37,254 nucleotides of DNA. Origin: Thioalkalivibrio halophilus (GTDB lineage: Bacteria; Pseudomonadota; Gammaproteobacteria; Ectothiorhodospirales; Ectothiorhodospiraceae). Position 1 is the stretch's first letter; every line of letters starts with the position of its first letter. The translations under genes were made by a program, and so were the position numbers. Below, in pieces: positions 1-37,254 of this stretch. The notes below the pieces were generated by a model. That model had not been told where the DNA came from, searched no databases, and was given only the letters and a program-made list of their open reading frames with translations. The stretch lies in NCBI RefSeq assembly GCF_001995255.1, contig NZ_MUZR01000027.1:1-37254 (forward strand). Direction: 5' to 3'.

Positions 1-193
1 TCGACTCAATGGACACATCCGCCCCGAATTCGGCCGGAAGGCGACCGGTACCCGCGGATACACTCTCCACCGTCCACAGGAACACAAAGAGCAGGGAGAT
101 GATCTTCAAGATACCGGAGGCAGCCGTACAGCCTGCGGACTTCAGCGGTAACGGGCTGAATGTCCGGACTTCGTCGACCGCAGGCCCGCTCAT
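1..193 (-). CDS. Exported or membrane protein of unknown function, incomplete (runs off left edge)
   Basis: An open frame starts at an ATG at 193 on the minus strand and stays open to the window edge (64 codons). I do not recognise it. After a polar stretch of about 28 residues there is a hydrophobic segment (ILKIISLLFVFLW, about residues 29-41) ending in VESVSA, which looks like a signal peptide with an atypically long N-region or a single membrane anchor. Its ATG overlaps the TGA of the next gene upstream as ATGA, a typical translational-coupling junction; this is the main reason to believe the frame. A start further inside the protein is possible. The rest of the gene lies outside the window. 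Confidence 0.6.
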   Translation of the reverse strand, partial: MSGPAVDEVRTFSPLPLKSAGCTAASGILKIISLLFVFLWTVESVSAGTGRLPAEFGADVSIES

Positions 194-489
194 GATTTGC
201 GACCGGAGTCCGGCATCAGGAAGAAAACGATCAGAACCACCCATGGCGACAGGTACCATGCGAGCATCACCGGCCCCTGCGCCATCAACGCACCTTCGGG
301 CCGCCCCTGAAAGATCAGGGCCGCGAGGAAAATGCCGACGTTGGGCACCAGAACAATCGGAAGCAGCGCAAGAACGATCCATTTGAACTTTCTCCATCTT
401 CGAACCTGGCGGGAAAACGCAATGATCACGGCCGGCGCGAGGAGGATGACGGCCATAATGCCAATGAGGATCAGATACCCGTAGATCAT
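190..489 (-). CDS. Small membrane protein, unknown function (99 aa)
   Basis: The start is taken at the ATG at 489, giving MIYGYLILIG and 99 residues; an in-frame ATG at 528 would add 13 non-hydrophobic residues and is less likely. Three hydrophobic segments are visible: about residues 2-25, 33-56 and 68-87, with a basic RQVRRWRKFK loop between the first two, so this is an inner-membrane protein. The ATG overlaps the stop of a 55-codon gene upstream (ATGA), and its own TGA overlaps the ATG of the next gene downstream. The arrangement indicates one polycistronic message. I recognise no family. Base composition looks less GC-rich than the neighbouring core genes. Confidence 0.6.
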   Translation of the reverse strand: MIYGYLILIGIMAVILLAPAVIIAFSRQVRRWRKFKWIVLALLPIVLVPNVGIFLAALIFQGRPEGALMAQGPVMLAWYLSPWVVLIVFFLMPDSGRKS

Positions 490-653
490 GCGCGATGCTT
501 TCCATGTCCGGATTGACTGAAAGCGCATGTGCGCATATCAAGCGGTACCAACATCTTTCGCATCCGCATGCGTGGCGGCAGGTGCCGCCAGCGGGCACAC
601 ATGCGCAAGTCCGAGGGGAGACCAGGTTCGGAACAATCAAGTGCGGGCGTCAT
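486..653 (-). CDS. Candidate small protein, 55 aa, coupled to the downstream membrane gene
   Basis: This short frame reads MTPALDCSEPGLPS... and ends ...GHGKHRA. The start at 653 is preceded by a near-perfect Shine-Dalgarno AAGGAGG (complement of 662-668) with 8 nt spacing; a second ATG at 659 lies too close to it. The TGA (488-486) overlaps the ATG of the next gene as ATGA. A strong ribosome site plus an overlap junction is good evidence for translation, although the product itself (rich in Arg and Met, three Cys, no membrane segment) matches nothing I know. It could be a real small protein or a leader that delivers ribosomes to the membrane gene. Confidence 0.5.
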   Translation of the reverse strand: MTPALDCSEPGLPSDLRMCARWRHLPPRMRMRKMLVPLDMRTCAFSQSGHGKHRA

Positions 654-687
654 ACTCATTTCCTCCTTGAACGAAGACGGTCATTGG

Positions 688-1194
688 CTACGGGGAATCC
701 TGCCCGCGAAATTGCATCACCAGCTCATCGAGCTCACGGTCAATCTCTCTCCAGTCGGGAAGGTATTCGAGGGAGAAGAGATACTCGAGCACGATGCCAT
801 GACTGAATGCGCTCTTTGCCCTGCAGGTGGGGAAGGGGACATTCTCGGGATCCGAGCAATAGATAACGGATGCTTCGGATTCATCGCGGGGAAGGAAACG
901 GACACCAGCGCCCCGCAGCCCGGGGTCGGGCGGACCCGGATGGGGATGGCGGCGAAGGAAATGCCACGCCAGGGCCAGCGGCACGACGACGAAAGCCAGC
1001 AGAACCACGGCGACGAACGCGGCTTCGCCATACCGTGACTCCACAAGCCTGGCCACGCCGGTCATCAGCGCCGGAGGCACAGCCAGCACCGCGGCGGCGT
1101 AGAAGACCCGGGTGCGAATCGAGGCCCGCCGGCGTTCCGAGAGGATGCCGACCGCCGCCAGGAAGGCGATCGCGTAGGGAATCAGCCAGCCCAT
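688..1194 (-). CDS. Membrane protein with soluble C-terminal domain, unknown function (168 aa)
   Basis: First gene of the minus-strand cluster. About three membrane segments occupy the N-terminal half (residues 3-19, 30-52 and 56-80); a basic, proline-rich linker (RRHPHPGPPDPG) follows, then a soluble C-terminal part of about 75 residues with two Cys and many acidic residues (EYLFSLEYLPDWREIDREL). I recognise no family. The stop is followed after 34 bases by the 55-codon gene, so the four frames probably form one operon. Opposite-strand frames over the same bases show no membrane pattern and are shadows. The start at 1194 has no convincing Shine-Dalgarno, so the start is uncertain. Confidence 0.6.
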   Translation of the reverse strand: MGWLIPYAIAFLAAVGILSERRRASIRTRVFYAAAVLAVPPALMTGVARLVESRYGEAAFVAVVLLAFVVVPLALAWHFLRRHPHPGPPDPGLRGAGVRFLPRDESEASVIYCSDPENVPFPTCRAKSAFSHGIVLEYLFSLEYLPDWREIDRELDELVMQFRGQDSP

Positions 1195-1501
1195 GGGGAG
1201 CCCCCGGGCTCACGGCCGTGCGCACGCGAGGTTGCCGCTGGAGCCGGCGGGCGAATAGCACCGCGCGACGCCCCCTTCGCCGATGGAAAATCCAGTGAAG
1301 TCGGCGCGGACCAGCAAGGCGCTACCAGCTTCGGTGTTGAACCGGAGACTGCATCGTTCCGTGACGAGTCCATGGTCAATCCCTTTCCATGTTCAGGGGT
1401 TAAGCATCGTCGGCGTCAGTTTGTCCTGTCAACAGCGGGTCGTGGCGTATCGCGGAATCCGGTGATTGATCGCAGACCGGCACAAGCCGATACTGGAACC
1501 C
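1195..1501. other. Intergenic region between divergent units
   Basis: About 307 bases separate the minus-strand cluster from yqgE, and promoters for both directions should lie here. A 65-codon minus-strand frame (1379-1182) overlaps the 168-aa gene and has a low-complexity Pro/Ala/Arg product, so I do not call it. I see no convincing consensus promoter, terminator or repeat. Confidence 0.4.
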
Positions 1502-2080
1502 ATGGATACTGCAAGTTCCGGCACTCTGGAATCGAGCCTGCGCGATCAGTTCCTGATCGCCATGCCATCACTCAACGACGGGCTGTTCAGCCACGCCGTG
1601 GCCTACATGTGCGAACACGACGCGGAGGGCGCGCTGGGGCTGGTGATCAACCAGCCAACGGAACTCACGCTGCGCGACCTGCTGCAGCATGTGGAGCTGG
1701 AGCCCGCTGACGATCTGCCGGAGCTGCCGGTGTTCCGCGGCGGGCCGGTACAGCCGGAGCACGGGTTCGTGCTGCATTCCTCGGAACAGCAGTGGCGCGC
1801 GACCCAGCCGCTGACCGACCAGGTCAGCCTGACCACGTCGCGTGACATCCTCGAGGCGATCAATGCCGGCAACGGGCCGGCGCGGGTGCTCATCACCCTC
1901 GGACATGCCGGCTGGGGGCCGGGGCAGCTGGAGAGCGAGCTGGGCGAAAACGCCTGGCTGACCGCACCTTCCGATACTGGGATCCTGTTCGAGACGCCGC
2001 CGGCGGAGCGCTGGTCGCGCGCGGCCGAACTCATCGGCATCGACGTCAACCTGATCAGCTCCGCCTCCGGGCACGCCTGA
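1502..2080 (+). CDS. yqgE: YqgE/AlgH family protein
   Basis: This is a 192-residue member of the YqgE/AlgH (UPF0301, DUF179) family. Family landmarks are visible: the N-terminal LRDQFLIAMPSLNDGLFSHAVAY region, a CEHDAEGALGLVINQPTEL segment, a FRGGPVQPEHGFVLH block and GHAGWGPGQLESEL. The biochemical function of the family is not settled; in Pseudomonas it was named for an effect on alginate genes. The ATG at 1502 gives the usual family length; a TTG at 1466 would add 12 residues. The gene is followed after 4 bases by ruvX, the usual neighbour in gammaproteobacteria, and begins the run leading into the pyr genes. Confidence 0.93.
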   Translation: MDTASSGTLESSLRDQFLIAMPSLNDGLFSHAVAYMCEHDAEGALGLVINQPTELTLRDLLQHVELEPADDLPELPVFRGGPVQPEHGFVLHSSEQQWRATQPLTDQVSLTTSRDILEAINAGNGPARVLITLGHAGWGPGQLESELGENAWLTAPSDTGILFETPPAERWSRAAELIGIDVNLISSASGHA

Positions 2081-2084
2081 GACG

Positions 2085-2486
2085 GTGGCCTTTCTGGCGT
2101 TCGACTACGGGCGCCGCCGCATCGGCGTGGCGGTGGGCGAGCCGCTGACCGGTTCGGCGCGCGGTCTGGTCACGCTGGCCGGCGGGTCGCCGCCGCCGTG
2201 GCCCCGCATCGACGCGCTGGTCACGGAATGGCGCCCGGAGGGGTTCGTGGTCGGCTGGCCCACCCAGGCGGACGGCCAGGCGACCCCGCTGGGCCCGGCC
2301 ATCCGCGAATTCGGCGCGGCGCTCGAAGCGCGCTTCGGCAAGCCGGTATACTGGTCGGACGAGCGCCTGAGCTCGCACCTGGCCCGCGACCGCAGCCGGT
2401 CGGGCCGCAACGACCCGGGGCTGGATGCCCATGCCGCGGCCGTCATCCTCGAAGGCTGGTTTCTGGAGAATGCCCATGACGCCTGA
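2085..2486 (+). CDS. ruvX: RuvX/YqgF, putative pre-16S rRNA nuclease (Holliday junction resolvase fold)
   Basis: This 133-residue protein has the RNase H-like fold of the RuvX/YqgF family. The N-terminal strand [13 protein letters not shown] carries the first catalytic Asp (D7), the middle has [12 protein letters not shown], and YWSDERLSS carries the second acidic site. In E. coli the homologue helps mature the 5' end of 16S rRNA; resolvase activity has also been proposed. The start is a GTG at 2085, only 4 bases after the yqgE stop, and the reading frame begins directly with the conserved strand. The 3' end overlaps pyrR by 11 bases, linking it to the pyrimidine genes as in pseudomonads. Confidence 0.93.
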
Positions 2487-2997
2487 AGTCCCCACCCTGC
2501 TCGACGACATGGCCGCGCGGACCCGCGAGCTCCTCGAAGCCCGAGGGATCGAGGCCCCGATCGTGGTCGGCATCCATTCCGGCGGTGTGTGGATCGCCGA
2601 ACATCTGCGCGAGCGCCTGGGCATCCAGCGTCCGCTGGGCAAGCTGGACATCAGCTTCTACCGCGACGATTTCTCGCGCATCGGCATGCATCCGCAGGTG
2701 CGCCCCTCGGAACTCCCGGAGGACCTGGACGGCGAACACGTGCTGCTGGTGGATGATGTCCTGTACACCGGCCGCACCATCCGCGCCGCCCTGAATGAGC
2801 TCTTCGACTGGGGCCGCCCGGCCTCGGTCTCGCTGGTCGTCCTGGTCGATCGTGACGGCCGTGAACTGCCGGTCTGCGCCGCGGTAGCCGGGGCCCACAT
2901 GGAGCTGGGCCTGGCCGAGCAGATCAAGCTGCGCGGTCCCGAACCGCTGAGCCTCGAGCGCGTGGCGGTGGAGCCCCCGGAGGGCGCTGACGGATGA
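2476..2997 (+). CDS. pyrR: PyrR bifunctional pyrimidine regulator / uracil phosphoribosyltransferase
   Basis: The product has 173 residues and a type I phosphoribosyltransferase fold. The PRPP-binding loop reads [18 protein letters not shown], and the N-terminal [15 protein letters not shown] segment is typical of PyrR. In Gram-positive bacteria PyrR attenuates the pyr operon; in proteobacteria its regulatory role is less clear and it may act mainly as an uracil phosphoribosyltransferase. I choose the ATG at 2476 because a GGAG at 2465-2468 lies 7 bases upstream; the ATG at 2470 is too close to it. It overlaps ruvX by 11 bases and pyrB by 4. I see no PyrR-type anti-antiterminator structure ahead of it. 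Confidence 0.92.
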
Positions 2998-4004
2998 CGG
3001 AGCTGCCTGCCGCGCACACCAGCCGCCTGCCCCAGCCCGGTCCGCTCCCCAACCGCCTGCAGCTGACCGACGAGGGGCAGCTCCGGCACATGCTCACGAT
3101 CGAGGGGCTGAACCGCACGCTGCTGACGGAGATCCTGGATACCGCCGAATCGTTCGCCAACATGAACGAGAAGGCGGTGAAGAAGGTCCCGCTGCTGCGC
3201 GGCAAGACCATCGTGAACCTGTTCTTCGAGGCCAGCACCCGTACGCGCACCACTTTCGAACTGGCCGCCAAGCGGCTGTCGGCCGACGTGCTCAACATCA
3301 ATGTCAGCACCTCGTCGGCGGTGAAGGGCGAGAGTCTGCTGGACACCCTGCGCAACCTCGAGGCGATGAACGTGGACATGTTTGTGGTGCGCCACGAGGA
3401 GAGCGGGACCGCGCATTTCATCGCCCGGCATGCGGCACCGGGGATCAGCGTGCTCAACGCCGGCGACGGGCGCCACGCCCATCCCACCCAGGCCCTGCTG
3501 GACATGTTCACCATCCGGCGGCACAAGGGCGATTTCACCAAACTGAAGGTTGCGATCGTCGGCGACATCCTGCATTCGCGGGTGGCCCGCTCGCAGATCC
3601 ACGCCCTCAACATCCTGCAGACCGGCGAGGTGCGGGTGGTCGCCCCGCGCTCCCTGCTGCCGGCGGATGTCGAGCAGCTGGGCGTGCATGTGCACCATGA
3701 TCTGGACAGCGGGCTGCAGGACGTGGACGTGGTCATCATGCTGCGCCTGCAGCGCGAACGCATGGAGCACGCCCATCTGCCCTCCGAGCACGAGTATTTC
3801 CAGCGCTTCGGGCTCACTGCCCGGCGCCTGCAACTGGCCTCGCCCACCTGCCTGGTGATGCACCCCGGCCCCGCCAACCGCGGCGTGGAGATTGAATCCG
3901 CGGTCGCTGACGGCCCCCACTCGGTGATCCTGGAACAGGTGACCTACGGGATCTCGGTGCGCATGGCCGTGATGTCCATGGTGATGGGAGCCCACCAGTC
4001 ATGA
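2994..4004 (+). CDS. pyrB: Aspartate carbamoyltransferase catalytic chain
   Basis: This enzyme condenses carbamoyl phosphate with aspartate, the committed step of pyrimidine synthesis. The 336-residue protein has the carbamoyl-phosphate motif [15 protein letters not shown] near residue 80, [14 protein letters not shown] in the middle and [13 protein letters not shown] near the C-terminus. An N-terminal extension of about 35 residues precedes the usual catalytic-chain start, as in class A transcarbamoylases of pseudomonads, where the extension takes part in regulation and the enzyme forms a dodecamer with an inactive dihydroorotase homologue. The next gene encodes exactly such a partner. No pyrI regulatory chain is present. 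It overlaps its neighbours by 4 bases on both sides. Confidence 0.96.
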
Positions 4005-5293
4005 GCGTGGTGATCGAGAACGTCCGCATCCTCGACCCTGCGGACGGTTTTGATGCGGTGGGCGACCTGTGCGTCCAGGGCGAGGAGATCCTGGCCCGTG
4101 GCAGCACCCCGGAGGGCTTCGAGCCACGCCGGCGCATCGACGGCAGCGGCCTGTGGCTGTTTCCGGGGCTGGTCGATCTGGCCGCCCGTACCCGCGAACC
4201 GGGCGAGGAGCACAAGGCGACCATCGCCTCGGAGGCCCGGGCCGCGGCGCGCGGCGGTGTCACCACCCTGGTCATGCCGCCGGATACCCATCCGCCGGTG
4301 GACTCGCCGGCGGTGATCGAGCTGATCACCCGCCGCGCGCGCGAGGCCTGTGGCGTGCGGGTGTACGCCCTGGGCGCCCTGACCCACGGACTGGAAGGCC
4401 AGCAGCTGGCGGAGATGGCCGCGCTGATGCGCGCCGGTGCTCCGGGGGTCAGCAACGGGCAGCGCCCGCTCGCCAGCCTCCTGATCCTGCGCCGCGCGCT
4501 GGAATACGCCAGCACCTTCGATCTGACCACCGTGCTGTCGGCCCAGGATCCGGCCCTGACCGGCTCCGGCTGCGTGCACGAGGGCCCGGTATCCACCCGC
4601 CTGGGGCTGTCCGGCATCCCGGAGGCCGCGGAGACCGCCGCACTGGGTGCGATCCTGGCGCTGGTGGAACAGACCGGGGCGCGGGTGCATGTCGCGCGGC
4701 TGTCCACCCGGCGGGGCGCGGAGATGATCGCCAAGGCACGCAGCGACGGCCTCCCGATCAGCGCCGATGTTGCCGCCCACCAGCTGTTCCTCACCGAAGT
4801 GGACGTGGCCGAGTTCAATCCCGACTGCCACGTGATCCCGCCGCTGCGCAGCCAGCGCGACCGCGACGGGTTGCGCGCGGCGGTGGCGGACGGCAGCATC
4901 GCCGCGATCTGTTCCGACCACCAGCCGCACGAGGCCGACAGCAAGCTGGGGCCCTTCGCCGACACCCTTCCCGGCATCGCCGCGCTGGAAACCCTGCTGC
5001 CCCTGACCCTGCGCCTGGTCGAAGACGGACTGCTGAGTCTCGAACAGGCCCTGTCGCGGATCACGAACGGCCCCGCGGAGGTTCTGGGACTGGAACATGG
5101 CCGCCTGGCGCCCGGCTCGCGGGCGGATTTCGTGCTGTTCGACCCGGGTGCCCTCCATGACATCCGGCGGGAGCACTGGCTCAGCGCCGGGCACAACACC
5201 CCGTTTTTCGACTGGACGTTCGGCGGCGAGGTCCGCGAGACCTGGGTCGCCGGACGCCCCACCTGGAGCCGCCCCGGCGAGGACGACGCATGA
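4001..5293 (+). CDS. pyrC': Dihydroorotase-like protein PyrC', probably catalytically inactive
   Basis: The protein has 430 residues and a type I dihydroorotase fold with [12 protein letters not shown] near residues 58-68, SDHQPHEAD late in the barrel and [11 protein letters not shown] at the C-terminus. In active enzymes the first motif is DxHxHxREP; here both His positions are replaced (A61 and R63), and the later barrel motif reads VARLST where active enzymes have a His before xST. Without these zinc ligands it should not cyclise carbamoyl aspartate. In Pseudomonas such PyrC' proteins are required to assemble active aspartate transcarbamoylase. Its 4-base overlap with pyrB supports equimolar production of both chains. 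A true dihydroorotase must be encoded elsewhere. Confidence 0.92.
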
Positions 5294-6186
5294 ATCCGCA
5301 GCACCCGCCGCATCGCGGCACCCTGTTCGAGGAGGCCGCGCGCATCCTGTCCCACGAGGATGCCGGAAGTGGTCAGTGGATCCTGCGGGTGGAGGCCCCG
5401 GAGTGTGCACGGCGCGCGCAGCCCGGGCAGTTCGCCCACATCCAGTGCTCGCCACGCCTGCCGATGCGGCGGCCGCTGTCGATCCAGCGGGTCAACCCCG
5501 ATGCCGGCTGGGTGGAATTCCTGTACAAGACGGTGGGCGACGGCACCCGGGCGCTGGCGGAACAGCCGGTGGGCCGCAGCCTGCAGGTGCTGGGACCGAT
5601 CGGCCGGCCGTTCACGCTGCCCCCGGAGCGGCCGCGGCGCCTGCTGCTGGGTGGCGGCGTCGGCATCCCGCCGATGATCTTCCTCGCCGACCGCCTGCGC
5701 CAGCAGGGCGAGGCGGGCACAACCCGTGCGATCCTGGGGTCCGAGGTCCCGTTCCCGTTCCGCCCGCGGCCATCGCAAGTGCTGTGGCCGGGGCTGCCGG
5801 ACGGCGCCATCGGCACGCTGCCGCTGCTGGAAGACTGGGGGATCTCGTGTCGCCTCACCTCGAAGGCCGGAATTCCGGGGGCGTTCGACGGCTTCGTCAC
5901 CGACCTCGCGCGCGCCTGGCTGGACGGACTGGACCCCGCCGAACGCAGGGAGGTGGAGATCTTTGCCTGCGGGCCGCACCCGATGCTGGAGGCCTGCGCG
6001 GAGCTGGCCGCGGAATTCGACCTGCCCTGCCAGGTGTCGCTGGAGGAATTCATGGCCTGCGCGGTGGGCGGCTGTGCCGGCTGCACCGTGCCGGTGCGCA
6101 CCGGGGAAAGCGTGGCGATGAAACGCGTCTGCGTCGACGGCCCGGTGTTCGCGGCCGCCGACGTCTTCCCCGAACCGGCCCCGTAA
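5290..6186 (+). CDS. pyrK: PyrK-like dihydroorotate dehydrogenase electron transfer subunit (FAD, NAD, 2Fe-2S)
   Basis: The 298-residue product shows a ferredoxin-reductase-type FAD motif (RRPLSI, about residue 61), a nucleotide-binding loop GGGVGIPPMIFLA, and a C-terminal iron-sulfur cluster site with C257, C262, C265 and C281 (C-x4-C-x2-C-x15-C), the arrangement in PyrK. PyrK passes electrons from class 1B dihydroorotate dehydrogenase to NAD. No pyrD lies beside it, and most gammaproteobacteria use a quinone-linked class 2 PyrD, so its partner here is unclear. The 4-base overlap with pyrC' keeps it in the pyrimidine operon. It could instead serve another oxidoreductase of the same superfamily. 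Confidence 0.85.
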   Translation: MNPQHPPHRGTLFEEAARILSHEDAGSGQWILRVEAPECARRAQPGQFAHIQCSPRLPMRRPLSIQRVNPDAGWVEFLYKTVGDGTRALAEQPVGRSLQVLGPIGRPFTLPPERPRRLLLGGGVGIPPMIFLADRLRQQGEAGTTRAILGSEVPFPFRPRPSQVLWPGLPDGAIGTLPLLEDWGISCRLTSKAGIPGAFDGFVTDLARAWLDGLDPAERREVEIFACGPHPMLEACAELAAEFDLPCQVSLEEFMACAVGGCAGCTVPVRTGESVAMKRVCVDGPVFAAADVFPEPAP

Positions 6187-6239
6187 GCTTCCTCCCCGGC
6201 TCGGATCGGGGCCGGAAAGGACACGGGGCCCGCGACAGA

Positions 6240-7415
6240 CTATTCGGGCGGCTTGAGCTCTTCCTCGCCACCTTCCTCGGCGGCCCCCACGCCCCCGCCG
6301 AAGTTGAGCTTCCACTCGAGGTTGGCGCGCGAATCGGCCTTGCTCAGGGCCTCGTTCAGCATCACGTTGCCCGACTTGAAGAGCTTGACGATCGCCTGGT
6401 CGAAGGTCTGCATGCCGACCGAGGCCGACTTCGCCATGATCTCCTTGATTTCGCCGATCTCCTCCTTGTGAATCAGCTCGGAGATGTACGGCGTATTCAC
6501 CAGCACCTCCAGTGCCGCCACCCGCGAGCCATCCTTCTTCTGTAGCAGGCGCTGGCCGATAATCGCGCGCAGGTTCAGGGACAGGTCCGACAGGATCTGC
6601 GAACGGTGATCCTCGGGGAACAGATTGATGATGCGGTCCAGTGCCTGCGAGGCATTGGTCGCATGCAGGGTGGACAGCACCAGGTGCCCGGTATCGGCGT
6701 AATTCAGGGCCGCCCGCATGGTCTCGCGATTGCGGATCTCCCCGACCATGATCACGTCCGGAGCCTCGCGCATGCCCTCCTGCAGGGCGTGTTCGTAACT
6801 GGGCGTGTCGATTCCGACCTCGCGCTGGCCGATGATCGCCCGCTTGTGCTGGAACAGGAATTCGATCGGATCCTCGACGGTCAGGATATGCCCGGTATCG
6901 ATGGTCAGGCGATGGTCGATCATCGCCGCCAGCGTGGTCGACTTCCCGGTACCCGTCGAGCCGACCACCAGCACCAGGCCGTCGCGGTAGGTCATGAACT
7001 CCTTCAGCACCTCCGGCAGCCCCAGCTGGTCGATGGTGGGCACGGAGCTGCTGATAAAGCGGATGACCATCGCCACTTCGCCGCGCTGGCGATAGACGTT
7101 CACGCGGAAGCGGCCCAGCCCCTCGCGGGTGAGGCCGAAATTGACCGCGGTTTCTTCGTCGAAGATCCGCTCCTGATGGTCGTTCATCATCTCGCGGGCA
7201 ATGCCCTCGGTCTGTCCCTGGGCCAGTGCCCGCCGCGCGATGGGCTGCAGCACGCCATCTACCTTGATGGACGCCGGCGCCCCGGTGAGAAAAAACAGGT
7301 CCGAGGCCGATTTCTGCGCCATCAGCTTGAGATAGGGCTCGATCTGGAGCTGGCGCTTCGCGGGTTCACCGGCGGCCGTACCGTCGGAACCGGTGTTCTG
7401 TGCTTCAGCGGACAC
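6240..7415 (-). CDS. Second PilU-like pilus retraction ATPase (PilT/PilU family paralogue)
   Basis: This is a 391-residue hexameric-type secretion ATPase of the PilT/PilU family: Walker A GSTGTGKST, Asp box TVEDPIEFLFQHKRAIIGQREVG, Walker B VIMVGEIRNRETM and His box LSTLHATNASQALDRIINLFPED. It resembles PilU (GMQTFDQAIVKLFKSG, ALSKADSRANL) more than PilT and lacks the AIRNLIRE element. The start is a GTG at 7415 with GGAGGA 6 bases upstream, overlapping the pilU stop by 11 bases, so it is the last gene of a pilT-pilU-pilU2 transcript. The ends are unusual: a 30-residue polar N-terminal extension and an acidic tail (AAEEGGEEELKPPE). Its separate role in type IV pilus dynamics is unknown. Confidence 0.9.
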   Translation of the reverse strand: MSAEAQNTGSDGTAAGEPAKRQLQIEPYLKLMAQKSASDLFFLTGAPASIKVDGVLQPIARRALAQGQTEGIAREMMNDHQERIFDEETAVNFGLTREGLGRFRVNVYRQRGEVAMVIRFISSSVPTIDQLGLPEVLKEFMTYRDGLVLVVGSTGTGKSTTLAAMIDHRLTIDTGHILTVEDPIEFLFQHKRAIIGQREVGIDTPSYEHALQEGMREAPDVIMVGEIRNRETMRAALNYADTGHLVLSTLHATNASQALDRIINLFPEDHRSQILSDLSLNLRAIIGQRLLQKKDGSRVAALEVLVNTPYISELIHKEEIGEIKEIMAKSASVGMQTFDQAIVKLFKSGNVMLNEALSKADSRANLEWKLNFGGGVGAAEEGGEEELKPPE

Positions 7416-8577
7416 GGAATTCCTCCGGATCGTCTTCCACCGCAATGCCCTCGCCGGTGTCGGCCACCGCCGGGGCACCATCGCGCCGTGCGCGCTCGCT
7501 GTCGAGCTTGATGCGCAGGCGCAGGTCGTTCACCGAATCGGCGTTGCGCAGGGCCTCATCGTAGCTGATCTCGTGGTTCTCGTAGAGATCGAACAGCGCC
7601 TGGTCGAAGGTCTGCATACCCTGCTCGCGCGAGCGCGAGATCAGTTCCTTCATGTCGTGCACGGCACCCTTCAGCATCAGATCCGCCATCAGCGGGGTGT
7701 TGATCAGGATCTCGACGGCCGGGACGCGCCCCTGGTCGTCCTCGCGGCGCACCAGCCGCTGCGAGACGACGGCCTTGAGGTTCAGGGAAAGATCCATCAG
7801 CAGCTGTTCGCGCCGATCTTCGGGAAAGAAGTTGATGATGCGGTCCAACGCCTGGTTGGTGCTGTTCGCATGCAGCGTGGACAGGCACAGGTGCCCGGTC
7901 TCGGCGAAGGCGACCGCGTAATCCATGGTCTCGCGGTCGCGGATCTCGCCGATCAGGATCACGTCCGGCGCCTGGCGCAGCGTGTTCTTGAGCGCGATCT
8001 GGTAGTCGTGGGTGTCCACACCGACCTCGCGCTGGGTCACGATGCTCTTGCCGTGCTGATGCACGAATTCGATCGGATCCTCGATGGTCACGATGTGGTC
8101 CGAGGCAGACCGGTTGCGGTGACCGATCATCGCGGCCAGCGAGGTGGATTTGCCCGAGCCGGTCCCCCCGACAAAGATCACCAGGCCACGCTTCTCCATG
8201 GTGATCTCTTCCAGCTGCGGCGGCATGCGGATGTCCTCGAAACGCGGGATCTCCGAATTGATCACGCGCATCACCATGCCGCTGCTCCCGCGCTGGGTAA
8301 AGACGTTCACGCGGAAGCGCGCAATGCTCGCCAGGCCCACCGCGAAGTTGCACTCCTGATTGCGCTCGAATTCAGCCGACTGCTTGTCGTTCATCATCGC
8401 CCGCACCAGCGCCTGGGTGTGCGAGGGCGTGAGTTTCTGCTCGGTCAGCGGGACCACCTTCCCGTCAATCTTGGCGGCCGGCGGCATCCCCACGGTAATG
8501 AACAGGTCCGACCCGCCCCGGTCCACCAGGGCCTTCATCAGGTCGTGCATGTACTTGATCGCCTTGTCACGATCCAT
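7405..8577 (-). CDS. pilU: PilU, type IV pilus retraction ATPase
   Basis: The 390-residue product matches PilU along its length: GGSDLFITVGMPP at the N-terminus, ECNFAV, RGLVIFVGGTGSGKSTSLAAMIGHRN (Walker A), IEDPIEFVHQHGKSIVTQREVGVDT, the Walker B and His-box segments, and a C-terminal NADSVNDLRLRIKL. PilU assists PilT in depolymerising the pilus at the inner membrane. The ATG at 8577 is chosen because GGAGG lies 6 bases upstream; another ATG six bases earlier abuts that site. It follows pilT by about 57 bases and overlaps the next ATPase gene. This is the conserved pilT-pilU pair of pseudomonads and relatives. Confidence 0.95.
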   Translation of the reverse strand: MDRDKAIKYMHDLMKALVDRGGSDLFITVGMPPAAKIDGKVVPLTEQKLTPSHTQALVRAMMNDKQSAEFERNQECNFAVGLASIARFRVNVFTQRGSSGMVMRVINSEIPRFEDIRMPPQLEEITMEKRGLVIFVGGTGSGKSTSLAAMIGHRNRSASDHIVTIEDPIEFVHQHGKSIVTQREVGVDTHDYQIALKNTLRQAPDVILIGEIRDRETMDYAVAFAETGHLCLSTLHANSTNQALDRIINFFPEDRREQLLMDLSLNLKAVVSQRLVRREDDQGRVPAVEILINTPLMADLMLKGAVHDMKELISRSREQGMQTFDQALFDLYENHEISYDEALRNADSVNDLRLRIKLDSERARRDGAPAVADTGEGIAVEDDPEEFRVR

Positions 8578-8634
8578 GGGCATCCTCCGATTGGCGTGGC
8601 CGCCCCGCCGGGCGACCACGGCGATGGCTCGGTT

Positions 8635-9669
8635 TTACAGGGCGTCGGGGTTCACGGCCTTGCGGCGGGCATCCTCACGGCTGACCAGCCCCTGGGCCAG
8701 CATGTCCTTCAGGCACTGGTCGAGGGTCTGCATGCCGGTTCCGGCGCTGGTCTGGATGGTGGAATACATCTGCGCGATCTTGTTCTCGCGGATCAGGTTC
8801 CGGATGGCCGGCGTCCCCAGCATGATCTCGTGACCCGCAACGCGCCCGCCGCCGATCTTTTTCATCAGGGTCTGCGAGATCACCGCACGCATGGATTCCG
8901 ACAGCATCGCGCGCACCATGTCCTTTTCCGCAGCCGGGAAGACGTCGATGATGCGGTCGATGGTCTTGGGCGCCGAACTGGTGTGCAGCGTGCCGAACAC
9001 CAGGTGCCCGGTCTCGGCCGCGGTCAGCGCCAGACGGATGGTCTCCAGGTCGCGCAGCTCGCCGACCAGGATGGTGTCGGGGTCCTCGCGCAGGGCCGAG
9101 CGCAGGGCCTCGGAGAAACCGTGGGTATCGCGGTGCACCTCGCGCTGGTTCATCAGCGACTTCTTCGACTCGTGCACGAATTCGATCGGGTCCTCGATGG
9201 TGAGGATGTGCCCGTAGTCGTTCTCGTTGCGGTGGTTGACCATCGCCGCCAGCGTGGTGGACTTACCCGAACCGGTGGGGCCGGTCACCAGCACCAGCCC
9301 GCGCGGGTAGTTGGCGATGTCCTCGAAGATCTTCGGCGTGGCCAGGTCTTCCAGGGTCAGGACCTTGGAGGGGATGGTCCGGAACACCGCCGCCGCGCCG
9401 CGGTCCTGATTGAAGGCGTTGACACGGAAGCGCGCCAGCCCCGAAACCTCGAACGAGAAGTCCGTCTCCAGGAACTCTTCGTAGTCCTTGCGCTGACGGT
9501 CGTTCATGATGTCGTAGATCAGGCCCTGCACTTCCTTGTGCTCCATCACCGGGACATTCACCCGGCGCATGTCGCCATCGATGCGCACCATCGGCGGCAT
9601 GCCCGCGGAGATGTGCAGGTCCGAGGCCCCGTTCTTGACCGAAAACGCCAGCAGCTGCGTGATATCCAT
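8635..9669 (-). CDS. pilT: PilT, type IV pilus retraction ATPase
   Basis: PilT powers retraction of type IV pili, driving twitching and DNA uptake. The 344-residue length is standard. Motifs in order are NGASDLHISAGMPP, Walker A GPTGSGKSTTLAAMV near residue 135, IEDPIEFVHESKKSLMNQREVH, Walker B ILVGELRDLETI, the His box FGTLHTSSAPKTIDRIIDVFP and the PilT-specific AIRNLIREN. The ATG at 9669 is preceded by GGGGGA at good spacing. It is divergent from yggS with about 109 bases between starts, the arrangement seen in Pseudomonas. The promoter should lie in that gap, but I see no clear consensus. Confidence 0.97.
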   Translation of the reverse strand: MDITQLLAFSVKNGASDLHISAGMPPMVRIDGDMRRVNVPVMEHKEVQGLIYDIMNDRQRKDYEEFLETDFSFEVSGLARFRVNAFNQDRGAAAVFRTIPSKVLTLEDLATPKIFEDIANYPRGLVLVTGPTGSGKSTTLAAMVNHRNENDYGHILTIEDPIEFVHESKKSLMNQREVHRDTHGFSEALRSALREDPDTILVGELRDLETIRLALTAAETGHLVFGTLHTSSAPKTIDRIIDVFPAAEKDMVRAMLSESMRAVISQTLMKKIGGGRVAGHEIMLGTPAIRNLIRENKIAQMYSTIQTSAGTGMQTLDQCLKDMLAQGLVSREDARRKAVNPDAL

Positions 9670-9778
9670 TCAATCCCCCGTTGTTCCGGGCCGCCGCGCG
9701 CTCCGTCCGTGGCGACCGTGGATGGCGCCGATAAAGACACCACTTCTGATCATGTCTTCAGGACTATATCATAGGCCA

Positions 9779-10477
9779 ATGAGCACGCCAGAAGCCGCCC
9801 TCGAACGAGTTCACGCCCGCATCACGCAGGCCTGCCACCGTGCCGGCCGTCCGCGGGATTCCGTCCGCCTGCTGGCGGTCTCCAAGACCCGCGATGTCGC
9901 GGAAATCCGGGCCCTGCACCGCCTCGGCCAGACCGCTTTCGGGGAGAACTACGTGCAGGAGCTCATCGACAAGCACGACGCCCTGGAGGCACCCCCGGAA
10001 CCGGCCGGGATCGAATGGCACTTCATCGGCCCGCTGCAGAGCAACAAGACCCGCGCGGTGGCCGAACGCGCCGCCTGGGTCCACACCCTGGAACGCGAGA
10101 AGATCGCGCGACGCCTGAGCGAGCAGCGTCCCGAACACCTCGGTCCACTGCAGGTCTGCATCCAGGTCAATGTCTCCGGCGAACCGCAGAAGGCCGGCGT
10201 GGAACCGGACGCCCTGCCGGCGCTGGCGGACGCGATCGCCGCCCTGCCGCACCTGCATCTGCGCGGCCTGATGACCCTGCCGGCGGCCGAAACCGACCCG
10301 GAACGCCAGCGCATCCCGTTCGCCCGCCTGCGCGAATTGCGCGACGACCTCTGCCGTCGCGGCCACGAACTCGATACCCTGTCCATGGGGATGTCGGGCG
10401 ACCTCGAAGCCGCCATCCTTGAAGGTGCGTCGCTGGTGCGCATCGGTACCGACCTGTTCGGCCCGCGTCCCGCCTGA
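9779..10477 (+). CDS. yggS: YggS/PROSC family pyridoxal phosphate homeostasis protein
   Basis: This 232-residue protein has the alanine-racemase-like single TIM barrel of the YggS family. The PLP lysine is K36 in LLAVSKTRD; other family marks are FGENYVQEL, WHFIGPLQSNK, QVNVSGEPQKAGV, LRGLMTLPA and SMGMSGDLEAAI. Homologues bind PLP without known catalysis and keep vitamin B6 and amino acid pools in balance. The ATG at 9779 sits only a few bases after a TATATCAT element (9765-9772) that could be a -10 box, so the mRNA may have a very short or no leader. It is followed by proC and yggT in the conserved order. Confidence 0.95.
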   Translation: MSTPEAALERVHARITQACHRAGRPRDSVRLLAVSKTRDVAEIRALHRLGQTAFGENYVQELIDKHDALEAPPEPAGIEWHFIGPLQSNKTRAVAERAAWVHTLEREKIARRLSEQRPEHLGPLQVCIQVNVSGEPQKAGVEPDALPALADAIAALPHLHLRGLMTLPAAETDPERQRIPFARLRELRDDLCRRGHELDTLSMGMSGDLEAAILEGASLVRIGTDLFGPRPA

Positions 10478-10504
10478 ATCCACCCCTTCTGCACCGGAGT
10501 CCGC

Positions 10505-11326
10505 ATGCCCCAGCATTCCCGCGAAGTCGCCTTCATCGGCGCCGGCAACATGGGCGAGGCCCTGATCCAGGGGCTGGTCGACAGCGGACGCGCCGCCGAC
10601 CGCCTGGCCCTCGCCGACACCCGCCCGGAACGCGTCGAAGCCCTGCAAGGCCGCTTCCCCGGCCTGGGCGCCGGCAGCCCGGAAGAACTCGCCGGCGACA
10701 CCGGCATCCTGGTCCTGGCGGTCAAGCCGCAGACCCTGCCCGAGGTCGCACCGACGCTGCGCGACGCGGTGGCCAGCGGCGACCCGCTGGTGGTCTCCGT
10801 GGCCGCCGGGGTCACCACCGCCCGGCTGGGCGAATGGCTGGGACCGCAGGCGCGCATCGTACGGGCCATGCCCAACACGCCCGCGCTGGTGGGCGCCGGT
10901 GTCACCGGCCTGTTCGCCGGGCCCGGCGTGGGCGAGGAAGACCGCCGGGCCGCAACGGCCCTGATGGAGGCCGTCGGCCGCGCCCTGTGGGTGGAAGACG
11001 AAGAACTGATGCACGCCGTGACCGCGACTTCCGGCAGCGGTCCGGCCTATGTCTTCCTGATCATCGAGGCCATGCAGGCCGCCGCCGAGGAGCTGGGGCT
11101 GCCGCCGGAGACGGCGCGCGAACTGACCCTGGGCACCCTGGCCGGCGCCACCCGGCTGGCGGCCAACAGCCCCGAGGATGCCGCGGAGCTGCGCCGGCGC
11201 GTCACCTCGCCCGGCGGCACCACCGAACAGGCCCTGAACACACTCGAGCAGGGCGACCTGCGCGGCCTGCTGCGGCGCGCCATGCAGGCGGCGGCGGCAC
11301 GCAGCGAGGAACTCGGCCGCGGCTAG
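10505..11326 (+). CDS. proC: Pyrroline-5-carboxylate reductase
   Basis: ProC makes the last step of proline synthesis, reducing pyrroline-5-carboxylate with NAD(P)H. The 273-residue product has the N-terminal dinucleotide fold FIGAGNMGEALIQGL, the LAVKPQTLPEV segment, VRAMPNTPALVGAG, and the C-terminal signature TATSGSGPAYVFLIIEAM with VTSPGGTTEQAL. It lies 27 bases after yggS with a GGAG just upstream of the ATG, so co-transcription is likely. Length and motifs are complete. Confidence 0.97.
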   Translation: MPQHSREVAFIGAGNMGEALIQGLVDSGRAADRLALADTRPERVEALQGRFPGLGAGSPEELAGDTGILVLAVKPQTLPEVAPTLRDAVASGDPLVVSVAAGVTTARLGEWLGPQARIVRAMPNTPALVGAGVTGLFAGPGVGEEDRRAATALMEAVGRALWVEDEELMHAVTATSGSGPAYVFLIIEAMQAAAEELGLPPETARELTLGTLAGATRLAANSPEDAAELRRRVTSPGGTTEQALNTLEQGDLRGLLRRAMQAAAARSEELGRG

Positions 11327-11416
11327 GGAAACACTGATCATGTCCCTTGGCTTCCCGACAACCCTGGAGGAAAATACGCGTCTTCATTCGCGCCGCGCAG
11401 ACCGCCAGGAGCCAGC

Positions 11417-11986
11417 ATGAACCCCGGAGCCATGACCACCGGCCAGGAGATCCTTAACTTCCTCATCGGCGTTGCCTTCGGCATCGCCATCATCCTGCTG
11501 ATGCTGCGGGTCATCTTCGGGCTGGTGCGGGCCGACTACCGCAACCCGATCTCGCAGACCATCCTGATGCTGACCACGCCGCCGCTGAACCTGCTGCGGC
11601 CGATCATCCCCTCCATCGGGCGCGTCGACACGGCAGCCATCGTGCTGATGGTTGTCCTCAAATTCCTGGAACTGTGGCTGCGCGTTGCCGTACTGGGCAT
11701 GGAAGCCGACCCGGTGATTCTGCTGCTGGTGGCCATACGCGAACTCCTGATCACTGCGATCTGGGTATTCATCATCGCCCTGATCGTCGAGGTCGTGATG
11801 AGCTGGGTGCAGGCCGGCGGCGGGGGCGGATACAACCCTATCGCGCGACTCGCGGCCGACGTGAACCGCCCCATTCTCGGCCCGCTGCGGCGCATGCTCC
11901 CGTCCACCGGGGCCATCGACTTCTCGCCGATGATTGCCCTGGTCGGGCTGTATATCCTGACCATCATCGTGCGCGGGATCTTCTGA
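11417..11986 (+). CDS. yggT: YggT family integral membrane protein
   Basis: The 189-residue protein belongs to the YggT (YlmG-related) family. Two YggT repeats are visible, each with hydrophobic helices around an LLRPIIPSIGRVD-like element (near residues 57-70) and its counterpart GPLRRMLPSTGAIDFSPM near residue 160. Four membrane helices are likely. The family is linked to cell division, membrane organisation or osmotic shock in different bacteria; the exact role is not settled. AGGAG lies 6 bases before the ATG. It stands 90 bases after proC, in the conserved yggS-proC-yggT order. Confidence 0.93.
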   Translation: MNPGAMTTGQEILNFLIGVAFGIAIILLMLRVIFGLVRADYRNPISQTILMLTTPPLNLLRPIIPSIGRVDTAAIVLMVVLKFLELWLRVAVLGMEADPVILLLVAIRELLITAIWVFIIALIVEVVMSWVQAGGGGGYNPIARLAADVNRPILGPLRRMLPSTGAIDFSPMIALVGLYILTIIVRGIF

Positions 11987-12100
11987 GACCCGGCTGCGCA
12001 AATAGTGCCAGAAAGACTAGACTCGAAATCAGGGGCGGAACCCGCCGCCCGGCTCCGGTATGGATCCCGGGGCATGGTTCAAGCGAATGAGGAGTCCGAT

Positions 12101-12553
12101 ATGACAAGAGTTCAGCGTGTTCTCGGTGGCGTCGTCTCGATCGTGGCCGCCCTCGCCCTCGGCAGTTCGGTGGCGAACGCGAACGAGACCGGGTTCGACG
12201 ATCACGTGGTCTATTACAACGTCATCAACACCACCTTCCTGTCGCCCGAAGTTGCGCGTGCCTATGACGTCCGTCGCAGCAGCAACCGTGCAATGATCAA
12301 CGTCACCGTCATGGAACGCACCGATGACGGTCTGCAGGCCGTTTCCGCCGATGTCAGCGGCAACGCGGTCAACATGAACCAGCAGTCGCGCAGCCTGCGC
12401 TTTCGCGAGATCGAGGACGGCGACGCGATCTACCACCTCTCGGAAATGACGGTGCGCGCGGGCGAAGAAATGACCTTCAATCTGGAGATCACGCCCGCGG
12501 GGTCGGACGAGGTCCTGCCGATCGAGTTCGAGCAGAAGTTCTACGTCGACTGA
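12101..12553 (+). CDS. DUF4426 family periplasmic protein
   Basis: This 150-residue protein starts with a clear signal peptide (hydrophobic core GGVVSIVAALALG, cleavage near SVANA-NE) followed by a small beta-rich domain: VVYYNVINTTFLSPEVARAY, RAMINVTVMER, and a C-terminal VLPIEFEQKFYVD. These fit the DUF4426 family, commonly located next to yggT in gammaproteobacteria. Its function is unknown; the context suggests an envelope role. GAGGAG lies 7 bases before the ATG. The gene faces the minus-strand TauE-like gene, with a GC-rich hairpin between them. Confidence 0.85.
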   Translation: MTRVQRVLGGVVSIVAALALGSSVANANETGFDDHVVYYNVINTTFLSPEVARAYDVRRSSNRAMINVTVMERTDDGLQAVSADVSGNAVNMNQQSRSLRFREIEDGDAIYHLSEMTVRAGEEMTFNLEITPAGSDEVLPIEFEQKFYVD

Positions 12554-12560
12554 AGTCCGT

Positions 12561-12593
12561 GCCCGGGGCGGGGCTGCACCCGCCGCTCCGGGC
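12561..12593. terminator. Probable bidirectional terminator hairpin
   Basis: GCCCGG (12561-12566) pairs with CCGGGC (12588-12593), and inside it GGCGGG (12567-12572) pairs with CCCGCC (12579-12584), leaving a 6-base loop and a 3-base bulge. It lies between two convergent genes. There is no proper T tract on either side, so termination strength is uncertain. Confidence 0.5.
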
Positions 12594-12597
12594 CGTT

Positions 12598-13263
12598 CTA
12601 GACCAGCAGAACCACCAGCATCCCGACCCCGTACAGGGCGATGGCCGCTCCCGCGACCCGGCGCACCCAGGGCCGACGCACGAAACCCGCCAGCTTCGCC
12701 GCGAACACCCCCATCAGCAGCAGGTTGGGCAGCGTCCCCAGCGCGAACGCCGCCATCAGCGCCGCACCCTCCAGCGCGCCGCCGGCGCTCAGCGACCAGG
12801 CCAGCACGCTGTAGACCAGACCGCAGGGCAGCCAGCCCCACAGCCCGCCAACCACCAGCGCCTGCCCCGGATTGCGCACCGGCAGAAAGCGCCGGCCCAG
12901 CGGCTCGATGCGCCGCCACAGCACGCCGCCCACCTGCTCCAGCCGCGCCAGCACCGGCCACCACCCGGCGATGTAGAGTCCCAGCAGGATCAGGAAGATC
13001 GCGGCCACCACCTGCAGGATGGTCTGCCCCGCGGGCAGCCCCCCGAGCAACGTGGCACCCAGCCACCCCGCCAGCGCCCCGGCGATGACATAACTGGTCA
13101 TGCGGCCGATGTTGTAACCCAGCAGCAGCGGCCACACCGGGCCACGGCGCCCGGCATGCCCCATGGAAATGGCCCCCACGATGCCGCCGCACATCCCGAG
13201 GCAGTGCACACCGCCGAGGATGCCCACCGCGGCGGCCGCCAGCAGCGTACCCGGATCAGCCAT
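12598..13263 (-). CDS. TauE/SafE-like (UreH-type) membrane protein
   Basis: The 221-residue protein has about six hydrophobic segments. Its N-terminus carries GGVHCLGMCGGIVGA, the Cys-containing motif of the UreH/DsbD-like transmembrane family often annotated as sulfite exporter TauE/SafE; a second half begins near LPCGLVYSVLAWSLS with another conserved Cys. Relatives commonly sit beside the ccoGHIS genes for cbb3 oxidase maturation and may transport a metal or reducing power, but no cco gene is visible here. It follows the TerB-like gene by 15 bases on the same strand, suggesting co-expression. The transported substrate cannot be read from sequence. Confidence 0.85.
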   Translation of the reverse strand: MADPGTLLAAAAVGILGGVHCLGMCGGIVGAISMGHAGRRGPVWPLLLGYNIGRMTSYVIAGALAGWLGATLLGGLPAGQTILQVVAAIFLILLGLYIAGWWPVLARLEQVGGVLWRRIEPLGRRFLPVRNPGQALVVGGLWGWLPCGLVYSVLAWSLSAGGALEGAALMAAFALGTLPNLLLMGVFAAKLAGFVRRPWVRRVAGAAIALYGVGMLVVLLV

Positions 13264-13278
13264 GATGTCGTGCGACCG

Positions 13279-13773
13279 TCATTCCCGGCCGCCCTGTTCT
13301 TCCGGTGCCTCGCCGCGCTCCTCCAGCACCGCCAGCTTGGTGCGGATGAACGTGGCATGCGGCACGTACAGCAGGTCCGCCAGCCGCCGGATCACCGCCT
13401 CCTGGCGCTTGTGCAGTTCGTCGTTGGCCAGCGCCGAGCGCCACAGGCCTTTCATGATCGCCGCCTTCTGATCGGCATCGAAGGCAGCGTTCACCTCGCG
13501 CACCACCGGATGCAGGGAGACCAGCGCATCGCTCTTTTCCCGTGCGATGTCCAGCAGGGCATCGGCCGCCTCGTCGTCCAGTCCGAACATCTCGATCAGG
13601 TTGGCGCGCACGGTCTCCAGCTCCGCATCCACCAGCTGGAAGTCGGCACGGCACACCTCCATCATCAGCGCGGCCGCGGCGTGCTGCAGGCGCTCCTGTT
13701 CGTCGCCGGTCTCGCTGTCACTGCGTTCGGCGCGCATCAGCTGCTGCCAGCGCGCCCGCAACTGCTCAATCAT
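13279..13773 (-). CDS. TerB-like (DUF533/YfcS-type helical) protein
   Basis: The 164-residue, all-helical, acidic soluble protein has the pattern of the TerB family: LQHAAAALMMEVCRADFQLVDAELETVRANLIEMFGLDDEAADALL, then MKGLWRSALANDELHKRQEAVIRRLADLLYV, with paired acidic residues at the helix turns that bind metal in tellurite-resistance TerB. Many such proteins have no link to tellurite; a general cytoplasmic or membrane-peripheral role is all that can be said. It precedes the TauE-like gene and is divergent from the QueC-like gene, with about 125 bases between starts. Confidence 0.8.
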   Translation of the reverse strand: MIEQLRARWQQLMRAERSDSETGDEQERLQHAAAALMMEVCRADFQLVDAELETVRANLIEMFGLDDEAADALLDIAREKSDALVSLHPVVREVNAAFDADQKAAIMKGLWRSALANDELHKRQEAVIRRLADLLYVPHATFIRTKLAVLEERGEAPEEQGGRE

Positions 13774-13898
13774 CGTCTGTCTGCTCCCGGTGAAGTCCCA
13801 TCAATGAGGCCACGACCATGCCCCCGGGTTCCGCGGCTCCCACCCCGTCCCCGTCCCGGTCTCTGGCGACGTTCCCGCGCGGCGCATAATTTGTAGCC

Positions 13899-14540
13899 AT
13901 GAACCCGGAACCCGACCTGCTCCTGCTCTCCGGCGGCGTCGAAAGCGCCGCCCTGCTGCGCCGGTGGTGCGCCGAAAACCGCCCCGTCATCGCCACCTGG
14001 GCCGACTATGGCCAGCGCAATGCCGCACGTGAGCGGGCTGCGGTCCTCGCCCTGGCCGAAGCCGAGGGCGTGCGCCTGGAAACCGTGGAAACCGGGGCCC
14101 TGCGCGAGGCGTTCACCCGGCGTGCCGACTGGGTCGGGCATGTCCCGCTGCCGCAGCGCAATCTGCTGATCCTGGCGCTCGCGGTCAATCTGGCCCAGCA
14201 CCACGGTGCCGGACGCATCCTGCTCGCGCTCAACCGCGAGGACGCCGGGCACGGCCCGGGCAGCGGCGCGGCCTTCCTGCAGGGCTTCGGCTCGCTGGCC
14301 GCCCGGCTGGTTCCCGGCCTGTCGGTGGCCGCCCCGCTGCAGGAACTCGGCAAGGCCGATATCATCCGTCGGGGCGCACAGGACGGAGTGCCATGGCGCC
14401 TGACCTGGAGCTGCCTGCTGGGTCAGGAACGCCATTGCGGCCGCTGCCCCCAGTGCCACGCCCGCCAGGCCGCCTTCGCCGCGGCCGACGTCCCCGACCC
14501 GACCGACTACCGCCAGCCACCCGGACCGCAGACACCATGA
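13899..14540 (+). CDS. QueC-like PP-loop protein with altered motifs
   Basis: This 213-residue protein resembles 7-cyano-7-deazaguanine synthase: an N-terminal PP-loop LLLSGGVESAALL, GKADIIRRGAQDGVPWRLTWSC, and a zinc site C172, C180, C183, C186 (C-x7-C-x2-C-x2-C). Two features differ from standard QueC. The PP-loop has Glu (E15) where SGGxDS is usual, and the segment normally containing a DYSGYPDCRP-type substrate motif reads NREDAGHGPGSGAAF. It may therefore act on another carboxylated substrate or have lost activity; it might still be a QueC variant. No queD, queE or queF is nearby. It overlaps the next small gene by 4 bases (ATGA). Confidence 0.75.
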   Translation: MNPEPDLLLLSGGVESAALLRRWCAENRPVIATWADYGQRNAARERAAVLALAEAEGVRLETVETGALREAFTRRADWVGHVPLPQRNLLILALAVNLAQHHGAGRILLALNREDAGHGPGSGAAFLQGFGSLAARLVPGLSVAAPLQELGKADIIRRGAQDGVPWRLTWSCLLGQERHCGRCPQCHARQAAFAAADVPDPTDYRQPPGPQTP

Positions 14541-14788
14541 CCGAAGAAACCCCGCGCCACATCCTCGAACGCCTGGAAATCGCCATCCTGACCGGCGAGA
14601 CCCTGCAGCTGCACTGGGCCGGCCCCGATGACGGGCCCGATGCCGGGCGCGCCTGGATGGGCCGGGTCACGCCGCGCGAGGTCACCGCGGACGACCGCGG
14701 GCATCACTGGCTGGAAGGCACCTGCGAGGGCGAGACCGTACACATCCGCCTGGACCGGATCCGGAACATGCCCACGCCGGTCAAGTGA
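14537..14788 (+). CDS. Small Sm/SH3-fold protein, possibly Rof-like (83 aa)
   Basis: The 83-residue product has the pattern of a small beta-barrel: an N-terminal helix HILERLEIAILTG, then LQLHWAGPD, AWMGRVTPREV, HHWLEGTCEGETVHIRLDRI. The ending and length resemble Rof-type Rho-binding antiterminators, whose C-terminal strands end in xRLDKI, but the similarity is weak and seen by eye only. The ATG overlaps the stop of the QueC-like gene. The 3' end overlaps the convergent nucleotidase gene by 8 bases. Pairing with the QueC-like gene could also mean a shared, unrecognised function. Confidence 0.6.
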   Translation: MTEETPRHILERLEIAILTGETLQLHWAGPDDGPDAGRAWMGRVTPREVTADDRGHHWLEGTCEGETVHIRLDRIRNMPTPVK

Positions 14789-15485
14789 GCCCGTCCAGCA
14801 GATCCGACAGGTCCTCCAGCAGCACCCGGTCATCGCTTGTCATCGGGGCACCGCGCTCGTCCGGGTAGCGCATGCCGCGCAGCTGGGCGATACCCGCCCG
14901 GCGCGCGCTGGCGAGCGCATGCAGGTTGTCGTCCACCAGCAGGGTGCGCGCAGGGTCGTGGGGTGCCACCGCCTGCAGGCGCTCCCAGAAGGTCGCGTCC
15001 TCCTTGGCGCAGAACAGGTCATGGGCGGAGACAATGCGGTCGAGATGGTCCCCGATCCCGGTCAGGCGGTGCTTGAAGGCATACACCTCGGGATGGGCGT
15101 TGGTCACCAGCACGCGCTCGCGCCCGCTGGCGGCGATCCGGTCCAGGACCTCGACGGCGTGCGGCTTGATGGCCACGTGATGGGCAAGCTCGCGCTTGAG
15201 CGCGAGCACGTCGAGACCGGTGAAATGCGTCCAGTGGTCGACGCAGTACCACTCCAGCCGCCCGCGCACCCGCTGCATCTCGTCTTCCAGCCGCCGGCGC
15301 GCGCATTCCGGGTCATCGGGCTGGCAGCGCATGTATTCCTGCGGGATCAGCTCCCCCCAGAACCGGTTGTCGAAGTGCAGGTCCAGCAGCGTGCCGTCCA
15401 TGTCGAACAGCACGGTATCCACCCGCGACCAGTCCACCGGCGCGGCGGGCGTCTCGGGATTTTTCGCGCGGGTCTGCGAGTCCAT
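14781..15485 (-). CDS. yrfG: HAD-family GMP/IMP nucleotidase (YrfG-like)
   Basis: The 234-residue protein has the haloacid dehalogenase motifs: VLFDMDGTLLDLHFDN (motif I, two catalytic Asp), VLVTNAH (motif II), and TLLVDDNLHAL with the preceding Lys in CAKED (motifs III/IV). FWGELIPQEYM and EWYCVDHWTHFTGLD are typical of YrfG, which dephosphorylates GMP and IMP in E. coli. The start at 15485 gives standard length. It lies very close to the divergent secreted-protein gene (start 15517), so their promoters must overlap. In many gammaproteobacteria this gene sits beside nudE and cysQ, as here. Confidence 0.92.
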   Translation of the reverse strand: MDSQTRAKNPETPAAPVDWSRVDTVLFDMDGTLLDLHFDNRFWGELIPQEYMRCQPDDPECARRRLEDEMQRVRGRLEWYCVDHWTHFTGLDVLALKRELAHHVAIKPHAVEVLDRIAASGRERVLVTNAHPEVYAFKHRLTGIGDHLDRIVSAHDLFCAKEDATFWERLQAVAPHDPARTLLVDDNLHALASARRAGIAQLRGMRYPDERGAPMTSDDRVLLEDLSDLLDGLT

Positions 15486-15516
15486 GAGATGTGGGGAAGC
15501 AACGACGGGATTGACG

Positions 15517-16278
15517 ATGCACAGAATAACCGAAACACGAACGGCACGCGGACCCGGCGCGGTTGCGGCGGGACTGATCCTGGCCCTGGGCGGCGCCCTG
15601 GCGACGGCACCCGCCATGGCGATGGACCCGGATGACCCGGACTACGACCCGCTGGAGGACGACAGCCTGTGGGAGGACGCCCCCCCGGGCCCCGGTCAGG
15701 TGGATCCCGAGGACGCCCAGACCACCAGCCCCGAACTGCGGATCTACGCCGAGCCGCCGGCAGAGCGCGACACACCGCTGCATCACCACGACAACCACCT
15801 GACCCTCGACGAAGACAGCCTGAACGACGGATGGGTGCGGCTGCGCCAGTGCCACAGTGGCCTGGCCGAGATCAGCCGCATGTCCATCGTGTACAATGAG
15901 CCGAACATCCGGGGCCTGCGAGTGGCCAGCGCCGACGAGGTCGAAGATGCCTGGGCCGAGGACGACCGGGTCGTCGTCATCGGCGTCACCGAGACCTCGG
16001 AGCTGTGTGTCGAAGCCGAGATGCGGGTGGTCGAGAGCCGGGGCAACGGCGAGTACGTACTGGAGAACGGGCCGTTCATGCGCCGCTTCCTGGACGGCTA
16101 CTTCCCCATGCGCGTGACGCTCACGCTGTCCTGGGGCGATCTGGACCTGACGCTGGAAGACACGGCCCCCGAACGACAGCCCGGCGTGGACGTTCGGGGT
16201 TTCGAGCACGGCATGATCCTGGACACCACCTTCGAAGGCGAGCTGGAGACCCGGATCCGGCTGAGCCGCGACGAGTGA
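15517..16278 (+). CDS. Secreted acidic protein of unknown function (253 aa)
   Basis: A signal peptide is evident (GAVAAGLILALGGALATAPAMA, cleavage near residue 35). The mature N-terminus is extremely acidic and Pro-rich (MDPDDPDYDPLEDDSLWED), followed by a short HHHDNH run. The rest is beta-rich: VRLRQCHSGLAEISRMSIVY, VVVIGVTETSELCVEAEMRVV, and FPMRVTLTLSWGDLDLTLED; two Cys may form a disulfide. I recognise no family with confidence. The start at ATG 15517 fits the signal peptide; an ATG at 15484 would place 11 polar residues ahead. It precedes nudE by 56 bases on the same strand and is probably an envelope protein conserved in this lineage. Confidence 0.7.
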   Translation: MHRITETRTARGPGAVAAGLILALGGALATAPAMAMDPDDPDYDPLEDDSLWEDAPPGPGQVDPEDAQTTSPELRIYAEPPAERDTPLHHHDNHLTLDEDSLNDGWVRLRQCHSGLAEISRMSIVYNEPNIRGLRVASADEVEDAWAEDDRVVVIGVTETSELCVEAEMRVVESRGNGEYVLENGPFMRRFLDGYFPMRVTLTLSWGDLDLTLEDTAPERQPGVDVRGFEHGMILDTTFEGELETRIRLSRDE

Positions 16279-16334
16279 CCCGCGTCCGGGGAGCAGCCTG
16301 TCTGCCCCCGGACGCCCCGACCGATGGACCCGCA

Positions 16335-16886
16335 ATGAGCCGCGACAAGCCCGCCGTCCACGAACGCCGCACGGTGGCCCGAAGCCGCCTGTTCGAAGTG
16401 GAGGAGCTGGACCTGGAATTCAGCAACGGGGCCCATGCCTGTTTCGAGCGCCTGGTCAGCCGCGGCAACGGGGCCGTGATCATCGCCCCGGTACGCGACG
16501 ATGGCCATGTCCTCCTGATCCGCGAATACGCCGCCGGCACCCACCGCTACGAACTCGGCCTGCCCAAGGGGCGCATGGAGTACGGGGAGGAGATCATCGC
16601 CGCGGCCAACCGCGAGATCATGGAGGAGGTCGGTTATGCCGGCCGTCGCCTGACGGCGATGGGCAGCCTGACCGTGGCCCCCGGCTACATGAGCCATCAG
16701 ACCCATCTGGTCCTGGCCGAGGACCTCTACGAGCAGCGCGCCGAGGGTGACGAACCCGAGGCCATCGAGGTGGTGCCCTGGCCCCTGGATGCCCTGGAGG
16801 AACTGGTGCAGCGCGAAGACTGCACCGAGGCCCGTTCCATCGCCGCGCTGTACATGATCCGGGAACACCTGAGGAGCCGCCCGTGA
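16335..16886 (+). CDS. nudE: NudE, ADP-compound (ADP-ribose/NADH) Nudix hydrolase
   Basis: The 183-residue protein carries a complete Nudix box (GX5EX7REUXEEXGU) in LPKGRMEYGEEII...REIMEEVGY, about residues 76-99. The N-terminal SRLFEVEELDLEFSNG and the segment APGYMSHQTHLVLAEDL match the NudE subgroup, which hydrolyses ADP-ribose, NADH and diadenosine polyphosphates. It overlaps cysQ by 4 bases (GTGA). The nudE-cysQ pair, with yrfG nearby, is a conserved gammaproteobacterial arrangement and suggests housekeeping of nucleotide by-products, including 3',5'-ADP from sulfate assimilation. Confidence 0.94.
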   Translation: MSRDKPAVHERRTVARSRLFEVEELDLEFSNGAHACFERLVSRGNGAVIIAPVRDDGHVLLIREYAAGTHRYELGLPKGRMEYGEEIIAAANREIMEEVGYAGRRLTAMGSLTVAPGYMSHQTHLVLAEDLYEQRAEGDEPEAIEVVPWPLDALEELVQREDCTEARSIAALYMIREHLRSRP

Positions 16887-17734
16887 CCGAAACCGCATCC
16901 GTTGCCGTGCCCGAAGGCGCGGCCCTGTCCGCCCTGCTCAACGAGGTCGGCACCGTGGCCGAGGACGCCGGCCGCGCGATCCTCGAGATCTACGAGACCC
17001 GCTTTGCCGTCACCGAGAAGGACGACCGCTCGCCGCTCACCGAGGCCGATCTGGCCGCCCATCGCGTGATCAGCGACGGCCTGCGCGAGATCGCCCCGCA
17101 GTGGCCGGTGCTGTCGGAGGAAGGCCAGGACATCCCGTTCGCCACCCGCCAGGACTGGGACACCTACTGGCTGATCGACCCGCTGGACGGCACCCGCGAA
17201 TTCGTGAAGCGCAGCGGCGAGTTCACCGTCAACATCGCGCTGATCCACAACCACGAACCGGTGCTGGGCGTGGTCTGGTGCCCGGTGCTGCAGCGCCTGT
17301 ATGCCGGGCAGATCGACGGCGAAGCCTTCCGTCGCGACGGCGACGGGCCGCGCACACCCATCCGCGTGACCGCGCCGCGCACCCGGGAGGAGACGGTTCG
17401 CGTGGCCGGCAGCCGGTCGCACGGCGCCGAGCGACTGAACGCGGTGCTGGAACGCATCGGACCGCACGAGCTGGTGAGCCTCGGCAGCTCCATGAAGCTG
17501 TGCCTGGTGGCGGAAGGCAGCGCCGACATCTACCCGCGTCTGGGACCGACCTCGGAATGGGATACCGCCGCCGCCCACGCGGTGGTGCGCTCGGCCGGCG
17601 GCCGCGTCACCGATCTGGAAGGCAACGAGTTGCGCTACAACACCCGCGAGAGCCTGCTCAACCCGGAATTCCTGGTCTGCAATGGCGACCCGGCCGACTG
17701 GCTCGCCCGCCTCGGACTGCCGGACGCCGCCTGA
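16883..17734 (+). CDS. cysQ: 3'(2'),5'-bisphosphate nucleotidase CysQ
   Basis: CysQ belongs to the inositol monophosphatase-like, Mg-dependent, Li-sensitive phosphatases and converts 3',5'-ADP (from PAPS use) to AMP. The metal-site motifs are present: DRSPLTEAD, LSEEG, the core DPLDGTREFVKRSGEFTVNIALI and, near the C-terminus, EWDTAAAHAVVRSAGG. The 283 residues include an N-terminal extension of roughly 15 residues compared with E. coli. The start is a GTG overlapping the nudE stop. Its stop is one base from the end of the convergent ppsR gene. Confidence 0.95.
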   Translation: MTETASVAVPEGAALSALLNEVGTVAEDAGRAILEIYETRFAVTEKDDRSPLTEADLAAHRVISDGLREIAPQWPVLSEEGQDIPFATRQDWDTYWLIDPLDGTREFVKRSGEFTVNIALIHNHEPVLGVVWCPVLQRLYAGQIDGEAFRRDGDGPRTPIRVTAPRTREETVRVAGSRSHGAERLNAVLERIGPHELVSLGSSMKLCLVAEGSADIYPRLGPTSEWDTAAAHAVVRSAGGRVTDLEGNELRYNTRESLLNPEFLVCNGDPADWLARLGLPDAA

Positions 17735-17735
17735 C

Positions 17736-20950
<3,215 letters not shown>

Positions 20951-21041
20951 GGCCGGCTCCTTGTCATGTGAATCGTGTCAGGGCGCATCGTCCGGGCATG
21001 CAATATCATCCATGGCTTCATCCCGAGCCATCGTCGACTGT

Positions 21042-21593
21042 ATGCGCCCGACCGTCAGTGTACCCAAATCGGCCGCGGTTTTTGTGGCCCTGCTCACGGC
21101 CGTGGCGCACGCCCCCTCGATCGCAGGAACGCCTTCCTCCCTGACCATTCTCGGCACCGTGGAAGACGCCACTATCCTCGAAGAGGACATCACCCTGGAG
21201 GGACGCCTGGATACCGGCGCCACTTCCTCCTCTCTCAACGCGCTACAGCAGGAGACATTCGAGCGCGATGACGCGGAATGGATCCGCTTCGAGATCATCG
21301 ATCCGCACAACGAAGACGCCCGCATCACCCTGGAGCGCCCCATCGAACGCAGCGCCCGCATCCGCCAGCATAGTGGCGAACTCGACGAACGGCACGTCGT
21401 GCGCCTCGAACTGTGCCTCGGCGACCGGAAGATCGAAGCCGACACCACCCTGGTGGACCGCACGGAACTCACCTACCAGCTGCTGGTGGGCCGCAGCCAC
21501 ATGGCCGGGCACATCCTGGTGGACTCCGGCAACGAACACCTGCTGCCACCGGACTGCCCGGCGGACGAAGACAGCAGTGACGCCGACGAATGA
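21042..21593 (+). CDS. Retropepsin-like aspartic protease (RimB-like, 'ATP-dependent zinc protease' family)
   Basis: A 183-residue exported or anchored protein: N-terminal hydrophobic segment SAAVFVALLTAVAHA, then a domain of the DUF785/PF05618 family. The aspartic-protease triad element is RLDTGATSSSL with D57 as the expected catalytic residue (D-T-G-A), followed by strands WIRFEIIDPHNEDARITLERP and YQLLVGRSHMAGHILVDSG. Databases often call this family a zinc protease, but the DTGA motif marks a single-domain retropepsin that must dimerise. The first member of a three-gene unit, it overlaps the 7TM gene by 4 bases. An ATG at 21012 would extend the N-terminus by ten residues. Confidence 0.88.
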   Translation: MRPTVSVPKSAAVFVALLTAVAHAPSIAGTPSSLTILGTVEDATILEEDITLEGRLDTGATSSSLNALQQETFERDDAEWIRFEIIDPHNEDARITLERPIERSARIRQHSGELDERHVVRLELCLGDRKIEADTTLVDRTELTYQLLVGRSHMAGHILVDSGNEHLLPPDCPADEDSSDADE

Positions 21594-23125
21594 AACGGTT
21601 CCATCTGCCCCTGCTGATCCTGCTCCTGCTGGGGGCGGGCCTCGGCATCTTTCTCTACAAGGCCACCCTGCTCGACATGCCCCTGCAGCCGGGTGCGACG
21701 GCCGACACCTGGGTGGTGGAATCGCGCATCCGTTTCCAGCCGACCGGCGGCGCAGCCGACGTTCGGCTGAGCATCCCCGAACGGCTCCCGAACTTCGCCC
21801 GGCTGGACGAGAACTTCATCTCCCGGGGTTACGGCCTGACCACCTCGCACGGGACGGATGACCGGATCGCGCAGTGGACCTCGCGCGACCCGCGCGGAGA
21901 GCAGACGCTCTATTACCGCACCACGCTCTATCGCGACGCCAGCGCCGGCCCGCATGCGGAGTACCCCGGACCGGTGGCGCCCCGCGAATGGGACGAACCC
22001 TTCGATTCGGCCGCCGAGGCCCTGATCCAGAGCGTGCGCGAACGCTCCTCCGGCATCCAGAGCTTTGCCACGGTGCTGGTCCGGGACCTGGGAGGCGCGG
22101 GAGCGGACGGCAACGCGTCGCTGTTCGTGATGGATGACGGCGACCGCGAACTGCGCACGCAGACCCTGATCGACCTGCTCTCCGTCGCCCGCATCCCCGC
22201 CCGCGCGGTCACGGTCATCCCGCTGCGCGACGGGCATCGCAATATCGAGCCGGAGACCTGGCTGGAGGTGCACAACACCGAGCGCTGGGTTCCGGTGCAT
22301 CCGCTGAACGGCAACACCGACTACCCCGACGACGTCGTGGTCTGGAGCCATGGCGACGCGCCGATCCTCGAGGTCCGTAACGGCACCGGGGAAGAACTGC
22401 GCTTCGCGGTGACCCGCAGCGTGCAGGACGCGCTGGGCACCGCTCAGCGTCTGGGGGAGACCCTGGACACCCGCATCCTCGATTTCTCGCCGCTGGAACT
22501 GCCGCTGGGCACGCAGAACACCTATCGCGTGCTGCTGATGGTCCCGCTGGGGGCCATGATCATCGTGCTGCTGCGCAACGTGATCGGCATCCAGACCTTC
22601 GGCACGTTCATGCCGGTGCTGATCGCCCTGTCCTTTCGCGAGACCCAGCTGCTGGCCGGGGTCATCCTGTTCACCCTGATCGTCTCGCTCGGGCTGGCGG
22701 TGCGTTTCTACCTGGAACACCTGCGGCTCCTGCTGGTACCCCGCCTGGCCGCCGTGGTCAGCGTGGTCATCATGCTGATGCTGGGGCTGTCCATCCTGGC
22801 CCACCACCTGGGGCTGGAGCGTGCCCTGGCCCTGTCGCTGTTCCCGATGGTGATCCTGGCCATGACCATCGAGCGCATGTCGGTGGTATGGGAAGAACAC
22901 GGCCCGGCCGATGCCATCTCCCAGGGGGTCGGCAGCCTGATCGTGGCTGCGGCGGCCTATGGCCTGATGGCCAGTCGCCAGCTCGAACACCTGCTGTTCG
23001 TGTTCCCCGAACTCCTGCTGGTCATCCTCGCCGTGACCCTGCTGCTCGGGCGTTACACCGGCTACCGCCTGACCGAGCTGGCCCGCTTCGGGAAGATGCA
23101 GGACGCCCTGAGGAAACCCGACTGA
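21590..23125 (+). CDS. Inactive transglutaminase domain fused to about seven membrane helices
   Basis: The 511-residue protein starts with a membrane anchor (LPLLILLLLGAGLGIFLY), then a periplasmic domain of about 290 residues whose later part has the transglutaminase-like pattern LIDLLSVARIPARAVTVIPL ... ETWLEVHNTERWVPVHPLNG. The catalytic Cys before the helix is absent and the usual HxW is ETW, so the domain should be inactive and may bind peptides. The C-terminal region (about 315-505) has some seven hydrophobic helices, beginning VLLMVPLGAMIIVLLRNVIG. This matches the known 'inactive transglutaminase with 7TM' family that occurs with ATP-grasp and retropepsin genes. It overlaps both neighbours. 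Confidence 0.88.
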   Translation: MKRFHLPLLILLLLGAGLGIFLYKATLLDMPLQPGATADTWVVESRIRFQPTGGAADVRLSIPERLPNFARLDENFISRGYGLTTSHGTDDRIAQWTSRDPRGEQTLYYRTTLYRDASAGPHAEYPGPVAPREWDEPFDSAAEALIQSVRERSSGIQSFATVLVRDLGGAGADGNASLFVMDDGDRELRTQTLIDLLSVARIPARAVTVIPLRDGHRNIEPETWLEVHNTERWVPVHPLNGNTDYPDDVVVWSHGDAPILEVRNGTGEELRFAVTRSVQDALGTAQRLGETLDTRILDFSPLELPLGTQNTYRVLLMVPLGAMIIVLLRNVIGIQTFGTFMPVLIALSFRETQLLAGVILFTLIVSLGLAVRFYLEHLRLLLVPRLAAVVSVVIMLMLGLSILAHHLGLERALALSLFPMVILAMTIERMSVVWEEHGPADAISQGVGSLIVAAAAYGLMASRQLEHLLFVFPELLLVILAVTLLLGRYTGYRLTELARFGKMQDALRKPD

Positions 23126-24105
23126 TGGCCGGCTGGTGGCCCCGTTTCGTGCGCCCGTCGACCCTGCGCCGGCAGGGCATCCTCGGCATGAATGCGCGCA
23201 ACGGCCTGTACATCGCCGAATACAACGCACGGCGCCACTATCCGCGCGTGGACGACAAGCGGATGACCAAGCAGCTGGCCAGCGCCGCGGGCCTGGCCGT
23301 GCCGGAGCTCATCGGTGTCATTCACGGTCACCACCAGCTGCGCGGCCTGGAACGGCAACTGCGCGAATATGCGAACGGCTTTGTCATCAAACCGGCCCAT
23401 GGCGCGGCCGGCGACGGGATCATGGTGATCTCCGGCTGGCGCGGTGAGCGGCTGCGCCGGGCCGGCGGGCGCATGCACGAGGTCAGCGAGCTGCAGGACC
23501 ATGTCTCCGGGATCCTGTCCGGGATGTACAGCCTCGGCGGGCGGCCGGACGTCGCACTGATCGAGGAACGGGTGCAATTCTCCGAGATCTTCGCCGAGGT
23601 GACCCATACCGGTGTTCCGGATATCCGCACGGTGGTCTATCGCGGCTATCCTGTCATGGCCATGCTGCGCCTGCCGACGCAGGAATCGGACGGCAAGGCC
23701 AACCTCCACCAGGGGGCGGTGGGCACCGGCATCGACCTCGCAAGCGGACATACCCTGGGTGGCGTGCAGCACAACCAGCCCGTATGGGTCCACCCGGACA
23801 CCGAAGCCAGCCTGGTGGACCTGGCGATCCCGGGATGGGACAAACTCATGGAACTCGCCGCGGGCTGCTACGAACTCAGCGGCCTGGGCTATCTGGGCGT
23901 CGACGTGGTCATCGACCGCCGCCACGGCCCGCTGATCCTGGAGCTCAACGCGCGGCCGGGACTGGCGATCCAGATCGCCAATGGCGAAGGCCTCCGCCCG
24001 CGCCTGCGCGCGGTCGACGAACACATTCGCAAGACCGCCGAAGAACCCCAGGCGGCGCGTGCGGCCTGGGCCGCCGCCCGTTTCGGCTGCCGCCACGCCG
24101 ACTGA
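23125..24105 (+). CDS. RimK-like ATP-grasp ligase (alpha-L-glutamate ligase-like)
   Basis: This 326-residue soluble protein has the ATP-grasp layout: an N-terminal NARNGLYIAEYNARRHYPRVDDK, the Lys-containing strand GFVIKPAHGAAGDGIMVI, ALIEERVQFSEIFAE, and the metal-binding LILELNARPGLAIQIAN at the C-terminus. It belongs to the group linked with 7TM inactive-transglutaminase proteins and annotated alpha-L-glutamate ligase-like. It probably forms an amide bond to a peptide or protein using an amino acid; the substrate is unknown. Its ATG shares a base with the stop of the 7TM gene (TGATG), closing the three-gene unit. Confidence 0.88.
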   Translation: MAGWWPRFVRPSTLRRQGILGMNARNGLYIAEYNARRHYPRVDDKRMTKQLASAAGLAVPELIGVIHGHHQLRGLERQLREYANGFVIKPAHGAAGDGIMVISGWRGERLRRAGGRMHEVSELQDHVSGILSGMYSLGGRPDVALIEERVQFSEIFAEVTHTGVPDIRTVVYRGYPVMAMLRLPTQESDGKANLHQGAVGTGIDLASGHTLGGVQHNQPVWVHPDTEASLVDLAIPGWDKLMELAAGCYELSGLGYLGVDVVIDRRHGPLILELNARPGLAIQIANGEGLRPRLRAVDEHIRKTAEEPQAARAAWAAARFGCRHAD

Positions 24106-24197
24106 CGCTGCCCCCGCCTCGTACGGGCAGACGCTGCGTGGCAGAATTGGCGGCCCTGTCTCCCGACCGCCGCCCGATCTTCGGCGGGCAACACGCC

Positions 24198-27197
24198 ATG
24201 GACCCCGAGAACACGCATTCCGCCTTCTTCGAACACGCCCCGGTCGGCATGGCCGTCGTGGACGCCGACGGGTGTCTGCGCGCCGCCAACCGGCGCCTGT
24301 CCGGGCTGCTGGCTCGGGAAGCGGACGTCCTCGTCGGGCAGACGCTGACGGAGTGGGTGGCCTCCGCCGAGGCCGACCGGGTGGCGGCCGCGATCCATTC
24401 GCTCATTTACGGCGAGACCGGCGAGTGGCGCGACGAATGCCGCCTGCTCCCCCGGCAGGGCCCGCCGCTGTGGGTCGAGCTGGCGCTGAGCCGCCTGCCC
24501 GACGCCGATGATGGCGCGACGCGTCTGGCCCTGACCGCCACCGACATCGACGCGCGCAAGGCCAGCGAGGCCGAGCGCGACGAACTCGAACATTTCTACC
24601 AGCAGACGTTCACCAACAATGTCGCAGTCAAGCTGCTGATCGACCCGGACGACGGCCGCATCGTCGACGCCAATCCCGCCGCCGAGACCTTCTACGGCTG
24701 GTCGATCGAAGAGCTGAAAAAACGCCCCATCCAGGCGATCAACACCCTCTCCGCCGAGGAGGTTCGGACCGAGATGGAACGGGCCGCTGAGGAGGAGCGG
24801 CTGTACTTCCGCTTTCGCCACCGCGTCGCGAGCGGTGAGATCCGCGACGTGGAGGTCTATTCCGGCCCGGTGTGGCTGCGCGGCAAGCGCTATCTGCACT
24901 CCATCATCCACGATGCCACCGACACCCGCCGCTACCTGCGGGAGCTGGAACGCTACAAGGCGATCTTCGACACCCTGCCGGTCGGGGTCTACCGCAACCT
25001 GCCGGGCCACACGGGGCAGTTCGACTACGTCAACCCGGCCATGGCGCGGATCTTCGGCGCCGGCTCCATAGCGGAACTCCTGAGCCGTTCCACCGCCGAG
25101 CTATATACCGACCCGGAGGAACGCCGCCGCTTCAGCGACGACCTCCTCGCCCGGGGCGAGGTGCATCGTCGCGAACTGGACCTGCGGACCCTGGACGGCC
25201 GTGCGATCCGGTGTGCGATCACGGCACGCGCCCACGAGACCGAACAGGGCACCGTGTTCGACGGCGTGGTGGAAGATGTCACCGAACGCCACCAGGCCGA
25301 ACGCCAGCGCGAAGACCTCCTGCAGATCCTGGAAGCCGCGCCCGATTTCATCGGCATGGCCGACCCCGATGGCCGCATCCTGTACCAGAACCCTTCGTTC
25401 AACCGTGCCATGGGGTTCGCAGACTCGGCCGAGGCGAGCCTCCACGATGTCGGCGGTCTCCATCCCGAGTGGGCCCGGCGCCGCCTGCAGGAAGAGGCCC
25501 TGCCCGAGGCACGCCACAACGGCGTATGGCAGGGGGAGATGGCCATTCTGGCCGGCGACGGCCGCGAGCTGCCGGTGTCACAGACCGTGGTCGCGCATTT
25601 CGACGAAACCGGCGCGGTGCGCCGCTATTCGACCATCATCCGCGACATCTCCGAGCGCGTGGCCACCGAGCAGGCGCTGCGTCAGCGCGAGGCGGAGCTC
25701 AACCAGGCGCAGCGGATCGCGCGCATGGGCAGCTGGGTCTCGGATTTCCGCGTGAACGAGATCCGCTGGTCGGACGAGATCTACCGCATCTTCGGCCGCC
25801 GGCCGGAAGACGGCCCGGTGACACACGAGACCTTCATGGAGGCGGTCCACCCGCATGACCGAACGGCGGTGCAGGCCGCCCTGGAGGCCTCGTTCGCCGG
25901 CGAGCCCTACGACATCGTGCACCGCGTGGTCCGGCCCGATGGACAGGTCCGCACGGTGCGCGAACGCGGCTACACCGAATTCGACAACGCCGGCCAGCCG
26001 GTACGCATGCTGGGTACGGTGCAGGACATCACCGAACAGCGCCAGCTGGAGGACAGCCTGCGACGGCTGGTGGCGATCCTCGACAGCACCCCGGACGTGG
26101 TGTCGATGCACGGCCCGGACGGGGCGATGCTCTATCTCAACGCCGCCGGGCGCCGGCTGATGGGTCTGCCGGAGCCCGAGCTCGCCGACCACTGGGACCC
26201 CGAGACCGGCTGGAATCGCGCCGGGCTGCCGCGCGAGATGGACACCGTGGAAGGCACCATCGAGCGCGTGCATCCGCCCTGGGCGCTGGAGCGCGTGCGC
26301 GAAGAGGCCCTGCCGGCGGCGATGGAACACGGTCAGTGGCAGGGCGAGACCGCACTGCTGGACGCCGAGGGCCGCGAACGACCGGCGTCGCAGGTATTGC
26401 TGATCCATCGCGACACGGATGGAGCGATCGCCCAGACCTCGACCATCATCCGCGACATCTCCGAACGCAAGCGCATCGAGCGGGAACTGGAGCGTTCCAA
26501 TGCCGAGCTGGAGCAGTTCGCGTACGCAGTCTCGCACGACCTGCAGGAACCGCTGCGTATCATCAACAGCTACCTCGGGCTGCTGAAGCGACGCCATGCC
26601 GACGCCCTGGACGACAAGGCCCGGCGCTACATCGACACCGCCACCGACGCGGCCGGGCGCATGCGGCAGATGATCCAGGACCTGCTGGAGTACTCCCGCG
26701 TTCAGCGCATGGGCGAAGCCTTCGCACCGGTGGACCTGACGCGCGCACTGGACGACGCCTGCGGCAACCTGCACACGGCGATCCAGGACAGCGGGGCCCG
26801 CATTTCCCGCGATCCGCTGCCCACGGTACAGGGCGACGCCGGGCAGCTGATGCGGCTGTTCCAGAACCTGCTGTCGAATGCGATCAAGTACGGGCCACCC
26901 GATGCAGTCCCCGAGATTCACGTGGGCTGTGACGAACGGGGCGACGAATGGGAGATCCGCGTAACCGACAACGGGATCGGCATCGACCCGGAACAGAGCG
27001 AGCGTATCTTCCAGGTATTCCAGCGCCTGCACGGCCGCGCCGAATACCCGGGCACCGGGGCCGGACTGGCACTGGCGCGGCGCATTACCGAACGCCACGG
27101 CGGCCGGATCCGGGCCGAGTCGGACGGCGAGGGCCACGGCACGACGTTCCGCCTCACCCTCCCGCGGCAGCCTGCGGATGCGACCTCTGCCAGCTGA
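24198..27197 (+). CDS. Soluble sensor histidine kinase with six PAS domains
   Basis: The 999-residue protein has no membrane segment, so it senses a cytoplasmic signal. Six PAS-type repeats are visible, at roughly residues 7-120, 129-247, 248-367, 370-487, 491-613 and 616-757; the fifth has the PAS_3 pattern (MGSWVSDFRVNEIRWSDEIYRIFG). PAS4 and PAS6 are close relatives (both contain EEALP...NG/HGQWQGE), suggesting internal duplication. The HisKA segment has FAYAVSHDLQEPLR with the phospho-His near residue 780; the ATPase domain has NLLSNAIKYG, VTDNGIGID and GTGAGLALARRI. The kinase type resembles phytochrome-class kinases that signal to Rcp1-like regulators, which is what follows. Ligands or cofactors cannot be inferred. 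Confidence 0.92.
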   Translation: MDPENTHSAFFEHAPVGMAVVDADGCLRAANRRLSGLLAREADVLVGQTLTEWVASAEADRVAAAIHSLIYGETGEWRDECRLLPRQGPPLWVELALSRLPDADDGATRLALTATDIDARKASEAERDELEHFYQQTFTNNVAVKLLIDPDDGRIVDANPAAETFYGWSIEELKKRPIQAINTLSAEEVRTEMERAAEEERLYFRFRHRVASGEIRDVEVYSGPVWLRGKRYLHSIIHDATDTRRYLRELERYKAIFDTLPVGVYRNLPGHTGQFDYVNPAMARIFGAGSIAELLSRSTAELYTDPEERRRFSDDLLARGEVHRRELDLRTLDGRAIRCAITARAHETEQGTVFDGVVEDVTERHQAERQREDLLQILEAAPDFIGMADPDGRILYQNPSFNRAMGFADSAEASLHDVGGLHPEWARRRLQEEALPEARHNGVWQGEMAILAGDGRELPVSQTVVAHFDETGAVRRYSTIIRDISERVATEQALRQREAELNQAQRIARMGSWVSDFRVNEIRWSDEIYRIFGRRPEDGPVTHETFMEAVHPHDRTAVQAALEASFAGEPYDIVHRVVRPDGQVRTVRERGYTEFDNAGQPVRMLGTVQDITEQRQLEDSLRRLVAILDSTPDVVSMHGPDGAMLYLNAAGRRLMGLPEPELADHWDPETGWNRAGLPREMDTVEGTIERVHPPWALERVREEALPAAMEHGQWQGETALLDAEGRERPASQVLLIHRDTDGAIAQTSTIIRDISERKRIERELERSNAELEQFAYAVSHDLQEPLRIINSYLGLLKRRHADALDDKARRYIDTATDAAGRMRQMIQDLLEYSRVQRMGEAFAPVDLTRALDDACGNLHTAIQDSGARISRDPLPTVQGDAGQLMRLFQNLLSNAIKYGPPDAVPEIHVGCDERGDEWEIRVTDNGIGIDPEQSERIFQVFQRLHGRAEYPGTGAGLALARRITERHGGRIRAESDGEGHGTTFRLTLPRQPADATSAS

Positions 27198-27292
27198 ACT
27201 CCTGCGCCGAGGGGCGGGGCTATCGTCTCGACCACGCGCCAAGCGCTAGACTAAGATCTATTCCAGACTTGTCACCGCGGAACCGCAACCCG

Positions 27293-27748
27293 ATGAACCC
27301 CGTCACCATTCTCCTGGCCGAAGACTCGCCCGAAGACGTCGAGCTGCTGCGCGAGGCCTTCGAGCACCACCGTTTCGCGGCGGAGTTGCACCCGGTGAGC
27401 GACGGGGTAGAGGCCATGGCCTATCTGCGCGGCGAGGGCGAACATGCCGGCGCGCCACAGGCCGACATGATGCTGCTGGACCTCAACATGCCGCGCATGG
27501 ACGGACGCGAGGTACTGGCCGCGGTGAAGAACGACCCGAAGCTGCAGAGCCTGCCGGTAGTGATCCTCACCACCTCGAACGCCCCCGAGGACGTGACCCG
27601 GTCGTATGAGCACCGCGCCAGCGCCTTCCTGACCAAGCCCCCGGATTTTGACGCATTCCTGGAGCTCACTCGACGGCTGGGCGAGTTCTGGCTGCATGCC
27701 GCCACCCTGCCCTCGCGCGCGGGCGCAAGCGGACACTCGGTGCCATGA
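27293..27748 (+). CDS. Single-domain response regulator (Rcp1-like)
   Basis: The 151-residue protein is a receiver domain alone: acidic pocket LLAEDSPEDVEL, phosphoacceptor D63 in MMLLDLNMPRMDG, the switch Thr in VVILTTSNAPEDV, and K in SAFLTKPPDFDAF. The long beta4-alpha4 pattern and the LNMP motif are those of Rcp1-type regulators paired with phytochrome-class kinases. It lies 95 bases after the six-PAS kinase and overlaps the next gene by 4 bases. It probably receives phosphate from that kinase and passes it on or acts by protein contact. Confidence 0.93.
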   Translation: MNPVTILLAEDSPEDVELLREAFEHHRFAAELHPVSDGVEAMAYLRGEGEHAGAPQADMMLLDLNMPRMDGREVLAAVKNDPKLQSLPVVILTTSNAPEDVTRSYEHRASAFLTKPPDFDAFLELTRRLGEFWLHAATLPSRAGASGHSVP

Positions 27749-29046
27749 GCGAGTACCGACTGCTGCTGATCGAGGATAACCCCGCCGACGCCGAGCTGGT
27801 CGAGGATCTGCTGGACGACTGCGCCGAGCGGGGCTACGTGGTGGAACGGGCCGGCCGCCTGCGCGAGGCCCTGGGGCTTCTGGAAGAGCGTCCCTTCGAC
27901 ATCGCCCTGCTCGACCTGGGACTGCCCGACTCACAGGGCCTGGATACCCTGCGCCTGCTGGTGGAGTCCGCGGGCGGCATCCCGGTGGTGGTCATGACCG
28001 GCCACCAGGACCGGGGTACCGGGACCGGGGCAATTCGCCTGGGGGCCCAGGACTTCCTGCCCAAGGAAGAACTGCACCCGGCCCTGCTGGCGCGCGCCCT
28101 GCACTACGCGATGGAACGCTACCGCAGCCAGCGCGAGGTGCGCCTGATGGCGACCGCCTTCGACAGTGCCCAGGCCATCGTGGTGACCGATCCTCAGGGC
28201 CGGATCCTGCGCGCGAACCATGCCTTCACACGCATCACCGGCTATGCCGAGGACGAGGTCCTCGGCAAGAATCCGCGCGTGCTGCAGTCCGGCCGCCAGG
28301 ATCTGGAGTTCTACCACCGGCTGTGGACCGAACTACTGGAAAACGACCACTGGGAGGGCGAGATCTGGAACCGCCGCCGCGACGGCAGCGTTTACCCGCA
28401 ATGGGAAAGCATCAGCGCCGTGCGCAATGAAGCCGGCCAGCTCGAATACTTTGTCGCCGTGTTCCACGACATCTCGGAGCAGAAGCGCCTGGAAGCGGAA
28501 CTGGAACACGAGGCCACCACCGACCGCCTGACCGGGCTGTACAACCGCCAGCGGTTCGATGCCGAGCTGGACCGGGCACTGGCCCGGACCGAGCGTTACG
28601 CCAGCGAGGCGGGTGCCATCCTGTTCGACATCGACCACTTCAAGCGCCTCAACGACACCCACGGGCACGACATCGGGGATCGCGTACTGGTCGAGCTGTC
28701 CCGTCGTGTCGCCCACTCGCTTCGGCGCGCGGATTTCCTTGCGCGCTGGGGTGGCGAGGAATTCGTGGTGCTGCTTCCGGAGACCGACGCCGAGGGCGCC
28801 CGGTACATGGCGGAACGCCTGCGCCGCGAGATCGCCGCGACGCCGTTCGAAGATGCCGGGCCGGTGACCATCAGCCTCGGCGTCACGATCCTGCACCGCG
28901 ACGACGACCCCGACACCCTGCTCAAGCGCCTGGACAACGCCCTTTACGATGCCAAGCACGCCGGACGCAACTGCACGGCCTACCACCATCGCGCCCCGGG
29001 GGAAGACGCCGACGCCGAGGCCCCTCCGCTGTCGCTGCTGCAGTAA
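27745..29046 (+). CDS. Response regulator diguanylate cyclase (REC-PAS-GGDEF)
   Basis: The 433-residue protein has a receiver domain (D57 in IALLDLGLPDSQG, Lys in DFLPKEEL), a PAS domain (about 133-255, ITGYAEDEVLGKNPRVLQSG) and a GGDEF domain from TTDRLTGLYNRQRF to about residue 415. The active site is GGEEF (336-340), an accepted active variant, and an inhibitory I-site RRAD (327-330) stands exactly five residues before it, so product feedback by c-di-GMP is expected. It overlaps the Rcp1-like regulator (ATGA), forming a kinase to regulator to c-di-GMP pathway. No EAL domain is present. Confidence 0.94.
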   Translation: MSEYRLLLIEDNPADAELVEDLLDDCAERGYVVERAGRLREALGLLEERPFDIALLDLGLPDSQGLDTLRLLVESAGGIPVVVMTGHQDRGTGTGAIRLGAQDFLPKEELHPALLARALHYAMERYRSQREVRLMATAFDSAQAIVVTDPQGRILRANHAFTRITGYAEDEVLGKNPRVLQSGRQDLEFYHRLWTELLENDHWEGEIWNRRRDGSVYPQWESISAVRNEAGQLEYFVAVFHDISEQKRLEAELEHEATTDRLTGLYNRQRFDAELDRALARTERYASEAGAILFDIDHFKRLNDTHGHDIGDRVLVELSRRVAHSLRRADFLARWGGEEFVVLLPETDAEGARYMAERLRREIAATPFEDAGPVTISLGVTILHRDDDPDTLLKRLDNALYDAKHAGRNCTAYHHRAPGEDADAEAPPLSLLQ

Positions 29047-29099
29047 GCGGTCCGGACCGTGTTCGCCCCCGCGCGTGCATATGGATTAAGCTTGGCGGC

Positions 29100-29576
29100 A
29101 TGACCACGGCCACCCGCCAGCACACCACCGACGACGCCGCGATCCAGCAGGCCCTGGACGAGGCCGAGCGGGTCTGCACCCGGCGCGGCGCGCGCCTGAC
29201 CGAGCAACGCCGGCGCATCCTCGAGCAGATCCTGCGCACCGACGGCGTGATCAAGGCCTACGACCTGATCCACGCGCTGTCGTCCGAGGACCGCAGCATC
29301 AAGCCGCCGACGGTCTACCGCACCCTCGCCTTCCTGCTGGAACAGGGCCTGATCCACCGCATCGAGAGCCTTAACGGCTTCGTCGCCTGCAGCCACCCCG
29401 GGGAACGCCACGAATCCGCGCTGATGATCTGCGACGGCTGCGGCCGGATCATCGAATTTCACACCCCGGACACTGCCAGCCATGCCCTGGAGGCCGCCGC
29501 GGCCGAGACCGGCTTCGCCATCGAGACCCGCACCGTGGAACTCCACGGCCTGTGCCGCGACTGTCAGTCGAGCTGA
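29100..29576 (+). CDS. zur: Fur-family zinc uptake regulator Zur
   Basis: The 158-residue protein is a Fur-family repressor: winged helix with LTEQRRRILEQIL and the recognition part KPPTVYRTLAFLLEQGLIHRI, then the dimerisation domain. Metal residues seen are C97, H99, H104, the CxxC pair C111/C114 and a second CxxC pair C152/C155. The extra Cys and His in FVACSHPGERHESALMICDGCG and lack of the His-rich Fur segment favour Zur over Fur. A zinc uptake operon with two Zur-like boxes starts about 2.1 kb downstream on the same strand. The last 13 bases overlap the convergent toxin gene. Confidence 0.92.
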   Translation: MTTATRQHTTDDAAIQQALDEAERVCTRRGARLTEQRRRILEQILRTDGVIKAYDLIHALSSEDRSIKPPTVYRTLAFLLEQGLIHRIESLNGFVACSHPGERHESALMICDGCGRIIEFHTPDTASHALEAAAAETGFAIETRTVELHGLCRDCQSS

Positions 29577-30019
29577 CCCGGCTCCGCGGGGTCCTCTCCG
29601 GGACACCGGACCGTCACGCCGAACAGCCGGGCGGCCTGCACCAGCGGGCGATCCAGCGTCACCAGCTCCGCGCCGCAGATCTCGGCAGCCGCCAGGTGCA
29701 GGGCGTCCAGCGTGCGCAACGATGAACGGCGCGTAAGCAGCCAGTGGCAGGCGCGCTCGAACACCTCCGGATCCAGCGAAACCCGCACAAAACGACCTGC
29801 CCGCAGGTCCTCCAGGAATGCCGACTCGATCCGGTTCGCCTGAGCTTCGGACAACTCGTCCATGCGCACCCAGCGGGCCAGGGCCGAAGCCACCTCCACC
29901 CGTGTCAGATGACTGACCAGCACCGGGCGTGTGCTCGCCTGCAACATCTGCTGAACCGGGCGGCTGGCGGCTTCTTCACGATAGTACGGCAGGACCGCGC
30001 TGGTATCGAAATAGAGCAT
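29564..30019 (-). CDS. PIN-domain toxin (VapC-like ribonuclease)
   Basis: The 151-residue protein has a complete PIN-domain acidic set: D5 in YFDTSAVL, E42 in RVEVAS, D105 in TLDALHLAAA and D123 in VTLDRPL. VapC toxins cut specific RNAs, often initiator tRNA or rRNA; the target here cannot be told. The ATG overlaps the antitoxin stop (ATGA), the usual type II toxin-antitoxin layout. The C-terminus extends into the 3' end of zur on the opposite strand by 13 bases, which could limit how either gene is lost or expressed. Confidence 0.92.
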   Translation of the reverse strand: MLYFDTSAVLPYYREEAASRPVQQMLQASTRPVLVSHLTRVEVASALARWVRMDELSEAQANRIESAFLEDLRAGRFVRVSLDPEVFERACHWLLTRRSSLRTLDALHLAAAEICGAELVTLDRPLVQAARLFGVTVRCPGEDPAEPGQLD

Positions 30020-30255
30020 CAGAACCGCTCTTCGTCGCGGCCCGCGCGAACCGCCTCCGCCCCTCCTTCACCACAGGGCGGCAGCTCCGCACGCAGGCCA
30101 CTGCGATCCGGAAACCCCGGGAACGGGCTCGAAGGCCGCACCAGCCTTGCGACCGGCCGCCCCTGACGCTGGATCACCACCTCTTCCCCGGCCTCGACGC
30201 GATCCAGAACCCAGGCAAGCCGCTCGCGAGCCTCGCGGGCGCTGACCGTTTCCAT
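30019..30255 (-). CDS. Phd/YefM-type antitoxin of the VapBC-like pair
   Basis: The 78-residue protein begins METVSAREARERLAWVLDRVEAGEEVVIQRQGRPVARLV, the fold pattern of Phd/YefM antitoxins: N-terminal DNA-binding and dimerisation part, and a variable C-terminal tail (GLRAELPPCGEGGAEA) that should bind the PIN toxin. I choose the ATG at 30255 because AGGAG lies 7 bases upstream; a frame start at 30288 would sit inside the operator palindrome. It is expected to repress its own operon through the palindrome at 30277-30288. Confidence 0.92.
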   Translation of the reverse strand: METVSAREARERLAWVLDRVEAGEEVVIQRQGRPVARLVRPSSPFPGFPDRSGLRAELPPCGEGGAEAVRAGRDEERF

Positions 30256-30276
30256 CTGCCGTCTCCTGCTCATCGT

Positions 30277-30301
30277 TTGTGTACACAACTAATATACACA
30301 A
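30277..30301. promoter_or_regulatory. Probable toxin-antitoxin operator: palindrome plus extra half-site
   Basis: TTGTGTACACAA (30277-30288) is a perfect 12-base palindrome. A second half-site, TACACAA (30295-30301), repeats the right arm (30282-30288) 13 bases away. Between them AATATA (TATATT on the minus strand) could be the -10 box of the antitoxin-toxin operon, so a bound antitoxin would cover the promoter. The site lies 22 bases before the antitoxin ATG, as is usual for autoregulated pairs. Confidence 0.7.
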
Positions 30302-30370
30302 GGAACCGGACCGAATCATGCCCGTTCGCGGACGTGTATCCGTGACGGCATTTGCCTACACTGGCCCTTG

Positions 30371-30895
30371 ATGTCTGACGCTCATGCCAGTCCCGAGTTG
30401 CGGGCGTTCGAGCCCGTGCTGCGCGCGGATACCCGGGCCGTGGTGCTGGGCAGTTTCCCCGGGGTCGCCTCGCTGGAGGCGGCGGCCTATTACGCCCATC
30501 CGCGCAACCAGTTCTGGCCGATCATGGCGCGCATCTTCGGACCGCCGTTCCCGGAACTGCCCTGGCCGGAGCGCTACACCCGGCTGCTCGACTGCGGGGT
30601 CGGGCTGTGGGACATCTACGGCGCCTGCGCACGCGAGGGCAGTCTGGACAGCGCCATCCGCAACCCGCAGCCCAACGACCTCGGCCGGCTGACACGCGAG
30701 GCCCCGGGACTGCGGCTGATCGTCCACAACGGCGCCGAAAGCGCCCGCCGCATCGGCGAGACCCGGGCGCTGGGCGTGACCGCGGTGCGCCTGCCCTCCA
30801 CCAGCCCGGCCAATGCCCGCCTCGATCTCGAGGCCAAGCTCGAACGCTGGGCCGAGGCCTTCCGCCAGGCCGGGCTGGGCGCCCCGACGCCCTGA
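30371..30895 (+). CDS. DNA-deoxyinosine (hypoxanthine) glycosylase, uracil-DNA glycosylase superfamily
   Basis: The 174-residue protein belongs to the uracil-DNA glycosylase superfamily. VVLGSFPGVASLEAAAYYAHPRNQFWPIM is the signature of the hypoxanthine-DNA glycosylase group (family 6 type), with the N-terminal G-S-F-P active-site loop, and LPSTSPANAR matches the C-terminal DNA-intercalating loop. It should remove deaminated adenine from DNA for base excision repair. The ATG at 30371 is preceded directly by TTG, which I do not use. It is divergent from the toxin-antitoxin pair; a TACACT element just upstream (30355-30360) may be its -10 box. Confidence 0.88.
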   Translation: MSDAHASPELRAFEPVLRADTRAVVLGSFPGVASLEAAAYYAHPRNQFWPIMARIFGPPFPELPWPERYTRLLDCGVGLWDIYGACAREGSLDSAIRNPQPNDLGRLTREAPGLRLIVHNGAESARRIGETRALGVTAVRLPSTSPANARLDLEAKLERWAEAFRQAGLGAPTP

Positions 30896-30953
30896 ACCCG
30901 CGCGACCCGCCGCCCCATCGGGTCGATGAACCGCGCCATTGGAATCGGCCACG

Positions 30954-30981
30954 TTGACACCCAAACGCGGATGCATATAAT
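30954..30981 (+). promoter_or_regulatory. Consensus sigma70 promoter (TTGACA, 16 bp spacer, TATAAT)
   Basis: Both hexamers are perfect: TTGACA at 30954-30959 and TATAAT at 30976-30981, with a 16-base spacer. Such a match is rare in this GC-rich DNA. The start point should be about 30986-30990. Transcription runs into the terminator at 31076-31107 after roughly 120 nt, with no open frame that I would call between, so a small RNA is the likely product. Confidence 0.85.
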
Positions 30982-30987
30982 TCTCAC

Positions 30988-31107
30988 TTAGATACGCGAT
31001 TGTTGTCGGACTCTGGCGTGTCGCCGGGACCGGGGCCTCTTCGCTCCCCTGTCTCTCCAACCTCCGCTACGCTTGGCCGCCCGCTGTAACGGGCGGCTGC
31101 TTTTTTT
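30988..31107 (+). ncRNA. Candidate small RNA of about 120 nt, family unknown
   Basis: The region between a consensus promoter and a strong rho-independent terminator would yield one discrete RNA. Inside it are potential hairpins GGCG-TGT-CGCC (31015-31025) and GGGG...CCCC (31033-31049), a pyrimidine-rich single-stranded stretch (about 31047-31065) and the terminator stem with a seven-U tail, as in Hfq-bound regulators. It lacks the 4.5S signature (GGAAGGAAGCAGCC), the long central bubble of 6S and a tRNA fold. It may be a trans-acting RNA or an attenuated leader of the zinc operon; the separate promoter and Zur boxes downstream favour the first. The 5' end is estimated. Confidence 0.65.
31076..31107 (+). 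terminator. Rho-independent terminator
   Basis: GCCGCCCG (31076-31083) pairs perfectly with CGGGCGGC (31090-31097) around a 6-base loop CTGTAA; TGC then precedes seven T (31101-31107). This is the clearest terminator in the window and ends the candidate small RNA (and any read-through from the glycosylase gene). Confidence 0.92.
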
Positions 31108-31150
31108 CCGTTCTCCCTCCCGGCATTGCCCCCACCGGGGTGACCGCCCC

Positions 31151-31178
31151 TTGTATGACCCTATTGTTACATTATATC
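31151..31178 (+). promoter_or_regulatory. Probable promoter of the zinc operon
   Basis: TTGTAT (31151-31156) and TATATC (31173-31178) are separated by 16 bases and lie about 80 bases before the first gene. The -10 element falls inside the first Zur-like box, so repression by zinc-loaded Zur would block RNA polymerase. This AT-rich patch stands out from the surrounding GC-rich DNA. Confidence 0.55.
31166..31178. promoter_or_regulatory. Zur box 1 (candidate)
   Basis: GTTACATTATATC matches the gammaproteobacterial Zur consensus GTTATANTATAAC at 11 of 13 positions, counting N as a match. It overlaps the proposed -10 box of the zinc operon. Confidence 0.65.
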
Positions 31179-31194
31179 GTTCTTACGCTCTTTC

Positions 31195-31207
31195 GTTACG
31201 CTATAAC
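31195..31207. promoter_or_regulatory. Zur box 2 (candidate)
   Basis: GTTACGCTATAAC matches GTTATANTATAAC at 11 of 13 positions and sits in the inverted repeat CGTTA-N5-TAACG (31194-31208). It lies 29 bases downstream of box 1, between promoter and gene, about 52 bases before the ATG. Two boxes suggest cooperative, tight repression. Confidence 0.7.
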
Positions 31208-31259
31208 GTATGAATAGCGATGAACGGAGGCAACCAGTGTTCACAAGGGGAGAAAAGAC

Positions 31260-32561
31260 ATGCTGAGTGCGCGACACCATCGCAACGCCCTGACGGGCCT
31301 GACCGTTCTGGCCTGCGCCACTCCGGCCCTGGCCGCCGCCCAGGCCCCGGACGACTCGGGTTCGGACTGGGGCCTGGATATCTCGCTGATCCTGGAAGGG
31401 ATCTACTACAACGAGATGAGCGAAGGGATCGACACACCCGCCGGGTTCGACGACGGGCATAGCCATGACCATGGCCACGGCCATGATCACGACCATTCCT
31501 TCGACGACGGCTTCAACCTCGGCCACAACGAACTGGTGTTCGAGGCCGACCTGGGCGGCCTGCTGGACGGCACCCTGATGATCGGCTTCGACGACAGCGA
31601 CATCGAGGCCGAGGAGGCCTATCTGACCACCCGCTCGCTGCCGGCCGGCCTCCAGCTGAAGGCAGGCAAGTTCCTGTCGGACATCGGCTACATCAACAGC
31701 CGCCACGTCCACGACTGGGATTTCGTCGACCGCCCGCTGGTAAACGAATACCTGTTCGGCGACCACGGCCTGCAGGAAATCGGCGTGCAGGGGACCTGGG
31801 TCGCACCGACCGAGACCTACACCCGGCTGGGCGTGGAGCTCCTGCAGGGGGATCAGGACGGCGGCATCGCCGCGTTCGATGACGGGCCGGTCTCGGAGAA
31901 GAGCGGGCCGCGCATCGCCACCGCTTTCGCCAGGGTCGGGCCCGATTTCGGCCCCGATCATGCCGCCCGGTTCGGCGTCTCCGGCGGCTATGTCACCCAG
32001 ACCGGGGTGACCGAAATCCATGGTGACCATGGCCACGCCCTTGAAGGCGATGCCTGGTTCGCCGGCCTGGACGCGGTCTACAAGTACGACTCCGGCCGTG
32101 CCTACGGCCACGGCGACTGGAATGTGAAGGGCGAATATTTCTATGTACGCCGGGACCTGGACCAGTTTGACGGCCACGAACACGGCCATGGCCACCACAC
32201 CCATATGCACTGGGAAAGTGCAGACAGCCTGACCGAGAAGCAGGACGGTCTCTATGTCGAGGGCATCTACGGCTTCGCTCCCCGCTGGCAGGCCGGTCTG
32301 CGGACCGAAGCCCTCGGTCTGACCAACGACGCGGTCGAGGGCAGCCATCACCACGGGGACGAATACTTCACGATCGAATCGATGGACACCTCGTACCGCC
32401 ATTCGGCCCAGGTCACCTTCCGGCCGGTGGAGCCGGTGTTCCTGCGCGCGCAGCTCACGCAGAACGACTTCGTCGACGATCATGGCGACCGCGATCGCGG
32501 CCTCGAATTCATGTTCCAGGTGAACGTGGCGCTGGGCGCTCACGGCGCGCACCGCTTCTGA
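31260..32561 (+). CDS. Histidine-rich outer-membrane beta-barrel protein, zinc-regulated
   Basis: The 433-residue protein has a signal peptide (LTGLTVLACATPALAAA) and a beta-barrel pattern ending in Phe (VALGAHGAHRF). It carries three His-rich loops: near residues 67-79 (seven His alternating with D/G), about 305-318 (HEHGHGHHTHMH) and about 361 (SHHHGDE). Members of this family are annotated as zinc-regulated TonB-dependent receptors, but I see no plug domain or TonB box, and the length suits a porin-like channel better. It is the first gene behind two Zur boxes and precedes znuA, so zinc capture or passage across the outer membrane is likely. AAGGGGAG precedes the ATG. Confidence 0.85.
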   Translation: MLSARHHRNALTGLTVLACATPALAAAQAPDDSGSDWGLDISLILEGIYYNEMSEGIDTPAGFDDGHSHDHGHGHDHDHSFDDGFNLGHNELVFEADLGGLLDGTLMIGFDDSDIEAEEAYLTTRSLPAGLQLKAGKFLSDIGYINSRHVHDWDFVDRPLVNEYLFGDHGLQEIGVQGTWVAPTETYTRLGVELLQGDQDGGIAAFDDGPVSEKSGPRIATAFARVGPDFGPDHAARFGVSGGYVTQTGVTEIHGDHGHALEGDAWFAGLDAVYKYDSGRAYGHGDWNVKGEYFYVRRDLDQFDGHEHGHGHHTHMHWESADSLTEKQDGLYVEGIYGFAPRWQAGLRTEALGLTNDAVEGSHHHGDEYFTIESMDTSYRHSAQVTFRPVEPVFLRAQLTQNDFVDDHGDRDRGLEFMFQVNVALGAHGAHRF

Positions 32562-32576
32562 TCGACCCCTCACGGA

Positions 32577-32604
32577 GCGCGAGGCCCCGCCACGGGCCTC
32601 GCGC
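32577..32604 (+). terminator. Intercistronic hairpin (partial terminator or mRNA stabiliser)
   Basis: GCGCGAGGCCC (32577-32587) pairs perfectly with GGGCCTCGCGC (32594-32604) around a 6-base loop. The nearest T run (32615-32619) is 11 bases away, so full termination is doubtful. It lies between the outer-membrane gene and znuA and may make more of the first product than of the transporter. Confidence 0.65.
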
Positions 32605-32631
32605 AAAACCTGCATTTTTCAAGGAGTACCC

Positions 32632-33564
32632 ATGAAAAACCGCAAGACCCCGCAGCAACGTCCGGCCATCGGGCTCTCCGCCCTGACCGGCGCCGCACTC
32701 GCCGCCGCCCTGTTCCTGCCCGCGCAGGCCTCTGCGGACGACCTCAACGTGGTCGCCACGACCTCCAGCCCGGGAGCGCTTGCGCGTGAAATCGGCGGCG
32801 ACGAAACCAGCGTGCGTGTCCTGGCGGCGCCCGACCGCGACGCCCATTATCTGGATGCCCGCCCCAGCTTCATGGCCGCTCTGCGCAACGCCGACCTGCT
32901 GCTGGAACTGGGCGCCGGGCTGGAAGAAGGCTGGCTGCCGGCCGCCACCCGCGGCGCGTCCAACCCGGACATCAACGAGGGCCAGCCCGGCCATTTCTAT
33001 GCCGCCGGCAAGGTCGATCTGCGCCGCTCCATCACCCAGGACGGGCCCAACATGGGCCACGTCCATGAAGAGGGCAATCCGCATTTCAATGTCGACCCCC
33101 TGCGCATGGCGGAAGTCGGCCTGGCCCTGGGCGAGCGGCTCGCGGAGCTCGACTCCGCCAATGCGGACGTCTATCGCGAACGCGCGGAAGAGACCGCGCA
33201 GCGGCTGCGCGAGCATGCCGATGACCTCGCCGGCGAACTGGCCCCCGACCAGAACATCGTGGTCTATCACGAGGACCTCGACTATCTCGAGGAATGGCTG
33301 CCCGCCACTGTCGTCGGCTACCTCGAACCGGCACCGGGTATCCCGCCCACCGGTCGCCACCTGCAGAGCCTGATCGGCGAGCTGGAAAGCATGGACGGTC
33401 ACGTGCTGTACGCCGAGTTCCAGCCGCCGCGCGGGGCCGAGTTCCTCGAGCGCGAACTCGGCTGGGACAGCCATGCGGTCCCGCTGGATCCGCCACAGAA
33501 CGCCGGCCTGGATGGCTACCTCGAGCTGATGGAAACCTGGGCATCCACCTTCCGCACCCGCTAG
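32632..33564 (+). CDS. znuA: ZnuA-like periplasmic zinc-binding protein
   Basis: A cluster A-I solute-binding protein of 310 residues with a signal peptide (GLSALTGAALAAALFLPAQASA). Expected metal ligands are H72 (RDAHYLD), H151 (GNPHFNVDP) and H213 (VVYHEDLDYL), with an acidic fourth ligand, perhaps E262 in YAEFQPP; three His favour zinc over manganese. The long His-rich loop of E. coli ZnuA is absent, though H143 and H145 (MGHVHEEG) lie near the site. AAGGAG is 7 bases before the ATG. Next genes encode the ATPase and permease. The outer-membrane protein upstream, rich in His, may supply the metal. Confidence 0.9.
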   Translation: MKNRKTPQQRPAIGLSALTGAALAAALFLPAQASADDLNVVATTSSPGALAREIGGDETSVRVLAAPDRDAHYLDARPSFMAALRNADLLLELGAGLEEGWLPAATRGASNPDINEGQPGHFYAAGKVDLRRSITQDGPNMGHVHEEGNPHFNVDPLRMAEVGLALGERLAELDSANADVYRERAEETAQRLREHADDLAGELAPDQNIVVYHEDLDYLEEWLPATVVGYLEPAPGIPPTGRHLQSLIGELESMDGHVLYAEFQPPRGAEFLERELGWDSHAVPLDPPQNAGLDGYLELMETWASTFRTR

Positions 33565-33573
33565 GCTGCGCGG

Positions 33574-34185
33574 ATGTCCGACTCCCCCGTCATCGAGGCC
33601 CGGGCCGCGCGCCCGGGCTTTGACCGCCCCGTCCTCGGGCCGCTCACTCTGGCGGTCCCGGGCGGGGCACGCTGGGCACTCACCGGCCCCAACGGGTCCG
33701 GCAAGTCGCTGTTGCTCAAGTGCCTGACGGGGCAGGCGCGGGTGCACGGGGGGCGGCTCACCACCGCTCCCGGCACCCGCATCAGCCTGCTGGCCCAGGA
33801 TCATCCGCGCCCGTACCCATGGCCCCTTTCCGGACACGACTGGTTCCGGGCCATGGGTACGCGCGTGCCCGAACACCCTCGCATCCGGGCGCTGCTGCGC
33901 CGGCGTCTGGATCAACTCAGCGGCGGCCAGTGGCAGCTCCTGCGCCTGGCCTCCGTACTGGCGCCCGTTGAGGCCGCCGACCGCGACACCGGCCGCCCCC
34001 ACCTGGTGCTGCTGGACGAGCCCGCCAACCACCTGGATGCCGAGGTCCGCGCCGACGCGGTGGAACTGATCACCGCCCTGCCCGCGAGCGCCACTCTGGT
34101 CATGACCAGCCACGACGACGAACTGCTGGGCACCCTGGGCGTAGAGCGCCACCCCCTGCAGGACTACCTCGACGCCCATGACTGA
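33574..34185 (+). CDS. znuC: ZnuC-like ABC transporter ATPase
   Basis: The 203-residue ATPase has Walker A GPNGSGKS, a Q-loop LLAQDHP, the signature LSGGQ, Walker B LVLLDEPANHLD and the H-loop TSHDDE. It is about 45 residues shorter than E. coli ZnuC, mainly lacking the C-terminal extension, and its helical region (GHDWFRAMGTRVPEHPRIRAL) is short. It lies 9 bases after znuA and overlaps znuB by 8 bases. Position between a zinc-binding protein and a permease, under Zur boxes, supports zinc uptake. All ATPase motifs are intact. Confidence 0.9.
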   Translation: MSDSPVIEARAARPGFDRPVLGPLTLAVPGGARWALTGPNGSGKSLLLKCLTGQARVHGGRLTTAPGTRISLLAQDHPRPYPWPLSGHDWFRAMGTRVPEHPRIRALLRRRLDQLSGGQWQLLRLASVLAPVEAADRDTGRPHLVLLDEPANHLDAEVRADAVELITALPASATLVMTSHDDELLGTLGVERHPLQDYLDAHD

Positions 34186-34954
34186 CCTGCTGCTGACGCC
34201 TTTCGTGGCGGGATTCCTGATCACGCTGGTGCTGGCGCTGGCGGGCAGTGGCCTGTTCCTGCGCGGCTCGGTCTGGCAGGCGCTGGCGCTGGGTCAGTGG
34301 GCCGCCGCCGGTGGCGTGCTGGCCTCGGTCCTGCACTGGCCGGTGCTGCCGGTCGCGCTGGCCCTGGGGGCCGGGGTGATGGCCCTGCTGCAGCGGGTAC
34401 GCGATGCCGAGCGCCTGCCGCTGGCGCTGTTCCTGGGCGGGCTGGCCGCGGTCACCCTGCTGGCGGCCAACTTCTCGCAGGCGAGCCTTGCCGCCGCCGC
34501 GTGGGCCGAGGGACAGCTGTATTTCGCCGGCCCGAACGAGCTGATCGCGGTGGTCGTCGCCGGGGTGGCCAGCGCCGTGCTGTGGCCGTGGCTGCGCCGG
34601 GTCTGGCTGCACGCCCAGCTCGCCCCGGACGTCTCCGCCGCACCGGCACCGCCGGCGATCGCGCGCTGGCTGGAGATCGCATGGCTGGTTGCCGTGATCG
34701 TCCTCGGGAGCATGGTGCTGGGCATGCCCGCGGCGCTGGCCACCCTGCTGCTGCCGGCCTGGGGAGCGGCCTTTCTGGCCCGCGGCCTGACCGGCGCGCT
34801 GCTGTGGACCCAGAGCCTGGCGATCGCGGGCTTCCTCGTCGCCTGGACCATCAGCCTGCCACTGGACCAGCCCTTCGCCCCGGTACTGGTGGTCGTGTTC
34901 CTGCTGCTCGCTCTGCTGGCCCGGGCGGGCGCCGTTCTACGGCGGGCGCCCTGA
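34178..34954 (+). CDS. znuB: ZnuB-like ABC transporter permease
   Basis: The 258-residue protein has about eight hydrophobic helices, in the ABC-3 permease pattern (FVAGFLITLVLALAGSGLFLRGSVWQALALGQWAAAGGVLAS at the N-terminus; MVLGMPAALATLLLPAWGAAFLARGL later). It should form the inner-membrane channel for zinc with ZnuC. A periplasmic or cytoplasmic stretch APDVSAAPAPPAIARW is unusually Ala/Pro-rich. The ATG overlaps the znuC end by 8 bases. It is the last gene of the zinc operon; 90 bases follow before the next gene. Confidence 0.9.
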   Translation: MTDLLLTPFVAGFLITLVLALAGSGLFLRGSVWQALALGQWAAAGGVLASVLHWPVLPVALALGAGVMALLQRVRDAERLPLALFLGGLAAVTLLAANFSQASLAAAAWAEGQLYFAGPNELIAVVVAGVASAVLWPWLRRVWLHAQLAPDVSAAPAPPAIARWLEIAWLVAVIVLGSMVLGMPAALATLLLPAWGAAFLARGLTGALLWTQSLAIAGFLVAWTISLPLDQPFAPVLVVVFLLLALLARAGAVLRRAP

Positions 34955-35044
34955 ACCCGGACTGCCACAAGCGGCCGGTGGGAAAACCCGCTATCCGGTG
35001 CGTACACTCTACCCGGAGGAATCAGCGGGAATTGGAGCAGCACC

Positions 35045-37254
35045 ATGAACACGGACGAATTCGAGATCTTCCCCTGGGGCGGTGAATTCCTGACCCGCAT
35101 CCCCGAGGTGGACCACCAGCATCATTACCTGGTGGACCTCATCAACCGCCTGGCCCGCACGGTGCTGGAAGGCACCGACGAGGCCACGGCCGACGGGATC
35201 GTGGCGGAACTGCGCGATTACGCGCGTTACCATTTCGAGACCGAGGAAGGCATCTGGGCACGGGCCTTTCGTGACGACGAATGGTTCGCCCGCCACTGTC
35301 AGGCCCACGCGGGGTTCATCGACGAACTGGACCGCATCGCCGCCCTGGAGGGCCCCGACGAATATCGCCTGCAGCCCCTGCTGGAGTTCCTGGTCCGCTG
35401 GCTGACCCTGCACATCCTGCGCAGCGACAAGCAGATGGCCGCCGCCATCAACGCACTGGAAGCCGGGGTCGGGGTAGCCGAGGCGCGCGAACGGGCCGCG
35501 CGGCATTTCCGCGAACAGTCATCGGCGAGCCTGGAATCCCTCCTCAACACCTACGTACATATCGAGCGCCAGGTCTCGCAGTTCGCCAGGCATCTCGCCT
35601 CGCGCGGGCAGGAAGAGGCCGAGAACCGCTTTCGCACCCTGTTCGACTGCTTCATCCACCCCCTGCTGATCCTGGATGCCGAAGACGGCAGCGTGCTCGA
35701 GGCCAACCCCTCTGCCTGCACATTGACCGGCCATACGGAAAGCGAGCTGAAGGAACGCAGCATCGCCGATCTCCACCCGGACGACGAACGCGAGCGGGTC
35801 GCCGCACTCCTGACGGCACCGCCCGAGGCCCCCGCCGGGCACGACAGCCCGCCGCTGTACAGCCGGGTGCGCACCGCCACGCAGCGCGACGTCCCGGTCC
35901 GCATCACCCGCGGCGGCGAACTCCGCGATCACGGCCGCAGGCTGCGCGTCGCCTTCTACGAGGACATGACCCGCGAGCTGGAACACCGCCGCGAACTGGA
36001 ATGGCGTTCGTTCAATGATCCGCTGACGGGCCTGCCCAACCGGGCCGGGATCATCCAGGCGCTGGAGCAGGTCACCACCGAGCACGACGATACGGCCCTG
36101 GCCCTGATATCGATCGACGTGGACGACTTTGGTGCTCTCAACGACCGCCTGGGCACGGCCGCCGGGGACCGGATCCTGGCCGAACTGAGCCGCCGCTGGC
36201 GCGAACGTCTGAATGACGATGCCCTGCTCGGACGCCGCGGCGGCGACGAGTTCATCCTGGTGCTGCGCAGCTCCGGGGCGATCGAACGCCTGGAAGAGAT
36301 CATGGGTACCGTGATCGAGGCCGGGCATCACCTGCCGGTGTCCGACAAGGGGCCCGCCGGCGCCAGCGAGAGCATCTCGGTCAGCGCGGGGATCTCGATC
36401 CGCCCGCCACGCAGCGGCCTCGACCCGGAAACAGTGCTGCGCCAGGCCGACCATGCGCTGTACGAGTCCAAGCTGCGCCGCGACCGGGCCTGGGAATATT
36501 TCGACCATGGCCAGTACCAGCGGGTGGCCAGCCGGCATCGCACCATCAGCGCCTTCCGCCACGCGATGCATCGCAACGAACTGAGCGTGGAATACCAGCC
36601 CAAGGTGAACATGCGCACCGGCGCGATCCTGGGCGTGGAGGCCCTGGTGCGCTGGCGGCATCCGGATCACGGCCTGCTGACGCCGGGCGAATTCCTGCCG
36701 ACCATTGAAAACGACCCGGTCTCCATCGAGCTGGGCGAGTACATGCTGGAGGAGGCCATGCGCCAGATGGAGGCCTGGCGCCGGAACGGGCACCATCTTC
36801 CGGTCAGCGTCAACATCGGTGCCCTGCAGCTCGAGAACGCCGACCTGGCGCAACGTCTGGAAAACATCCTGGATCGCCATCCGGAGATCCCGCGGGCCGA
36901 TCTCGAGATCGAGGTGCTGGAAAGCACCGCCTTCGACAACGCCGCGGCGGCGGAGGCGAACATGCGTGCGGTCCGCGAACTGGGCGTGTCCATGAGCATC
37001 GACGACTTCGGCACCGGCTACTCGTCGCTGACCTACATCAAGCGCGTGCCCGCCAACGCGCTGAAGATGGACCGCAGCTACGTCCGCGACATGCTGGAGG
37101 ACGCCGATGACCGGGCCATCATCGAGGCGGTGGTGGGCCTGGCCCGGGCGTTCGACCGCCTGGTCCTGGCCGAGGGCGTGGAAACGGTCGAACAGGGGCG
37201 CATCCTGATCGGCATGGGCTGCGAGAACGGCCAGGGCTATGCCATCGCCCGCCC
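35045..37254 (+). CDS. Hemerythrin-PAS-GGDEF-EAL protein (c-di-GMP turnover), incomplete at right edge
   Basis: At least 736 residues, no stop before the edge. Residues 5-140 form a bacteriohemerythrin domain with the diiron pattern VDHQHHYLVDLIN, YHFETEE, HCQAHAGF and LHILRSD, able to bind O2 or sense redox. A PAS domain follows (about 195-315), then GGDEF (from NDPLTGLPNRAG; motif GRRGGDEF near 398, no RxxD I-site) and EAL (GVEALVRW near 531; VNIGALQL, LEIEVLES, IDDFGTGYSSL, EGVET, QGY). EAL catalytic residues all appear present, so phosphodiesterase activity is likely; GGDEF looks intact too. It follows znuB by 90 bases with a TACACT element (35002-35007) as possible -10 box. No membrane segment is seen. 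Confidence 0.93.
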   Translation, partial: MNTDEFEIFPWGGEFLTRIPEVDHQHHYLVDLINRLARTVLEGTDEATADGIVAELRDYARYHFETEEGIWARAFRDDEWFARHCQAHAGFIDELDRIAALEGPDEYRLQPLLEFLVRWLTLHILRSDKQMAAAINALEAGVGVAEARERAARHFREQSSASLESLLNTYVHIERQVSQFARHLASRGQEEAENRFRTLFDCFIHPLLILDAEDGSVLEANPSACTLTGHTESELKERSIADLHPDDERERVAALLTAPPEAPAGHDSPPLYSRVRTATQRDVPVRITRGGELRDHGRRLRVAFYEDMTRELEHRRELEWRSFNDPLTGLPNRAGIIQALEQVTTEHDDTALALISIDVDDFGALNDRLGTAAGDRILAELSRRWRERLNDDALLGRRGGDEFILVLRSSGAIERLEEIMGTVIEAGHHLPVSDKGPAGASESISVSAGISIRPPRSGLDPETVLRQADHALYESKLRRDRAWEYFDHGQYQRVASRHRTISAFRHAMHRNELSVEYQPKVNMRTGAILGVEALVRWRHPDHGLLTPGEFLPTIENDPVSIELGEYMLEEAMRQMEAWRRNGHHLPVSVNIGALQLENADLAQRLENILDRHPEIPRADLEIEVLESTAFDNAAAAEANMRAVRELGVSMSIDDFGTGYSSLTYIKRVPANALKMDRSYVRDMLEDADDRAIIEAVVGLARAFDRLVLAEGVETVEQGRILIGMGCENGQGYAIAR

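Follow-up and report, generated by a model that had tools for sequence, protein, structure and literature searches.

A QueC-family paralogue with an altered substrate loop, and a small partner protein with an invariant C-terminal tail, in Thioalkalivibrio halophilus

The window, a stretch of 37,254 nucleotides that represents contig C27 in a genome of 2.87 Mb with a completeness of 99.96%, carries two overlapping genes on the forward strand, which an earlier note made from the letters of the DNA had described as an altered QueC-family protein paired with a small Rof-like protein. Both open reading frames, 13899-14540 (+) and 14537-14788 (+), were confirmed, as was the overlap that the note had seen. 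It spans 4 bp, an ATGA in which the TGA stop of the first shares bases with the ATG of the second. The features of the locus are:

13899-14540, + strand: QueC-family PP-loop paralogue (P0001, 213 aa); PF06508 match at 2.7e-30, own clade, predicted model with pLDDT 91.5
13929-13946, + strand: PP-loop SGGVES (canonical SGGxDS); Glu in 28/33 and Asp in 5/33 paralogue rows
14139-14162, + strand: HVPLPQRN (canonical VPxRN) with the paralogue-specific His81; Arg and Asn in 33/33 rows
14232-14267, + strand: NREDAGHGPGSG, which replaces the YPDC substrate loop; YPDC Asp and Cys absent in 33/33 rows
14409-14456, + strand: zinc-site segment SC(x)7CGRCPQC (C172, C180, C183, C186); four Cys in 33/33 rows
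14537-14788, + strand: partner, a small protein of predicted Rof/WYL fold (P0002, 83 aa); 4-bp overlap, predicted model with pLDDT 88.1
14765-14785, + strand: invariant C-terminal tail NMPTPVK of the partner; 26/26 distinct sequences

Besides the partner, which starts with MT, the immediate neighbours of the paralogue are TerB and HAD proteins. No CD-NTase with an N-terminal MG is among these immediate neighbours, and no PfkB gene was recognised adjoining the paralogue. Elsewhere in the window, three successive PilT/PilU-like ATPase genes, read by eye, lie in tandem on the reverse strand (6240-9669). Crude counts between the window and a close homologue in strain ALJ24 (L054) gave a pN/pS of 0.29 for the enzyme and 0.037 for the partner, which points to purifying selection on both genes and to a strong one on the partner. 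Because of this selection, and since the motifs recur in 33 rows (30 distinct), we do not regard the locus as a product of chance.

For the active site, we compared 33 paralogue rows (30 distinct) with 25 canonical rows (23 distinct), using the residue numbers of E. coli QueC (PMC13329287) placed by motif. Every paralogue row keeps Y35, Q37, R99, N100, K165 and the four zinc Cys, which in the window protein are spaced C(x)7CxxCxxC and are the four (C172, C180, C183 and C186) that had been pointed out before. Likewise, the replacement of SGGxDS and of NAVDYSGYPDC of canonical QueC by SGGVES (residues 11-16) and NREDAGHGPGSG (residues 112-123) could be verified. D133 and C134 of YPDC are found in 0/33 paralogue rows as compared to 25/25 canonical and 2/2 Cap9 rows, and Y131 is kept in 18/33, with Gly in the window protein. 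The pattern YxQxHxxE is absent, as H39 is kept in 0/33 paralogue rows and His is present in 23/25 canonical rows. The Tyr that follows the first zinc Cys, which we take to be Y189 in the E. coli numbering, occurs in 25/25 canonical rows and is replaced by Leu (30 rows), Ile (2) or Met (1) in the paralogues. The PP-loop Asp is Glu in 28/33 paralogue rows, still Asp in 5/33, and Asp in 25/25 canonical rows. The PP-loop Glu is therefore typical of the paralogue clade and not diagnostic, the diagnostic loss being that of YPDC and of the said Tyr. In addition, the paralogues have fixed positions of their own, among them His81, Leu89 and Pro184-Gln185 (30/30 rows compared); His81 occurs in less than 30% of the canonical rows, and CPQC is found in 30/30 paralogue rows compared.

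In E. coli QueC, an exchange of Y35, R99, Y131 or Y189 to Ala inactivates the enzyme (PMC13329287). The Tyr of Cap9 stacks on the 7-deazaguanine, whose Watson-Crick edge (N1/N2) is read by the Asp; in QatC, both reader positions are Thr (PMC13279940). The substrate of the paralogue is probably not 7-carboxy-7-deazaguanine (CDG). The altered site argues for a different chemistry, as the earlier note had supposed, though not for the thiolation that it also offered: no Cys is invariant other than the four zinc ones, and nothing else that we saw hints at sulfur transfer. The predicted model of P0001 (pLDDT 91.5) is compact and in its fold resembles Cap9 (Z 22.3, 1.9 A, 176 aligned residues), QueC (Z 21.6 and 20.2) and QatC (Z 18.9). 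In the PDB, Cap9 (9nto) is the best match in both sequence and structure, tied with QueC in the latter.

P0001 scores 105.9 bits (2.7e-30) against Pfam QueC PF06508, above the gathering cut-off of 22, and 82.5 bits against TIGR00364, below the curated cut-off of 150.3. We looked for QueC, QueE, QueD, QueF and TGT in the genome of the window: a canonical queE and a canonical queC lie side by side on contig C7, and QueD, QueF and TGT matches were found on further contigs, so that, of these five, none other than the paralogue itself lies on the contig of the window, in agreement with the earlier note. Because of the true queE-queC pair elsewhere in the same genome, the window gene is a paralogue; the case that the genome holds no second queC, in which this gene would have been the working enzyme, does not apply. 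A canonical queC coexists in all 27 paralogue genomes of the order. In two genomes of the window's genus, paralogue and canonical queC are only about 7 kb (G030, C130) and 4 kb (G028, C85) apart, and in G011 there is another QueC-family gene, of a third and more distant type (C4:5842-6399, 113 bits).

A scan of genome contigs that started from eight aligned paralogues resulted in 46 loci, of which 35 were assigned as paralogues by motif (L054-L085, L089, L093 and L095; L093 is partial); the remaining 11 hold canonical or other QueC-like proteins and a short paralogue-type fragment (L097). In a tree of 62 rows (57 different), the 33 paralogue rows (30 distinct) split off at 100/99, and this branch was recovered in 100% of 200 bootstrap trees. 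The phylogeny that the earlier note had proposed thus places the paralogues in a supported clade of their own, apart from canonical QueC; Cap9, represented by just 2 long-branched rows, is found elsewhere in the tree. The paralogue clade spans proteobacteria and Sorangium. Profile searches detected the paralogue in 27/47 genomes of the order at E 3.7e-76 or better and canonical QueC at E 2.9e-44 or worse, without overlap of the two ranges, and in 15/369 genomes and 11/271 genera of the class sample at E 2.1e-74 or better. A mobile or defence origin was considered and rejected: the records matched by tblastn of P0001 (156 from plasmids, 89 from phages) are all below 60% identity, and among the matches listed (25 and 12, respectively) identities range from 27 to 35%, the annotated ones being ordinary or PreQ0-pathway QueC. 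PADLOC recognised the enzyme as QueC (4.7e-21), with weak matches to QatC (0.0011) and TRIP13 (0.019), and gave a weak WYL match for the partner (0.0029).

The C-terminal tail of the partner, N[LM]P[TM]P[VLT]K-stop, is present in 26/26 distinct intact sequences from the scanned loci, a set for which N[LM]P was required and the other positions were free, and the same tail is found in 20/20 partners from a profile search of paralogue loci that demanded no tail; the two sets share some sequences. Fifteen tail-less relatives from other genomes have variable C-termini, and tailed and tail-less forms are homologous (hhalign 99.4%, E 2.7e-21). Apart from the partner itself, the scan of the loci for other tail-bearing proteins gave just two unlikely frames. 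In the predicted model of P0002 (pLDDT 88.1), residues 80-82 lie in a short strand within a block of pLDDT 88 to 91, and the tail may be a folded element and not a free arm. The predicted fold agrees with the Sm-like fold suggested earlier. It is closest to residues 112-191 of the WYL-domain regulator BrxR (VIA Z 12.2), with a Z of 7.7 for Rof/YaeO, and several of the WYL-domain regulators closest in fold have been solved with ssDNA or DNA. A search of the P0002 sequence against solved structures found no credible relative (best E 0.17, an antibody chain). For the partner, which the earlier note had called Rof-like, Rof/WYL-like relative is a better name than Rof. The family comparisons gave the following: i) none of the ten members of the partner profile (A4) matches PF07073 (Rof) up to E 1, and the five tail-less relatives scanned stay below its cut-off, four with E-values of 1e-5 to 1.4e-4 and one with 0.02; ii) 7/10 A4 members match PF13280 (WYL; best 7.2e-5), the window protein not being one of them, and of three tailed members scanned singly two match below the cut-off and one does not; and iii) in the alignments, the partner does not keep the Rho-contacting positions that we take to be Cys10 and Tyr13 of E. 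coli Rof. In Rof, C10 contacts Rho and an effect of Y13A is described (PMC11018626).

The partner profile A4, built from ten partners, matched 52/369 class genomes. Twelve of these match to the last model position (81), and no other genome scores as well (E 2.4e-18 or lower, with 7.3e-13 for the next one); in the other 40 the matches end at position 79 or earlier, and none of the 18 sequences read has the tail. All 12 tail-bearing genomes fall within the 15 paralogue genomes of the class, given that the enzyme and partner samples of 369 genomes each, which share handles, are presumably the same set. The chance of this co-occurrence is 4e-20 if genomes are independent, and about 8e-10 if counted by family (6 within 8, with the highest family label, 173, used as the number of families). 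The tailed partner adjoins the enzyme in 8/12 genomes and is unlinked in 4/12, about 156 kb away in G079 and on another contig in G231, G086 and G338. The class paralogue genomes without it are G215, G180 and G294, and G215 is also the one of the 40 genomes with a tail-less match that has the paralogue. Within the order, the partner occurs in 18/27 paralogue genomes (tail visible in 17) versus 0/20 genomes without the paralogue, 34/47 genomes including all 20 negatives having been searched by profile and all 47 with one sequence; three of the 20 negatives have tail-less relatives only. In G024 the partner is split by an insertion, and in G032 it is cut by the contig end ahead of the tail. The 14 genomes reached via named loci, five of which look like repeats of genomes already counted, comprise four with the partner and ten without.

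The small gene is therefore tied to the enzyme, often in an operon, but the idea that it might always accompany it did not hold up, as the tailed form is missing in 9/27 (order), 3/15 (class) and 10/14 (locus) genomes of these overlapping sets. The dependence is one-way: in the class and order samples, the tailed partner is found only with the paralogue, and many paralogues are without the partner. Since the paralogue genomes G019, G186, G079 and G299 hold both tailed and tail-less forms, the tailed protein is a separate gene there and not the local Rof. A comparison of 15 enzyme carriers with and 15 without the partner (L070 assigned from its clade) revealed no enzyme column that cleanly tracks the partner. 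In Thioalkalivibrio sp. ALJ21 (L055, about 5721-5990), the partner is broken by a MITE-like element of about 270 bp with inverted ends next to an intact paralogue, and stretches of this element recur within L066 and L067.

Gene neighbourhoods were read by eye at 15 loci, at 13 loci, and at five loci with an unlinked partner plus five partner-less loci; the neighbour names were likewise recognised by eye, except TerB, DsbD_2 and HAD of the window. A neighbourhood with TerB, HU-like and DsbD_2-like genes recurs in several gammaproteobacterial loci (e.g. L073, L074, L164, L165 and L167), and YkgJ-like and HspQ-like genes are each found in a few. Among the loci read, no recurring neighbour is shared with those of Burkholderiales, Sorangium or Acidithiobacillus, and a third gene conserved across the clade was dismissed. 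In family f151 (L168, L170 and L171), the paralogue lies beside phosphate-transport (pst)-like genes, as read by eye.

Five of the 14 locus genomes are without canonical QueC, namely four MAGs with Burkholderiales/Betaproteobacteria labels (G047, G050, G052 and G055, with loci L076, L079, L081 and L084) and the complete genome of Sorangium So ce26. G050 has an extra weak QueC-family match of 27.9 bits in a 359-aa frame, as compared to canonical scores of about 250. In the four MAGs, QueF and TGT are present, QueE does not exceed a weak radical-SAM level (best 3.4e-8), and three are without a PTPS (QueD) match; perhaps these organisms salvage preQ0, or the MAGs have gaps. Such absences are moderate evidence at best, because the MAGs come without completeness figures and a PTPS match can also be missing where QueC and QueE are present: G051, G057 and G058 have QueC and QueE matches and none for PTPS, which makes QueD absence weak evidence. 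A further genome, G053, has canonical QueC and no QueE above 2.6e-5. In Sorangium cellulosum So ce26 (G054, L083), the paralogue is the sole PF06508 (QueC-family) protein next to QueE (2.1e-81), three PTPS and TGT matches and no QueF, a gene set with which the use of CDG in this organism would be compatible. QueE was found in 5/5 partner-bearing genomes tested.

Considering the paralogy, the intact ATP and zinc sites, the lost CDG-reading Asp, the one-way co-occurrence and the invariant tail, our best explanation, to which we assign a probability of a little under 40%, is a ligase of QueC fold, neofunctionalised and no longer acting on CDG, that captures and modifies the C-terminal tail of the partner. 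With the ATP-pyrophosphatase and zinc core kept, the enzyme should, by analogy to the chemistry of the family, still adenylate a carboxylate. Where the partner exists, its tail (NLPTPVK-COO-) would enter the active site and be modified in one of two ways: i) the side chain of the tail Lys could accept an activated small acid, which would be closest to Cap9 with its protein N-terminal amine, or ii) the tail carboxylate itself could be activated and then amidated or conjugated. We favour tail modification because a terminus that is conserved up to its last residue and occurs only together with one enzyme, linked or not, resembles a substrate or docking tail. There is precedent for such contacts, since Cap9 acts on a protein N-terminal Gly, QatC is proposed to act on a protein N-terminus (PMC13279940), and the C-terminus of TtuB, a small carrier that is absent in some organisms, is bound by TtuA, a PP-loop enzyme (PMC7138817). 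Tail modification would mirror Cap9 and QatC at the opposite end of the protein. However, the partner cannot be the sole substrate, as many paralogues are without it and the ALJ21 partner is broken with the enzyme intact; the one-way dependence implies that in many lineages the enzyme has another substrate, or partners that were not recognised. Tentatively, then, we may be dealing with a housekeeping, chromosomal, non-deazaguanine branch of the QueC fold that modifies the tail, at its terminal Lys or carboxylate, of a dedicated Sm/WYL-fold protein.

Sensing or docking is almost as likely as tail modification. The enzyme could amidate or ligate a free small acid other than CDG, and the partner, its tail docked on the enzyme, would sense the product or be an allosteric subunit instead of a substrate; we regard this as a possible reading of about a third of the weight. 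It would explain why the enzyme occurs without the partner and not the reverse, as one-way dependence suits a regulator or accessory protein, and the nearest folds to that predicted for the partner are those of WYL-domain regulators, of which several were solved with ssDNA or DNA. Nevertheless, a Lys fixed at the final position in 26/26 sequences exceeds what most docking motifs need, and no pathway neighbour is conserved throughout the clade.

A carboxydeazaguanylation as in Cap9, by which CDG would be joined to the partner via its C-terminal Lys, is unlikely. Although Cap9 (9nto) is the nearest solved relative, the spacing YGQ(x)5E is as in Cap9 (PMC13329287) and QueE in all five partner-bearing genomes tested would permit a link between partner and CDG, the YPDC Asp and Cys are lost in 33/33 rows, four MAGs have the enzyme with neither canonical QueC nor QueE above background, and the tree does not group the paralogues with the two long-branched Cap9 rows. 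We also consider it improbable that the Sm/Rof-like partner brings an RNA whose base the PP-loop enzyme adenylates and modifies. PP-loop relatives modify tRNA and Sm-like folds bind RNA, but no added RNA-binding domain is apparent in the compact 213-aa model, and the invariant protein terminus would be left unexplained. A preQ0 synthase isozyme, which would perform the usual QueC reaction as a second copy, is very unlikely: it would agree with the same fold and ATP/zinc core and with the status of the paralogue as the only QueC-family protein in So ce26 despite QueE, PTPS and TGT matches, but we rejected a canonical isozyme on residues (in 33/33 rows YPDC Asp/Cys are lost, as is the Tyr that follows the first zinc Cys), tree and second queC (27/27 paralogue genomes of the order). 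Least probable of all is a decaying, functionless duplicate beside an unrelated Rof-like gene, for which the lost motifs and the patchy distribution (15/369 genomes) could speak, given ATP and zinc residues that are invariant in 33/33 rows, signs of purifying selection and co-occurrence with the partner even if unlinked.

Before Cap9 and QatC revealed protein-directed roles in phage defence, QueC was viewed as a tRNA enzyme. Modification of the partner tail would be a third repurposing of the QueC fold, in ordinary chromosomes and with an invariant C-terminal tail as the handle. Besides, a good Pfam QueC match can mislead, with such genes being wrongly taken for queuosine enzymes. The PF06508 family was surveyed in PMC13329287, whose main text names neither Thioalkalivibrio nor SGGxES and in which we found no description of clade, partner or tail; Cluster 1 of that survey may include the paralogue clade. 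Cluster 4, with YGQ(x)6E, CH(x)5CxxCxGCxK and a PfkB neighbour, was rejected, as the paralogue has YGQ(x)5E and CPQC. In the open-licence PMC literature, we found no report of the enzyme-partner pair among the matches listed.

With canonical QueC, the paralogue shares the fold, the PP-loop, YxQ, RN, K and the four zinc Cys; unlike it, it is without the YPDC Asp/Cys, His39 and the Tyr that follows the first zinc Cys, stays below the TIGR00364 cut-off, forms a separate clade and does not lie beside queD or queE. On the partner side, the small protein is homologous to Rof-like proteins such as the Rho inhibitor Rof/YaeO, but has no PF07073 match and a unique tail. The TtuA-TtuB system of tRNA thiolation is alike in that a PP-loop enzyme binds the C-terminus of a small protein (PMC7138817); in contrast, TtuB is ubiquitin-like and thiocarboxylated and TtuA has an Fe-S cluster, whereas the Cys here are of the zinc type. 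QatC of qatABCD resembles the paralogue in the missing base-reading Asp and in having a protein partner, but differs in its size of about 400 aa (versus 213 aa) owing to large extensions at both termini, in Thr at both reader positions and in a partner with a conserved N-terminal Gly instead of a conserved C-terminus; P0001 scores 19 bits against NF041925 (QatC; cut-off 280). Cap9 of type IV CBASS (PDB 9nto) is likewise compact, with YxQ(x)5E and a possible protein partner in common, but it keeps YxDC, which the paralogue lacks, and acts on the N-terminal Gly of a CD-NTase, whereas the partner described here starts with MT or MKP and is conserved at its C-terminus, and the locus is chromosomal.
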